A DNA stretch of 44,858 nucleotides from positions 1 to 44,858 of the IMG/VR virus record IMGVR_UViG_3300022745_000057; one strand, given 5' to 3'. A program made the position numbers and the translations under genes. Under the pieces are notes generated by a model, which did not search any database, was not told the DNA's origin, and worked only from the letters and a program-made list of their open reading frames with translations. The first letter of the stretch is position 1. Each line of letters opens with the position of its first letter. Positions 1 through 44,858 of this stretch are shown here, piece after piece. The DNA is from a virus.

Positions 1-336
1 GCTGGCTTCACCAGTGGCGTCAAGGGCGTTCCGATTATCGGGCCGTCGATGCTGGGCGGCCTCGAGGCGGTCAAGGGCACCGTACAGGGGCGCTCGCCGG
101 AGGACGTCAAGGCGACCGACGCTGCGCAGATGGAGCAGTACCCTGTCGCGGCCGGCATCGGCGAGGCGGCGGGCATCGCCGCGCCGTTCCTGATTGGCGG
201 CATGCTCCCCGCGACGGCGCGTCTTCTCGGCATCGAAAGCGCGGCACAGACAGTGCCGGAGATGGCGGTCGGCGGGATCGGGCAGGGTGTCATCTCATCG
301 GCCGACAAGGCCGCCCGCGGACGCGGCTGGCTATAG
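1..336 (+). CDS. C-terminal end of a large virion protein (partial)
   Basis: The reading frame is open from the first base of the window and ends at TAG 334-336, so only the last 111 residues are present. The segment is rich in Gly and Ala with two hydrophobic stretches (around residues 55-72 and 90-100) and ends in a short basic tail (AARGRGWL). Such Gly/Ala-rich amphipathic C-termini are common in large phage internal virion or ejection proteins, but no catalytic motif is visible. It is on the same strand as the structural module at the far end of the window, so it probably closes the late operon. The stop codon lies inside the end of the convergent gene at 331-453. The virion assignment is inference. 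Confidence 0.5.
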   Translation, partial: AGFTSGVKGVPIIGPSMLGGLEAVKGTVQGRSPEDVKATDAAQMEQYPVAAGIGEAAGIAAPFLIGGMLPATARLLGIESAAQTVPEMAVGGIGQGVISSADKAARGRGWL

Positions 337-453
337 CCGGCGCAGCCACATGATGACCGCCACGATGACGATGATCATGATGAGACGCACAATCCAGGCT
401 TTCGGCGAATCGCGGCGCGGCGACGGATGGTTGAGCCAGGTCCAGAAGCTCAT
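331..453 (-). CDS. 40-aa single-pass membrane protein
   Basis: A 40-codon gene starting at ATG 453. The start overlaps the stop of the upstream gene as ATGA (450-453), which indicates translational coupling and supports this very short gene. Residues 1-20 are polar with Pro and Arg. Residues 21-37 form a hydrophobic helix rich in Ile, Val and Met, followed by WLRRL, so the C-terminus is probably cytoplasmic. It is the last gene of the long leftward operon and follows the lysis genes, so a role in lysis is possible. Its stop TAG (complement of 331-333) and the stop of the convergent plus-strand gene (334-336) share the palindrome CTATAG. Confidence 0.55.
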   Translation of the reverse strand: MSFWTWLNHPSPRRDSPKAWIVRLIMIIVIVAVIMWLRRL

Positions 454-569
454 TTGATCACCGACACGATTTTCAGCAGCACGGCGAGAAAGACCGGCGG
501 TTTGGTCAGGGCCAGGGTCAGGGCTGCGCCGAAGCCCATGCTGGCCAGAGTGAGCAGAACAACCCGCAT
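450..569 (-). CDS. 39-aa membrane protein
   Basis: Starts at ATG 569, overlapping the upstream stop as TGATG, and ends overlapping the next start as ATGA. It is almost entirely hydrophobic: residues 2-18 (VVLLTLASMGFGAALTL) and 23-37 could form one kinked or two short membrane helices around a Lys-Pro-Pro. No family is recognised. The position directly after the holin-like genes suggests a lysis accessory or antiholin, but this is inference from context and hydropathy. A longer frame exists upstream of this ATG (to 665), but it runs through the neighbouring gene and was not chosen. Confidence 0.55.
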   Translation of the reverse strand: MRVVLLTLASMGFGAALTLALTKPPVFLAVLLKIVSVIK

Positions 570-994
570 CACGGGTAGACGACGGTGACGGTCAACCACA
601 GCGGGTTGCACCTGTGTATGAACCGAAGGCGGATATCGTCGAGCTTGTCGGCGCCGGTGAACCATTCGCGCGAGACCTGTAAGCCTGTCCCGCGGGTGGT
701 CAGCCGGTTCTCGGAGCCCGCGATAGGCTCAAACTCGATCGGAATACCGTGCCGGTCCATGGCGACGCCGACAATCTCGCAATCGCGGTTCTTGGTATAG
801 CGCATGCGCGCGACAAGGCCGTTATCGACGGCGCGCTGTTCGATGAAGGTGATTTTCGATGTGACGGGCGCGAGCGTTCCGTCGATCGGCGGCATCAGCG
901 GGCCGTAGACAGGGATCATGGCAATGATCAGCAACACGATCATGACGGGCCAGGTCCAGGTGAACTGGACCGCAAACTTAGCCGTGGGGGACAC
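569..994 (-). CDS. 141-aa membrane-anchored protein of unknown function
   Basis: Residues 15-36 are a strong transmembrane helix (VMIVLLIIAMIPVYGPL). A soluble domain of about 100 residues follows, containing two Cys residues (NRDCEI and HRCNP) that could pair if the domain is periplasmic. The start at 994 overlaps the end of the upstream holin-like gene (978) by 17 bases. I do not recognise a family. A single N-terminal helix with an exported domain, placed between a holin-like gene and small membrane genes, would fit a lysis-timing protein, but nothing in the sequence proves it. Confidence 0.55.
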   Translation of the reverse strand: MSPTAKFAVQFTWTWPVMIVLLIIAMIPVYGPLMPPIDGTLAPVTSKITFIEQRAVDNGLVARMRYTKNRDCEIVGVAMDRHGIPIEFEPIAGSENRLTTRGTGLQVSREWFTGADKLDDIRLRFIHRCNPLWLTVTVVYP

Positions 995-1199
995 CCGCCA
1001 AACCTCCGCTCACGACGAACGCAATTGCCGCGCCGCCTATCCCGGATACCATAAGCCACGTCAGTCGGGAAAGCACCACTTCGATCTTGGTGAGCCGGGC
1101 CTCGATGGCTTCGTCGGTCGCCGATTTGACCGCCTGCTGGCGCTCAACGACGGTCACACGATCCCGCAGGGCCTCAAACGCAGCGTCAGTCACCGGCAC
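978..1199 (-). CDS. Holin-like protein with coiled coil and one TM helix
   Basis: A 73-residue protein with a GTG start at 1199; a G-rich stretch (GGGGG) lies six bases upstream as a weak ribosome site. Residues 5-45 form an amphipathic heptad-rich helix (FEALRDRVTVVERQ, then EARLTKIEVVLSRL). Residues 47-67 are a transmembrane helix with small residues (SGIGGAAIAFVVSGG). This coiled coil plus a C-terminal helix resembles XhlA-type haemolysin/holin accessory proteins. It lies next to the spanins and endolysin, which supports a lysis role. A second GTG two codons downstream is an alternative start. Which membrane protein of this cluster is the true holin cannot be decided. Confidence 0.55.
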   Translation of the reverse strand: MPVTDAAFEALRDRVTVVERQQAVKSATDEAIEARLTKIEVVLSRLTWLMVSGIGGAAIAFVVSGGLAGVPHG

Positions 1200-1241
1200 T
1201 TAGACCCCCACATCGCTCCACCCTTCCCGGTCGCGCGCCGG

Positions 1242-1442
1242 TCAGGGTGCTTTCCACGCACACAGGCGCTCGCCCGTGCGATTGACGGTGACGATCTGTT
1301 CCTTCTCGCCGCGCGTCAAGCGCGTAGAAGCACTATGATCGAGCAGGATCGGACCGACCGAGCAGGGCAGCCCGAGCGGGATCGGAGAGGTGGCGCAGCC
1401 GGCGAGCGGCAGCAAGATCAGCAGGCACAGGGCACGGCTCAT
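1242..1442 (-). CDS. Outer-membrane spanin lipoprotein (Rz1-like)
   Basis: A 66-residue protein with a classic lipoprotein signal: Met-Ser-Arg, a hydrophobic core (ALCLLILLPL) and the lipobox LAGC with Cys16. The mature part is about 50 residues and includes two further Cys (CSVGP and LCAWK) and a short conserved-looking segment, RGEKEQIVTVN, of the kind seen in small phage lipoproteins. Its ATG (1442) overlaps the stop of the i-spanin-like gene as ATGA. That is the usual arrangement of an adjacent spanin pair, which disrupts the outer membrane at the last step of lysis. Mature Rz1 proteins are usually Pro-rich and this one is less so. Confidence 0.65.
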   Translation of the reverse strand: MSRALCLLILLPLAGCATSPIPLGLPCSVGPILLDHSASTRLTRGEKEQIVTVNRTGERLCAWKAP

Positions 1443-1753
1443 TTGCGACTCCAGCGGTCAACTTCGGTATCGAGTTTGGCATCCGGCAGGGCCTCGACCT
1501 TCTTTTCGATCTCGCCGTGGACTTCCTCGGCCTTGTCGAGCGCCTTTTCTTCCTCGGCACGGCGGTCCGTGTAGCCCTGCTGCTTCGCCCGGTTGAGCAG
1601 GATCGCTCCGCCCACGACAGCGCCGCCGGCGAGGATGTAGCGCCAGTAGGTGCGGAAGAAGGCCAGCAGCACGGCGACGAGCACCGCGGCGATCAGTCCC
1701 TTGAGCCACCACGGAATCGTGATGTCGATGAAGTGCCAGAGAATGTCCAGCAT
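1439..1753 (-). CDS. Inner-membrane spanin (Rz-like)
   Basis: Start chosen at ATG 1753, which overlaps the endolysin stop as TGATG; a longer frame upstream runs antiparallel-like through the endolysin gene and is not credible. The 104-residue protein has hydrophobic segments at about 13-32 and 37-53, separated by a basic FRTYWRY loop. A charged helix of about 45 residues follows, with Glu/Lys heptads (AEEEKALDKAEEVHGEI). N-terminal membrane anchor plus periplasmic coiled coil, followed directly by a lipoprotein gene, is the Rz/Rz1 pattern. The second hydrophobic segment is unusual for an i-spanin. Confidence 0.6.
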   Translation of the reverse strand: MLDILWHFIDITIPWWLKGLIAAVLVAVLLAFFRTYWRYILAGGAVVGGAILLNRAKQQGYTDRRAEEEKALDKAEEVHGEIEKKVEALPDAKLDTEVDRWSRK

Positions 1754-2493
1754 CAGACCGGCCTCATGCGCTTGATGACGAAAAAGTAAATGCCGAGCGC
1801 GACGGCGACAACCAACACAGCGGCCAACGCATATTGCACCGGGCCGTTCCCGGACGCCACGGCGCCCGCCGCCGACACGGCGCCTGTTGCCGTGGTGATC
1901 GCCTCTGGCGTCACCCACGACGGCGCGTCTTTGACCGGCACAGCACCTTGCTGCGCCTCCATGGCAGCGGGCGCCGGGACTGGATCAAGGCGCGTCGACA
2001 CCGATGGCGTCGCGCCGCCCGCCGACCAATAGGCCGCTTCCTCGCTGCGCCGCTTCACCAGACCCGGTGACGCGACGAGCTTGCCGCCGATATGCGTCTT
2101 GGTCCACTTCATCAGCTCGGCGGGGACGGCGGCGTATTGCCCGGCGTTGAGCTTCTTGAGCAGGGTCGACGTGCGCAGCGCCCCGACGCCGGCGTTGAAG
2201 GCGAAGGACACGAGCGTACCGAACTGATGATCGTTGAGCGGCACTTTGACGAGACTGTTGACGGCGTTCACCGCCGTCTGCAGATCGCGCTGCAGCAGCG
2301 CGTCGGCCTGAGCGCGGGTGATGACGAGGCCGGGTTTCACGTCGGGGCCGACATGGCCGACGCCGATGGTTAGCGTGCCGCGCACCGTATCGCCGGGCTT
2401 GACGGCCTTTCCAGTCGCGTCATCGTAAGCATGGAGCACGACGCCCTCCCATTCCTCGATCTTGGCAATCGTCTCCTGGGTGAGTACGCCCAT
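1753..2493 (-). CDS. Endolysin, GH24 lysozyme with C-terminal membrane anchor
   Basis: Residues 5-155 match the phage lysozyme family (GH24, T4 lysozyme type), which cleaves the beta-1,4 bond between N-acetylmuramic acid and N-acetylglucosamine. The catalytic triad pattern is visible: Glu16 in EWEG, Asp24 or Asp25 in AYDD, and Thr42 in TIGVGH. NAGVGALRTSTLL and LVKRRSEEAAYW are further family signatures. A Pro/Ala-rich linker (about 165-215) leads to a clear C-terminal transmembrane helix (about 219-241) ending in KRMRPV. Most phage lysozymes are about 150-170 residues and lack this tail; anchored ones usually carry an N-terminal SAR signal instead. The start at 2493 has GAGGA eight bases upstream. 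Confidence 0.85.
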   Translation of the reverse strand: MGVLTQETIAKIEEWEGVVLHAYDDATGKAVKPGDTVRGTLTIGVGHVGPDVKPGLVITRAQADALLQRDLQTAVNAVNSLVKVPLNDHQFGTLVSFAFNAGVGALRTSTLLKKLNAGQYAAVPAELMKWTKTHIGGKLVASPGLVKRRSEEAAYWSAGGATPSVSTRLDPVPAPAAMEAQQGAVPVKDAPSWVTPEAITTATGAVSAAGAVASGNGPVQYALAAVLVVAVALGIYFFVIKRMRPV

Positions 2494-2497
2494 CGTG

Positions 2498-4852
2498 CTA
2501 TCCTCGCTGGGGGAAGGCCACGACCCTCCCGGATGATGCGACCTGGCGTGACACCGGGCCGTTCCTGAGCACCTCTGCTACCACGTTTGCGGGGTCTTTG
2601 AAAATATCCGGCGCGACACGCCCGATGACGCGCAAGGCGCGCATGCGCCCATCGATCCGGACGCGATCCGTATGACCCTTCGGCACCATGCGCGAGCGGC
2701 GCGTCAGCATGCGTTCGGCCATGCGCTGCCAGTCGTCGGGGACCTCGACGGCGTTCTCGGCCAGATAGTCCTCGATGCGCAAGATGATCTGCTCCTTGAC
2801 AACGAGCGTATCGGCGATGCCGTGCAGCGCCCAGGCAAAGGCGCGGTCCAGATCGGAGGCGCCGGCCTCGACCATCTCGGCCTTGGCGGCGGTCATAGGC
2901 GGCGCGATGTAGGGGTTGTAGGTGCTCAGATCCATCGCCCTGAGCGCCGCGACGAAGGCGCCGATATTGGCACGGTCGCGCCGCCAGGCGTGGAACTGCG
3001 CCCAGTATTCGGCGGGCATTGGCTGGCCGTTCTCGAGCACGGCAATGCGCCGGTCATTGGCGGGGATGACGAAGGCGTCGGCGTGGTTGGTGGCGATGAA
3101 GATCGAGGCGTAGGTTCTTTCGCGGGTGTTCTTGACGCCCTTGCGCTTGATATGGAGATTGCGCGTCGCGGGGTCGACGACCGTTTTCAGGTGCTCGTAG
3201 GCGTTGCTGCGCACCTGCCATGAGGTGAGGCCGCCGGTCGCTTCCTTGGCCTCGTCGACGACGACCAGCAGGCTGTTGCTCTGCCATTCATTGTACTGGC
3301 TTTGCGTGCCCTGCCCGACAAGCGTCGGAAAGTCGACGGGCGCGACATAGTCGTCACCGAAGATATCGGTCATCAGGGCGATCAGCGACCCGCGACCCGT
3401 GCCGTAGGAATCGCGGGCCACCATGATGACGGCGGGGCCCGGAACTTCCGGATGCTGGACCTTATAGGACAGCCACTGGAGAAAGAATTGCCGCTCTTCG
3501 GCGATCGGCAGGAGGTTGGCGATCATGGCCAGCCCGACGCTGGCGTCGCCGCCGGCGGCGAACTGCATCGGGCGGTAGGTGTTGACGTGCAGCACGCCGT
3601 TCTCGGTGTAGAGCGGTCCTGGCCGGTCGGGGCGCATCTGCATGGTCGCGGCGGTCAGGCGGCGATGATGCTCGCGCCAGAGATCGGACAGGCGCGTCAC
3701 GACGTCGCCGCCCTTGGGTCCTTGCTTGACCTCGCGGAAGGGCGCCAGCGTGTCGTGCAGCGCCCCCATCTTCTGCGTCAGGAAAGGCTGGCCCAGATCG
3801 CAGACAAGGCTGTCGTTCTCGACATAGACGTAGCGCTGCAACGCGATCGCCAGATTGGTGTCGAGCGGCCAGAGCGGGTCCATCCGCAAATCTTCGATCA
3901 CGACAGGTTCGGGCGCTTCGACTTCCGGAAATCGCTCAGCGAGCAGCGCGCCGAGCTTGGCGGTCGCGGCGTCGATGTCCTCATCCTTCATGAAGTGCGA
4001 TGTGTAGGTGCCGTGATCCGAGAGGCACAGATTGTCGTTGACGAGGCTGGCCATGCCCGCCCAGCTGCCGCCGGTCGGGCGCAGCGCGTCGACCTTGCAG
4101 CGCAGCACCTCGTCCTCCGGCGCGTGCCGCAGGGCGTCGATGATCTCGACGACGCTCATCTCGCCCATGTCCTGGACGTCGAAGACCATGTCGGGCGTCA
4201 GGTCGTAGACGTGGCTATAGCCGGCGTCCGTGCCGCCACCGGGGCTGCGGCGCTCAAGGCCGCGATCGGTGAAGAACGCCGTGCAGAAGTCGCGGATCGC
4301 GTCGACCTGCGCGCGGCTGATCTCGGGCAGATCCATATAGGACGCGTCGAGCAGCGATTTCTCCGGCCAGCTATAGGCCGTGTTCGCATCGCGCTGGCCG
4401 TAGGCGGCGAACTGACAGCCGGCGCCAAGGATCTCGACGGCGAAGCCCTTGTGGTCCTCGGCGGCGCCGGGGGGCATGAAGTGCCCTGTCGTGCGCTTGC
4501 CGATCTTTTCCGCCGTACGGTAGACCCACAATTCGCGCGGCGGCATGCCGACGCGGACAAAGGGCGACTCGGCGACGAGCCCTTCGGCGACGACAGCGTC
4601 GAGCAGATCGTTGAGCAAATCCTTGTCGTCAATGTCCCAATCGAGGGCCACCACGTCGCCGCAACGGATGCCGGTGTCGAGAAAGGATTTGGAGCGCGCC
4701 CATTCTTTCGACTGGATGATCTCGGGCGTGACCTCAAGCGTGCTCCACTCGCGGATCAGGCACATTTTCCGTTGGTTGGCGAGCGGCGTGAAGCCGTTGT
4801 GGTAGAGCTTCAGGCGCAGCGCCGTGCGGTCTTTGTGGGCGTCGATTGTCAT
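2498..4852 (-). CDS. Bifunctional primase-helicase (prim-pol / SF3 helicase)
   Basis: A 784-residue replication protein. The N-terminal part resembles archaeo-eukaryotic-type prim-pol primases, with a metal-binding acidic pair in ALDWDID (Asp71, Asp73) and a later GAGCQFAAYG segment. The C-terminal part is a superfamily 3 / P4-type helicase. Its Walker A-like loop is YGTGRGS at about residues 483-489, Walker B is LLVVVDEAKE, motif C is IFIATNHADAF near 594, and NDRR provides an Arg finger. It would synthesise primers and unwind the fork for the phage family A polymerase. It overlaps the methyltransferase gene upstream by ATGA and lies four bases before the endolysin, so replication and lysis genes share a transcript. 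Confidence 0.8.
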   Translation of the reverse strand: MTIDAHKDRTALRLKLYHNGFTPLANQRKMCLIREWSTLEVTPEIIQSKEWARSKSFLDTGIRCGDVVALDWDIDDKDLLNDLLDAVVAEGLVAESPFVRVGMPPRELWVYRTAEKIGKRTTGHFMPPGAAEDHKGFAVEILGAGCQFAAYGQRDANTAYSWPEKSLLDASYMDLPEISRAQVDAIRDFCTAFFTDRGLERRSPGGGTDAGYSHVYDLTPDMVFDVQDMGEMSVVEIIDALRHAPEDEVLRCKVDALRPTGGSWAGMASLVNDNLCLSDHGTYTSHFMKDEDIDAATAKLGALLAERFPEVEAPEPVVIEDLRMDPLWPLDTNLAIALQRYVYVENDSLVCDLGQPFLTQKMGALHDTLAPFREVKQGPKGGDVVTRLSDLWREHHRRLTAATMQMRPDRPGPLYTENGVLHVNTYRPMQFAAGGDASVGLAMIANLLPIAEERQFFLQWLSYKVQHPEVPGPAVIMVARDSYGTGRGSLIALMTDIFGDDYVAPVDFPTLVGQGTQSQYNEWQSNSLLVVVDEAKEATGGLTSWQVRSNAYEHLKTVVDPATRNLHIKRKGVKNTRERTYASIFIATNHADAFVIPANDRRIAVLENGQPMPAEYWAQFHAWRRDRANIGAFVAALRAMDLSTYNPYIAPPMTAAKAEMVEAGASDLDRAFAWALHGIADTLVVKEQIILRIEDYLAENAVEVPDDWQRMAERMLTRRSRMVPKGHTDRVRIDGRMRALRVIGRVAPDIFKDPANVVAEVLRNGPVSRQVASSGRVVAFPQRG

Positions 4853-5997
4853 TCGGCGGCCTGCATCTTCTCAGCCACACGCGATTCCGCCGCAGCGATC
4901 CGCGCGTCGGCGATGTCGAAATAGCCTGCGTCCATTTCGATCCCGATGAAATTGAAGCCTTCCAGCACGGCACCGCGTCCGGTACTACCGCTGCCCATGA
5001 ACGGGTCGAGCACCGTGCCGCCAGGCGGCGTGACAAGGCGGCACAGATAGCGCATGAGGTCGGTCGGTTTCACGGTGGGGTGCGTATTCTTGTAGGCGGT
5101 TGTGCGCCCTTCGCTGATGCTGGACGGCTTGCCGCTCGTGCCGTTGGCCGTCGCGAAGGTGACGACCGGCTTTTCTTTGGTCGTCATGCCGTCGTCGCGG
5201 TCAGCTTTGCTAGCCTTGGCGCAATAAAAATAGCGCGCGGCGGAACCGGTTGAACCTGCGTGGCCTTTTTCATCACGCAATTCGAATTTGCCGAAGGCGT
5301 TTTTGGTCTTCGGTTCATTCCGATGGCCGTTGAATGTTCCGACAGTAGTTACCGGGAACGCCTCAACGACCTCGTCGCTGCCGTCGTGGATGACGTTAGC
5401 AGGCCAGCGCCCAACCGGGTCATAGTTGTCTCGGTCTTTGTCGTATTTGCCAAAGACCTGATTGGTCATAGGGCCGCTACCGAAATCCGCGTGCTGGTTC
5501 TTCGTTTTGGCCTCTTGCTCATCGGCTTTTCCGGCGAACGACACACGGCATCCATCGATATTCAGCGCCCCGACGCCATACGCCGCGAGGTTCGCTGGCA
5601 CCGTGCCGATCAGCGGCTTGCGCGCCATGACAATCGGTTCATGCGCGGGCTTGAGGGCGGTGCCCCAGCCTTCCCAGTCACCGTCTTGGTTGGACGATTT
5701 CGGAAAGCCGCTGCCGTATATCCACATGATCTGGTCGCGGATTTCAAAGCCTGCGTCCTCGATGGCAACGGCCATGCGATGATAGGTTCGTGACCCGCCG
5801 AAGCTCAGCAAATGACCACCGGGCTTGAGCACGCGCAGGACTTCCCGCCAGATGTCGGCACCCGGAACATCATAGTCCCAATGCTTGCCCATGAAGGCGA
5901 GCCCGTAGGGCGGGTCGGCGACGACGCTATCGACGGAATTGTCCGCCAGCTCCTTGAGGACAACGCGGCAATCGCCCTCGATCAGTTCAACGGTCAT
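4849..5997 (-). CDS. DNA methyltransferase, beta-class N4-cytosine/N6-adenine
   Basis: A 382-residue amino-methyltransferase. Motif IV DPPY is at residues 28-31, near the N-terminus, and motif I is DPFMGSGSTG at 331-340, followed by GIEMD (motif II). This IV-then-I order is the beta class of S-adenosylmethionine-dependent DNA methyltransferases. RVLKPGGHLLSFGG is the usual strand after motif IV. The central region (about 120-300) would hold target recognition. No restriction endonuclease is adjacent, so it is best read as a solitary enzyme that protects phage DNA or alters host methylation. The start at 5997 follows the exact leader box GAAAGGAACC (6002-6011). Target sequence and base specificity cannot be read from the sequence. 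Confidence 0.85.
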   Translation of the reverse strand: MTVELIEGDCRVVLKELADNSVDSVVADPPYGLAFMGKHWDYDVPGADIWREVLRVLKPGGHLLSFGGSRTYHRMAVAIEDAGFEIRDQIMWIYGSGFPKSSNQDGDWEGWGTALKPAHEPIVMARKPLIGTVPANLAAYGVGALNIDGCRVSFAGKADEQEAKTKNQHADFGSGPMTNQVFGKYDKDRDNYDPVGRWPANVIHDGSDEVVEAFPVTTVGTFNGHRNEPKTKNAFGKFELRDEKGHAGSTGSAARYFYCAKASKADRDDGMTTKEKPVVTFATANGTSGKPSSISEGRTTAYKNTHPTVKPTDLMRYLCRLVTPPGGTVLDPFMGSGSTGRGAVLEGFNFIGIEMDAGYFDIADARIAAAESRVAEKMQAAE

Positions 5998-6039
5998 AGG
6001 CGGTTCCTTTCAGGTGTGGCCCGCGGGGGCCGGGGCAGT

Positions 6040-9000
6040 CTAGGCTGATTTGGTGTAGTACCAGGAGGTCGAGACTTCGGCCGCTAAAGGCAGTCCTTCG
6101 GTCCAATCCCAGCCCCTGACCATAGTTTCGTGCAGGCGTTCTGCAAAGGCCCCAGCGCTAGTCTCGTCGACCTCGCCGCCTACTTCATCATGTGTGTGGA
6201 GGACGATTTGGGCCTCTTTCTCCTCAACATCTAGCCGCACCAAGGTCTGGCGAAGAATCGACGCCGCCGTGGCCTGCGTGCAGTTGTGAACAAGGAACGG
6301 AACGCCGTCGCTATCAAACACCGTAAAGCGGTTGCGCGGGCCGCAGTTGAGCAGATCGTAGACTTTTACCGATACCGGTTGTCGTAGGCCGGGGGTAAGA
6401 ATAGCTCGCTCGTCGCCCAGCCGTGGTCCAGTCTGTAAAGCAGCGTCGTCACGCCTATCCCGCTCACTTCCGAGGCTTCGATTACCAGCATGCGGCCCTT
6501 CGGCGTGTCGACCATCCGGTTCTGTCGGGTGTTCCGCATCTGCTCGCGTCGAGTCGCCCAATAGCAGTTCGTCGGTTCGTAACTCCCGTGGTTGTTCGAC
6601 CGCTCGATCTGAAGCCCCGATCGATAGGTCGGGCCCATATCGGTCCAAAAGGTCTCGAACGATTGTAGCCACTGGGGGCAGACCGTGATCCCGCGCCCAC
6701 CGTAGTTCTTCCACGCCTGATGGGTTGGTAGGGTACAACGATCGACCATTGAGCGCCACACCGAGTATGCCGGATGTTGAGACATACCGTGGGAACGACG
6801 CGCGGCCGCTCGCAGCTCCTTGGTTCTGCAACCACAGTTTGTAGGCGACGGCTTTCGATTGCTCCTGAAGCCATCGGTAGGCACCTCCAATTCTCTCCCG
6901 CAAACGCAGCGCGCCCACCAAATGGCCTTTTTGCCGTGGCCCGCCGTCCGATCTGAAGGTTTCAGCATCGTTAGGAAGCCAAACGTCTGCCCGGTCATAT
7001 CGCGAACAATCTTCCGCTTTTTTCCAGCCATCTACGATCCTCACCAAGTGATCGGGGGTCAAACGAACACCCCACTTATCGATGACCGGCTGAATGCCTT
7101 TCAGGATTAGCTTGGAGTGCGGAACCCATTCAATACCGTCCCACAATAGGTCGGTCCCTTGAACCATGTCAAGGCGAACAATACCGCGCCTCGTAAGAAC
7201 CGGGGTATCGCCGGCCAAACAATTCTCAATCTGGAGCCCGTCCCACAGGTGCCGGTAGCCCATACCGTTCAGATAAGTTATCGCGTCCTGCATTTTACCG
7301 AACTTCTCCACTCGAGAAATCTTGGCTTTTGGATACACGATAGGTCGCCCATCTGGCAGGTACGCGACCAATGTCCCGCCCATCAGACCAGGTACAAACT
7401 GGTATTGGATACGCCCAGCTTTCAACATATCGCCGGGCTGGCGCATCGCCGAGAACGCGGCCTCTTCGCACTTCACGCCAAACCGCTTGTTCCAGCGGTT
7501 ACGGTCGCGCCAGCCGTCGACCCACGTCTTGGCTTCTTCGTTCGACAGCCGGATGCCGTAATTCTTGGCCATCGCCTTGAGCGCACCGACCGAGCCGCGG
7601 AAACCCAGCGACAGCACCATGACCTTACCGCCCTGGCGGTACGCCTTCGCTTCCGGGTCGCCGTTCATATAGCGCTCCCAGAGCACGTCCGGGTAGACCT
7701 TGAACACCTGCGCGGCGTTCAGCACGTAAACGTCCGGTTTGGTCTTGTCGACGTCGCTCTCACGGAACGGCACCAGTACCGCCTCCTCGGCGTCGCGCGT
7801 CGCGGCGAGCCACGGCGTCACGCGCGCCTCGATCGCGGACCAGTCGCCCCAGACCAGCAGCTTGCCCATCGGCGCGATAAAGGTCGGGCGGATCAGCTTG
7901 GCGAGGACAGACGACACCGGCCCGATCTCGCGCAGCTTCTCTATAGGTACGTTAGCTGCGACCAGATCAAGTACATCTAGCTCATTCTTCAAGTAATCAC
8001 GCGGCAAATTGTGTATCTGTGTTCCGCGGGAACTATAGCGCCCCGTTTGCCCCGCGCCGTTAAATACATACGAGCCAGTAAGTCTACCGTCTACACTTTG
8101 GTCGAGGATCTTCTGGAACTTCAACGCCGACGACGACCGGCCAAATTGAAGAACTTCGATCAGATCGATGACCTCGTCCGCCGGCGGCGTATCGCTCGTC
8201 TGGAATTCTTCCAGCAAACGCGTCATGATCGTCTTGTCGCCGGTGAGATTGGTGACGTACCCCTCGTCGTCGCGCTTCTTGACCATCAGTTCGGCGAGGT
8301 CGTCAGGCAGCCGATCGTAGACCCACTGGTTGATCTGGGCGGTGAAGCTCGGGCCGGCGATGGCGCCGCCAGTGATTTCCTTGACGCGCTCGACGACATA
8401 GGCGGCCTCCTCGACATGGTAGGTCGCCGCGCCGGCGCACACGTCGAGATCGGCGAGCATACCGCGGTCATTGATCTTCTCGGAGACCCAGTATTCCGCC
8501 CACTCCTGCGCGTCCAAGGGCCGCGTGCACTTCCACACGTCGCGCATCAATTCCGTATCCTGCACGGAATAGTCGAGATAGAGCGCCCAGGCGTCGATGG
8601 CCGTCTGCACGGCCTTCTCGCGTGAATAGCCCTTGGCCATCAGCGCCGCAATGTCGGCGGGCGCGCCGGGCAGCGGCTGGGCCGCGTCGGCGAAACGCTT
8701 CATGATCGCCTTGCCGCCAATGGTTTTGGTGCCGAGCCCCAGTGCCCGTCCGGCGAAATCGAGGCCGCCCGGAAGATTCGATGCCTGCGCTTGGGCCTGG
8801 TTGTCCAGGACACGCTCGAGCGGCAAATGCGGGAAACCATAGTCCGGCGTCGCGATCTGCTGCCATACATTTCGGTCAAACGCCGCGTTGTGTGCGACGA
8901 CATAGCCGTCGGGCTGTTCAAGATGCGCTCGGATGTCGTGCGGGGCCGGCCCGTGCGCGAACATCCGGTTGTAGACGTAGGCCCATACATCGACGTTCAG

Positions 9001-9162
9001 GTGGCGGCTGATGTCCGGGCACCAAAGCTTCACCGGCTCGTCATCGACGGCCCAGGACAGGAGCAGCGGTTGCGTGCTCGGGTCGAGCACGTATTTAAGC
9101 GTGCCGGTGACCGTCAGGTCGAGCGCCGAGCGCGTCTCCCAGTCGAAGAAGCAGAAGCTCAT
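6040..9162 (-). CDS. DNA polymerase I (family A) interrupted by an intein
   Basis: A 1040-residue precursor. The 3'-5' exonuclease domain shows DWETRS (Asp7, Glu9), HNAAFD (Asn92, Asp96) and DYSVQD (Tyr198, Asp202). The polymerase palm and fingers show motif A DWSAIEAR (Asp440), motif B (Arg509, Lys513 and LGFRG at 519-523) and motif C HTHDEV near the C-terminus. There is no 5' nuclease domain, as in many phage enzymes. An intein of 313 residues (648-960) sits between QIEN and CTQATAAS, inside the conserved element that contacts the primer-template; removal leaves a 727-residue enzyme. The start (9162) overlaps the upstream gene as ATGA. Activity depends on intein splicing. Confidence 0.9.
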   Translation of the reverse strand: MSFCFFDWETRSALDLTVTGTLKYVLDPSTQPLLLSWAVDDEPVKLWCPDISRHLNVDVWAYVYNRMFAHGPAPHDIRAHLEQPDGYVVAHNAAFDRNVWQQIATPDYGFPHLPLERVLDNQAQAQASNLPGGLDFAGRALGLGTKTIGGKAIMKRFADAAQPLPGAPADIAALMAKGYSREKAVQTAIDAWALYLDYSVQDTELMRDVWKCTRPLDAQEWAEYWVSEKINDRGMLADLDVCAGAATYHVEEAAYVVERVKEITGGAIAGPSFTAQINQWVYDRLPDDLAELMVKKRDDEGYVTNLTGDKTIMTRLLEEFQTSDTPPADEVIDLIEVLQFGRSSSALKFQKILDQSVDGRLTGSYVFNGAGQTGRYSSRGTQIHNLPRDYLKNELDVLDLVAANVPIEKLREIGPVSSVLAKLIRPTFIAPMGKLLVWGDWSAIEARVTPWLAATRDAEEAVLVPFRESDVDKTKPDVYVLNAAQVFKVYPDVLWERYMNGDPEAKAYRQGGKVMVLSLGFRGSVGALKAMAKNYGIRLSNEEAKTWVDGWRDRNRWNKRFGVKCEEAAFSAMRQPGDMLKAGRIQYQFVPGLMGGTLVAYLPDGRPIVYPKAKISRVEKFGKMQDAITYLNGMGYRHLWDGLQIENCLAGDTPVLTRRGIVRLDMVQGTDLLWDGIEWVPHSKLILKGIQPVIDKWGVRLTPDHLVRIVDGWKKAEDCSRYDRADVWLPNDAETFRSDGGPRQKGHLVGALRLRERIGGAYRWLQEQSKAVAYKLWLQNQGAASGRASFPRYVSTSGILGVALNGRSLYPTNPSGVEELRWARDHGLPPVATIVRDLLDRYGPDLSIGASDRAVEQPRELRTDELLLGDSTRADAEHPTEPDGRHAEGPHAGNRSLGSERDRRDDAALQTGPRLGDERAILTPGLRQPVSVKVYDLLNCGPRNRFTVFDSDGVPFLVHNCTQATAASILRQTLVRLDVEEKEAQIVLHTHDEVGGEVDETSAGAFAERLHETMVRGWDWTEGLPLAAEVSTSWYYTKSA
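6283..7221 (-). other. PolA intein (splicing element, residues 648-960)
   Basis: The intein begins with Cys in CLAGDTPV (block A) and has TPDH (block B) about 50 residues later. It ends with VYDLLNCGPRNRF (block F) and LVHN followed by an extein Cys (block G). All residues needed for standard Cys1 / Asn-terminal / Cys+1 splicing are present; the block F His is not obvious. Between blocks B and F the in-frame translation has no recognisable endonuclease and looks like a shadow of another frame (Arg, Asp and Gly rich). That DNA encodes an HNH protein in a different frame (6366-7031). The splicing parts alone total only about 90 residues. Confidence 0.85.
6366..7031 (-). CDS. HNH homing endonuclease nested out of frame in the polA intein
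   Basis: A 221-residue protein in a different frame from the polymerase on the same strand, lying wholly inside the intein. It shows an N-terminal Cys-rich element (CVCG, then CGC), the block YSVWRSMVDRC and the signature KNYGGRGITVC. SNNHGSYEPTNCYWAT follows, typical of a family of phage HNH endonucleases, and the C-terminus (MLVIEASEVSGIGVTTLLYRL) resembles NUMOD-type DNA-binding modules. The ATG at 7031 has GTGAGGA six bases upstream, formed by codons of intein block B. The TAA at 6366-6368 falls exactly at the start of block F. It fills the slot where an in-frame endonuclease domain normally sits. Confidence 0.75.
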   Translation of the reverse strand: MAGKKRKIVRDMTGQTFGFLTMLKPSDRTAGHGKKAIWWARCVCGRELEVPTDGFRSNRKPSPTNCGCRTKELRAAARRSHGMSQHPAYSVWRSMVDRCTLPTHQAWKNYGGRGITVCPQWLQSFETFWTDMGPTYRSGLQIERSNNHGSYEPTNCYWATRREQMRNTRQNRMVDTPKGRMLVIEASEVSGIGVTTLLYRLDHGWATSELFLPPAYDNRYR

Positions 9163-9779
9163 GCTGCGGTACTCGCCAATCTAATCAGCAAATCGCGGAA
9201 TTCGGGCGGGGTATGGATGCGCGGCGTGCTATTCGTCCCTCCGCCGCGGGCCCCCACTTCGCCGAGACGCTTGGCGCGTTTCAGGCCCATGCGCGCCACC
9301 ACAGCCGGGTCGTACTTAGCTTCGGTATGCCCCCAGCGTAACTCCAGGCGCTCGGTGCGCACAGCATAGATAAGTGTCGGCTTGCGAGCATAATGCCCGT
9401 ATTGCCCCTGCTCGACACAGCAGGTCCAGCCGTAATTGTCGGCTTTGATCCAGCCGCCCGCGCGCGCAGGCACGGTCAGGCCGAAGTGAGGCCACGCATG
9501 ACTACCCCATGGGTGCTCGAGCACACCGCCAAATTCGCGAACAGCCGCGAGCGCGGCTTTGAAGCACCCGTTGTCGTCGCCCTTTATTTTACGCACGCCG
9601 GTACGCTTTACGGTGAGCGGTTGGCCGAACCACATTTTCCCCCAGCGCTGGCAAGGCGGGTGCGCAACCACCGGCCACGGCCCGGCGTACAGGCGTGCGT
9701 CACGTACTTCGTCCCACGGATCAATATCTGGCAGACCAAAATATGCGCCGTTAGTTTCGACGTACAAAGCTGCAATCAC
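9159..9779 (-). CDS. PPC-motif protein, possible cytosine-methyltransferase relative
   Basis: A 206-residue protein with VVAHPPCQRWG (about residues 37-47), which recalls the catalytic Pro-Cys motif of C5-cytosine methyltransferases. GGVLEHPWGSHAW and RKPTLIYAV follow at the positions where such enzymes have their next conserved blocks. The glycine-rich S-adenosylmethionine motif I (FxGxG) is missing at the N-terminus, so methylation activity is doubtful. Similar short phage proteins are usually left as hypothetical. The start is GTG at 9779, preceded by the exact box GAAAGGAACC (9783-9792), which decides this start. Its stop overlaps the polymerase start as ATGA. Function is not established. 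Confidence 0.65.
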   Translation of the reverse strand: MIAALYVETNGAYFGLPDIDPWDEVRDARLYAGPWPVVAHPPCQRWGKMWFGQPLTVKRTGVRKIKGDDNGCFKAALAAVREFGGVLEHPWGSHAWPHFGLTVPARAGGWIKADNYGWTCCVEQGQYGHYARKPTLIYAVRTERLELRWGHTEAKYDPAVVARMGLKRAKRLGEVGARGGGTNSTPRIHTPPEFRDLLIRLASTAA

Positions 9780-9857
9780 GGTGGTTCCTTTCGAGAAGGC
9801 GTCGGGACCGGCGGCGGATCAAGACAACCGCCGGTCCCGTCGGGTCCGTCGCTGGAC

Positions 9858-10166
9858 CTACTCGTCGGTCTCGGCGTCCGCGGGGGACGCGTCGCCGAGA
9901 GCCTTGGAGTAGACATGCACAAGCGCGTCCTGTTCGTCGCGCTTGGCCTTTTCCATGGCCCGCCGCCGGATGATGATCCGCATGATCTTCGGATCGAGCC
10001 CAAAAGCCTTGGCCTCGTCGAAAATCTCCTTGCGGTCGTCCTGCAGGGCGCTGATCTCCTCGTTCATCCGTTCGATGCGCTCGACAAGCGCCCGAAGCTG
10101 GCCATGCGCCGGCGCGGCGTTGGTCGCCGCGTCGTGCTCGAGGTCACCCTTGGCTTTGCCCGCCAT
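9858..10166 (-). CDS. GapR-like DNA-binding protein (DUF2312)
   Basis: A 102-residue helical protein whose core (about 20-85) matches DUF2312/GapR, nucleoid-associated proteins of alphaproteobacteria that bind overtwisted DNA ahead of forks. Visible landmarks are QLRALVERIERMNEEI (coiled coil), DDRKEIFDEAKAFG, and DPKIMRIIIRRR with the basic DNA-contact helix. The C-terminus is acidic (DASPADAETDE). Established knowledge says host GapR stimulates type II topoisomerases and is needed for replication. A phage copy in the replication operon could serve phage forks or compete with the host protein. It lies four bases after the 266-residue gene upstream. Confidence 0.85.
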   Translation of the reverse strand: MAGKAKGDLEHDAATNAAPAHGQLRALVERIERMNEEISALQDDRKEIFDEAKAFGLDPKIMRIIIRRRAMEKAKRDEQDALVHVYSKALGDASPADAETDE

Positions 10167-10169
10167 GGC

Positions 10170-10970
10170 TTAGCGCCGCATACGGCGGCGCGGCGCGGCG
10201 GCTTCGGCCTGGGCGGCCTGTTCCGCAGCGTAGGCGCTGTCGATGTCGTCGGGCTCGCCAGCCGGCGCGGCCGCGCGGGTACGCGGAGCGGCGGCTGTCA
10301 TGGCTTCCGGCGTGTCGTCCGGCTCGTCGGTGATGGGCGCGCCGTCGTCGATGGCCCGCCATTCCTTGATCGTGAACACCGGGTTGTGGATCCAGCCGTA
10401 CTGCTTGTGCTTGTACTTGTCGAAGCCGAGCTGGCCGACCGGGACGATCTTGTCGGGGTCCTTGGCCAGCTGCTCGAGCAGGGCATTGGTGATCGAGCCG
10501 AACATCTTCATGGCGCCGGTCGAGGACTGCTTGTACTCGACCTGCGTACCGGCGTCTTCGCCGGACACGCACGCCAGTTCGATCGACTGCTGGCGCTGGT
10601 AGACCAGTTGTTCGGCGCGGCCGGTCTTCTTGTCGGGCGTGCCCATCGGCAAGGTCGGCAGCGAGGCAACAGCCGGGAGCGGCTGGTTGATCGACACCAT
10701 GATTTCCTGCACCGGCGCACCGCCGGCATTGGTGTCCCATGCCACCCAGCCATGCTTGATCGACGTCGGGTTGACGGCCCACAGGCTGTCAGGCTCGACG
10801 ACGGTCTCTTCCTGGCCGAACAGCCAGTCGCCGTTGTTCTTGTCCATCTTCAGGAACGCCTTGTCCCCGCCGGTGGGCAGCGACATGACGGCGTTGGTGA
10901 GGGACTTGGCGAGGTCGTCCCGGTTGATCAGACCAAAGCCGGTCTGCGGGCGAACTGCGATATCATTCAT
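10170..10970 (-). CDS. Unknown replication-operon protein with disordered C-tail
   Basis: A 266-residue protein. Residues 1-195 look folded, with aromatic-rich segments such as NNGDWLFGQEE, HGWVAWDT and YGWIHNPVFTIKEW. Residues 205-266 are low complexity, rich in Ala, Pro, Asp and Glu, ending in a basic RRRMRR. A globular domain with a long acidic/Ala tail next to a nuclease, polymerase and GapR-like gene would suit a single-stranded DNA-binding protein, but I see no OB-fold signature I can name and the tail ends basic rather than in the usual acidic tip. The start at 10970 has only a purine-rich leader (AGCGAAGAGT). Function stays open. Confidence 0.6.
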   Translation of the reverse strand: MNDIAVRPQTGFGLINRDDLAKSLTNAVMSLPTGGDKAFLKMDKNNGDWLFGQEETVVEPDSLWAVNPTSIKHGWVAWDTNAGGAPVQEIMVSINQPLPAVASLPTLPMGTPDKKTGRAEQLVYQRQQSIELACVSGEDAGTQVEYKQSSTGAMKMFGSITNALLEQLAKDPDKIVPVGQLGFDKYKHKQYGWIHNPVFTIKEWRAIDDGAPITDEPDDTPEAMTAAAPRTRAAAPAGEPDDIDSAYAAEQAAQAEAAAPRRRMRR

Positions 10971-11056
10971 ACTCTTCGCTCTTTCTCTTCTCTGTCAGCC
11001 CTTGGGCTGTGCCGCGGAAGCCGCCGCGGCGCCGGATGCCGGCTTACGCCGGAATG

Positions 11057-12241
11057 TCATCGTGCCGACAGGCGGTCGGCGAGCATTTTCAGGGCGTCGG
11101 GGGCGACGGCCACGGCGGGCCGCTTGTCGCTTTCGGGCGCGAGGGTGGTGCCGCTCGACTTAGCGTCGACGAGCGCCTTGGGAAGTTCAGCAGGAAGTCC
11201 GGCGGCCTTCAACGCCTTTTCTGCCTGCGCCGGCGAAATCAGCTTCTTGACATAGCGGTCGGCGGCGGGAAGGCCGACCTTGGCCAGGTAGCGCAGCGTC
11301 TTGTCCTCGTCGACCCAGTTGCGCGTCGCGCGGCCATTGACCAGCTTCCAGCCGGGAATCGGCTGGCCCTGCTCAAGCAGGCTGTGCGCCATCTCCTTGA
11401 GCGACTTGCCCAGTTCGATCATGGCGTCGGCATAGGGCAGCTTTTCGGCCAACTGCGCGGCCAGTTGATCGGGCGTCAGCGCCAGCGTATCGGCGGCGAG
11501 GTTGTTGTAGAGCGGGCACCCGATCTTGCCATTGCAGAAGCGACAGTGCGGGCCGAGCTTGAACGGCGCGTCAGGCTCGAGCGCCCGCGCCACGGCGCGC
11601 TTCAGATCGATGGCGAACGCCTCGAGCTGCAGATAGCTGGTCATCCAGCGCGTCATCGGCTCGCCGTCGTTGACGCGCGGCGAAATGATGAACAGTTCAA
11701 TCGGCTTGTCGCGCGAAAAGAATTTGCTGGTCGGCTCGGTGTGCGCCGCTGCATAGGCGTAGTAGAGCAGCTGGACGTTCTCTTCGGCGAGCACCGGCAC
11801 GCCGCGCCCGAGTTTCCAATCGATCACCACCGTCCGGTCACGGGCCGAGCCGACGATATCGACCGTGCCGAAGGCGCCCTCGATGCCGGGGAAAACGACG
11901 CGCTGTTCGTTGTAGTAGTCGATGCCGCCCAGTTCCTTGTCGAGCGTGTCGAAAATCTCCAGCGCCGGCGCAATCGCCTCGTCGAAGAACTCCTCGGTGA
12001 TGACGATGCCGTTGAAAGTCAGGTCGATGACGTCACGGTCCTTTTCGGTCTTGCCTTGCAGGATCATGTCGATCGCCTCATGACCTGCCGTCCCCTCCTC
12101 GGCAAACTCACTGGACTTGCCCGGGTATTTTTCGCAGAGCAACATGGAGCCGGGGCATTCGAGAATACGCTTGGCCGAGGACCCACCGACGCTGGAATGG
12201 GCTCGGGCGCTATGGTCGATGACGGCGAGGTCGGTGGTCAT
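11057..12241 (-). CDS. PD-(D/E)XK nuclease, DUF2800 type
   Basis: A 394-residue protein of the DUF2800 group of phage exonucleases related to Cas4/RecB nucleases. The N-terminus HSSVGGSSAKRILECPGS is the family's opening. The nuclease core shows EEGTAGHEAI, GTVDIV (catalytic Asp), VVIDWKLG (Asp and Lys of the DxK motif) and NVQLLYYAYA (the Gln-Tyr helix). CRFCNGKIGCP provides Cys residues that may hold an iron-sulfur or zinc site. It probably processes DNA ends in recombination or replication. It is followed after about 90 bases by the 266-residue gene and preceded by a 90-residue gene overlapping as ATGA. Confidence 0.85.
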   Translation of the reverse strand: MTTDLAVIDHSARAHSSVGGSSAKRILECPGSMLLCEKYPGKSSEFAEEGTAGHEAIDMILQGKTEKDRDVIDLTFNGIVITEEFFDEAIAPALEIFDTLDKELGGIDYYNEQRVVFPGIEGAFGTVDIVGSARDRTVVIDWKLGRGVPVLAEENVQLLYYAYAAAHTEPTSKFFSRDKPIELFIISPRVNDGEPMTRWMTSYLQLEAFAIDLKRAVARALEPDAPFKLGPHCRFCNGKIGCPLYNNLAADTLALTPDQLAAQLAEKLPYADAMIELGKSLKEMAHSLLEQGQPIPGWKLVNGRATRNWVDEDKTLRYLAKVGLPAADRYVKKLISPAQAEKALKAAGLPAELPKALVDAKSSGTTLAPESDKRPAVAVAPDALKMLADRLSAR

Positions 12242-12510
12242 TCGGGCGATCCTTCGATCTGGCGGACGGGGAGAAAGGGCAATGTGAGGCGCCCGAAGCT
12301 GTCACCGACCGGTGCCGGCATGCCGCCGATGTCGATGGCGTCCCACGACAGATTCGGGGCGCTCGTGCCGCCGCCAGCGTGGAGGCGCACGAACCCATTG
12401 CCAAAGCCGGCGTAGACGTCGATGCCGCGGCGGTAGACCTTGGCCTGGCGGTAGACGCCGCGCGTGCGCAGGATGACGGCAGCGTCATCGATGACGTGAA
12501 AACGGTCCAT
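12238..12510 (-). CDS. 90-aa hypothetical protein
   Basis: A compact 90-residue protein without a recognised family. It contains a basic strand-rich part (RTRGVYRQAKVYRR) followed by a Gly-rich stretch (YAGFGNGF, HAGGGTS) and WDAIDIGG, suggesting a small all-beta fold. It is coupled at both ends: its ATG (12510) overlaps the upstream stop as TGATG and its own stop overlaps the nuclease start as ATGA. Position between regulator-like genes and a nuclease suggests an early accessory role, but nothing more can be said. Confidence 0.6.
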   Translation of the reverse strand: MDRFHVIDDAAVILRTRGVYRQAKVYRRGIDVYAGFGNGFVRLHAGGGTSAPNLSWDAIDIGGMPAPVGDSFGRLTLPFLPVRQIEGSPE

Positions 12511-12824
12511 CAGGCGACCTCCTCTTCATTTTCGGCGGGGGCTGCGTCGAACAGGGCGCGGAAATCCGCGTCGTCCATGACGCTGGCGTGCAGGTCATCG
12601 CCGGTGAACACCAGCCACTGGCCGGGATAGGCGATCTGGCGAGGGGCTTCGCCATGATAGGCGATCCACTCTCCGCCGGAATAGACGATGCGCCGCTCAT
12701 CGATAGCGCGGCGGATGAACGTCGCGCCGGTGTGCGTGCCGGGGATCTGGCCGGTCGCGGTCAGACGCACGGCACGAATGGTCAACGGCCGGCGCTGGTA
12801 GGTGTATGCGTTCTCGAAGCTCAT
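12510..12824 (-). CDS. 104-aa hypothetical protein
   Basis: A 104-residue protein without a recognised family. The N-terminal half contains YQRRPLTIRAVRL, an opening shared by a number of small phage proteins of unknown function. GGEWIAYHGEAPRQIAYPGQ in the middle and the acidic C-terminus (AAPAENEEEVA) are the other visible features. It overlaps the preceding gene as ATGA (12821-12824) and the following one as TGATG. Probably beta-rich in the first 70 residues, then helical. Confidence 0.6.
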   Translation of the reverse strand: MSFENAYTYQRRPLTIRAVRLTATGQIPGTHTGATFIRRAIDERRIVYSGGEWIAYHGEAPRQIAYPGQWLVFTGDDLHASVMDDADFRALFDAAPAENEEEVA

Positions 12825-13054
12825 TTCGAAGAGCCCTCCACACGCGCATCGATTCGCTTTTCGACGCGGGTCGCCAGACGATGCAGGTGCCGCGCCAGAC
12901 GGTGCGCGCTAGCCGGCGTCAGTCGTTCGCTCGAAGAAGTGTTTAGGTCTAGCAACACGGCGTTCTCCATTTCTGACACAACGACTTTCTTCCATTGCGA
13001 GACATCGACGACAACGCCGCCGACCTCTCGAATATCGATCTCGGATAGGCTCAT
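12821..13054 (-). CDS. 77-aa hypothetical protein
   Basis: Start chosen at ATG 13054, which overlaps the MucR-like stop as ATGA; the frame extends further upstream, but only through the MucR-like gene. The 77-residue product begins acidic and beta-like (SEIDIREVGGVVVDVSQW) and ends in a basic helix (HRLARHLHRLATRVEKR). No family is recognised. Being third in the operon after two DNA-binding proteins, it may be regulatory, but this rests only on position. Confidence 0.55.
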   Translation of the reverse strand: MSLSEIDIREVGGVVVDVSQWKKVVVSEMENAVLLDLNTSSSERLTPASAHRLARHLHRLATRVEKRIDARVEGSSK

Positions 13055-13500
13055 TTGGCGGTCCCTTTCTTCTTGCGGTTCTTGCCGAAGCCGCGGCCCT
13101 TGGCCGTCTCGGACAGGTGGATGGAATAGGCCGGGGCGACCATCGGGTATTGCGGCGGGAGGCCCCATTTGACGCGGTACTGTTGCGGCGTGAGGCCGTG
13201 CGCCTTGAGATGGAGGACCAGCGATTTGTAGAGCCGGCCATTCTCGAAGCTGCGCAGTGTCCAGCCGTCGGGGCTGATGCTGGCCTTGATCTCGTCGGCG
13301 AGCAGCAGGCGCCCGTCCGGCACGGACTGCACCAGATCCTCTTCGCGCAGCGCGACGGCGTACAATTCGCCCATGTTCTCGACCGACGCGATATCGGTCT
13401 CCTCGAACCCGGACAGCTTCTGGGCCTTGATCAGCGTGTCGGCGGCGACGAACCGCGCGACGGGCGCCGGCCCGGCGCCGGTGATGCGATAGAGGTTCAT
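13051..13500 (-). CDS. MucR/Ros-like transcriptional regulator lacking zinc Cys
   Basis: A 149-residue protein whose C-terminal 80 residues match the MucR/Ros family of alphaproteobacterial zinc-finger-type regulators. GRLYKSLVLHLKAHGLTPQQYR is followed by the hallmark KWGLPPQYPMVAPAYS and a basic tail (GKNRKKK). At the two zinc-binding Cys positions of Ros, this protein has Ser and Asn (RSFENG), while both His remain. The N-terminal 60 residues (YRITGAGPAPVARFVAADTL) are an extra module not found in host MucR. The gene is second in the leftward operon and overlaps its neighbours as ATGA. It may autoregulate the operon and touch host MucR targets; that is inference. Confidence 0.8.
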   Translation of the reverse strand: MNLYRITGAGPAPVARFVAADTLIKAQKLSGFEETDIASVENMGELYAVALREEDLVQSVPDGRLLLADEIKASISPDGWTLRSFENGRLYKSLVLHLKAHGLTPQQYRVKWGLPPQYPMVAPAYSIHLSETAKGRGFGKNRKKKGTAK

Positions 13501-13721
13501 GCGCTGTCCTTGCGATGCGACGGCCGGCGGCCCTGGGGCTTGGTGAAATCGGCTGTCTGCAGCAGCCCGTTGGCGTAGTCTGTCGCCAGCGCCTCGACGA
13601 CAGCAGCGCGGCTGATGCCGTGCCGCTGTGCGATGCCGTCGATGATCGCCAGCTTGCTTTCATAGATCAGCAGATGGATATCGAGCTTGTCGCCGCGGGC
13701 GGCGTGGTCCAGTGCGCTCAA
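13497..13721 (-). CDS. Small ribbon-helix-helix-like DNA-binding protein
   Basis: Start chosen at TTG 13721 because AAGGAG lies nine bases upstream and no ATG fits; upstream extension to 13841 would cross the promoter and the divergent gene. The 74-residue product has one strand-like segment (DKLDIHLLIYESKLAIIDGIAQRHG) followed by SRAAVVEALATDYANGL, typical of the helix-helix part of ribbon-helix-helix or short helix-turn-helix proteins, and a basic tail (GRRPSHRKDS). As the first gene after the divergent promoter region it is well placed to be an autorepressor. The unusual TTG start may keep expression low. Confidence 0.6.
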   Translation of the reverse strand: MSALDHAARGDKLDIHLLIYESKLAIIDGIAQRHGISRAAVVEALATDYANGLLQTADFTKPQGRRPSHRKDSA

Positions 13722-13755
13722 CGGGCTGGGCTCCTTGTGTGCAGTTGAGGCTTGA

Positions 13756-13784
13756 CCTTTACCGCGTCGCGTGTTAGTTGTCAA
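13756..13784 (-). promoter_or_regulatory. Promoter of the leftward early operon
   Basis: On the minus strand, a perfect -35 TTGACA (complement of 13779-13784) is separated by 17 bases from TAAAGG (complement of 13756-13761). Transcription would start about 28 bases before the TTG start at 13721. The same TTGAC-N17-TA pattern recurs at 21021-21049, 27084-27112 and 41645-41673. The region to the right holds the ribosome site and GTG of the divergent plus-strand gene, so both directions can be controlled together. A plus-strand TTGACC also lies at 13752-13757 but has no convincing -10. Confidence 0.55.
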
Positions 13785-13812
13785 CCATAAACATGGAAGG
13801 AACCCAGACACC

Positions 13813-14376
13813 GTGAAGCACCTTGGAAACCTGACCGTCACGCCGGAGAACGCCCTGAGCTTCCCGGCGGTGAGCGAGATCTACGGGCATCTGACGATCT
13901 CTGTTGAAACAAATCTTACCGCGCCGAACCTGACGATGGTGCGCGGGTGGATAACGATTCTTCATGGCGGCGTGCTAACCGCCCCGCGACTTGGTTTGAT
14001 CGACGGCTGGCTGACGATTCGCGGGTACAGCACCCTCGCGGCGGACAATCTGACCGAGATACGCGCCGACGCGACCATTGATCTTGATGAGTCTCTACGC
14101 ACACCGAAATTGGCAGAAGTCGGTTCTCTCTGGATCAAAAACAGCCGTGGTAACGGAGGTGGCTATGTGCTGCCGAACCTGTCTCTGGTTCGCAATGCAC
14201 TGACCTTGGCCCCGATGACCAGTCTCATCATGCCCGAACTTGAGCGTATCGGCGGCTCGCTGACCCTGCGCGCCAATGCCGAACTCAACGCTCCGAACCT
14301 GCAACACATCGGCGGCTACGCCGATATCGACGAGACGGCGACGATCGTCGCGCCGAAGTTCACTAATGCCCCGTAA
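13813..14376 (+). CDS. Solenoid repeat protein (about nine 20-residue repeats)
   Basis: Start chosen at GTG 13813 because GGAAGGAACC (one mismatch to the leader box) lies eight bases upstream. The 187-residue protein is built almost wholly of repeats of 19-21 residues with the pattern LTI, variable loop, L-AP-L, I-G. Examples are HLTISVETNLTAPNLTMVRG and SLTLRANAELNAPNLQHIGG. Such repeats form a beta- or leucine-rich-like solenoid that usually binds a partner protein. No signal peptide is present, so it acts in the cytoplasm. It is the first gene of the rightward early cluster and overlaps the VRR-NUC gene by 11 bases. The partner and role are unknown; an anti-host function is possible. Confidence 0.7.
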   Translation: MKHLGNLTVTPENALSFPAVSEIYGHLTISVETNLTAPNLTMVRGWITILHGGVLTAPRLGLIDGWLTIRGYSTLAADNLTEIRADATIDLDESLRTPKLAEVGSLWIKNSRGNGGGYVLPNLSLVRNALTLAPMTSLIMPELERIGGSLTLRANAELNAPNLQHIGGYADIDETATIVAPKFTNAP

Positions 14377-14713
14377 GCCGGCGCTCGAAATCACGCTCGA
14401 GACCCGCTGCGTCGCGGCCGTCGAGGCGCGCGGCGGGCTGGCGCTCAAGCTCCAGATTCCGGGCGTGCGGGGCTTTCCGGACCGATCGATCCTGATGCCC
14501 GGCCAGCCGGTCTGGTTCGCTGAGCTGAAGCGCCTCAAGACGGGGCGCGTCAGTGCCCAGCAGGAAGAATGGGCGCGGCGCCTGCGCGCGCTCGGCTACG
14601 CCGTGCATTTCATCGATACCTGGGAGCAGTTCGTGCAGGCGCTCGACGTCGCGGCGCTCGCGAGCTGGCCGTCGTCCCTAACCCCCTCAGATGAACGAAA
14701 GGATGAGAGATGA
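14366..14713 (+). CDS. VRR-NUC domain nuclease
   Basis: Start chosen at ATG 14366, inside the end of the preceding gene. The 115-residue protein fits the VRR-NUC branch of PD-(D/E)XK nucleases. LETRCVAAVEARGG is the first helix, GVRGFPDRSIL contains the catalytic Asp, and WFAELKRLKTGRVSAQQ contains the Glu-x-Lys and the following Gln. The length is usual for a stand-alone phage VRR-NUC protein. Family members are structure-specific nucleases proposed to act on branched or junction DNA. Next to an SNF2-like helicase gene it probably serves recombination-dependent replication. It overlaps the following gene as ATGA. Confidence 0.85.
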   Translation: MPRKPALEITLETRCVAAVEARGGLALKLQIPGVRGFPDRSILMPGQPVWFAELKRLKTGRVSAQQEEWARRLRALGYAVHFIDTWEQFVQALDVAALASWPSSLTPSDERKDER

Positions 14714-15003
14714 GCCTGACGATTGGCGAGACGGTGCCTGCGATTGTCGGTGCGCCAAGCGATGAAAGCCAAGAGCAACGAGCGCGCCGACTGTTCGATG
14801 AAATGGCCCGGAACATTGGGCGCGAGGCGGTCAATCACCTTAAGACCATGTACCCAGACATCATATCTGAACGCGGTCACTCGTCCAAGTCTTGGGAGAC
14901 ATCGCTGGTCAACACTATCCGAAACGACATCAATTGGCGAATGCGCCCCCTGCTGATGGCGCTGATTGCGGTGCATCAAGAATGGGAAGAGGACACCCCA
15001 TGA
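14710..15003 (+). CDS. 97-aa hypothetical protein
   Basis: A 97-residue, mostly helical protein with no recognised family. Visible segments are ESQEQRARRLFDEMAR, YPDIISERGHSSKSW and NTIRNDINWRMRPLLMALIAVHQEW. It is coupled on both sides by ATGA overlaps within the rightward early cluster, which supports it as a real gene. Nothing in the sequence indicates enzymatic function. Confidence 0.6.
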   Translation: MSLTIGETVPAIVGAPSDESQEQRARRLFDEMARNIGREAVNHLKTMYPDIISERGHSSKSWETSLVNTIRNDINWRMRPLLMALIAVHQEWEEDTP

Positions 15004-15311
15004 CCACAGATAGCATGGTGGAGAAAATGGCGAGGGCGATTGCGCGAGGGCTCGGCTACGAGTGGGACACGCTCTACGCCAGCAAGGGTGAATGGACGAA
15101 GGACAGGGGCTCTCGCCACGACATCAACGTGCCGTATAAGCCCGACTTCATCGACGCTGCCCGCGCCGCTCTTGAAGCCATGAGAGAACCGACCGTTCAC
15201 CAGACGTATGCGATGCACGAAGTTGTTCGATACGACAAAGACGGGGACGTAGCCAATTGCGCAGAAATGTTCACCGCCGCAATCGACGCAGCTCTTAAGG
15301 AAGGGGAATAG
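15000..15311 (+). CDS. 103-aa phage hypothetical protein
   Basis: Start chosen at ATG 15000, overlapping the previous stop as ATGA. The 103-residue protein begins MTTDSMVEKMARAIARGLGY and contains FIDAARAALEAMRE, a pattern shared by many small phage proteins of unknown function (an N-terminal amphipathic helix, a Trp-rich middle and an ARAAL-AM helix). It has a second helix near the C-terminus (AAIDAALKEGE). No catalytic residues are evident. Confidence 0.6.
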   Translation: MTTDSMVEKMARAIARGLGYEWDTLYASKGEWTKDRGSRHDINVPYKPDFIDAARAALEAMREPTVHQTYAMHEVVRYDKDGDVANCAEMFTAAIDAALKEGE

Positions 15312-15314
15312 GGG

Positions 15315-15401
15315 ATGGCCGTCCTAGCAATTGCAGTCGTCGGATGCGCGGTAGCGTTCGGCATTGCTGCCCTTGGCATTAGCCTTGGCGACCTATTCTG
15401 A
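15315..15401 (+). CDS. 28-aa single-helix membrane peptide
   Basis: A very short gene with a strong purine-rich ribosome site (AGGGG directly before ATG 15315). The product is a single hydrophobic helix from residue 2 to 24 (VLAIAVVGCAVAFGIAALGI) with a short acidic end (LGDLF). It fits exactly in the gap between the 103-residue gene and the helicase gene. Such peptides in phages may insert in the inner membrane, but no function is known. It is supported by spacing, ribosome site and hydropathy only. Confidence 0.45.
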   Translation: MAVLAIAVVGCAVAFGIAALGISLGDLF

Positions 15402-15427
15402 TCTCCCTGCATGAAGGTTGACGCCGC

Positions 15428-16981
15428 ATGACCGGACGTCTGCGCCCCTACGAGGCTCTTGACGAGATGCAGCAGCGCGCCATCGACGCGCTGTACAACC
15501 ACGACGAGCAGTTGGCGCTGCTCGAGACGGGCTTCGGCAAGACGGTTGTTGCCATGACCGCCGGCGAGGAACTGCGCGCGGCGGGCGTCATCAAGCGCCC
15601 GATCGTCTTTGCACCGCTGCGCGTCGCGCAGAATACGTGGCCGTCCGAACGCGAAGAATGGGCGCACCTCCAGCACGTTCCGATGGTCGAGTGGGGCGGC
15701 GCGCCGGAAGACTGGGCCGACAGCCTGTGGAAAGAAAGCCGGGTGCTGTACGGCCAGCGCCTGTGGCTGGAGCAGCGCCTGCCCAGGATCGTCGACGTCA
15801 TCAAACGCCGCGAATTCGAACACCGCCTCGCTGACGTGTCGGCGCAGGAGCGCAAAGTGAACACGCTGATCCGGCGCACGGAGCCGCCTGAAGCCTGGCA
15901 CGTCACCTCATTCGAGAACATCGAATGGTTCTGCGACCTCTACGCGCCCGGCGAAAGCCCGTTCGACCTGTGGATCATCGACGAGACCGGCCGTGTGGCG
16001 CGCAACCCCAAGAGCCCGCGCTACAAGGCGCTCAAGAAGCACATGCCCAAGGCGAAGATTCGCTGGGGGCTCAACGCGACGCCGGCGCCGGAGGGCTGCG
16101 AGGATCTGTTCGGGCAGGTGCAGATCGTCTGCGGCAAGCACCTATGGGGGTCGAGCTTCTATCAGTGGCGCCAGCGCTATTTCGTCCCCGCAGACTACAT
16201 GGGGTATTCCTGGCGGCTGCAGCTGGGCGCGTTCGACCTCCTGATGCGCGACCTCAACAGCGTGGCGTTCCGCGCTCCGGCAACAGCCTACACCAAGAAC
16301 GCGACCGTGCGCGAGATCGCCGTCGATCTGCCGCCCAAGGCGCGCAGCGCCTATGAGGAAATGGCCAAGACCATGGCGGTCGAACTGGCGGCGCTGCAAC
16401 TGGGCGACGACCTCGATCCCGTCGTCGCCATGAGCGAGGCCGCCGCCGCGCAAAAGCTGCGCCAGATCGTCCAAGGTTACCTCTACGAGGTCGACGCTGA
16501 TGGCCGGCGGACCGTGCATCATATCCACGACGAAAAGACCGAGGCGCTGGCCGAGTTGATCGATTCGATGGGCCGCGAACCGCTGCTCGTCTGCTACCAG
16601 TTCGACCAGGACCTTGAGAATATCCGCAAGATTTTCAAGAACGTCCCCTATATCGGGCAGGGCGTCTCGGCGTCGACGGCCACGGACCACATCGACCGCT
16701 GGAACAAGCGCGAACTGCCGGTGCTGGCTGCACACCCCCTCAGCTTTTCACATGGCCTCAACCTGCAGTATGGCGGCCATCACATCGCTTTTTTAGCTCT
16801 TCCGTGGTCCCTGGATGGCTACAAGCAGTCCGTCGAACGTCTCGACCGCCGCGGCCAGACGCAGCCGGTCTACAGCCACCACATCCTGGCGCGCAACACG
16901 ATCGACCAGAAGGTCTCCGCCGCGCTGGTCGAGAAGGACGACGCCCAAAACCGCCTGATCGCCGCGATCCGCCGGATCTGA
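15428..16981 (+). CDS. SNF2-like DEAD-box helicase/ATPase
   Basis: A 517-residue superfamily 2 helicase of the compact SNF2 type found in many phages. Motif I is LLETGFGKTVVAM at about residues 34-46, motif Ia is IVFAPLRVAQNTW, motif II is IIDET in place of DEXH, and motif III is GLNATPAP. The second RecA-like domain has LLVCYQFDQDLENI, LAAHPLSFSHGLNLQYGG and, near the C-terminus, VERLDRRGQTQPV (motif VI). It should translocate on duplex DNA using ATP, perhaps remodelling protein-DNA complexes during replication or recombination. It is the last gene of the rightward early cluster and is followed by a strong hairpin terminator. Confidence 0.85.
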   Translation: MTGRLRPYEALDEMQQRAIDALYNHDEQLALLETGFGKTVVAMTAGEELRAAGVIKRPIVFAPLRVAQNTWPSEREEWAHLQHVPMVEWGGAPEDWADSLWKESRVLYGQRLWLEQRLPRIVDVIKRREFEHRLADVSAQERKVNTLIRRTEPPEAWHVTSFENIEWFCDLYAPGESPFDLWIIDETGRVARNPKSPRYKALKKHMPKAKIRWGLNATPAPEGCEDLFGQVQIVCGKHLWGSSFYQWRQRYFVPADYMGYSWRLQLGAFDLLMRDLNSVAFRAPATAYTKNATVREIAVDLPPKARSAYEEMAKTMAVELAALQLGDDLDPVVAMSEAAAAQKLRQIVQGYLYEVDADGRRTVHHIHDEKTEALAELIDSMGREPLLVCYQFDQDLENIRKIFKNVPYIGQGVSASTATDHIDRWNKRELPVLAAHPLSFSHGLNLQYGGHHIAFLALPWSLDGYKQSVERLDRRGQTQPVYSHHILARNTIDQKVSAALVEKDDAQNRLIAAIRRI

Positions 16982-16998
16982 CGTCCGCGCCAATGCAA

Positions 16999-17029
16999 AG
17001 GCCCCGGCGGGTGTGTCCTGCCGGGGCCT
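16999..17029. terminator. Bidirectional hairpin terminator
   Basis: A perfect 10-bp stem (AGGCCCCGGC at 16999-17008 and its complement at 17020-17029) with an 11-base loop lies between the convergent helicase gene (plus) and the small gene at 17068 (minus). The flanks are only weakly T-rich (TTTGC on the minus strand), so it may stop transcription by structure in both directions. Confidence 0.65.
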
Positions 17030-17067
17030 CATGTCAGTGGTTCGACAAAATCGTGGTCCAGAGGGCA

Positions 17068-17211
17068 TCACCTGCCTTTCTTTTTCGGCCGGCTCTTGCC
17101 GGCGACGTTGAGGGCGATTGCAACGGCCTGCCGCTGGGGCTTGCCCGCGGCCATTTCCGTCTTGATGTTGGCACCGATCGTCTTTTGGCTTCCGCCTTTC
17201 TTGAGGGGCAT
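17068..17211 (-). CDS. 47-aa basic phage protein
   Basis: Start chosen at ATG 17211, with AAGGAG eight bases upstream; a longer frame to 17343 lies inside the upstream gene. The 47-residue product is very basic (PLKKGGSQ at the start, GKSRPKKKGR at the end) around a helix with AAGKPQRQAVAIALNVAG. This pattern (NI-TEM-AGKP-QAVAIAL) recurs in small phage proteins of the DUF6496-like kind, of unknown function and probably nucleic-acid binding because of charge. It is the last gene of the leftward cluster and lies before the terminator at 16999-17029. Confidence 0.65.
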   Translation of the reverse strand: MPLKKGGSQKTIGANIKTEMAAGKPQRQAVAIALNVAGKSRPKKKGR

Positions 17212-17213
17212 GT

Positions 17214-17603
17214 TCAGGTCTCCTTGGTCTGGCTTCGGGGTGTCATAGGCCCCATGACGTCTTCCAGCAACTTTCGAAGCACGACGTTTTTTATAACGGC
17301 CGTGCCGAGTCTGGTAGGCCGCTGTCGCCAGAACTGCCCCCACGTCAGGGCATTGCCATCATTGTCGTGCGTAGCCAGATACACCAGCGCCTTGGCGCCT
17401 TCCTCGTCGGTCACCTCTTTGCGAACATGGCCGCGCGGTGCGTCGGCGGGCAGGGCCTTGAGGCGGTCGATGATCTCCTGCCCGTAGACGTCGAGCGCGC
17501 GTTCGGGGTTGCCGCCGTGCACCGAGCGCGCCAGGGCAAGCGCTTCGCCCATGACGCCGGTGATCTGCCAGAGCGTGTAGGCGCGCGGCGTCACTTCGGC
17601 CAT
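17214..17603 (-). CDS. 129-aa hypothetical protein
   Basis: A 129-residue protein with no recognised family. It is helical in the first 60 residues (LWQITGVMGEALALAR, YGQEIIDRLKALP), then has an acidic DEEGAKALVYLATHD segment and a C-terminal helix (AVIKNVVLRKLLEDVMG). The start at 17603 lies inside the end of the upstream gene (13-base overlap). It belongs to a run of five overlapping small genes (17068-18196). Confidence 0.55.
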   Translation of the reverse strand: MAEVTPRAYTLWQITGVMGEALALARSVHGGNPERALDVYGQEIIDRLKALPADAPRGHVRKEVTDEEGAKALVYLATHDNDGNALTWGQFWRQRPTRLGTAVIKNVVLRKLLEDVMGPMTPRSQTKET

Positions 17604-17803
17604 TTCGACAGCTCCATGCGCAGATCATCTCGAGCGCGCATGGTCTTGCCTGACCATAGCCCGCCGTGGTTGACCTCGGCGTCGTCGAGCAGTTCGATCA
17701 GCTTGCGCGCCTTGGCGACGAGCGCGGCCGGGTCGAGCATGATCGTCACCACTGTTCCGCTATCGTCGATCTGGAGCGTCGGTGGGTTTTCGACGTCAGT
17801 CAT
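17591..17803 (-). CDS. 70-aa hypothetical protein
   Basis: A 70-residue protein with a short beta-like beginning (TLQIDDSGTVVTIML) and a helix, PAALVAKARKLIELLDDAE, then HGGLWSGKTMRARDDLRMEL. No family is recognised. It overlaps the upstream gene by 8 bases and the downstream one by 13, consistent with translation coupling within the leftward cluster. Confidence 0.5.
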   Translation of the reverse strand: MTDVENPPTLQIDDSGTVVTIMLDPAALVAKARKLIELLDDAEVNHGGLWSGKTMRARDDLRMELSKWPK

Positions 17804-17987
17804 TGGGCGTCCTTACTTTCGTATTGGTCTTTATCCAGCGCCACAGGGCGGGCGTCGGGCCGACGGCCTTGACGTGCACATAGAAGCCGTTCGGATCCGC
17901 CGGGTGGCGCACCGGGCCGTCCTTCATGGTGGCGAGGCTCTGCCCGTCACGCGGGCCGCCCTGGCACAGGCCACTACGGACATTCAT
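17796..17987 (-). CDS. 63-aa hypothetical protein
   Basis: A 63-residue protein opening MNVRSGLCQGGPRDGQSL, with YVHVKAVGPTPALWRW near the C-terminus. The segment C-GGPRDG recurs in small phage proteins of unknown function. Its ATG (17987) overlaps the upstream stop as ATGA. Probably a small beta domain; no function can be proposed. Confidence 0.5.
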   Translation of the reverse strand: MNVRSGLCQGGPRDGQSLATMKDGPVRHPADPNGFYVHVKAVGPTPALWRWIKTNTKVRTPND

Positions 17988-18196
17988 CGCGACATCACTT
18001 TCCTGAAATTGAGGTTGGGCCCGAGCGGCGAGGTGCTGAGGCCCTGGCGCCCGACGGCGGTGAAGCGCAGGGCCTCATTGGGATCGGCGGTCCAGAGGGC
18101 CACGCCCGCCGTGGGCCAGAGCGCGCGCAGGAAGGGCTGCAGGCGGTCAGGACCTTCGGCGATGAAGCAGAACGCGGCGGATTGCGGTACGCTCAT
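17984..18196 (-). CDS. 70-aa hypothetical protein
   Basis: Start chosen at ATG 18196, overlapping the stop of the methyltransferase-like gene as ATGA. The 70-residue protein contains AAFCFIAEGPDRLQPFLRAL and LWTADPNEALRFTAVG, an arrangement that suggests a small alpha/beta fold. It has no recognised family and no catalytic motif. It is one of the coupled small genes of the 17-18.7 kb cluster. Confidence 0.5.
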   Translation of the reverse strand: MSVPQSAAFCFIAEGPDRLQPFLRALWPTAGVALWTADPNEALRFTAVGRQGLSTSPLGPNLNFRKVMSR

Positions 18197-18672
18197 GACA
18201 CGGCCTTCAGAATGAACGCCGCGATATGCCGCCCGGTCCCTTTTCCAACAGACCCATCCTCGGTTACCAACCAACGGACATCGCCGAGATTGCGGACTTC
18301 GGCGTGGTCCCCCAGTATCTCGCGGAGGATCATCAGCACCCATTTGTCTACGGGGTAGACCAGAACGACGGTCTTGCCCTTGCGGTGCTCCTCGATTGCC
18401 TTCCGAACCCACGCCGTTGGACCTTTCTTCTTGCCCTGATGCGTGATGGACCCGAACGGCGGGTTGACGTAACTGGAGCGCCCCCATTCACACGTCAGGC
18501 CATCAAAGCCCTCGGGGAGCGGGAAAGGGCATGGGTCAAAGTCGAAGTGAAATTCGGCGTCCAACTCAGCGTAGAGTTCTGGCGGCGTCAGCCAGTAATG
18601 CTTACCATCGTCGCCGTTGCCGACATGGAATTTGTTCTCGGCTGGCGCAAGTTGATTTTGATGGCTATTCAT
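18193..18672 (-). CDS. Phage DNA N6-adenine methyltransferase (Dam-like)
   Basis: Start chosen at ATG 18672 because GGAGG lies ten bases upstream; the frame runs further upstream without a better start. The 159-residue protein matches the short phage Dam family. WLTPPELYAELDAEF leads into FDFDPCPFP, and SYVNPPFG (NPPF at 70-73) is the catalytic motif IV for N6-adenine methylation. KTVVLVYPVDKW is the following strand. It is about 159 residues, typical for these single-domain enzymes. It may protect phage DNA. It is the third methyltransferase-type gene of the window and is preceded by the CXXCXGXG gene. Confidence 0.75.
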   Translation of the reverse strand: MNSHQNQLAPAENKFHVGNGDDGKHYWLTPPELYAELDAEFHFDFDPCPFPLPEGFDGLTCEWGRSSYVNPPFGSITHQGKKKGPTAWVRKAIEEHRKGKTVVLVYPVDKWVLMILREILGDHAEVRNLGDVRWLVTEDGSVGKGTGRHIAAFILKAVS

Positions 18673-18704
18673 CGTAGCATTTCCTCCAAAAATATAGCTT
18701 CTGG

Positions 18705-18908
18705 TCAGGATCGATCTTTGCCGAGCAACGGGCCGCCTTGGTATTTTGCATAGACGCCGCTCACATATCGGATGACAGTACCGCCGCCGCCACATGTGGG
18801 GCATTCGTCGGGGATATGGTAGCCGACAAGCCCCGAACCAGAACACGTCCAACACCTTACCCGCTCAAAATCTTTTAACCGTTTTGTTACGGCGGATCGC
18901 GATGGCAT
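18705..18908 (-). CDS. CXXCXGXG zinc protein without a J domain
   Basis: Start chosen at ATG 18908 because the exact leader box GAAAGGAACC (18915-18924) lies six bases upstream. The 67-residue protein carries two DnaJ-type zinc repeats, CWTCSGSGLVG (Cys19, Cys22) and CPTCGGGGTV (Cys36, Cys39), enough to bind one zinc. There is no J domain, so it is not a full DnaJ. Many phages encode such stand-alone zinc ribbons of unknown role; substrate or nucleic-acid binding is possible. The N-terminus is basic (RSAVTKRLKDFERVR). Confidence 0.7.
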   Translation of the reverse strand: MPSRSAVTKRLKDFERVRCWTCSGSGLVGYHIPDECPTCGGGGTVIRYVSGVYAKYQGGPLLGKDRS

Positions 18909-19076
18909 TCGATCGGTTCCTTTCGAAGAAGATGGTGTGAAATCCATGGGCTCAGGCGATTTGACCGTTACGTGGACGCGCCTCTGGAACGCGCTGGAAG
19001 GGCGGCATCGCCTGTTTCGAGTTAGTCGGACCTTCCCATGGTTGCCCGCGCGGAACCTCCCTTCCACTGGAAATGT

Positions 19077-19142
19077 GCAGGCGCCGGTGAGATCGTCACT
19101 GGGCTTGGGGGAGGGGATCGTTCGACCTCTCCCGGCGCCTGC
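19077..19142 (-). other. Structured intergenic element, 11-bp perfect stem
   Basis: In the 277-base gap between the tRNA-like gene at 19186 and the CXXCXGXG gene at 18908, GCAGGCGCCGG (19077-19087) is perfectly repeated in inverted form at 19132-19142 around a 44-base interior that can fold again (GAGG with CCTC). No reading frame with a ribosome site covers it. It could be a processing or stability element of the tRNA transcript, or a small RNA. The remaining gap sequence shows nothing else recognisable. Confidence 0.4.
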
Positions 19143-19185
19143 TGGGCCCACCACCGACGCAGGAGACATACGGTGGCGGGGTTTA

Positions 19186-19258
19186 TGGTCGGGGTGGCAG
19201 ATCTGAACCTGCGACCTCCAGCTCCGCATGCTGGCGCTCTCATCTGAGCTACACCCCA
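19186..19258 (-). tRNA. tRNA-like gene, predicted anticodon GCG (Arg), shortened arms
   Basis: A cloverleaf can be drawn. The acceptor stem TGGGGTG pairs with CACCCCG (first pair U-G), the D stem is GCTC/GAGC, the anticodon stem is CCAGC/GCTGG with loop ATGCGGA, and an encoded ACCA ends the gene. With U33 fixed, the anticodon reads GCG, for Arg codon CGC. Two features are abnormal. The D loop has six bases and lacks the GG pair, and the T arm is one base short (4 bp with an 8-base loop, or 5 bp with a 6-base loop). Acceptor and T-arm sequence resemble bacterial tRNA-Pro. It may be a degenerate or specialised tRNA. Confidence 0.5.
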
Positions 19259-19282
19259 AGCTCGCGGTTCAACAGCCGGGAA

Positions 19283-20899
19283 TCAATCCCACCTGTCGAC
19301 CCGATAGCTGGTCCACTGTCCGCCGGACTGAGCGCGGACAACGATACTGATGGCCTGCCCTTTACGGGCATCGTAGCCGGCCGCGGCGTCGCCGTCACGG
19401 ACAAGTTTCGCGCTGCGCGAGTAGGCTTCGATCGTCGCGCGAACAGCGTGCAGATCGTCCTTCAGGCATTCCGGAAACAGGGCGTTTCCGACATTCGTCG
19501 TCGTGTCCTTGGCGCCCTCGATCAACAGGACGACGCCGTCGCCGAGGAACGGCATCGGGCGCGACCCCCACAAAGGCGGAAGCGGAACGATAGCCGGGAC
19601 GCGCGTCCATGTCGGCGACAGCCCCCATTGAATCGCCTGGCTCCCGCCCGGATAGACGTACCAGGCCACCGGGTTGCGCTCGTCGTCGCGATCCCATTTC
19701 AAGATCGGCGGCGCGTGCGGATGCACAGCCGTCGTCAACGCAAGAAACGCCCCGCGCGATGGCACCTGCAGGTCGATTGCCTCCGCCGTCGGCAACACGA
19801 CACGGAAAAACTTCTCCCACGTCATGGTGATCGTCGGCAAGTTGACCGGCGGAACCGTGCGGTAGCTCTGCCTGGGCTTCAGATGTGCAAAAACCCCTCC
19901 GGAAACCGGTGCGCTTTCACCGGTTTCCTGCCAGATCGCGTAGCGACGCACCTCGTCCAGATGGGCGAAACGACGCTCGAGCGAAGGGGCGAGCCCCATC
20001 TTGTCGAACAGCATCTCGGCCGCGCGGATGTTGCCGGCGGACGGCGGTGCCTGCGGGCGCTGATAGGCGAGCGGCGCGAGCTTGGCGTCGAAATTGCGCT
20101 TGATCGTGGCGAACGACTTGCCAGCGGCAATGTCCTCGAGCAGCGGCCCGATCACCGACGCGCGGGGATGGCAATACCCCTCGGGGGCGGTTGCCACGGC
20201 CAGCCACAAAAGATTCTCGCCGGCTCGTCCCTTCGGGCGATCATGCAGCGCGCGCAGCCATTTCACGGGCCCAACGAACTTTTCGCTGCGCGCCAGCGTT
20301 TCCGCTGTGAACAGGCGCATGGCTTCGTCGAGCATCGGTCGTGTGAATTCGGTCAGCACCGTCGCGACAGTGCGGAAGTTCTCCTTGACCGCCGCCGACG
20401 CCTGGAACGCCGTCAGGGCGCGCTCACGGTAGACCATCGCGGCCGGAGGAACGACGCTCAGATGCGACCAATCGCCAGTGACGGGGTTACCCCACACCGT
20501 TTCGGTCGTCAGGAACAGGTTCTCGATGCGCGCCTTGCGGACGCGTGCAAACAGCGCCTTGAAGGCCGGGCGGTAGAAATCCGGGACGCCGTCGGGGTTC
20601 CACATGACCGGTGTCAGGCTGCCGTCGGCTTCGACCTTGACCAGATTGCCATAGGTGCCGATGAAACGGCGGCAGCAATGGCACGTATGCACCTGACGCT
20701 CGGCCGGGAGCATGTCGAGATAGAGGTCGTTCAGCCCGGCGGCGTCCGTCGTGAACAACGGCACGCCCGATGCAACCGCTGCGTTGAAGCTGGCGCGAAC
20801 GCTGGTCAGCAGCGCGCTGTAGTCGTGTTCATGATCATGGGTGGGCGCGCTGGAAAGTGCGGTGACTTTCTTCTTGGCGCGATTCGGATGTGCGATCAT
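19283..20899 (-). CDS. Large conserved-looking phage protein of unknown function
   Basis: A 538-residue protein; the start at 20899 has AGGAG nine bases upstream. An N-terminal His-rich stretch (THDHEHDY) is followed by PLFTTDAAGLNDLYLDMLP and a Cys/His cluster, HTCHCCRRFIGTYGNLV, that may bind zinc. Later blocks include WNPDGVPDFYRPAF, the LWLAVATAPEG region and VVLLIEGAKDTTTNVGNALFPE near the C-terminus. Proteins with this TC-CCRRFI pattern occur in several phages and are unannotated. There is no Walker motif or clear catalytic set. It sits between two tRNA or tRNA-like genes and is probably transcribed from the promoter at 21021-21049. Confidence 0.7.
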   Translation of the reverse strand: MIAHPNRAKKKVTALSSAPTHDHEHDYSALLTSVRASFNAAVASGVPLFTTDAAGLNDLYLDMLPAERQVHTCHCCRRFIGTYGNLVKVEADGSLTPVMWNPDGVPDFYRPAFKALFARVRKARIENLFLTTETVWGNPVTGDWSHLSVVPPAAMVYRERALTAFQASAAVKENFRTVATVLTEFTRPMLDEAMRLFTAETLARSEKFVGPVKWLRALHDRPKGRAGENLLWLAVATAPEGYCHPRASVIGPLLEDIAAGKSFATIKRNFDAKLAPLAYQRPQAPPSAGNIRAAEMLFDKMGLAPSLERRFAHLDEVRRYAIWQETGESAPVSGGVFAHLKPRQSYRTVPPVNLPTITMTWEKFFRVVLPTAEAIDLQVPSRGAFLALTTAVHPHAPPILKWDRDDERNPVAWYVYPGGSQAIQWGLSPTWTRVPAIVPLPPLWGSRPMPFLGDGVVLLIEGAKDTTTNVGNALFPECLKDDLHAVRATIEAYSRSAKLVRDGDAAAGYDARKGQAISIVVRAQSGGQWTSYRVDRWD

Positions 20900-20938
20900 C
20901 CGTCATCTCCTGCCCCTGACATGCCGAGGCGCGCAATC

Positions 20939-21013
20939 TGGTGCCAGATCATGGATTTGAACCATGGGCCTTCGCCTTACGGGGGCGCTGCTCTACCACT
21001 GAGCTAATCCGGC
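20939..21013 (-). tRNA. tRNA-Thr, predicted anticodon CGT, with C33
   Basis: Good cloverleaf: acceptor GCCGGAT with ATCTGGC, D stem GCTC/GAGC with loop AGTGGTA, T arm CATGG-TTCAAAT-CCATG, and A73 with encoded CCA. The anticodon stem is CGCC/GGCG below a mismatched 27-43 pair, with loop CCCGTAA, giving anticodon CGT for Thr codon ACG. Position 33 is C rather than the nearly universal U. A promoter (21021-21049) lies directly upstream and would start transcription at or next to the tRNA 5' end. ACG is common in GC-rich phage genes, so the tRNA may support late translation. Confidence 0.75.
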
Positions 21014-21020
21014 GAGATTG

Positions 21021-21049
21021 TTCCTACCGCATCGAATCGGGGCTGTCAA
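21021..21049 (-). promoter_or_regulatory. Promoter upstream of the tRNA-Thr gene
   Basis: On the minus strand TTGACA (complement of 21044-21049) is followed after 17 bases by TAGGAA (complement of 21021-21026), seven bases before the tRNA 5' end. The spacing and the TA start of the -10 match the promoter at 13756-13784. It probably drives the leftward cluster from the tRNA to 17068. The divergent plus-strand side carries TTGACC at 21063-21068. Confidence 0.55.
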
Positions 21050-21100
21050 TAACCTAAAGCACTTGACCTATAACTTTTATCGGTGCTAAAAGCGCGGTCC

Positions 21101-21355
21101 ATGACCAGCTCGCGTAAAAACGGCCGGCCGCCCATGGACCGCCGCGCGGTTGCCGCGTGGCGGCACTATCGCGGGCACATCGATTCGCTGAGCCGTCTGG
21201 CCCGGCATGTCGGCGTGTCGCAGCCGGCGGTCGTCAAATGGCAGCAGGTGCCGAAAGAGCGCCTGGCTGTCGTCGCCGCCTATATCGGCATCCCGGCGCA
21301 TCTGCTGCGCCCCGATCTCGACCCCTTCTCTTCCCTCGACGCCAAAGGACAATAA
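21101..21355 (+). CDS. Cro/YdaS-like helix-turn-helix protein
   Basis: ATG 21101 is chosen; a GTG at 21083 would add six residues with no better ribosome site. The 84-residue protein has a basic opening (SRKNGRPPMDRRAVAAW) and a clear helix-turn-helix, LSRLARHVGVSQPAVVKWQQ. KERLAVVAAYIGIPAHLLRPDL follows, as in YdaS/Cro-type proteins that work as phage regulators or antitoxins. It is the first gene of a small rightward unit opposite the tRNA promoter, so it could control the divergent region. TTGACC at 21063-21068 may be part of its promoter. No toxin gene of known type is adjacent. Confidence 0.75.
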   Translation: MTSSRKNGRPPMDRRAVAAWRHYRGHIDSLSRLARHVGVSQPAVVKWQQVPKERLAVVAAYIGIPAHLLRPDLDPFSSLDAKGQ

Positions 21356-22111
21356 ATGGCCCCTGTTTCCAAGACGACCGCCGCGCTGTTCGCGGACCTC
21401 ACCGCCTACGCCGCCAATCTGGGCGACGTGCCCTATGACAAGCTCCTGTCGACCGCCGCCGAGGCCGGCTGGACTTACCGCCTGACGCAGCGCGAACTGA
21501 CGACCCCGCCGGGCGGCGGCACGCTGCTGACCTTCGACGTCCATGTCGGGCGCGACGGCGTGCTCGAGTTCTTCGACAGCGTCTCGATCGGAATCCCGCC
21601 CAATAATGGGCTCTATCCGGTGTCGCTGATCGCGCGCGCCCAGATCATCCCGACACTCATCCACCTGTTCTTCAACCGCCTGCCGCCGCTGGCCGCGCAG
21701 CCGCCCAAGCCGGTGACCGTCGACACCACCGACACTGCGGGCGATATCGTGCTGCCGGGCGAAAACGCGCCTGACGAGGTGGCGCGTCTCGAGGTCATCG
21801 CCCGGCGTGAGCCGGATGGCGTGCCGATCTTCAAGGACCTCTACGCCATGGGCGAGCCGACGAACGAGGTCATCGACGCCGTGCTGGACGAATTGGACGA
21901 TTTCCTGCAGCGCGCCTCGTCGGTCGAGCAGATCGACGCCATGGGCCGCAAGAACCCTGGCGTCATTTCGTTCGTCAAGGATCTCGGCACGCAGGCGGAC
22001 GTCGACGACTTCATGCGGATGGTCAATGAGCGGCGCAATGTCCTCGCGCCGCCGCAGCTCACCGCGACAGCACCGCGCCGGCGTGGCACGGCCGGGCGCA
22101 GTGTGAACTGA
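21356..22111 (+). CDS. 251-aa hypothetical protein
   Basis: A 251-residue protein whose ATG follows the previous stop directly. Residues 1-115 are alpha/beta with FADLTAYAANLGDVPYDKLL, GGGTLLTFDVHVGRDG and SVSIGIPPNNGLYPVS. A Pro/Thr linker follows, then an acidic helical part (NEVIDAVLDELDDFLQRASS, DDFMRMVNERRN) and a basic tail (PRRRGTAGRS). I recognise no family. The acidic helices suggest a protein-protein adaptor. It is the last gene before the putative small RNA at 22153. Confidence 0.6.
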   Translation: MAPVSKTTAALFADLTAYAANLGDVPYDKLLSTAAEAGWTYRLTQRELTTPPGGGTLLTFDVHVGRDGVLEFFDSVSIGIPPNNGLYPVSLIARAQIIPTLIHLFFNRLPPLAAQPPKPVTVDTTDTAGDIVLPGENAPDEVARLEVIARREPDGVPIFKDLYAMGEPTNEVIDAVLDELDDFLQRASSVEQIDAMGRKNPGVISFVKDLGTQADVDDFMRMVNERRNVLAPPQLTATAPRRRGTAGRSVN

Positions 22112-22117
22112 CGCCTC

Positions 22118-22146
22118 TTGCCTTCCGCCCCGACATCGGCTATAGA
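22118..22146 (+). promoter_or_regulatory. Candidate promoter of the small RNA
   Basis: TTGCCT (22118-22123) and TATAGA (22141-22146) are separated by exactly 17 bases. Each matches four of six sigma-70 consensus positions. It lies in the non-coding gap just after the 251-residue gene and would start a transcript near 22153 that reaches the terminator at 22226-22250. Confidence 0.4.
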
Positions 22147-22152
22147 GCCGGG

Positions 22153-22250
22153 GCCGGGGTGGTGCCCGGCGATCAGAGCTTTGCTCCGTCTCCGGACGTA
22201 GGTACAGGTCTGGTTCCTTTCGAAAGGCCGCCCTACGGGGCGGCCTTTTT
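22153..22250 (+). ncRNA. Candidate small RNA with complement of the leader box
   Basis: A unit of about 98 bases bounded by a promoter-like sequence (22118-22146) and an intrinsic terminator (22226-22250), with no reading frame having a ribosome site. The predicted RNA has a GC-rich 5' hairpin (GGGCCGGGGTGGTGCCC), a small hairpin (GAGC-TTT-GCTC) and then a region containing GGTTCCTTTC (22212-22221), before the terminator. That ten-base segment is the perfect complement of GAAAGGAACC, the box overlapping the Shine-Dalgarno site of eight genes in this window; with flanks the match reaches 13 bases for the genes at 18908 and 9779. It could act in trans on their translation. An alternative is a relic of a leader box from a lost minus-strand gene. 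Confidence 0.4.
22226..22250 (+). terminator. Intrinsic terminator
   Basis: An eight-base perfect stem (GGCCGCCC, 22226-22233, with 22238-22245) closes a TACG loop and is followed by TTTTT on the plus strand; AAA before and TTT after extend it. It ends the rightward unit 21101-22250 and, with a shorter T run on the other strand, may also stop leftward transcription from the convergent gene at 22258. Confidence 0.85.
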
Positions 22251-22257
22251 CGTTGGC

Positions 22258-22692
22258 TCAGATGTTCGCCAAGTCATCGTCATATGAGCCTGACTCCAGT
22301 ACGCGTTCAAGCCAGTTCCGCCTGTGCGCCAGTCGCGCCTCGAGATTGCGGTCGCGTTGCATGCTGATCTTGGCCGACAGCGAAAACGACGCGTAACTGG
22401 CGAGATCCGGATCGAGCCGGTCGACCCATGTTTCCTGGCGCAATCGCTGCCGCTGCGCCGCGGTCAGCCCGCCGAGCAATTTCAGAAGATTCCGCTCGCG
22501 CGTCAGGCCGAGTGCCATTGACGACGCGTCCTGCGGCGCGCCCCCTGAGGACAATCCGCCAAATCCGCCCATGCCCGCCGAGAGCGGGCGACCGATGCTT
22601 AATCCGGCCAGCTCTTCGGCGGTCTTTTTGAGCGCGGCGGGGGCGGCGACAGCCGCCCCGCCCATAAATCCGAAAAATGTCCTGCGCTTCAT
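22258..22692 (-). CDS. 144-aa protein with Tat-type signal
   Basis: The N-terminus MKRRTFFGFMGGAAVAAPAA has twin Arg followed by FFG and a mildly hydrophobic core, the pattern of twin-arginine export signals, though a non-cleaved anchor is possible. The mature part is Gly-rich (GMGGFGGLSSGG), then helical and charged (RERNLLKLLGGLTAAQRQRLRQE, ISMQRDRNLEARLAHRRNWL). Phage proteins with such signals are rare. No enzymatic family is visible, so the exported function is unknown. The start (22692) follows an AAAAGGAAA box and overlaps the upstream stop as ATGA region. It is the last gene of the leftward cluster 22258-27046. Confidence 0.6.
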   Translation of the reverse strand: MKRRTFFGFMGGAAVAAPAALKKTAEELAGLSIGRPLSAGMGGFGGLSSGGAPQDASSMALGLTRERNLLKLLGGLTAAQRQRLRQETWVDRLDPDLASYASFSLSAKISMQRDRNLEARLAHRRNWLERVLESGSYDDDLANI

Positions 22693-22919
22693 GGCGTGTT
22701 TCCTTTTCTGAGGCTGAACAGTTCGTCGTCGATGCGCTCGAGCAGATCGGCGTGCGCCGCGCCGAGGGCGATCTCGGTGCGCAGGCGCAAGAGGGCATCG
22801 ATGGCCTGCTGTGTGCGCCGGCCAGTGCGCGGGCGCGGGAGGGCAGCAAGGCGGGTGGCGCGCGCCCCTTCGGCGGCGCGGCGGGCGATGGCGGCGCGGG
22901 CGGGATCGAGCGGGGTCAT
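22689..22919 (-). CDS. 76-aa hypothetical protein
   Basis: A 76-residue helical protein, strongly basic at first (RAAIARRAAEGARATRLAALPRP is Ala/Arg-rich) and then amphipathic (IDALLRLRTEIALG, LERIDDELFSL). The Ala/Arg bias is partly codon-driven in this GC-rich DNA. ATGA overlaps on both sides support it. No family recognised. Confidence 0.5.
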   Translation of the reverse strand: MTPLDPARAAIARRAAEGARATRLAALPRPRTGRRTQQAIDALLRLRTEIALGAAHADLLERIDDELFSLRKGNTP

Positions 22920-23437
22920 AGCATCAGGTCCTCATTGGGTTTGATCTTGCGCTGGCGCTTGGTCGGCGGCACGAAATAGCCGTCGGGCAGCCAGATGACG
23001 AGCCCGCCCTGCGGGCCGAACTGCGTCGGGGCGTAGGCGAAGTCGAGCGGCATGGCGGGCATGTATTTGCGCAGCCCGATGGTGCGCAGGCTGATCGTCA
23101 GGACGAACTGCTGCCGGGCGCGGTGGAGTTTGTAGCCGCGCGGGCCGTTGGCCGGCGGCGGGCGGATACGGACGAACAGCCCCGGCATGTTGAGGCGATG
23201 GAACGGCGCGACCTGGACGCGCAGATGATTGTAGCGCTCGGCATAGCGGTGCTTCGGCCAGAGCAGATGCCCGAACCAGACACGATCATGCATGGCGAGC
23301 AATTCATCGACAACCGCCCGGCCGAAGGTGATGTGCGCGTACCAGAATTTGATCCCGACGGCGTGCGTCGAGATGCGGATCGATTCGCTGGCCTGCTGCT
23401 GGCGCGGCGACAGTTTCCGCGGTGGCGTGGTCGTCAT
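22916..23437 (-). CDS. 173-aa hypothetical protein
   Basis: A 173-residue protein with many aromatic and His residues (GIKFWYAHITFGRA, VWFGHLLWPKHRYAERYNH) and several beta-like stretches (LFVRIRPPP, FVLTISLRTIGL, GLVIWLPDGYFVPP). It ends in KRQRKIKPNEDLML. It is probably a beta-rich domain. I do not recognise a family, and the mix of His and Asp does not form a known metal motif. It overlaps neighbours as ATGA; the GcrA-like gene is directly upstream. Confidence 0.55.
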   Translation of the reverse strand: MTTTPPRKLSPRQQQASESIRISTHAVGIKFWYAHITFGRAVVDELLAMHDRVWFGHLLWPKHRYAERYNHLRVQVAPFHRLNMPGLFVRIRPPPANGPRGYKLHRARQQFVLTISLRTIGLRKYMPAMPLDFAYAPTQFGPQGGLVIWLPDGYFVPPTKRQRKIKPNEDLML

Positions 23438-24006
23438 CTGGCGCGGGTCGGCTTGTGGGCCTTGGGCGGAAGCGGATAGTAGGCGATGGCGCAGTGCGCC
23501 GCGCAGTAGGGCTTGCCGTCCCGGACCGGTTCATTGCAGTAGGCCGCCGGGTCGCCGATCGGCCAGCGGCAGCCGTCGCGGTGGTCCTCGACGCGTACCG
23601 GCACGGATCCGGGCAGGGCTGTCCAGGCGCTCGCCGGTGGTTTGTAGAGGGCTTCCGGCGGCAAGGGCGGGCCGACGGGCAGCATGGCGGTCAACCCCTG
23701 GTGCGGCTTTGGGCGCATGGCGGCGGTCCTTTCGCGAATCGGCAGACGGGCGGGCTTTGGGCGGGGCAGCGGGCGTTTGGGCTTGGGCTTGGCTTTCCGG
23801 GCGGCATGGCCGCCGACAGCCGGGGCGAGGAAGGTAATCGGCTCGCCGCGGGCCCTGGCTCGGCTGGCGATGCCGGCAATGGCGCTGCGCGTCGTGCCAT
23901 GGCGCGCCGCGAGGGCGGCGTAGGATAGGCCCTCCGCCGCGCCGGCGCGCACGAGCGCGATCTTGCTGGCCATCGGCGTCTGGCGCCAGGTCGTCGGTTC
24001 GGTCAT
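23434..24006 (-). CDS. GcrA-like cell-cycle regulator
   Basis: A 190-residue protein with the two GcrA signatures. Residues 18-60 are a helix-turn-helix (LVRAGAAEGLSYAALAARHG, TTRSAIAGIASRARARG), comparable to the GcrA DNA-binding domain. Near the C-terminus is GCRWPIGDPAAYCNE followed by GKPYCAAHCAIAYYP, the GcrA Cys/His module that interacts with sigma factor. The middle is a Pro/Lys linker. In alphaproteobacteria GcrA activates genes whose promoters carry adenine-methylated GANTC sites. A phage version, together with phage methyltransferases, could redirect host RNA polymerase or phage promoters. It overlaps neighbours as ATGA. Confidence 0.8.
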   Translation of the reverse strand: MTEPTTWRQTPMASKIALVRAGAAEGLSYAALAARHGTTRSAIAGIASRARARGEPITFLAPAVGGHAARKAKPKPKRPLPRPKPARLPIRERTAAMRPKPHQGLTAMLPVGPPLPPEALYKPPASAWTALPGSVPVRVEDHRDGCRWPIGDPAAYCNEPVRDGKPYCAAHCAIAYYPLPPKAHKPTRAR

Positions 24007-24305
24007 TCGTCACCGAGGCTGGCCGCGGGGACGGGGGTCTGCTGGCGCGTGGTCAGCTCGGGCGCCGGGCGATTGTCGCGATTGGCGACCTCGAGGCCGG
24101 CGGTACAGGCGGCGACGATGCGCATGTGTTCGGTCTGCTCGTCGCGCTTGCCCTCGATCTGGGCGGTGAGCAGGTCGATCTCGCCCTGCAGGCGCTCGGC
24201 GTCGCGCTGGGCATCGGCGCGGCGCTCGGCGAGGAACTTGATGAAGACGGTGTCCTGGGCGAGCGACGGACGGGCGGTGTCATCGGTGGGGAGGCGGCGA
24301 GTCAT
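24003..24305 (-). CDS. 100-aa coiled-coil protein
   Basis: Start chosen at ATG 24305 with AAGGA about ten bases upstream; the frame continues upstream without support. Residues 25-65 form one long amphipathic helix (FLAERRADAQRDAERLQGEI, DLLTAQIEGKRDEQTEHM), suggesting a dimeric coiled coil. The C-terminal third is Pro/Thr-rich and probably disordered. No family is recognised. It overlaps the GcrA-like start as ATGA and could be co-expressed with it. Confidence 0.55.
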   Translation of the reverse strand: MTRRLPTDDTARPSLAQDTVFIKFLAERRADAQRDAERLQGEIDLLTAQIEGKRDEQTEHMRIVAACTAGLEVANRDNRPAPELTTRQQTPVPAASLGDE

Positions 24306-24318
24306 TTTCGGTGGATCC

Positions 24319-24642
24319 TTATTGCGGGGGTGCGGGGAGGGGCATCCAGTGGCTCGGTTGTCTAAACGTCTCCCGCTGCTGAAGCGGGTGAGCGTTATAA
24401 ACGCGGGGGCTATCGCACCAGCCGGGGCGGTTGTCATAGTCATAGTTTTCCGCAAACCAGCCCGACCTTTTCACGTGGTCGTAATGATGCATTCCATTCG
24501 CTTCGTACACCAGAATGTCGTCGCGGGTGTCATCAACCCACCACGCATCCGGCACACGCCAACCTTTCCCCGATTCATCGACCATCCATAAATCGATGTG
24601 GGTCCCATCCCGTGGCGCCGTGCTGATGTCCTGCCAGGTCAT
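24319..24642 (-). CDS. DUF551-like protein
   Basis: Start chosen at ATG 24642, overlapping the upstream stop as ATGA. The 107-residue protein opens MTWQDISTAPRDGTHIDLWM, the signature of DUF551 phage proteins (Trp near the start, then S-APRDGT). It continues with several Trp/Asp-rich turns (WWVDDTRDDILVYEANG, YDYDNRPGWCD). The fold is small and beta-rich; function is unknown in the family. It lies 14 bases before the coiled-coil gene. Confidence 0.7.
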   Translation of the reverse strand: MTWQDISTAPRDGTHIDLWMVDESGKGWRVPDAWWVDDTRDDILVYEANGMHHYDHVKRSGWFAENYDYDNRPGWCDSPRVYNAHPLQQRETFRQPSHWMPLPAPPQ

Positions 24643-25130
24643 GGGGTAGGGGCCTCGCTGAACATCGACCACGTTTTTTGCGGCGTGTCCGAATTCCAGT
24701 CGCTCCACGGGTCGCTGACTGACGTGCAGGACAGGCACACGCCGCGTGCGAAGCGGTTGAATTTCTTCCCTGCTATGGACAACAGGAATTGCCCGATATC
24801 GCCCCAATTGTTGGCGCGCTCACCATCGTACGACTTCTCGTAGAACGAGATGCACGCTTCGCCAACGTCTTTGACGTGTTGGAGCGGGACATAGACGCCA
24901 TCAAAAGTAAACATTAAAACGATCTTCTCGTCTAGCGTGAGACGCGGGTCCCCGGTCAAGTCCCACACCTTGCGGTTGTACTCCCGGTCCATAGTGTACA
25001 CGGGCTTATCGGGAACGTACTTTGCTCCAAGCCATCCCCACGCAGCGGGCGCGGACCCCCATCCATTTCTGAACGAGGCCAGCCACGTCGTTGAATGCTG
25101 ATTGAGCACGTAAAGGTCGCTACTGCTCAT
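24639..25130 (-). CDS. 163-aa hypothetical protein
   Basis: A 163-residue protein with an aromatic N-terminal part (TTWLASFRNGWGSAPAAWGW), DPRLTLDEKIVLMFTFDGVYV in the middle and two Cys near the C-terminus (GVCLSCTSVSDPW). Phage proteins with DEKIVL-FTFD segments exist, but I know no function. It overlaps the 31-residue membrane protein upstream and the DUF551-like gene downstream as ATGA. Confidence 0.55.
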   Translation of the reverse strand: MSSSDLYVLNQHSTTWLASFRNGWGSAPAAWGWLGAKYVPDKPVYTMDREYNRKVWDLTGDPRLTLDEKIVLMFTFDGVYVPLQHVKDVGEACISFYEKSYDGERANNWGDIGQFLLSIAGKKFNRFARGVCLSCTSVSDPWSDWNSDTPQKTWSMFSEAPTP

Positions 25131-25222
25131 CCCATCATCCTTTCAATCAAGGCCCACAGCAGGTACACCCCCGCTGCGAGTATCGCGATACCGACTGCGA
25201 TGTGCTCGGGGCGGGTTCTCAC
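25127..25222 (-). CDS. 31-aa membrane peptide
   Basis: A GTG start at 25222 is chosen because GGGAGG lies eight bases upstream and the start overlaps the preceding stop as GTGA. The product has a short basic head (RTRPEH) and one hydrophobic helix (IAVGIAILAAGVYLLWALI), ending ERMMG. It would insert as a single-pass protein in the inner membrane. The stop overlaps the next start as ATGA, which makes the tiny gene credible. Function unknown. Confidence 0.5.
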   Translation of the reverse strand: MRTRPEHIAVGIAILAAGVYLLWALIERMMG

Positions 25223-25338
25223 GGCAAATCCTCCCACCGAGGCATGATTTGCTGCAAGCGAGTGCGGTGAGGCTCCGGGCAAATCCACCAGCCGAGCGCC
25301 GACAATTGCTTGAATATCCACCATCGGAATGCGCTCAC
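25219..25338 (-). CDS. 39-aa phage protein (WWICPEPH motif)
   Basis: A GTG start at 25338 overlaps the upstream stop as GTGA. The 39-residue product reads with ALGWWICPEPHRTRLQQIMP in its centre; the Trp-rich helix followed by CPEPH-R is a pattern I associate with very small phage proteins of unknown function. Because it is too short for most gene finders it is easily missed. Coupling on both sides supports it. Confidence 0.5.
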   Translation of the reverse strand: MSAFRWWIFKQLSALGWWICPEPHRTRLQQIMPRWEDLP

Positions 25339-25532
25339 GTCGCGTCTCCCTTGCGTATGGCTGCGGCGGCCAGCCGGGCCTTGGTTTCACGCAGTTGCGC
25401 TTCGCAGGTGGCGGCGGGATCGCACGAAAGCAGCTCCAAAACCTGCGTGTGCATTGCGCCGTAGATTTCCTGATCGGTTTGATAGCCGGTGAGCTTTTCC
25501 GAACCCGCCTGCCAAATTTCACGAAGTCGCAT
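25335..25532 (-). CDS. 65-aa hypothetical protein
   Basis: Start chosen at ATG 25532 because GGAGG lies eight bases upstream (25541-25545 complement). The 65-residue protein is helical: LREIWQAGSEKLTGYQTDQE and HTQVLELLSCDPAATCEAQL, then a basic helix, RETKARLAAAAIRKG. Two Cys (LLSCDPAATC) are spaced by six residues. No family is recognised. The longer frame upstream has no ribosome site and overlaps the 63-residue gene. Confidence 0.5.
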   Translation of the reverse strand: MRLREIWQAGSEKLTGYQTDQEIYGAMHTQVLELLSCDPAATCEAQLRETKARLAAAAIRKGDAT

Positions 25533-25575
25533 TATTGCCGCCTCCGCACGCGGCAAGTCCCGCCAACCTGATCCG

Positions 25576-25767
25576 CTATCCCTCCCACGCTGCGTTCTCC
25601 TCGATAAGGGAGAGGATAGCTGCGGGGTTGAATGCGTAGAGCGGTCGCGGCTCGGCCTCGTATTCAGAAGCCCGTTCGAGGTCGCCGAAAATCTGATATT
25701 GAGCAAGCCACGCCGCTGGCTCCGCCTTTGCCAGCGCCTCAAGCGAGGCGAGTTCGGTGGGGGTCAC
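25576..25767 (-). CDS. 63-aa hypothetical protein
   Basis: A 63-residue acidic protein: TPTELASLEALAKAEPAAWL, then FGDLERASEYEAEPRPLYAF and an IEENAAWEG end. The EPRPLYA segment is seen in small phage proteins of unknown role. It overlaps the upstream gene as ATGA (25764-25767) and is followed by a 43-base gap. Confidence 0.5.
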   Translation of the reverse strand: MTPTELASLEALAKAEPAAWLAQYQIFGDLERASEYEAEPRPLYAFNPAAILSLIEENAAWEG

Positions 25768-26351
25768 GCCAGTATCTCCAATGCCGATGCAATCTGATCT
25801 AGGGTACGAATGGCCTTTCTGATCTCAGAGGGGCCATAGTAGCCATCCTCGATGCCAAGGCGCACTGTGTGCGGAAGCTCCGTGCCGGTCACACCCACGA
25901 TGCCGTGAAGCCCGAGCACAAACTCTGGCTTCGTTATCATTCGCACCGGGCCGGTCTCCTCGACCACCGGGCCTGATGGTGCGGGACGTACGATGCGGTA
26001 GTGGGTGATGGTGCCGTCCTTCCACCAATCGGATGGCGAGTATTTCGACGGGCTAAAATAGCTAGCCACGTTCTTCCACTCGCTATGCAGTTCCGGCCCC
26101 CGTACCTGCACTTCTGTCTCCTCGGCCACCGGGCACGGGCCGGGGGTGTGCTTTACCCAGCCATCGGCATCGGGAAGGGGATCGGCGTCAGGCCAGTCGG
26201 CGACGAGGTCGAAGCCGGGCATCCTCGTTAAGCTCCTTCCGTCAGCGCCCCACATATCCATCATTTTCCCCATGGTTGTGTGTATCACCCCGCCCAAGGC
26301 CCCGTCCGGCCGGTACTTGAGCCCGCTCACCTGCTCGCCGCGTTTCGTCAT
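25764..26351 (-). CDS. 195-aa hypothetical protein
   Basis: ATG 26351 is chosen because it overlaps the stop of a 14-codon leader (26348-26392) as ATGA; an ATG at 26378 would add nine residues but has no ribosome site. The protein has a modular, low-hydrophobicity sequence with DWPDADPLPDADGW, GPCPVAEETEVQVRGPEL and VVEETGPVRMI, which look like degenerate repeated PVVEET elements. The C-terminal domain (GIEDGYYGPSEIRKAIRTLD, QIASALEIL) is helical. No family is recognised. Confidence 0.5.
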   Translation of the reverse strand: MTKRGEQVSGLKYRPDGALGGVIHTTMGKMMDMWGADGRSLTRMPGFDLVADWPDADPLPDADGWVKHTPGPCPVAEETEVQVRGPELHSEWKNVASYFSPSKYSPSDWWKDGTITHYRIVRPAPSGPVVEETGPVRMITKPEFVLGLHGIVGVTGTELPHTVRLGIEDGYYGPSEIRKAIRTLDQIASALEILA

Positions 26352-26392
26352 GCGTCCCTGCCCGGCGTCGGCTTCCATGCTGTGTCAGTCAT
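26348..26392 (-). CDS. 14-codon leader peptide
   Basis: ATG 26392 has an ideal ribosome site (AAGGAG, six bases upstream) and reads a 14-residue peptide, MTDTAWKPTPGRDA. Its TGA overlaps the ATG of the 195-residue gene as ATGA. This is the only good ribosome site before that gene, so translation of the larger protein probably depends on reinitiation after the leader. The peptide itself may have no function. Confidence 0.35.
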   Translation of the reverse strand: MTDTAWKPTPGRDA

Positions 26393-26467
26393 CTGCAACT
26401 CCTTGGTTCCATGCTGCCCATTTGCGCGTCCGGCGCTGGGGCGTTGTGTCGGGTGGGGGGCCAGCGC

Positions 26468-26596
26468 TCAGAGCGGGCCGAAGTCCCAGCCGGCGGCGGT
26501 GGCGATGATGGTGAAGAGCACGAGCAGGGCGACGGCGCACATGGCGACGTCGGTGAGCGTGGGGTGGTCGTCCTGGTCGATCGGTTCGGGAGGCAT
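26468..26596 (-). CDS. 42-aa single-pass membrane protein
   Basis: ATG 26596 follows the exact leader box GAAAGGAACC (26604-26613), which makes this short gene convincing. The product has an acidic, polar N-terminus (PPEPIDQDDHPTLTD) and one hydrophobic helix at about 17-35 (VAMCAVALLVLFTIIATAAG), ending WDFGPL. Orientation by charge would leave the acidic N-terminus outside. No family is recognised. Confidence 0.6.
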   Translation of the reverse strand: MPPEPIDQDDHPTLTDVAMCAVALLVLFTIIATAAGWDFGPL

Positions 26597-26632
26597 GGCG
26601 GTCGGTTCCTTTCTTTCGGGGTTTGGTGAGGA

Positions 26633-27046
26633 TCAGCGGCGGGCGTCGAGGATCCCGAGGTTGATGGCGCGCCGGCGCTTCTGGCGGTGCTGGCGCTGGT
26701 AGGTGGCATAGTAGGACTGGCTGTAGGTCTCTTCCTGGGCGATCAGATTGTCGAGCTTGAGGTTCTGCGGGTCGCCATCGCGGAAGGTCAGGCGCCCGGT
26801 CGGCCACTCGCCGTAGTGCATCAGCCAGATGACGCGATGGATGAGATAGGTGCGGCCATTGATCGTCGCGGCGATGCGACGATCGGGGCGGATCGAACCG
26901 ACTTCATCGCCGGCGCGGACGCCGTGGCCGCGGTCGACACGCCAGGTCAGCAGCCCGGAACGCCCGTCGTAATGCATCAAATCGCGGGCGGTTGCAGCGG
27001 AAAGAACGGTCCGGACGAGGCTGTCGGAGCGCGGGCGGCGGGGCAT
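26633..27046 (-). CDS. Degenerate HNH endonuclease-like protein
   Basis: Start chosen at ATG 27046, with AAAAGG eight bases upstream. The 137-residue protein follows the plan of small HNH_3-type homing nucleases: HYDGRSGLLTWRVDRG, AGDEVGSI, TYLIHRVIWLMHYGEWPTG, then a turn and NLKLDNL. The His of IHR and the Asn of DNL remain. The position usually occupied by the catalytic His (of the form vdHidG) reads LTFRDGD, with Phe instead of His, so nuclease activity is doubtful. It may persist as a DNA-binding protein. It is the first gene after the promoter at 27084-27112 and next to the large palindrome. Confidence 0.65.
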   Translation of the reverse strand: MPRRPRSDSLVRTVLSAATARDLMHYDGRSGLLTWRVDRGHGVRAGDEVGSIRPDRRIAATINGRTYLIHRVIWLMHYGEWPTGRLTFRDGDPQNLKLDNLIAQEETYSQSYYATYQRQHRQKRRRAINLGILDARR

Positions 27047-27083
27047 GAGTCGGGCCTTTTCGTAATGATTACCGTGGGTTAGG

Positions 27084-27112
27084 CGTGTAGCAGATGCGGG
27101 CGGTTTTGTCAA
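27084..27112 (-). promoter_or_regulatory. Promoter of the leftward cluster 27046-22258
   Basis: On the minus strand TTGACA (complement of 27107-27112), 17 bases, then TACACG (complement of 27084-27089). The perfect -35 and the spacing match the other leftward promoters, while the -10 is weak. It begins at the left edge of the AT-rich intergenic region and lies 38 bases before the ATG at 27046. Confidence 0.5.
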
Positions 27113-27206
27113 ATGTTATGAACGGAGCGTATTGGAATGGCGTACTAGTAGAATTATTTTGCGTCTAGGGTCGTTTTTAGGCGGGTCGGCGAAAAGCTAT
27201 TCTAGT

Positions 27207-27512
27207 ACTTAACACAGTTGGGAACAACGTCGAAATTTTGTTTTGACAAGAAACCGCCCTAAACCACCGTGCAGGAACGGTTTTTTCATCGGTTGGTACC
27301 ACCAGTGGTTAAAAGCGTTAGGGGTACTAGAAATGGATATAGGTACGATAATTGACATAGTTTAGGTGCCGTAACTGTATATCCAGTTTCTATGACCCTA
27401 GAGGGTTTTAACCCTCGCTGGTACCGATCGACGAAAAACGACGACGCCACGGCGGTTTAGGTCCGAAACTGAACGGAACAAAATTTCGAAGTTGTTCCAC
27501 ATTGTGTTAAAA
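27207..27512. repeat. Imperfect palindrome of about 300 bp in an AT-rich gap
   Basis: The non-coding stretch 27113-27506 is markedly AT-richer than the rest. Its larger part is one long inverted repeat centred near 27359-27360. Segment 27221-27242 is inverted at 27477-27498 with 21 of 22 matches, GGTACC at 27295-27300 recurs at 27420-27425, and GGATATA at 27335-27341 recurs inverted at 27378-27384. By eye the outer 90 bases of each arm match at about 70 percent. The centre holds AATTGACATAG. A separate small dyad GAGGGTT-TT-AACCCTC lies at 27401-27416, and GTACTAG occurs three times in 27151-27332. Candidate roles are replication origin, transcriptional control region or structured RNA. Confidence 0.6.
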
Positions 27513-27749
27513 ATCGGGGTCGAGGAGATCGTCGAGGGGGTAATCGGCGGTTTCCGGGACGTCGGTGGCGGAAAGGAGGGCAGAAAGCAGGGCTGCGGCG
27601 CGGTCGTGAGCGCGGTCGTCGGGGTGGCGCGCCAGGCGGTCGGCGAGGCGCCGGGCCTTGCGCGCCAGCGCGGCGGAAGCGGGGAGCGTGGAGGCGAGGG
27701 ACAGCAGCAGGCCGGCGTCGGCGGTCGGGGTGAGGTGGTGGCGGTTCAT
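27507..27749 (-). CDS. 80-aa hypothetical protein
   Basis: The start at 27749 follows GAAAGGATCC (27755-27764, one mismatch to the leader box), which supports the gene. The 80-residue product is helical and Ala/Leu-rich (GLLLSLASTLPASAALARKA, RRLADRLARHPDDRAHDRAA) with an acidic end (YPLDDLLDPDF). No family is recognised. It is the last gene before the AT-rich palindrome region. Confidence 0.55.
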   Translation of the reverse strand: MNRHHLTPTADAGLLLSLASTLPASAALARKARRLADRLARHPDDRAHDRAAALLSALLSATDVPETADYPLDDLLDPDF

Positions 27750-27786
27750 GGCGAGGATCCTTTCAGGATGAGGGTGGAGCGGTTGG

Positions 27787-28077
27787 TCAACTGCGCATCA
27801 TGCGGCGCAGTGCGTCGCGCGATCCGGATGGGGTGTCGAGAAAGCGGGCGAGGTCGGCGGAGGTCGCGCGGCCGTACGGTGCGTCGGCATGGTCGGCGGC
27901 CCAGCGCGTCCATTTGGAGCGCAGGATGCATTCGGCCTCGGCGTAGGTGTAGCCGCGGCGCTGCAGGAGCGCGGCGCAGGCGCGCCAATTGCGGTAGCGG
28001 TCGAAACTGTAGGCGTTTTCGGTTTCCTGCGCGAGGCGTGATGCGTCGGCGGGTGTCATCGGGGCGAGTTTGGGCAT
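27787..28077 (-). CDS. 96-aa phage hypothetical protein
   Basis: A 96-residue protein with YRNWRACAALLQRRGYTYAE followed by ECILRSKWTRWAADHAD, a pattern (W-A-LL-RRGY-EAE-IL-SKW-RWA) found in many phage proteins of unknown function and suggestive of a small helical nucleic-acid-binding domain. The start has AGAGGAACC upstream, a weak form of the leader box. A terminator-like hairpin (28104-28130) separates it from the clamp-like gene. Confidence 0.6.
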   Translation of the reverse strand: MPKLAPMTPADASRLAQETENAYSFDRYRNWRACAALLQRRGYTYAEAECILRSKWTRWAADHADAPYGRATSADLARFLDTPSGSRDALRRMMRS

Positions 28078-28103
28078 GGGCGGTTCCTCTGTCGCGGGCG
28101 GTG

Positions 28104-28130
28104 GGAAACGGCCGCTGGTGGGCCGTTTCC
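28104..28130 (-). terminator. Hairpin after the clamp-like gene
   Basis: GGAAACGGCC (28104-28113) pairs perfectly with 28121-28130 over a seven-base loop. It lies in the gap after the stop at 28149 and before the next ribosome site. A full T run is missing, so it may be a weak terminator or an mRNA-stabilising structure. Confidence 0.5.
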
Positions 28131-28148
28131 GTTGATCTGGCGCGCGGG

Positions 28149-28766
28149 TCAGGTGCGGGCCCAGACGGGGCGGTTTGTCAGGCCGTCGACCCGCGTCGGC
28201 ATCAAGACGCCAAAGGCGATATCGGATCCCAGCCCGATGAACGCCGGGCCACTGCGTGCACCATGGCGGAGCGCAATGAGCGGCACGCGGCCGTTGATGA
28301 TTTTCGCCGCTTCGCCGAACGTGGCGATATAGTCGGCGTTATAGGCCCCGATCGTCAGCGTCTCGGCGTCGGGTTTGTCGGTGTCGGTATCGCTCGGCAG
28401 GACGCGGCGCCAGTCCGGGAAATGCCCGTCAATCAGCGGATTGTCTTGGAAGGCGATTTGCGCGCCGGTCGCGTTCAGCACCCAGGCGCGCGCCGGGGTG
28501 TCGAGGCTCAGGCGGCGCGGCTCCGTTTCGCCCTTGCCGCGCTTCAAGGCGGTCAGCGCCGGCTTGTCGAGGTGCACGATTACAGCTGCATCGCAGGCGG
28601 CAGAAGCGTCATGGACGGCAATCAGGCGGTGGCCATCGGTGGCGACAAGCGTCGCGCCGCCGGCGGTGCACGGTTCGATGTAGACGCCCTGCAGGTAGGG
28701 ACGCGTTTCCTCGGTGGAAACGCAAAGATAGGCGGCGCGGAAGAGGTCGGCATTCACGGTAAACAT
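28149..28766 (-). CDS. DNA polymerase sliding clamp-like protein
   Basis: Start chosen at ATG 28766, since the exact leader box GAAAGGAACC (28772-28781) lies five bases upstream. The 205-residue protein shows blocks of the bacterial beta clamp: LFRAAYLCVSTEETRPYLQG, VYIEP, and ATLVATDGHRLIAVH, the most diagnostic motif. PLIDGHFPDWRRVLPSD and a final VLMPTR strand follow. It is shorter than host DnaN (about 370 residues), so it holds one to two clamp domains. Phage copies of this size are common and may assemble as a ring of more subunits. It would tether the family A polymerase. It forms its own unit flanked by hairpins. Confidence 0.7.
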   Translation of the reverse strand: MFTVNADLFRAAYLCVSTEETRPYLQGVYIEPCTAGGATLVATDGHRLIAVHDASAACDAAVIVHLDKPALTALKRGKGETEPRRLSLDTPARAWVLNATGAQIAFQDNPLIDGHFPDWRRVLPSDTDTDKPDAETLTIGAYNADYIATFGEAAKIINGRVPLIALRHGARSGPAFIGLGSDIAFGVLMPTRVDGLTNRPVWART

Positions 28767-28820
28767 GGTTCGGTTCCTTTCGGTGGAGGGTGGCGGCATT
28801 TCAGGCTGAGCGCCTGTCAG

Positions 28821-28842
28821 CGCCCCGGAACATGCCGGGGCG
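28821..28842 (-). other. Intergenic hairpin
   Basis: CGCCCCGG (28821-28828) is perfectly inverted at 28835-28842 with a six-base loop, in the gap between the 176-residue gene (stop at 28854) and the clamp-like gene. There is no T run. It belongs to a set of similar hairpins after single genes (28104-28130, 29430-29452). Confidence 0.5.
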
Positions 28843-28853
28843 CACATAGTGGC

Positions 28854-29384
28854 TCAGGCGCGGCGGTTGAGGTCGGCCGCGATTTGCTCGACCACATAAT
28901 CGGCCGCGATAGCTTGACCGGTTGTGGTGCGCGCCCAGACGCAAAGGCCGGAAAAGTCCTTATCGACCTTTTCGCCATGCTCAATGAGCTGGTCGGCAAA
29001 CCAGTCCGTCACGGCCCAATGTTCGAACACTTCACGATCGTAAGGGTCGAGGCCATGAAAATCGCAATAGGCGATAGCGGCATTGCGCGCGTCGTCATAA
29101 AACGTGACGTACATATCGGAATCGGTGGGCGGGTCGAGCACAATCCACTTGCCGAAATTCGGGCTCGATTCCACGTCGATCTTGTCGATCTTGGCGCCAT
29201 GCTCGACTGCCGCCTCTTCCCAGTCGTCTACCGGCGCGGCGAGTTCAAAGGCTTGCTCGCTCAAGGCACTCAGGTCTTCCGCACCTGGATCGGTGGGAAA
29301 CCCATAGCCGAGCGCAAGCGTGCCCACGAGCGACGACAGGCAGCATAGGACTTCAGCGTGAACGATTTGTTCGGGAGTGCGCAT
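28854..29384 (-). CDS. 176-aa phage protein of unknown function
   Basis: A 176-residue acidic protein with PNFGKWIVLDPPTDSDMYV, AYCDFHGLDPYDREVFEHW and ADQLIEHGEKVDKDFSGLCV in order. WARTTTGQAIAADYVVEQI follows near the C-terminus. The EHWAVTDW-EHGEKV-DF-GL-W-RTTTGQAI pattern recurs in phages and plasmids without known function. The start (29384) follows the exact leader box (29393-29402), spaced eight bases. Its acidic nature leaves open a DNA-mimic type role, but no family evidence supports that. Confidence 0.6.
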   Translation of the reverse strand: MRTPEQIVHAEVLCCLSSLVGTLALGYGFPTDPGAEDLSALSEQAFELAAPVDDWEEAAVEHGAKIDKIDVESSPNFGKWIVLDPPTDSDMYVTFYDDARNAAIAYCDFHGLDPYDREVFEHWAVTDWFADQLIEHGEKVDKDFSGLCVWARTTTGQAIAADYVVEQIAADLNRRA

Positions 29385-29429
29385 TTTGGTTCGGTTCCTT
29401 TCAGGCGGTGGAGGTCTAGCGGTCTATTG

Positions 29430-29452
29430 CTGCCCATGACGCGCATGGGCAG
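29430..29452 (-). other. Intergenic hairpin
   Basis: CTGCCCATG (29430-29438) and its exact complement (29444-29452) enclose ACGCG, directly downstream of the gene ending at 29472 and before the leader box of the 176-residue gene. With no T run it is better seen as an mRNA end-protecting or attenuating structure than a classical terminator. Confidence 0.5.
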
Positions 29453-29471
29453 GGGTTGAGCGCCAGGCGGG

Positions 29472-29735
29472 TCAGGGATACGCGTTATAGAGGATGCCGA
29501 GGTTGACCGCTTCACGCATAGCGGCTTTGGCGTCACGCTTCAGCCGGAAGCCGATCATTCGCGCGCCGGCGTGCTCATCGGCCCAGCCAATGACGCGCAC
29601 ATATTGGCCGCCGTACAAAGATTCGTCATTGCTGTGCGCCTTGATGACCCACCCTTTCGTGCCCGCGATCTGCGTCACACTGGGGTCGCGCTGGAACAGG
29701 ACGCCATTGTGATCTAAGGTCTTGAATACTGACAT
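29472..29735 (-). CDS. 87-aa hypothetical protein
   Basis: An 87-residue protein with beta-like segments (GVLFQRDPSVTQIAGTKGWV, YGGQYVRVIGWADEHAG) and a C-terminal helix, KRDAKAAMREAVNLGILYN. No family is recognised. The exact leader box (29743-29752) lies seven bases before ATG 29735. It is the first gene downstream of the divergent promoter region with the TGTCAA/TTGACA inverted pair, so it is probably an early gene. Confidence 0.6.
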   Translation of the reverse strand: MSVFKTLDHNGVLFQRDPSVTQIAGTKGWVIKAHSNDESLYGGQYVRVIGWADEHAGARMIGFRLKRDAKAAMREAVNLGILYNAYP

Positions 29736-29805
29736 GTCAATTGGTTCCTTTCTGGTGTGAGGTAACGTCCTAAGCGAGTCGTTTGCCTGTCGTTACGTTG
29801 TCCCT

Positions 29806-29834
29806 TTTATCACTCTTTAGTTTCGATGTGTCAA
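29806..29834 (-). promoter_or_regulatory. Leftward promoter beside an inverted TTGACA pair
   Basis: On the minus strand TTGACA (complement of 29829-29834) is followed after 17 bases by GATAAA (complement of 29806-29811; four of six matches to TATAAT). An opposing TTGACA lies at 29843-29848, so the two -35 hexamers face away from each other eight bases apart. This forms a natural operator-like dyad between the leftward early gene and the rightward packaging module. Confidence 0.55.
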
Positions 29835-29884
29835 GCGGTCTTTTGACATAATTTCTTAAGCGCCAGCGATTGCCGGTAGCGGAG

Positions 29885-29925
29885 CGGCGCAAACCCAAGC
29901 GATGCAAAGGCTTGCGCCGGTTTTT
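29885..29925 (+). terminator. Terminator or attenuator upstream of the packaging genes
   Basis: CGGCGCAA (29885-29892) pairs with TTGCGCCG (29912-29919) and is followed by G and TTTTT on the plus strand. No gene precedes it on that strand, only the TTGACA at 29843-29848, so it would terminate a very short leader transcript. A second hairpin, GGTTGTGC (29926-29933) with GCACAACC (29946-29953), follows at once. Together they look like an attenuation device in front of the small terminase gene. Confidence 0.5.
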
Positions 29926-29983
29926 GGTTGTGCGGTAAGGATGGCGCACAACCCCAATATTACTCCATGTGAGGTCGTGCCGA

Positions 29984-30577
29984 ATGCTGACAGCGAATCG
30001 TGTCGAGAAGAGCGATATCCAGGCTTTGCGCGACTTAGACGATCCGTTTGGCGGCATGACGTCCAAGATGGCGAAATTCGCCGACCTGTCATTTTCGGGG
30101 CTGTCGGATATCGAGGCGTATCGCCAGAGCTATGACGTCTCGGGCATGACGCCGCGGTCTATCGCGACCAAAGCGCATGAGGTGGCACATCATCCGTTAG
30201 TTACGTCTAAGTTGCGGGAACTGCAGCAAGCTCGCGAGGCGCAATCAATTCTTATTTCCCGCCTCGGGAAAGAGTATGTCCTTGAAGGCATTATGAAAAT
30301 TGCCGAGCGCGGCGACAAGGACAGCACCAAGCTACGGGCCCTAGAGCTACTTGGCAAGACCGCCGGCATAGATTTGTTCCGCGAGACGACGCGCGTCGAG
30401 CACGTCAACCGAACGCCCGAAGACGTCGAACGCGAATTGAAAGCCAGGCTTGGCGAGATGATGAAGACGATTGAGGGATCCGCTCGAGCCGCTGAACCTG
30501 ATTCGCCAGCTGACAAGCCCAAGCCGGCGCCAGCTGCAGCCGGCCGCGATCGTCGACGCAAGCCGACGCCACGTTAG
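29984..30577 (+). CDS. Terminase small subunit-like protein
   Basis: ATG 29984 is chosen because GAGG lies eight bases upstream; a GTG at 29969 is the alternative. The 197-residue protein has LSDIEAYRQSYDVSGMTPRS followed by IATKAHEVAHHPLVTSKLRE, the helix-turn-helix layout of many small terminase subunits (AYR-AY, then a second helix ending in a V-KL-EL segment). A coiled region (LILIS-like) and an acidic helix follow, and the C-terminus is Pro/Ala/Lys-rich. Small terminase recognises the packaging site and recruits the large subunit, which lies about 2 kb downstream. Separation of the two by small genes is unusual but seen in phages. Confidence 0.65.
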   Translation: MLTANRVEKSDIQALRDLDDPFGGMTSKMAKFADLSFSGLSDIEAYRQSYDVSGMTPRSIATKAHEVAHHPLVTSKLRELQQAREAQSILISRLGKEYVLEGIMKIAERGDKDSTKLRALELLGKTAGIDLFRETTRVEHVNRTPEDVERELKARLGEMMKTIEGSARAAEPDSPADKPKPAPAAAGRDRRRKPTPR

Positions 30578-30671
30578 CGCCATGCGCCTTAACATTCTTG
30601 CTTTCTGCTATTGACAAGCGGTCAGGTATGTAAGAGTGTCAAAGCCACACCAGGTTTGAAAGGAACCGACC

Positions 30672-30875
30672 GTGACCGTCATCGAATTCAACAAGTACTC
30701 GTCATCGTTCATCGCGATCCACGAGGACAAACAGGTCATGCACTTGGCGTTCAAGTCGCAAGCCGAGGCGTGCATAAAGGCCATGGTTGCCGGCCAACCG
30801 GTACCGGTTGGCGTTGTCGTCCCTTACTCAGTGGAGGCATGGGGTCGGCCGGTTGACATTGTCCGCAGGTATTGA
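30672..30875 (+). CDS. 67-aa hypothetical protein
   Basis: GTG start at 30672 with the exact leader box GAAAGGAACC (30658-30667) four bases upstream. The 67-residue product is alpha/beta (TVIEFNKYSSSFIAIHEDKQ, AFKSQAEACIKAMVAGQPVP) and ends VDIVRRY. No family is recognised. It stands alone between the small terminase gene and a terminator. A TTGACA at 30611-30616 lies upstream but without a clear -10; TGTCAA at 30637-30642 makes an inverted pair with it. Confidence 0.55.
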   Translation: MTVIEFNKYSSSFIAIHEDKQVMHLAFKSQAEACIKAMVAGQPVPVGVVVPYSVEAWGRPVDIVRRY

Positions 30876-30899
30876 ACGCAGTTACCGACGCCAGCAAAA

Positions 30900-30928
30900 A
30901 CGGGCCCCGGTCGGGCCCGTTATCTTTT
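30900..30928 (+). terminator. Intrinsic terminator
   Basis: ACGGGCCC (30900-30907) pairs with GGGCCCGT (30913-30920) around CGGTC, followed by TATCTTTT. It closes the small transcription unit holding the 67-residue gene. Confidence 0.75.
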
Positions 30929-31298
30929 GCGCGCGGATCCGGCCGGCGGTTCGGCTGGCGACTGGCGGTCTATCGCGCAGCTGCTCGAGCATGGTCGGCC
31001 AGGCCGGCTTGACGGCCGCGCGGACGGTGTCGGTTCGGCTGGCATTGGCAGGCGTGAGGCGGGAAGCGCTTAGGGGTTTGCCGGGGAGCGAGGGGGTACG
31101 GTAGTGGGGGGCCCCCTATATCCGTGCGGGTCCCTCGCCGTATAGGTACAAGTCTTTAGGCTCGCGTTCTGACCACCACCCCGAAAACCTAAAAATTTCC
31201 ACCAAACCACCCCCGCCAAAAATATACAAAAAATTTTTCAAGTTTCCCCGACCATCTGACCGGCGCTAATCTGCCCGAGCCCGACACGACTCCACTCT
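30929..31298. other. Non-coding region with repeats, GC dyad and A+C-rich tract
   Basis: About 370 bases between the terminator at 30928 and the leader of the gene at 31312 have no credible gene. It contains a 13-base direct repeat, CGGTTCGGCTGGC, at 30947-30959 and 31031-31043. A GC-rich dyad spans 31088-31138: GCGAGGG and CCCTCGC outside, GGGGGGCCCCC at the centre. A strand-biased A+C-rich tract with A-runs follows at about 31170-31250. Lying between the terminase subunit genes it is a candidate packaging (cos or pac) or control site, but nothing proves this. Confidence 0.4.
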
Positions 31299-31311
31299 GA
31301 AAGGACCCACG

Positions 31312-31554
31312 ATGACGACCCCCACCGAGATCACCATCACCCTCGATCATAAGCACAAGGCGCATCGGTCGGCCAATCGCTGGGCTATCCAGCAGCGCCA
31401 GCACGACGGCAGCTACGACATGATTGCGACGTGGTCCGGCGGGCGGAGGAGCCTCTACCAGTGGTGCGAGAAGAACGGGGTGCGCCCGAGCCGCGAAGCG
31501 GAGGCGGCGATCGACACCCTGCCCGAAGCGGTCGGATTTCGTGAGCGCGGTTGA
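31312..31554 (+). CDS. 80-aa hypothetical protein
   Basis: The start at 31312 follows GAAAGGACCC (31299-31308, one mismatch to the leader box). The 80-residue protein has a beta-like opening (TEITITLDHKHKAHRSANRW), a middle WAIQQRQHDGSYDMIATWSG and a helical end (PSREAEAAIDTLPEAVG). No family is recognised. It lies at the head of the run leading to the large terminase. Confidence 0.55.
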   Translation: MTTPTEITITLDHKHKAHRSANRWAIQQRQHDGSYDMIATWSGGRRSLYQWCEKNGVRPSREAEAAIDTLPEAVGFRERG

Positions 31555-31579
31555 CAATAGCCACCAGCCGTGGTAACTC
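31551..31579 (+). promoter_or_regulatory. Possible promoter before the LexA-like gene
   Basis: TTGACA (31551-31556), 17 bases, then TAACTC (31574-31579). The -35 is perfect and the spacing ideal, but the -10 matches only at its TA. It overlaps the stop of the gene at 31312-31554 and would drive the genes from 31612 through the terminase. Confidence 0.3.
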
Positions 31580-31611
31580 CATATTAATGGATGACAACCT
31601 ATAGGCCAACC

Positions 31612-31680
31612 ATGCTCGCCGTCCTAGCCTGCCTCGCGGTGTCCCTGGCTCTGTTCTGGCTCGATACACTGTCGCAATGA
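31612..31680 (+). CDS. 22-aa hydrophobic peptide
   Basis: A 22-residue peptide with one hydrophobic segment, LAVLACLAVSLALFWLDTL, ending SQ. Its stop overlaps the next start as ATGA (31677-31680), the coupling style used all over this genome. The ribosome site is weak (AGG ten bases upstream). It could be a membrane peptide or merely a translational leader for the LexA-like gene. Confidence 0.35.
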   Translation: MLAVLACLAVSLALFWLDTLSQ

Positions 31681-31979
31681 CCACCGTCGTCGACACTGAC
31701 CTCACGCCTGTCCAGGCGCGCATCTACGAAGCGGTACGCCAGTGCTGGCGGATTTACGGACAGGCCCCCAGCCAGTACGAAGTGCAGCGCGCCGTCGGCT
31801 GCTCGAGCACCAGCGTCCAAAACGCCTACCGGATTCTCAAGCGCAAGGGCTACTTCAGCGGCACCAAGTTCGCCGTCCGCGGCGCGCGCCCGACGGACAT
31901 GGAGCGCGAGGTGCTGTGCGCCCCGCCCGACCCCTTCGCCGCTTTCGACGATCCTGAGCTGTTCTGGGAGCACGCATGA
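31677..31979 (+). CDS. LexA-type winged helix DNA-binding protein
   Basis: Residues 8-65 of this 100-residue protein match the N-terminal DNA-binding domain of LexA: LTPVQARIYEAVRQCWRIYG, then APSQYEVQRAVGCSSTSVQN and AYRILKRKGYFSG (recognition helix and wing). The LexA protease domain is absent, so there is no self-cleavage. It could repress phage or host SOS-type promoters, or control the packaging genes that follow. The C-terminal 30 residues are acidic with Pro and Phe. It overlaps the next gene as ATGA. Confidence 0.7.
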   Translation: MTTVVDTDLTPVQARIYEAVRQCWRIYGQAPSQYEVQRAVGCSSTSVQNAYRILKRKGYFSGTKFAVRGARPTDMEREVLCAPPDPFAAFDDPELFWEHA

Positions 31980-32197
31980 CCGACAATGTCGTCCCTTTCC
32001 CCGCCCACGAGCCCAACCCCGCTTACACCGTGACGATCTGGTATGTCGGCCCCGACCTGCACTGGTCGGTCGACACGGACGGTAAGATCCCGTTGGAAGA
32101 CGATCTCGCTTCTGACCTTGCCGCAATTGCGCTATGTCTGCGTCCGCCGCAACGGACGTTCCTCGAGCGACTGCGCGATCTTTTCACAGGAGACTGA
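31976..32197 (+). CDS. 73-aa hypothetical protein
   Basis: A 73-residue protein opening MTDNVVPFPAHEPNPAYTV, with TIWYVGPDLHWSVDTDG in the middle and a helical end (RPPQRTFLERLRDLFTGD). The NVVPFP start is common among small phage proteins of unknown role. It is coupled to the LexA-like gene upstream as ATGA and lies three bases before the next start. Confidence 0.55.
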   Translation: MTDNVVPFPAHEPNPAYTVTIWYVGPDLHWSVDTDGKIPLEDDLASDLAAIALCLRPPQRTFLERLRDLFTGD

Positions 32198-32200
32198 CGA

Positions 32201-32497
32201 GTGCCGATCCCCGATGACATCATCCAGAACGACTTCCTGCTCAACCTCGGCGATGACTTTATCGCCGTCGATCTCGCCGGCCATATCGTCGGCCGCGCCG
32301 CCACCCACGACGCGCTGCTGCGCGCCCACGCCGAGGGCAGCGTGAAGCTCTACAGCGCCACCGATTTCGCCGACGCGCCCGAAGAGCCGGCGCCCGTCGT
32401 CGAAGAGGAAACGCCCATCATCGCCGTTACCGATGACGTCGTCATCCCCGACGCCGATGCGCCGAAAAAGCCGCGGAAGAAGTCACCCGCCGCCTGA
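32201..32497 (+). CDS. 98-aa acidic hypothetical protein
   Basis: GTG start at 32201 with AGGAG nine bases upstream. The N-terminal half is folded-looking (DDIIQNDFLLNLGDDFIAVD, GRAATHDALLRAHAEGS). The C-terminal half is acidic and Pro-rich (DAPEEPAPVVEEETP) with a final basic patch (KKPRKKSPAA). Its TGA overlaps the large terminase ATG as TGATG. A role as terminase partner is possible from position only. Confidence 0.55.
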   Translation: MPIPDDIIQNDFLLNLGDDFIAVDLAGHIVGRAATHDALLRAHAEGSVKLYSATDFADAPEEPAPVVEEETPIIAVTDDVVIPDADAPKKPRKKSPAA

Positions 32498-35136
32498 TGA
32501 CGATCGCGCTCACCGAACACGAGCTGCAATTCGCCCTGCGCCATCTGGACCAGCTGAACCCGGCCCAGAAGACGCAGGTGCTGCAGCTGCTCGAGGAGCG
32601 CGACACGCTCGCCAAGTACGAGGACGCGCGCCAGCACTTCCTGTCGTTCGTGAAGATGGTCTGGCCCGACTTCATCCCCGGCGCGCATCACCAGATCATG
32701 GCGGAAGCCTTCGAAGATGTCGCGGCCGGGAAATGCAACCGGCTGATCATCAACCTTCCGCCGCGTCACTGCCTCGCGCTCGATACGCCGTTGCTGACGC
32801 CGACCGGTTGGACAACGATGGGCGAAGTTCAGCCCGGAGATTACGTCTATGGCGCCGACGGAAAACCGACGCGGGTCGTCGGAAAATCGGAAGTGCATGT
32901 CGGGCGGGCGTGCTACCGCGTCACCGCAAAAGACGGCACGAGCGTCGTCACGGATGACGGGCACCTATGGCGCGCGGCGATAGATCGGAAGCGCCCCGGC
33001 ATCTTCAAGCTTCGCACAACCGAGCAGTTGTTCCAACGCGAGCAGGGAACCTCCGAACATCGCAAGGCATGGATACCGGATTCGCCCCCGGTTGTTTTTG
33101 CGCCGGGTGCGCCGTTGCCGGTGGGGCCCTATACGCTCGGCATGTGGATCGGGAACGGGCATGCGTCGCAGGCGATCATAACGAACGACAGCCGTGACCT
33201 GGCGCCGGTTCGGGCCATCATTGAATCCGAAGGTTACACCACGACGGATCAGGCGACACGCCTGACCTTCGGCATTCTCGGGCTCAAGGTAAAACTGCGC
33301 GACCTCGGGGTGCTGGACAACAAGCATATCCCCGACGCATATATGCGCGCCTCGGTTGAGGATCGGCTACGGCTGCTGTACGGGCTGTTCGACTCGGACG
33401 GGTGCTGCTCGCGCGAGGGGCAGTGCGATATTTCGACCAGCGATCCGCATCTACGCGACCAGTACGAAGAGCTGTTGCGCAGTGTCGGTGTCCACCCACA
33501 CGTCTATGAACTTGAAGCCAAGATCGGTGACAAGAGCTACGGGCCTGCATGGCGGTTATATTTCTACGCTAAGGATTTCGGGCTGGCGCCGCGGAAACGC
33601 TCGCGTACACGGGCCAACACCAAGCCGGTCCGCCGCTACATCTCCGTGGCGGAGCATGAGTCGGTCCCGGTGCAGTGCATAGAAGTCGACCGCCCCGACG
33701 GGCTGTTCCTGGCCGGACGTGGGCTGCTCGTCACGCACAATACCAAGTCGGAACTCGCCAGCTGGCTCCTTCCGGCGTGGTTCCTCGGCAAGTTCCCGCG
33801 TAAGAAAATCATCCAGGCGTCGAATACCGAAGCGCTGGCCGCCGGCTTCGGTCGCCGCGTGCGAAACCTCATCGACGGCGAGGACATGAGCGACGGCAGC
33901 GACGATGCCGCGCGCAACGGCTTCAGCGCCTACCAGAGCATCTTCCCGAATGTCCGCCTCGCAGCCGACTCCAAGGCTGCCGCCGGGTGGCACACCAATA
34001 AGGGCGGCGAATATTTCGCCATCGGTGTCAACGGTAAGGTGACCGGCAAGGGCGGCGATATCGTCATCATCGACGACCCGCATTCCGAGCAGGAAGCCAA
34101 GCAGGCCGAGTCCAACCCGGCCATCTTCGACGACGTCTACGCGTGGTATAATTCCGGTCCGCGCCAGCGCCTCCAGCCCGGCGGGACGATCATCCTCGTG
34201 ATGACGCGCTGGTCCAAGCGCGACCTGACCGGGAAGGTGCTCGCCAAGCAGGCCGCCGAAAAGGACAACCCCGACACCGACAAGTGGCGCGTCATCAGCT
34301 TTCCGGCGCTGCTCGACGAGAACACGCCCGAAGAGCGCCCGACTTGGCCCGGCTTCTGGCCGTTGCCGACCTTGCGCGCGACGCGCAGCGTGCTGCCGGT
34401 CAGCAGCTGGAGCGCCCAATACCAGCAGAACCCGACCTCCGAAGGCGCGGCCATCCTCAAGCGCGAATATTGGCGCCGCTGGGGCGACGACGACAAGGAG
34501 AAATGCCCCGGTCCGCAGCACATCGCGGCGTGGCAGAACGGCGATCCGCCGGCCTGCGAGTACATCATCGGCAGCTGGGACTGCGCCGCGACGGCCAATG
34601 AGCGCAGTCACCCGAGCGCCTATACGCTATGGGGCGTGTTCAAGGCCGAGGATCCGACCAGCGGCAAGACGCTCAACCACATCATCCTGTTGCAGGCGTA
34701 CAAGGCGCGCATGGAGTTCCCCGAACTGAAGCGCACCGCCAAGCAGTTCTACGACGAGGACCGCCCTGACACGCTGCTCATCGAAAACAAGAGCGCCGGC
34801 ATGCAGTTGCTGCAGGAGTTCCGCAGCATGGGCATCCCGGCGGAGGGGTTTACCGGCTCGAGCCGCGGCAGCCGGGCGCTGTCCAACGACAAGATCGCCC
34901 GCGCCAACATGATTGCCGACGTGTTCGCTTCACGGTATGTGTGGTGCCCACCGACACGGTTTGCGGACGAAGTCATGGAACAGTGCGCGAGCTTCCCGGC
35001 TGGCGAAGAGGACGATCTGGTGGACTCGACCGTGCAGGCCATGCTGCGCTTCCGCGAGGGCGGCTTTGTCCGCACCGCCAATGACGAGGCCGAGGACAGC
35101 GCACCGCCGCGCTTCCGCCGCAAGAGGTACTATTGA
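32497..35136 (+). CDS. Terminase large subunit interrupted by an intein
   Basis: An 879-residue precursor. The N-terminal ATPase domain starts with FLSFVKMVWPDFIPGAHHQI and NRLIINLPPRH. After an intein of 324 residues (92-415) it continues TKSELASWLLPAWFLGKFPR, so the intein splits the Walker A region (PPRH/TKSE). Walker B is GGDIVIIDDPHSEQEA, followed by a coupling motif, GTIILVMTRWSKRDLTG. The C-terminal nuclease shows SWDCAAT, LLIENKSAG and EEDDLVDSTVQ with the expected Asp/Glu residues. The spliced protein would be 555 residues, normal for TerL. It drives ATP-powered DNA packaging and cuts the concatemer. Confidence 0.9.
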   Translation: MTIALTEHELQFALRHLDQLNPAQKTQVLQLLEERDTLAKYEDARQHFLSFVKMVWPDFIPGAHHQIMAEAFEDVAAGKCNRLIINLPPRHCLALDTPLLTPTGWTTMGEVQPGDYVYGADGKPTRVVGKSEVHVGRACYRVTAKDGTSVVTDDGHLWRAAIDRKRPGIFKLRTTEQLFQREQGTSEHRKAWIPDSPPVVFAPGAPLPVGPYTLGMWIGNGHASQAIITNDSRDLAPVRAIIESEGYTTTDQATRLTFGILGLKVKLRDLGVLDNKHIPDAYMRASVEDRLRLLYGLFDSDGCCSREGQCDISTSDPHLRDQYEELLRSVGVHPHVYELEAKIGDKSYGPAWRLYFYAKDFGLAPRKRSRTRANTKPVRRYISVAEHESVPVQCIEVDRPDGLFLAGRGLLVTHNTKSELASWLLPAWFLGKFPRKKIIQASNTEALAAGFGRRVRNLIDGEDMSDGSDDAARNGFSAYQSIFPNVRLAADSKAAAGWHTNKGGEYFAIGVNGKVTGKGGDIVIIDDPHSEQEAKQAESNPAIFDDVYAWYNSGPRQRLQPGGTIILVMTRWSKRDLTGKVLAKQAAEKDNPDTDKWRVISFPALLDENTPEERPTWPGFWPLPTLRATRSVLPVSSWSAQYQQNPTSEGAAILKREYWRRWGDDDKEKCPGPQHIAAWQNGDPPACEYIIGSWDCAATANERSHPSAYTLWGVFKAEDPTSGKTLNHIILLQAYKARMEFPELKRTAKQFYDEDRPDTLLIENKSAGMQLLQEFRSMGIPAEGFTGSSRGSRALSNDKIARANMIADVFASRYVWCPPTRFADEVMEQCASFPAGEEDDLVDSTVQAMLRFREGGFVRTANDEAEDSAPPRFRRKRYY
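32770..33741 (+). other. TerL intein with LAGLIDADG endonuclease
   Basis: The intein begins CLALDTPLLTPTGW (block A), has a TDDGH block B, and ends RGLLVTHN before extein Thr416, giving Cys1, terminal His-Asn and Thr+1 for splicing. An in-frame LAGLIDADG endonuclease domain lies in the middle: YTLGMWIGNGHA (about 212-223) and LLYGLFDSDGCC (about 293-304). In the first motif the catalytic Asp of the usual GDG is Asn (codon AAC); the second keeps its Asp. It therefore probably splices but cuts poorly or not at all. It is unrelated in endonuclease type to the polA intein. Confidence 0.85.
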
Positions 35137-37634
35137 TGGCTGACGCCGCGACCCAGGGGCACGGGATCGAGCGCCCGGACACCGACACACTCGATCCGGC
35201 CAAGGCCGTCGTCGTGCCGAAGGAGGACGGCGGCGTCATCGTCGACTTCAACGGCGCGCAGCCCGACCCCGGCCCGGACCCGGCGCAGATGGCGTTCGAT
35301 GCCGACCTTAGCGTGCTGCTGACCGAACAGGAACTCGGGCGCACCGGCACCGATATCTGCGCGCTCACCGAAGAAGATGAGCGCTCACGCGCCGAGTGGC
35401 GTGAGTCCTACGCGCGTGGCCTCAAGCTCATGGGCCTCAATTACGAAGAGCGCACCGATCCGTGGGAAGGCGCCTGCGGCGCGTTCCATCCGATGCTGCT
35501 CGAAAGCGTCATCCGCTTCAACGCCCAGGCCATGGGCGATCTGTTCCCCGGCGCCGGCCCGATCAAGACCGAGATCATCGGCAAGATCACCGATGACAAG
35601 GAGCGGCAGGCCAAGCGCATCCAGACCGACATGAACTGGATGGCAAGCGAGAAGATCACCGGCTATCGGTCCGAAACGGACATGATGCTGTTCAACCTGC
35701 CGCTTGCCGGCACGACCTTCCGCAAGCTTTATTTCGATCCGGTGCGCGGCTATCCGGCTGCCGAATACGTGCTACCCGAGCACGTCGTCATGCCCTATAC
35801 CGCCGCCGCGCTCGACAGCACGCCGCGCTTCGCGATCATCCTGCTCAAGACACGCAACTGGATCGAGGCCAAGCAGGCGCAGGGTTTCTATCGCGACGTA
35901 CAGGTCGGCGACGGCGTCAACGTCACAACCACGATCAGCGAAGCCAAGGACAAGATCGAAGGCAAGTCCAACTCCAATACCTATAAGGACGCCCTGCACC
36001 GGCTCTATGAGAGCCACATCGACTGGTATTTCAAGGACGACCCGCTCGTCACTGATGGCCTGCCGCACCCCTATGTCATCACCGTCGACAGCGTCAGCCA
36101 CAAGGTCCTGAGCATCCGCCGCGACTGGCGTGAAGGCGACAAGGCGATGGAACGCCAGGTCAGTCTCGTCCAGCACAAGTACATGCCCGGCTTCGGCCCG
36201 TACGGCATCGGCCTCATCAACCTGCTCGGCGGCCTGACCGAGAGCGCCACCAGCATCCTCCGCCAGCTGATCGACGCCGGCACGCTGTCGAATCTGCCCG
36301 CCGGCTACAAGACCAAGAACGCCCGCGTCAAGGATGACAGCACGCCGATCGGCCCCGGCGAATGGCGCGATGTCGATGTCGGCATGGGCGAGTTGAGCAG
36401 CGCCTTCTATCCGCTGCCCTACAAGGAACCGAGCACGGTTCTCGCCGCGCTGCTCGGCCAGGTCGTCGACGAAGGTCGCCGCATCGGCTCCGTCGCCGAC
36501 ATGAAGATCACCGACATGACCGGCCAGAATATGCCGGTCGGCACGACGCTCGCCATCATCGAGCGCTCGATGAAAGTGATGAGCGCCGTCCAGCAGCGCC
36601 TCTACGAGAGCTTCAAGAACGAGTTCAAGGTTCTCGCCGAGATCATCCACGACTTCATGGGCAAGACGCCCTACCCGTTCGAACTGGACGCCCGCGACCA
36701 GACGGCGACGCGCGAGACGGATTACGACCAGAAGCGCGTGGCGGTGATCCCGGTCGCCGACCCGAACGCCACCACCATGGCGCAGCGCATCATGGTCGTC
36801 CAGGCCATCATCCAGCTGTACCAGAGTGCCCCGACGGCCGGCTGGAACGCCAAGGCGCTGTTCCGCGACGCGGTTACCGTGCTCGGGTCCGACAAGGGCG
36901 ATCTTTATTTGCCGCCCGACGAGGACGTGCAGCCCGCCGATCCGGTCACCGAGAATATGGCGCTGCTCACCGGCAAGCCGGTGCGCGCTGGCCCGATGCA
37001 GGACCACGCCGCGCACATTACCGTGCACATGGCCGCGGCGCAGGACCCCAAGATCATCCAGATGCTGACCAACAATCCGGCGGCGCCGGCCATCCAGGCC
37101 GCCGCCAGCGCGCATGTGCTCGAGCATATGGCCTTCCAGTACCGCGCCGACATGGAAGCCCAGCTCGGCGCGCCGTTGCCGCCGCCCGGCGAACCGCTGC
37201 CCGACGACGTCGAGTACAATCTGGCGAGCCTGCTCGCCAAGGCCGCCGACAAGCTGCTGCAGAAGGACACGGCCGACGCGCAGCAGAAGGAAATCCAGGC
37301 CAACCTGCAGGATCCGGTTATCCAGAACGAGACCAAGGCGCTGGAGATCAAGGCCAAGGAAGCCGACACCAAGCAGCTCAAGGTGCTCGGCGATCTCGAC
37401 GCGCGCAAGGCCGACCGCCAGCTCGACATCCTCATGACCATCTTCAAGGAGATGGCAGCGACCGAGCGCGCGACGCTCACCGCCGAGGTGCAGAAGGATT
37501 CGGAGGCCAGCGATCGTGAACTGCGCATGGCTGAAGCGGCCGCCGAACTCGGCACCGGCGTCATGGGCCAGATCGCCCAGCTGATGATCGAACGCAACAA
37601 GTCCGATATGGCCCGGAGAGCCGCGACCCCATGA
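35136..37634 (+). CDS. Portal protein
   Basis: ATG 35136 overlaps the terminase stop as TGATG. The 832-residue protein sits where a portal is expected and has matching features. An acidic N-terminus leads to DPWEGACGAFHPMLLESVIR and FNAQAMGDLFPGAG (portal wing and stem start). Later come YVLPEHVVMPYTA and YGIGLINLLGGLTESATSIL with RQLIDAGTLSNLPAGY, and a long C-terminal helical tail (about 690-832) full of Lys, Gln and Ala, as in the barrel of large portals. It forms the 12-subunit ring through which DNA is packaged. It overlaps the next gene as ATGA. Confidence 0.8.
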   Translation: MADAATQGHGIERPDTDTLDPAKAVVVPKEDGGVIVDFNGAQPDPGPDPAQMAFDADLSVLLTEQELGRTGTDICALTEEDERSRAEWRESYARGLKLMGLNYEERTDPWEGACGAFHPMLLESVIRFNAQAMGDLFPGAGPIKTEIIGKITDDKERQAKRIQTDMNWMASEKITGYRSETDMMLFNLPLAGTTFRKLYFDPVRGYPAAEYVLPEHVVMPYTAAALDSTPRFAIILLKTRNWIEAKQAQGFYRDVQVGDGVNVTTTISEAKDKIEGKSNSNTYKDALHRLYESHIDWYFKDDPLVTDGLPHPYVITVDSVSHKVLSIRRDWREGDKAMERQVSLVQHKYMPGFGPYGIGLINLLGGLTESATSILRQLIDAGTLSNLPAGYKTKNARVKDDSTPIGPGEWRDVDVGMGELSSAFYPLPYKEPSTVLAALLGQVVDEGRRIGSVADMKITDMTGQNMPVGTTLAIIERSMKVMSAVQQRLYESFKNEFKVLAEIIHDFMGKTPYPFELDARDQTATRETDYDQKRVAVIPVADPNATTMAQRIMVVQAIIQLYQSAPTAGWNAKALFRDAVTVLGSDKGDLYLPPDEDVQPADPVTENMALLTGKPVRAGPMQDHAAHITVHMAAAQDPKIIQMLTNNPAAPAIQAAASAHVLEHMAFQYRADMEAQLGAPLPPPGEPLPDDVEYNLASLLAKAADKLLQKDTADAQQKEIQANLQDPVIQNETKALEIKAKEADTKQLKVLGDLDARKADRQLDILMTIFKEMAATERATLTAEVQKDSEASDRELRMAEAAAELGTGVMGQIAQLMIERNKSDMARRAATP

Positions 37635-37864
37635 GCCTGCAGATTCGCACCCGGCTGCCCGAGACCGTCAGCGGCAGCCTGATCGCGCGCGAGGTCGCGC
37701 GCCTGCTCAACGACACCGCCGAAGAAATGTTGAGCGGCGTCCCGGTGGAGAAATACCCCTCGGCGCTGGCCCGCTATGCCATTCTCAGCCAGCTGGCCGG
37801 GTTCATCGAGGACGCGGCGCAGAAAGCGGACCCCGACGCGATGGAGACACCGCCCGACAAATAG
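37631..37864 (+). CDS. 77-aa hypothetical protein of the head module
   Basis: A 77-residue, helical protein (GSLIAREVARLLNDTAEEML, SALARYAILSQLAGFIEDAA) with an acidic, Pro-containing end. It is coupled to the portal gene (ATGA) and precedes the co-chaperonin gene by 61 bases. No family is recognised. The small helical nature could suit an assembly factor. Confidence 0.6.
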   Translation: MSLQIRTRLPETVSGSLIAREVARLLNDTAEEMLSGVPVEKYPSALARYAILSQLAGFIEDAAQKADPDAMETPPDK

Positions 37865-37925
37865 CGTAATAGTGTAACACCTCGCCAGTCCAGCGACCGG
37901 GTAAAGGCCGAGCAACAAGGAGAAC

Positions 37926-38459
37926 ATGTTGACATTGAACGACCCCCAGACCGTCGCGGAGAAATTCCCGACGCTCGCCACCGCGCCGACCCCGGTGCGG
38001 ACCAAGACGGTGAACGCCGACGGCGCCATCACCGGAGACAGTGAAGACCTCGGCGTCATGCACGCCCCGGACCCCGTCGGGCACTTCATGCTCGTCGCCC
38101 TGCCCAAGGTCGAGCTCAGCAAACTGCTCATCACGCCCGACGCCGTCACCGAGCGCGAACGCGCGGCCTCGGTCATCGGCACGGTCATCGCCCTCGGCCC
38201 CGACTGTTACAAGGACCCCGAGCCGATCGTCCCCGACATCGTTCGCCAGGCGCTCGTCGCCGGCGCGCCGGTCAGCGTCAGCCTGATCGCGCCGCGGCCG
38301 CGCTTCCCGTCCGGGCCGTGGTGCAAGGCCGGGGACACGGTGCTGTTCAGCCGCTACGCCGGCAAGCGCTTCAAGATCGAGGGCGTCGAGTTCCGCATGC
38401 TCGCCGACGACGAGATCACGGCCACCATCCCCGATGGCGCCAAGGTCGGAGGTCTCTGA
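37926..38459 (+). CDS. GroES-like co-chaperonin
   Basis: A 177-residue protein whose region 50-175 matches Cpn10/GroES. FMLVALPKVE is the first strand, RERAASVIGTVIALGPDCYK contains the usual turn with VGP replaced by LGP, and WCKAGDTVLFSRYAGKRFKI leads into GVEFRMLADDEITATI, the C-terminal roof and closing strand. A stretch at about 108-125 (VSVSLIAPRPRFPSG) lengthens it beyond the about 95 residues of host GroES, as in other phage co-chaperonins. By analogy with T4 gp31 it may cap host GroEL to fold the capsid protein; the gene lies within the head module. The start has AAGGAG seven bases upstream. Confidence 0.75.
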   Translation: MLTLNDPQTVAEKFPTLATAPTPVRTKTVNADGAITGDSEDLGVMHAPDPVGHFMLVALPKVELSKLLITPDAVTERERAASVIGTVIALGPDCYKDPEPIVPDIVRQALVAGAPVSVSLIAPRPRFPSGPWCKAGDTVLFSRYAGKRFKIEGVEFRMLADDEITATIPDGAKVGGL

Positions 38460-39493
38460 TGGCCCGCGAAAGTTTCCGCCCGACGCCGCGCGCCCGCGGC
38501 AATCTGATCGACCTGCCGACGGCCGGGTTCCCGGACCGCGCCACAGTCGATCTCGACAACAAGGATCCGTCGGCCTTCACGGTCATCGAGACGACGCCGG
38601 CCAATGAGCCAGACGCCGACGCCGACACAACGCCCGAGCCAAATGACGATGGCGGCGACGCCGCTGTTGAATCGTCCGGTGCCGGAACGCAGGTCGACCC
38701 GGCCAGCGTGCAGAAGCGCATCCATCGCCTCAAGGCGGAGACGCATAGCGAGCGCCGCGCCCGCGAAGCGGCCGAAGCCAGAGCGGCGGCCGCCGAACAG
38801 GCGGTCGCGGCGCGCGACGCGGAGGTCGCCGATCTTCGCCGCCGGCTCGAGGGCGGCACCGCCGCGCTCGCGGCCAGCATGAAGCAGGATCGCGAGAACC
38901 GTCTGGCCGACGCCGAACGCCGGCTGGCGCAGGCGCACGCCGACGGCGACTCGAGCGCCATCGCCAAGGCGACCAGCGATATCAGCCAGGCGCACGCCGA
39001 ACTGACGCAGATCGCCGCGCGCACACCGCGCCCGCAGGCCGAACAGCCGCAGGCCCAGCCCGCGCCGCAGCCACAGCCGCAGCGCCAGGCGCCGAACATC
39101 GCTCCGGCGGCGCTGGCCTGGATCGCCCACAATGACGGCTGGTGGAACAAGGACCCCGTCAAGACCAAGGTTGCGCTGTCGGTCCATGAAGCTGTCGTGG
39201 CCCGCGGCATCCCCCCTTCCTCCCCTGAGTATACCAGGGAACTGGACAAAGGCATGAAAGCCATGTATCCCGATCATATCGCCTACGGCCGCCAGGACGC
39301 AGGTAGCGACGCCAGGGACCCCACGCCCCGGCGGACGAACGTGGTGGCAGACGGATCCCGCGAAACGGGCCGTGTGACCAACCCGAACCTCGTGGAGTTG
39401 ACGTCGTCTGAACTGGCGATCGCCAAGCAGCTCAATCTTTCACCGCAGCAATATGCTGCGTCCAAAGCCAAGCTCGCACGAGGCACAGCATGA
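38459..39493 (+). CDS. Capsid scaffolding protein
   Basis: ATG 38459 overlaps the previous stop as TGATG. The 344-residue protein has the build of a scaffold. An acidic disordered N-terminal part is followed by a long coiled coil at about 85-190 (KRIHRLKAETHSERRAREAA, RDAEVADLRRRLEGG) and a Gln/Pro/Ala linker. A compact part with WIAHNDGWWNKDPVKTKVAL and a C-terminal helix, SELAIAKQLNLSPQQYAASK, completes it. Scaffolds guide major capsid assembly and leave or are cleaved later. Position between portal and capsid genes agrees. No protease gene was seen. Confidence 0.7.
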   Translation: MARESFRPTPRARGNLIDLPTAGFPDRATVDLDNKDPSAFTVIETTPANEPDADADTTPEPNDDGGDAAVESSGAGTQVDPASVQKRIHRLKAETHSERRAREAAEARAAAAEQAVAARDAEVADLRRRLEGGTAALAASMKQDRENRLADAERRLAQAHADGDSSAIAKATSDISQAHAELTQIAARTPRPQAEQPQAQPAPQPQPQRQAPNIAPAALAWIAHNDGWWNKDPVKTKVALSVHEAVVARGIPPSSPEYTRELDKGMKAMYPDHIAYGRQDAGSDARDPTPRRTNVVADGSRETGRVTNPNLVELTSSELAIAKQLNLSPQQYAASKAKLARGTA

Positions 39494-39975
39494 CCAGCGA
39501 ATACAATGACCCCTTTGCGGCGCTCACGGCGCCGTCTGTCCGGGCCCCGCGTTCGCTCGACACGCGCGCCAGCACCGAGCCCCGGCGTTCCTGGACACAG
39601 CCTTCCGTTCTTCCCGAGATCGAGCCGCGCGACGGCTGGGAACACAAGTGGGTCCGCACGGATACCTACGACAAGCCCGACAAGGCGAACTTCTCCAAGC
39701 GCTTGCGCGAGGGGTGGGAACCGATCGACGTCGCGGATTACCCGGAGTTGCAGAGCTATTCCGGCGGCAAGACCAGCGGACGCGCCGAAGTGGGCGGGCT
39801 CATCGCCTGCCGCATGCCGTCCGAGATGGTCAAGCAGCGCAGCGACCACTATCGCGGCGTCGCCAAGCAGCAGGAATCCTCGGCGGAAGAGCACTTCATG
39901 CGTGACCAGAGCGAGCTGATGAAAAAGTTCAACGAAAGCTCCCGCAAGGTAGTCTTTGGCCAGTCTGGCCGCTAA
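39490..39975 (+). CDS. 161-aa head-module protein of unknown function
   Basis: A 161-residue protein coupled to the scaffold gene (ATGA). The first 45 residues are disordered (Ala/Pro/Ser/Arg). DGWEHKWVRTDTYDKPDKAN, RLREGWEPIDVADYPEL and GLIACRMPSEMVKQRSDHYR form a small conserved-looking domain, and the C-terminus is a charged helix (AEEHFMRDQSELMKKFNESS). Similar short proteins precede the capsid gene in several phages without known function; a minor head protein or scaffold partner is possible. Confidence 0.65.
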   Translation: MTSEYNDPFAALTAPSVRAPRSLDTRASTEPRRSWTQPSVLPEIEPRDGWEHKWVRTDTYDKPDKANFSKRLREGWEPIDVADYPELQSYSGGKTSGRAEVGGLIACRMPSEMVKQRSDHYRGVAKQQESSAEEHFMRDQSELMKKFNESSRKVVFGQSGR

Positions 39976-39993
39976 CGCAACAGGAGGGTGGCG

Positions 39994-40584
39994 ATGACCA
40001 CTTCAGCCTATCCCTTCGGCATGGTTCCCGTTCAGAACCTTGCCGCCGGGTACAACACGCAGGGCTACGAGACCTTTAACATTCTCGATGGCTACACCAC
40101 GGCGATCTACTTCGGTGACGTCGTCAAGATGGCCACGACTGGCCTCATCCAGAAGGACACGGGCACGACCACGCTGACCCCGTACGGCGTCGCCGTCGGC
40201 TTCAGCTATGTCGATCCGACCTACGGCTTCTGGAACAACACCCAGTATTGGCCGGCCTCGACCACCACGGGTGTCTCCACCGGGCCGCTGCGCCCGTCGG
40301 TCAAGGTTGTCGACAATCCGAACGCCGTGTTCATGATCCAGGCCGACGCCACCGTCGATCAGACGGCTCTCGGCGCCAACGCCGCGATCGTCCAGACGGC
40401 GGGCACCTCGACCTTCGGCAAGAGCGCCAACGCGCTCAGCGCCTCGTCGATCAATACGACCGACACGCTGCCGCTGCGCATCGTCGGCATCGCCGATCTG
40501 CCGAATAACAGCTGGGGGGACACCTATCCGATCCTCCTGGTCAAGTTCAACAACCATCAGCTGACGACGCTGGCGGGTATCTAA
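39994..40584 (+). CDS. Structural protein, likely head decoration
   Basis: ATG 39994 is chosen because AGGAGG lies six bases upstream; a GTG six bases earlier is less well spaced. The 196-residue protein is rich in Thr, Ala, Gly and aromatic residues and is predicted all-beta (TTSAYPFGMVPVQNLAAGYN, LIQKDTGTTTLTPYGVAVGF, DTLPLRIVGIADLPN). Such proteins directly before the major capsid gene are commonly capsid cement or decoration proteins. There is no signal or catalytic motif. Confidence 0.65.
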   Translation: MTTSAYPFGMVPVQNLAAGYNTQGYETFNILDGYTTAIYFGDVVKMATTGLIQKDTGTTTLTPYGVAVGFSYVDPTYGFWNNTQYWPASTTTGVSTGPLRPSVKVVDNPNAVFMIQADATVDQTALGANAAIVQTAGTSTFGKSANALSASSINTTDTLPLRIVGIADLPNNSWGDTYPILLVKFNNHQLTTLAGI

Positions 40585-40600
40585 GAAAGGAGATTGAGAA

Positions 40601-41524
40601 ATGGCTGCTATTTCACGCGCTCAGCTCCTTCGTGAGCTTCTTCCCGGCCTCGATGCCCTGTTCGGTATGGAGTACAATCGCTACGAGAACGAATACGCGG
40701 AAATTTACACCGAGCATTCGTCCGAGCGGTCCTTCGAGCAGGACCAGAAGATCACCGGCTTCCAGACGGCACCGGTCAAGCAGGAAGGTTCCGCCATCCT
40801 GTTCGACACCGCCCAGGAAGGCTATACGGCGACCTACGTCATGGAGACGATCTCGATGGGCTTCGCGCTCACCGAGGAAGCCTTCGAAGACAACCTCTAC
40901 GGCAATCTGTCGGCCCGCTACTCGACGGAACTTGGCCGCGCCATGCGCAACACCAAGGAGATCAAGGCCGCGGTGCCGTTCAACACCGGCTTCACGGCGG
41001 TCGCCTCGGGTGGCTATGGCGTCGGTGACGGCGTCCAGCTGTTCTCGACCGCCCACCCGCAGGTGGCCGGCCCGACGATCGCCAACCGTCCGTCCGTCGC
41101 CGTCGACCTGAACGAGACCAGCCTCGAGGCTGCGACCATTCAGATCGCCAAGTGGACGGACGATCGCGGCAAGCTGATCAACGCGCGCGTCCGCAAGATG
41201 CTCGTGCCGGTCGACAACCAGTACGTGGCGACCCGCGTGCTCGACACTCAGCTGCAGCCGGGAACGGCCAACAACGACGTGAACGCCATCCGCGTGACCG
41301 CCGCTGTGCCGGAAGGGTTCGCCGTGAATCACTACTTCACTGATCCCGATTCTTGGTTTCTGGCCACAGACGTCCCGAACGGCGCGAAATACTTTAATCG
41401 CGTCCCGGTCTCGCAGAAGACCGACGGCGACTTCGACACGGGTAATATCCGTGTAGCTGAAAGGGAGCGTTATGCTTTTGGCTTCGCCGATTATCTCGCG
41501 ATCTGGGGTTCGCCGGGCGCCTAA
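40601..41524 (+). CDS. Major capsid protein
   Basis: A 307-residue protein with a strong ribosome site (AAAGGAG). The sequence fits the HK97-fold capsid group resembling Mu gpT. An N-terminal LLRELLPGLDALFGMEYNRY is followed by QDQKITGFQTAPVKQEGSAI, MGFALTEEAFEDNLYG (spine-helix region) and VQLFSTAHPQVAGPTIANRP. Then come GKLINARVRKMLVPVDNQYV and a C-terminal beta part with HYFTDPDSWFLATD and YAFGFADYLAIWGSPGA. It would form the head shell with the scaffold and perhaps the co-chaperonin's help. It is followed by two hairpins, including a strong terminator, consistent with high expression. Confidence 0.85.
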   Translation: MAAISRAQLLRELLPGLDALFGMEYNRYENEYAEIYTEHSSERSFEQDQKITGFQTAPVKQEGSAILFDTAQEGYTATYVMETISMGFALTEEAFEDNLYGNLSARYSTELGRAMRNTKEIKAAVPFNTGFTAVASGGYGVGDGVQLFSTAHPQVAGPTIANRPSVAVDLNETSLEAATIQIAKWTDDRGKLINARVRKMLVPVDNQYVATRVLDTQLQPGTANNDVNAIRVTAAVPEGFAVNHYFTDPDSWFLATDVPNGAKYFNRVPVSQKTDGDFDTGNIRVAERERYAFGFADYLAIWGSPGA

Positions 41525-41566
41525 CAAGTTGATATTCCTAGCTTTTCAGCTAGGGGTTATGACGGG

Positions 41567-41595
41567 AAAACCGCGCTTCGGCGCGGTTTTCTTTT
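41567..41595 (+). terminator. Terminator after the major capsid gene
   Basis: AAAACCGCGC (41567-41576), TTCG loop, perfect complement to 41590, then CTTTT. A smaller hairpin, CCTAGC-TTTTCA-GCTAGG (41537-41554), comes just before it. Together they end the capsid transcript strongly. Confidence 0.85.
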
Positions 41596-41644
41596 GCGTG
41601 GTCCCCCGTGTAAAAGTCGCCTAATGTAACAAATAAAATTCGTG

Positions 41645-41673
41645 TTGACCGCGCCACCCAGAATGTGTAAGGC
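41645..41673 (+). promoter_or_regulatory. Promoter of the endonuclease VII-like cassette
   Basis: TTGACC (41645-41650), 17 bases, then TAAGGC (41668-41673). It resembles the early leftward promoter (TTGACA-N17-TAAAGG). It lies between the capsid terminator and the gene at 41714, giving that gene independent transcription. Confidence 0.5.
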
Positions 41674-41713
41674 TCTTAGCTGTCATAACCCTCTGAGCTA
41701 GGAGAAACACAGA

Positions 41714-42631
41714 ATGATATGCGACTCATGCGGGGCGGATCGTCCCATTGCTGCGCGCGGTTTGTGCCGTACATGTTATTCGCGTTGGCAGCGAGGCGGA
41801 ACCGTCGAGTACATCCGTCCGTTGAAAGACCGCGTATGCTCTGTCGAAGGTTGCATGAACCGGGTGCATGGGCAGGGCCTGTGCAACAAGCATCTTCTCC
41901 GGTTACGCCGGACAGGCACCGTTGCCGACGGGCGGGCTTATACGCACAAAGAAAAAGACCCGGATAATTTGCGTACCACGCACGACCTCTATCCAGTGTG
42001 GGCTGAATTCGTGCGGCGTAAAAATCCCCGGCCAGTGGTCGAGGCGTGGAAAGATTTCGACACCTTTATTGCGCAAGTTGCGCCGCGTCCGGGGCGTCGA
42101 TGGCGTATCTACGGCATCGATAGAAGTGCTCCTCTTGGTCCTGATAACTATGTCTGGAAAGAATCGTCAGTGGAGAAACTTCCCGGAGAGGATGACAGCT
42201 CATACGCCGCGCGCCAGCGGGCGGCGCATCGCGCAATGTACCCACAAGCGTACAAGGATTCTAACCTTCGCCGGTCATTTGGCCCTGACTTTGGTTTCGA
42301 CCAATACGCGGTCATGGCCGACGCGCAGGACAATCGATGCGCCATCACGGGGAACCACGAAACGGCTGTCGGAAACGCCGGAGAGCGTAAGCACCTCGCG
42401 GTCGACCACGATCACGCAACGGGTAAAATCCGCCAGTTGCTGGAAGCGCGGTGCAATACCGCCATCGGCCTTCTCGATCACGATATCCAGTTACTCGCCA
42501 AAGCGATGCTCTATCTCGCCAAACACGACCCCGACAATGACGGCCAAGCCAAGATCGACGCTGCCATCGCATACCTTCAGCGCTACCCGATCGCGGGCCT
42601 TGACAAAACGGCCATCGTGCCGCAGGAATAG
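41714..42631 (+). CDS. Endonuclease VII-like HNH protein
   Basis: A 305-residue protein. The N-terminal part has two zinc-ribbon-like repeats, CDSCGADRPIAARGLCRTCY and CSVEGCMNRVHGQGLCNKH. A middle block (RWRIYGIDRSAPLGPDNYVW) resembles DNA-contact modules of phage homing nucleases. The C-terminal domain matches recombination endonuclease VII: CAITG, LAVDHDHATGKIRQLLEARC, then NTAIGLL. Compared with endonuclease VII, one Cys of each zinc pair is changed (CAITG for C-x2-C, LLEARC for C-x2-C), while the catalytic DHDH and Asn remain. It has its own promoter and terminator, so it looks like an inserted, possibly mobile gene. Confidence 0.75.
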   Translation: MICDSCGADRPIAARGLCRTCYSRWQRGGTVEYIRPLKDRVCSVEGCMNRVHGQGLCNKHLLRLRRTGTVADGRAYTHKEKDPDNLRTTHDLYPVWAEFVRRKNPRPVVEAWKDFDTFIAQVAPRPGRRWRIYGIDRSAPLGPDNYVWKESSVEKLPGEDDSSYAARQRAAHRAMYPQAYKDSNLRRSFGPDFGFDQYAVMADAQDNRCAITGNHETAVGNAGERKHLAVDHDHATGKIRQLLEARCNTAIGLLDHDIQLLAKAMLYLAKHDPDNDGQAKIDAAIAYLQRYPIAGLDKTAIVPQE

Positions 42632-42688
42632 ACGCAAGCAGGCGCCAGGGACGACCTCCTCCCCGTTCCTCATCTGCCCCGACACTTC

Positions 42689-42719
42689 GGCCCTCCCGCA
42701 AGGAGGGCCTTTCTTTTTT
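42689..42719 (+). terminator. Terminator after the endonuclease gene
   Basis: GGCCCTCC (42689-42696) pairs with GGAGGGCC (42702-42709) around CGCAA, followed by TTTCTTTTTT. A textbook intrinsic terminator that closes the cassette 41645-42719. The remaining bases up to 42813 hold only the ribosome site (AAGGAG) of the next gene. Confidence 0.85.
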
Positions 42720-42813
42720 CGCCAAGACAGCATAGGCTCACCTCATCGGCGCGCCGTGGGGTATCCAATCCCTGGCTTCTCCAGCTGCGGGCGCCCTCAA
42801 GGAGAACAGGCAA

Positions 42814-43773
42814 ATGGGCCTCACAAACTTCCCGAATGGCATCAGCTCATTCGGCCTGCCCGTCTACGGCAGCATCCAGCCGAGCGGGTCCCCCCTCGTG
42901 CAGACCGTCTTGTTTGTCGACACTGTCAACGGTGTGGACGCCGGTCCCGGCACGAGTCCGACGGCGCCGTTCGCGACGCTTACCTACGCGCTGACCCAGA
43001 TCCCGACGACGGGCCTCGGCACCTACGCGACGATCTACGTCATGCAGGGGTCGACGATCACCGTCTCGAGCGCCACCGCGCTCACCATCAGCACGGCGAA
43101 CGTGCAGATCATCGGCATGGGTTACGGCAATGAACGCCCGTTGATCAACTTCACCACGGCCAACACAGCGACGATCGCCGTCAGTGCCGACAATGTCAGC
43201 TTCCAGAATTTCCGCGTCCGTGGCGGCTTCCTGTCGATCGCGGCGGCCTTCACGCTGACCACGGCCAAGTATTTCACGCTGGTCAACAATCTGTTCTATG
43301 ACGCCAGCAGCGTCCTGAACTTCCTCAACATCGTCAAATCGACGGGCGCGGCCAACACCATCGACGGCCTCACCTGTATCAACAATCAGTGGAATGGGCT
43401 CGGCACCACGTCGGTCAACAGCTTCATCCTGACCGCCAACGATATCGACAATGCCACGGTCAACGGCAACGAGATCATCTTGGCGCGTACCGCCACGGCA
43501 GCGATCCTGATGACGGTGACAGCCGGCGTTCTGACCAACCTGACCTGCATCGGCAACAACACCATCAGTCAGCAGACGGCCGATACCGGCGGCGCGCTGA
43601 TCAACGTCGGCGGCAGTACCAGCACGGGCCTTGTGGCGTGGAATACCGTGTGCGACCTGACCACGGCAACGGACATCATCGTCACGACCACCGCGGGTGT
43701 CCGGTTCTTCAACAACTACAAGACCGGCGTGGTTGGCGCTTCGGGCTTCCTGCTCCCGGCGGCTGATTCGTGA
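42814..43773 (+). CDS. Beta-helix virion protein
   Basis: A 319-residue protein with the sequence style of a right-handed parallel beta-helix. GTSPTAPFATLTYALTQIPT (the usual lead-in of such proteins) is followed by stacked short strands rich in Thr, Asn, Ile and Gly (NVSFQNFRVRGGFLSI, FTLVNNLFYDASS, LTCINNQWNGLG, LTCIGNNTISQQ). There is no signal peptide. Beta-helix proteins in phages are tail spikes, fibres or head/neck adornments; this one lies just after the capsid gene, so an external head or adsorption-related protein is likely. Any glycan-cleaving residues cannot be assigned. Confidence 0.65.
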   Translation: MGLTNFPNGISSFGLPVYGSIQPSGSPLVQTVLFVDTVNGVDAGPGTSPTAPFATLTYALTQIPTTGLGTYATIYVMQGSTITVSSATALTISTANVQIIGMGYGNERPLINFTTANTATIAVSADNVSFQNFRVRGGFLSIAAAFTLTTAKYFTLVNNLFYDASSVLNFLNIVKSTGAANTIDGLTCINNQWNGLGTTSVNSFILTANDIDNATVNGNEIILARTATAAILMTVTAGVLTNLTCIGNNTISQQTADTGGALINVGGSTSTGLVAWNTVCDLTTATDIIVTTTAGVRFFNNYKTGVVGASGFLLPAADS

Positions 43774-43814
43774 GACAGCCTTTCCTGAAACCCTTCAACC
43801 ATTAGGAGGCCAGG

Positions 43815-44342
43815 ATGGCCCTTTCATACACCGACGTTCTCAACGGGAACATCTTCATCGGCTCCACGGCCGTCGCGGGTGTCGCTCTTCCGATCTCTAC
43901 CGGCACGGCCGTCACCTGTGCGCTGTGGAACACTTCGATCAATCGCAACGCGGCGCTTCTCGGCGTCGCGGTGGGCTACACCTCGGGCACGATCGCTCTG
44001 GGTGAATTCGGCATCGCCAACCAGTTCGTCGGCAACGCCGTAAATTCCGGCGGTCCGCTGACGGCGGCCACGACCGGCACGCCGAAAAACGCCCTTTTGG
44101 GCGCCGGCGCGGCGTCGACCATGTCGTTCATCCCGGCCACCGCGACGCTCGCGGCGGGCGGCACGGCGGCGCTGTGGCTCGGCAAGTCGATCGAATCGGC
44201 AACGGCCGGGCTCGGCATCTTCGACGGCTATCGTTCGCTCGATGTGCCGCTCATCCTGCCGCCGGGGCAGATCGCCTTCATCTGCGGGTCTGTGGCGCAG
44301 ACGGCGCTGTTCACCTGTTCGATGATCTGGGCGGAAATCTAA
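43815..44342 (+). CDS. Virion structural protein
   Basis: A 175-residue protein with TAGGAGG eight bases upstream. It is Ala/Thr/Gly-rich and beta-like, with NGNIFIGSTAVAGVALPIST at the start, VTCALWNTSINRNAALLGVA in the middle and a C-terminal PPGQIAFICGSVAQTALFTC. Pattern and place suggest a small head or neck protein. It carries Cys residues at three sites that could be buried. No family is recognised with certainty. Confidence 0.6.
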   Translation: MALSYTDVLNGNIFIGSTAVAGVALPISTGTAVTCALWNTSINRNAALLGVAVGYTSGTIALGEFGIANQFVGNAVNSGGPLTAATTGTPKNALLGAGAASTMSFIPATATLAAGGTAALWLGKSIESATAGLGIFDGYRSLDVPLILPPGQIAFICGSVAQTALFTCSMIWAEI

Positions 44343-44369
44343 CGCCGCGCACGGCAAGGGGAGAAGCCC

Positions 44370-44858
44370 ATGGCACTGTCGAAATTCATGGACCGCGACT
44401 GGCTTCTCGGCTGGCTGGTGCCTTCGGGCACCGGCACAGCGGCCATCCAGGCCGTGTCGCTGGTCAGCCCGACAGGTGATACGACGACGGGCGTACTGCT
44501 CGCTGCAGGCAACCACAACGTCGGCAATGTCGGCGGCAAGACGGTCTCTATCACGGTGACGCCGCCGGTGACGGCGTCCAACGCCTACGGCACCAACTAT
44601 GTTGTCGGCGGGCTGTTGACCTTCGCCAATGCTTTCACGTCGACCGGCTCGGGGCTCATCCAGTCCGTCGACGTGAACATCAAGAAGCTGGAGACGAGTG
44701 GCTTCACGCTTGTTTTCTTTAGCCAGATGCCGGGTATGACGGCGTGGACAGACGCGGCAGTCGCGGCGATAAATGCTGTCGACATTCCGTATGTGCGTTG
44801 CCCGACGAACCTTGTGGGTAACAATCAGCTCGCGGCGTCGGGGTTCAGCAACTATTCG
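44370..44858 (+). CDS. Virion structural protein (partial, runs off the window)
   Basis: Starts at ATG 44370 with AAGGGGAG about seven bases upstream and is open to the end of the window (163 codons). The N-terminus SKFMDRDWLLGWLVPSGTGT is followed by beta-rich parts (GGKTVSITVTPPVTASNAYG, GGLLTFANAFTSTGSGL) and FTLVFFSQMPGMTAWTDAAV. The FVFF-P-D-AA segment is found in phage virion proteins of unknown exact role. It continues the late plus-strand operon. Confidence 0.6.
   Translation, partial: MALSKFMDRDWLLGWLVPSGTGTAAIQAVSLVSPTGDTTTGVLLAAGNHNVGNVGGKTVSITVTPPVTASNAYGTNYVVGGLLTFANAFTSTGSGLIQSVDVNIKKLETSGFTLVFFSQMPGMTAWTDAAVAAINAVDIPYVRCPTNLVGNNQLAASGFSNYS

Follow-up and report, generated by a model that had tools for sequence, protein, structure and literature searches.

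We found that the linear IMG/VR virus record IMGVR_UViG_3300022745_000057 (44.9 kb) quite probably encodes a conserved phage small RNA, which represses a non-structural regulon by covering Shine-Dalgarno sites. The whole stretch of 44,858 nt was analyzed and is referred to as the window. The RNA would have a promoter of its own, immediately after an operon of a cro-like and an annealing-protein gene, and would end at an intrinsic terminator. Between its second hairpin and the terminator a largely unpaired anti-Shine-Dalgarno stretch would pair with a box in about eight leaders, CCUUUC contacting the leader boxes and the neighboring GGUU joining in. Since this pairing would cover the Shine-Dalgarno core, an established mechanism of small RNAs, translation of the box genes is expected to fall together, with the timing of repression set by the promoter of the RNA. 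Complementarity between the stretch and the leaders is observed, while pairing in the cell is what we infer from it. A trans-acting phage RNA had already been suggested in a first-pass annotation of the window, and the sequence supports this reading, since it contains a unit of promoter and terminator and a stretch complementary to separately encoded leaders.

Genes of the window include a GcrA-like gene, a family A DNA polymerase, terminase and head genes; the GcrA-like gene suggests an alphaproteobacterial host. The convergent genes 21356-22111 (plus strand) and 22258-22692 (minus strand) flank a promoter-like pair, a stretch of 98 nt and a strong terminator. Upstream of the RNA the following genes are located:

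21083..21355, plus strand: Cro/YdaS-like regulator gene, heading an operon with 21356-22111
21356..22111, plus strand: gene immediately 5' of the RNA, candidate ERF/SAK3-type single-strand annealing protein (Foldseek on a weak model)

The product of 21356-22111 is likely a single-strand annealing protein of the ERF/SAK3 type. Its protein model is weak (pTM 0.39); the best viral match in Foldseek was an Erf protein (3.6e-6) and Rad52 appeared among the weak PDB matches, and no match was found in Pfam or PHROG. Homologs of this gene accompany the RNA in 6/6 phages. Placement of the RNA behind a Cro/YdaS-like gene and the gene of a probable annealing protein suggests early or immunity control. 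A tyrosine integrase was looked for in three phages of the group and none was found.

The window polymerase gene (6040-9162, minus strand) carries an insertion of ~316 residues (about residues 646–961), which is missing in the homolog of a relative, G001. It begins with CLAGDTPV, ends with VHN before C and has an intein-like appearance; Pfam called no Hint domain in it. The polymerase frame of G001 (4279-7911, minus strand) opens with a C-5 cytosine DNA methylase domain (PF00145, 3.4e-34) and is apparently a methylase-polymerase fusion, as judged by its domains.

The elements of the candidate RNA locus are as follows:

22118..22146, plus strand: promoter-like pair TTGCCT (22118-22123) and TATAGA (22141-22146), spaced by 17 nt, 7 nt past the stop of the 21356-22111 gene
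22153..22250, plus strand: candidate small RNA of 98 nt, 5' end estimated from the position of the -10 hexamer
22153..22170, plus strand: 5' hairpin GCCGGG-GUGGUG-CCCGGC, with GUGGU invariant in six phages and compensatory changes in the stem
22171..22215, plus strand: second hairpin, imperfect, its 3' arm finishing in the GGTT of the box complement
22212..22221, plus strand: box complement GGTTCCTTTC, the pairing stretch, with CCTTTC (22216-22221) predicted to be unpaired
22222..22250, plus strand: intrinsic terminator, GC-rich, partly usable from the opposite strand too

Both the promoter-like pair with 17-base spacing and the strong terminator of the first-pass annotation are present, the latter as a GC-rich stem (22222-22233/22238-22249) with a run of T (22246-22250). 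The promoter at 22118-22146 was not listed in a generic sigma-70 scan of the window (hexamers 4/6 and 4/6); it is supported because its position and the 17-nt spacer recur in five relatives. The fold of the 98-nt RNA scored z −5.6 against shuffles. In the predicted fold CCTTTC alone is clearly unpaired; GGTT lies mostly within hairpin 2, and GAAAGG inside the terminator stem. For full pairing with the box GGTT would have to open from hairpin 2, which, as far as the predicted structure goes, counts against the proposal. The palindrome CCTTTCGAAAGG described earlier does exist, but of its bases the predicted RNA leaves just CCTTTC unpaired.

The box GAAAGGAACC is found in 9 exact copies in the window, while 0.08 are expected from dinucleotide shuffles. 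Eight of these nine copies are followed 3–8 nt downstream by a start codon with an open frame, and the Shine-Dalgarno sites are covered. The ninth copy is located on the opposite strand inside the RNA, between the promoter-like pair and the terminator. The box genes start at 5997, 9779, 18908, 26596, 28766, 29384 and 29735 on the minus strand and at 30672 on the plus strand, with target boxes at the following positions:

6002..6011, minus strand: box of the DNA methyltransferase gene 4849-5997 (PF01555)
9783..9792, minus strand: box of gene 9159-9779 (phrog_12600), 13 contiguous pairs
18915..18924, minus strand: box of the ORF starting at 18908 (67 aa), 13 contiguous pairs
26604..26613, minus strand: box of ORF 26468-26596 (42 aa)
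28772..28781, minus strand: box of gene 28149-28766 (sliding-clamp/RusA-like)
29393..29402, minus strand: box of gene 28854-29384
29743..29752, minus strand: box of gene 29472-29735
30658..30667, plus strand: box of ORF 30672-30875

It was confirmed for all eight leaders that the RNA carries the exact complement of a box at the Shine-Dalgarno site, as first annotated. The contiguous complementarity between RNA and leader extends over 13 nt for the starts at 9779 and 18908, which bears out the 13-base pairing given for these two genes, and over 10–11 nt for the other six. Near-variants of the box also precede start codons, namely GAAAGGATCC (27755-27764), GAAAGGACCC (31299-31308), GAAAGGACC (23727-23733), AGGAACC (28082-28088) and GGAAGGAACC (13795-13804); judging from these boxes their genes are likely weaker members of the regulon. 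Over the three phages that allow a judgment 0/25 box leaders are located in the structural-gene region (combined P 0.013), so that we read the regulon as non-structural and probably early. The "regulon of early genes" proposed previously is partly supported, by the position of the boxes outside the structural regions of these three phages; the early timing is only probable. A conserved hairpin before the start of 9858-10166 was rejected as an element of interest, since by its sequence it is the conserved end of the preceding gene.

No relatives of the window at the DNA level were found in the phage collection searched, and searches with single proteins returned mostly G001 alone. Alignment of the polymerase revealed relatives with 56–73% identity, and homologs of the 21356-22111 protein, 28–43% identical to it, were located in G001, G004, G005, G007 and G010. 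Downstream of the annealing-protein gene all five relatives contain a promoter-like pair, an RNA of 82–106 nt and a terminator. The common anatomy runs from the promoter through a 5' GUGGU hairpin and a further hairpin to a short stretch that is largely unpaired, and closes with the terminator. Promoter hexamers of the relatives are TTGACG/TAAGGA, TTGACA/CATATT, TTGACG/TATATA, TTGCGC/TATATA and TTGCGC/TATATG, and with the window included the spacer is exactly 17 nt in 6/6 phages. Each of the six RNAs folds with a z of −3.9 to −5.9 against shuffles. Across the six phages 91% of cells in the 5' hairpin are paired and 4 pairs are altered on both sides; this covariation score was reached by 0/500 shuffles, and the structure outscores every slid version. 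The 5' hairpin of G001 is weaker and in a different register.

An invariant GUGGU loop (22159-22164 in the window) is shared by the six RNAs and is possibly a contact for a protein or a host RNA; its complementarity to the leaders was not enriched, so that pairing with leaders does not account for the invariance of the loop, a point against the proposal. Pairing of GUGGU with the start codon region, which by eye looked good in G004 and G005, found no support, since no enrichment was seen. Relatives of the 9159-9779 protein are encoded in 134 viral stretches, and the RNA was found in none of the 80 that were kept. The unit is also absent from the examined 42.9 kb of Caulobacter phage RW (polymerase about 30%). 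A box copy at 22692 in G008 was set aside, as neither a terminator nor a promoter is adjacent.

The neighborhood of the unit bears on an alternative in which the RNA part is a 3' UTR/terminator module of the cro/annealing-protein operon, which has no promoter of its own, is processed from or retained on the operon mRNA and couples the operon to the box mRNAs. In the window and in G004 the annealing-protein gene indeed has its stop codon directly at the -35 hexamer, and the operon, too, uses the terminator. We nevertheless consider this alternative unlikely, because a promoter-like pair with the exact 17-nt spacer is present in all six phages. In G005, moreover, about 1.8 kb lie between the annealing-protein gene and the RNA, a box gene directly follows the annealing-protein gene, and the promoter travels with the RNA despite this distance.

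We assessed the specificity of the unit with a descriptor of promoter, GUGGU hairpin and terminator. Scanning 1.7 Mb of phage DNA yielded 95 GUGGU hairpins, 5 with a promoter and 5 with a terminator; these are the identical five and all belong to the phage group of the window. Since the descriptor was built from the very sequences it recovers, the scan demonstrates that the unit is rare elsewhere and does not amount to an independent discovery. A more general search asked for words that recur in leaders and have an antisense copy preceding a terminator; it returned the window, G004 and G011, the last match being repeat-like coding sequence, and its strict terminator rule missed G005.

G004 and G005 carry GAAAGGAACC in 8 and 9 leaders, respectively, and the sole copy outside a leader is the stretch before the terminator. 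In the comparison of relatives called for by the first-pass annotation these two phages keep both box and complement, and no drift of the complement was found. G001 contains no GAAAGGAAC; the stretch there has changed to GGTTTTTCCTTTCAGG, and −23 kcal/mol is predicted for its pairing with the G001 leader CCTGAAAGGAAAGAACC. CAAGGAG is the form used in the G010 leaders, and CTCCTTGG occurs in the G010 stretch. When each stretch was compared with the leaders of the same phage, using shuffled stretches as control, z was −5.7 for the window, −4.3 for G001, −4.9 for G004, −6.2 for G005 and −3.3 for G010, while G007 (21 genes called) gave 0.0 and no pairing signal. By z the G010 leaders are fitted better by the G005 stretch than by their own. 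Hybridization beyond shuffled controls is thus seen in the window, G001, G004 and G005 and more weakly in G010, but not in G007; of the phages with a changed stretch, G001 and, more weakly, G010 may show complement and box changing together, and G007 lacks a signal. This cross-phage comparison is only partly independent, because Shine-Dalgarno complements pair somewhat with any leaders. Full-length duplex energies were dropped, since they ignore RNA structure.

On the same leaders the alphaproteobacterial 16S tail reached z −1.2 to −2.1. Since the z of the own stretch is more strongly negative than that of the 16S tail, the leaders by this measure match the RNA better than the ribosome, and the match exceeds generic 16S pairing because the AACC of the leaders pairs with the GGUU of the RNA.

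Pairing might also activate or stabilize the box mRNAs, by protection from RNase or by opening of leader structure, instead of repressing them. Although the sequence contains nothing that excludes activation, we regard it as improbable: the Shine-Dalgarno core is paired, the box ends 3–8 nt from the start codon in 8/8 leaders, and pairing over the Shine-Dalgarno core usually blocks 30S binding. There is even less reason to expect a general anti-Shine-Dalgarno RNA that acts mainly on host mRNAs to shut off host translation, the phage leaders being hit incidentally. UCCUUUC is present in the alphaproteobacterial 16S tail as well, GAAAGGA is an ideal alphaproteobacterial Shine-Dalgarno sequence and the GcrA-like gene points to such a host; however, the phage leaders match past the 16S core, the strongest effect would fall on the repeated phage boxes, and pairing of the RNA with phage leaders is stronger than that of the 16S tail. 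The rival named in the first-pass annotation, that the ninth box is the relic of an inverted minus-strand leader left beside the terminator after gene loss and the RNA functionless, is highly improbable: the copy does come after a terminator that is partly bidirectional, a position expected of a leader located behind an operon, but no ATG, GTG or TTG follows at Shine-Dalgarno spacing in the window, G004, G005 or the changed G001 copy, and in diverged phages it occupies the corresponding position, accompanied by a conserved plus-strand promoter, covarying GUGGU hairpin and terminator, so that the whole unit is kept where a relic should have decayed.

We then compared the repressing small RNA proposed here with known systems. 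Rfam 15 covariance models at the gathering threshold detected only a tRNA in the window and no family in the loci of the relatives; the best scores below threshold were 28.4 vs 47 bits for RNAI and 15.7 vs 41 bits for suhB/mmgR. Two tRNA genes, Arg(gcg) at 19186-19258 and Thr(cgt) at 20939-21013, both on the minus strand, were called by ARAGORN. As in trans-acting small RNAs, an independent unit with promoter and intrinsic terminator is present at the sequence level in six phages, and an accessible stretch finds its complement at the ribosome-binding sites of several mRNAs that are encoded separately. Alphaproteobacterial small RNAs (AbcR, NfeR1 and others) have hairpins, an exposed anti-Shine-Dalgarno stretch, an intrinsic terminator and many targets. 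The candidate RNA resembles AbcR and NfeR1 in all of these features; unlike these chromosomal RNAs it is encoded by a phage and aimed at a box common to the phage's own genes.

Phage regulatory RNAs covered in a review include lambda OOP and PreS, P22 sar, VP882 VpdS and phi24B 24B_1 (PMC12197685). Each of OOP, sar and aQ is antisense to a single gene that it overlaps; PreS targets a host gene and VpdS targets host and phage RNAs, and the section on control of phage replication and lysogeny mentions no RNA pairing with a leader box common to many phage genes (PMC12197685). OOP, PreS, sar, VpdS and 24B_1 share with the candidate RNA that they are phage-encoded and base pair with phage or host mRNAs; unlike the cis-antisense OOP and sar, the candidate is encoded between convergent genes and at a distance from every target.

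The Start-Associated Sequence (SAS) of cluster K mycobacteriophages is conserved beyond 16S pairing and confined to non-structural genes; Pope et al. did not settle on a mechanism and considered either an RNA or a protein as a possible binding partner (PMC3203893). Cluster EF Microbacterium phages carry a similar box (PMC7302621). Like SAS, the window box recurs at the ribosome-binding sites of numerous non-structural phage genes and is conserved beyond 16S pairing (0/25 structural leaders; 16S tail z −1.2 to −2.1), but it differs in sequence (GAAAGGAACC instead of GGGATAGGAGCCC) and in hosts. An RNA partner of SAS is not described in PMC3203893 and PMC7302621, whereas the window box has a candidate RNA partner.

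One reverse SAS copy each was found in four K1 phages, in 4/4 cases as CCTCCTATCC within a hairpin loop; the hairpin, GCGCGG-CCTCCTATCC-CCGCGC, is conserved and has a compensatory change in the lower stem in Anaya:

Anaya, JF704106, 59873: reverse SAS copy
Angelica, HM152764, 58637: reverse SAS copy
Adephagia, JF704105, 58686: reverse SAS copy
CrimD, HM152767, 58839: reverse SAS copy

In Anaya, Adephagia and CrimD the copy falls into a gap between annotated genes, and in Angelica a gene is annotated over it. In Adephagia the hairpin sits in the gap between genes 92 and 93, the reported start of late transcription (PMC11373665). The K1 copy differs from the RNA of the window in that it is not part of a comparable promoter-terminator unit. 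Cluster K2 phage ZoeJ was rejected as a parallel, its closest reverse SAS being an ordinary leader. By its sequence the K1 hairpin is a candidate anti-SAS RNA; the K1 SAS family is separate in sequence, and the same principle may have arisen twice. Tentatively, and with rather less than even confidence, we propose that a leader box, an extended Shine-Dalgarno box common to a non-structural regulon, together with a phage-encoded anti-box RNA forms a general, repeatedly evolved phage system for shut-off of a regulon, with cluster K SAS as a second instance. Shut-off of the box regulon perhaps takes place at the early-to-late switch. Such RNAs might be searched for through leader boxes that are repeated and have just one copy outside the leaders. 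If the proposal is true, one RNA of 98 nt and a 10-base leader address would control a block of phage genes post-transcriptionally, a block-wide control usually credited to proteins or promoters, and it would offer a concrete and directly testable answer to a question open since 2011, namely why in some phages a box is strongly conserved at the ribosome-binding sites of numerous non-structural genes.

Follow-up and report, generated by a model that had tools for sequence, protein, structure and literature searches.

Hairpins processed by RNase III occur in the polycistronic mRNAs of phages, as at the early sites of T7 and in lambda, and double-stranded RNA in bacteria, being an RNase III substrate, can also trigger defense systems. 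To our knowledge, few phage RNAs with the shape of a long double-stranded rod have been described. At the DNA level, the tos site of N15 spans ~300 bp and has nested inverted repeats. MITEs are AT-rich, are located in AT-rich intergenic DNA and give rise to stable stem-loop transcripts, while the cabRNA of staphylococcal phages, 400 nt in length, is transcribed from terminase genes and contains several hairpins (PMC10969869; PMC10686824).

The locus described here, an imperfect palindrome of about 300 bp, lies in a 44,858-bp virus record (IMG/VR IMGVR_UViG_3300022745_000057), the whole of which we refer to as the window. It resembles the RNase III hairpins of T7 and lambda in standing between genes of one transcription direction, but its predicted hairpin is several times longer. 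With MITE and ERIC-type imperfect palindromes (PMC10969869) it shares AT-richness, an intergenic location, ends that are the best conserved part and a possible TTAA duplication, yet it is present in single copy, is borne by a phage and has no relatives in the collections searched. Likened by description only to cabRNA (PMC10686824), it would be a phage-derived structured RNA of similar length with double-stranded stretches; it occupies a different genomic position, and the several hairpins and the origin from a terminase gene belong to cabRNA.

Symmetry and Composition of the Palindrome

Positions 27209-27510 (302 bp) form a single full-length imperfect inverted repeat, in which the left arm (27209-27359) aligns to the reverse complement of the right arm (27360-27510) over 104 matching columns of 148, with no more than three small gaps inside an alignment of ~150 columns. 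The identity of about 70% that the sequence-only reading had given for the outer arms therefore extends to the whole palindrome, center included. Symmetry is tightest at the ends, as in the terminal inverted repeats of MITEs and fold-back elements (30 of the 34 outermost columns match), and loosest at the center (27342-27377). Paired positions sum to 54719 as first proposed, apart from a shift of one nucleotide, to 54720, for 27282-27333 with 27387-27438. The finer details of that reading were likewise reproduced: 27221-27242 pairs with 27477-27498 at 21 of 22 positions, 27335-27341 is complementary to 27378-27384 (7/7), a dyad stands at 27401-27416 (GAGGGTT-TT-AACCCTC), and GTACTAG is found three times, twice as such (27142 and 27324) and once in reverse complement (27202-27208). 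Dinucleotide-shuffled controls, which had been named as one possible refutation, fall far short of the best ungapped arm score (33, against a mean of 9.8 and a maximum of 15; n = 500). Along the full ungapped diagonal, 83 of 151 pairs match, compared with 38.3±5.4 in shuffles (maximum 57, n = 2000), and the runner-up inverted repeat elsewhere in the window scores 16. The palindrome is real, and its coordinates and symmetry are confirmed.

The mismatches between the arms comprise 26 transversions and 18 transitions, unlike what plain neutral decay would predict, and are mildly clustered (runs z -2.5). No gene fits in the palindrome, as had been claimed, and it is without coding capacity. Divergent coding copies can be ruled out as its origin, since the arms have no matching ORFs and their mismatches show no three-base rhythm (21/26/21). 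Palindromes of similar appearance elsewhere have their own explanations: that in L029 and its near-identical relatives consists of two divergent paralogous HTH repressor-like genes, and that in L048 is accounted for by a pentapeptide-repeat gene. Comparison of the arms with the rest of the phage, in search of an antisense target, gave nothing beyond short chance words.

The G+C content of 27209-27510 is 44%, against 63% genome-wide. The AT-rich stretch described in the sequence-only reading is thus evident, although its left bound lies further left, at 27047 rather than 27113: it begins at the start codon of an HNH endonuclease gene, and the left flank (27047-27208) has 48% G+C. Nor is it quite the only AT-rich non-coding region, other gaps being AT-richer than the genome as well, but shorter (29736-29968, 50%; 41525-41713, 48%). 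CTAG reaches 12.6 per kb in the palindrome region compared with 0.4 per kb in the genome (a count of 5, against 0.8±0.8 in shuffles), and three of the five sites are located in the left flank, which ties flank and palindrome together. TTAA, rare in this phage (0.29 per kb), terminates the repeat at both ends and is readable as a 4-bp target duplication, yet the word is self-complementary and the reading ambiguous. No more than four TTAA occur in the region, at 27209, 27309, 27408 and 27507, with spacings of 100, 99 and 99 bp; the symmetry in part forces this evenness, which is otherwise probably due to chance.

Gene Neighborhood

The window encodes a phage lysozyme, a primase, a family-A polymerase, an N6/N4 methyltransferase, a terminase and a portal protein, together with a GcrA-like protein, indicative of a host among the alphaproteobacteria. 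The palindrome is held by the largest gene-free gap of the phage (27047-27506), which is also the single large gap of a leftward gene cluster extending from 29.7 to 24.6 kb. To its left follows an HNH_3 endonuclease gene of 137 aa (26633-27046, minus strand), and to its right lies an 80-aa ORF without known relatives or function (27507-27749, minus strand), whose stop codon falls inside the right end of the palindrome. A gene resembling the DNA polymerase III beta subunit (sliding clamp; 28149-28847, minus strand) stands upstream in the same cluster, 0.6 kb from the AT-rich gap, while primase and polymerase are 18-25 kb distant. A perfect -35-like hexamer read from the sequence, TTGACA, faces the HNH gene (27108-27113, minus strand), but the hexamer 17 nt beyond it in the -10 position is a poor one (TACACG); in a promoter scan no candidate passed, this one included, and no convincing terminator was found.

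Predicted RNA Folding

As the sequence-only reading had recommended, the predicted RNA fold was compared with shuffled sequence, and on neither strand was any shuffle as good: the plus strand gives -134.8 kcal/mol (z -10.2) and the minus strand -120.5 kcal/mol (z -9.1). The predicted shape is one essentially unbranched rod with short internal loops and ~115 base pairs on the plus strand or 108 on the minus strand. Among 300-nt windows of the phage and 13 related loci, the palindrome is the strongest folding outlier for its G+C content. A weak, possible smaller hairpin flanks it at 27129-27208 and folds on the plus strand only (z -2.5 vs +0.1). When arms were simulated with the same mismatches placed at random, the real arrangement showed no gain in stability (z +0.3 on the plus strand); stability equal to that of random placement at the same identity gives no sign of selection on the pairing itself. 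The mismatches show no significant bias toward G-U (11, against 7 A-C), and Rfam covariance models matched no family, the best hit (E = 3) lying below the gathering score, so that membership of an Rfam-listed RNA family was rejected.

Search for Relatives and Repeated Sites

No sequence relative of the palindrome was found in phages, plasmids or related phage records, nor any copy in ~1,180 draws of pseudomonadote genomes, in which weak matches (E ~0.003-0.007) are at chance level for 385 genomes. The several copies expected of a MITE or fold-back element are thus lacking from these collections, the palindrome being single copy. A search for motifs shared by the arms, in IMG/VR viral contigs and in GTDB contigs (in the latter with a single exact motif), was equally negative, and no described match was found in the literature. 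Syntenic relatives were sought through the terminase, the clamp, the polymerase and the small neighboring proteins. The closest phages obtained, L003/L004 (terminase 70%) and L051 (polymerase 72%), are fragments that end short of the palindrome, and the syntenic site is covered by none of the relatives.

Repetition of 6-12-nt words in the gap does not exceed that in dinucleotide shuffles, and an iteron array was rejected on this ground. Applied to other phages, the same test recovered CGTGACA 13 times in a gap of Rhizobium phage 16-3, and TGGCACA 7 times in a non-coding gap of phage 023Pt_psg01 that lies close to the gene for the small terminase subunit (L047:13512-14007). The former (L045:36251-36607, corresponding to NC_011103 56250-56606) is an AT-rich gap without annotated features that follows a DNA polymerase/primase gene, and its 13 CGTGACA copies and strong folding suggest that it is likely an iteron origin. 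It is like the gap studied here in being AT-rich, non-coding, strongly folding and near replication genes in an alphaproteobacterial phage, but differs in its motif copies, which occur in both orientations, there being no repeated motif in the gap of the window.

Interpretation of the Palindrome

Our tentative preference, held at somewhat less than even probability, is that the palindrome is transcribed and yields a long hairpin RNA in the HNH gene's leader or spacer. The region would be transcribed either within the leftward transcript or as a separate rightward RNA. In the leftward case, a spacer hairpin between the 80-aa ORF and the HNH gene could be cut by RNase III or could block decay, and would so separate expression of the HNH gene from that of the preceding genes; this is the simplest version, given that every flanking gene is read leftward and that the hairpin begins at a stop codon. 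An RNA is favored by the rod-like fold, by the stop codon just before it and by the absence of repeated sites, and of the options put forward in the sequence-only reading a long structured RNA best fits the geometry, with further support from the folding scores of both strands, the location in the largest gap of the leftward cluster, the lack of coding capacity and the CTAG enrichment. The reading is weakened by the missing Rfam match, by the want of a convincing promoter or terminator, by the insignificant G-U excess and by a stability equal to that of random mismatches; moreover, RNase III sites of the T7 type are far shorter than a spacer hairpin of 300 nt. Transcription of the palindrome would give the phage an RNA of ~300 nt, most of it double-stranded. 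It appears unlikely that the palindrome stands for a novel family of phage RNA, long and rod-shaped and with no relative in Rfam or any collection searched, which would be produced in the course of infection and would act in its own right, whether by serving as a dsRNA-like decoy or regulator or by controlling the HNH endonuclease.

After a hairpin RNA we rank a decaying fold-back insertion, and after that an origin or control site at the DNA level. The insertion, a MITE-like fold-back element or an old inverted duplication decaying in the gap with no function for the phage beyond mobility, is rather doubtful but would be an example of such an element inside a compact phage genome. It would account for the well-kept terminal columns, for a repeat that halts exactly at a rare TTAA on both sides and for a mismatch pattern that folds no better than random decay, and MITEs share its AT-rich intergenic setting and give stable stem-loop transcripts (PMC10969869). 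However, we detected one copy only, the self-complementary TTAA makes the duplication ambiguous, AT-richness and CTAG reach 160 bp past the left end, and the excess of transversions is unlike ordinary decay. An element acting as DNA, either an origin of replication or a control site recognized in double-stranded form, seems improbable. The AT-rich gap does lie close to the sliding-clamp gene, and phage 16-3 has its own AT-rich, strongly folding gap after a polymerase/primase gene; but the absence of a repeated short motif argues against an iteron origin, which would carry a recurring initiator-binding motif, and against the control region with mirrored operators offered in the sequence-only reading. 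The GC skew, suggested there as a sign of an origin, keeps rising through the palindrome and reverses near 30 kb, at the point from which transcription diverges. The distance to primase and polymerase also tells against an origin, and a cruciform would be unlikely at a 70% match. The length and nested inverted repeats recall, as a lead, the N15 tos site, but a protelomerase (telomere resolution) site as in N15-type linear prophages is extremely improbable and was rejected: hairpin ends require a palindrome that is perfect at its center, whereas here the center is the least symmetric part, and among the proteins scanned, covering part of the ORFs, there was no protelomerase or integrase.

Further Features of the Phage

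The GcrA-like cell-cycle regulator gene is located at 23434-24006. GANTC sites number 63 in 45 kb, estimated at well under half of the base-composition expectation, and the C-terminal part of the methyltransferase (4849-5997) resembles CcrM. The large terminase (32497-35136) contains an insertion of ~310 residues (about 105-411) that is absent from all relatives. The LAGLIDADG_3 domain located there (291-348), together with a weak match to an intein model, makes it a probable intein. The DNA polymerase (6040-9162) has ~318 extra residues near 660-950, the same protein being covered in 721 codons in the relative L051, and the methyltransferase has extra residues at about 70-299; judging from these sequences, they are probably two more inteins in the same phage. 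In the gap 41525-41713, after the major head protein gene, a strong GC-rich hairpin is followed by T-rich sequence, likely a terminator, and the same gap contains three CTAG sites.
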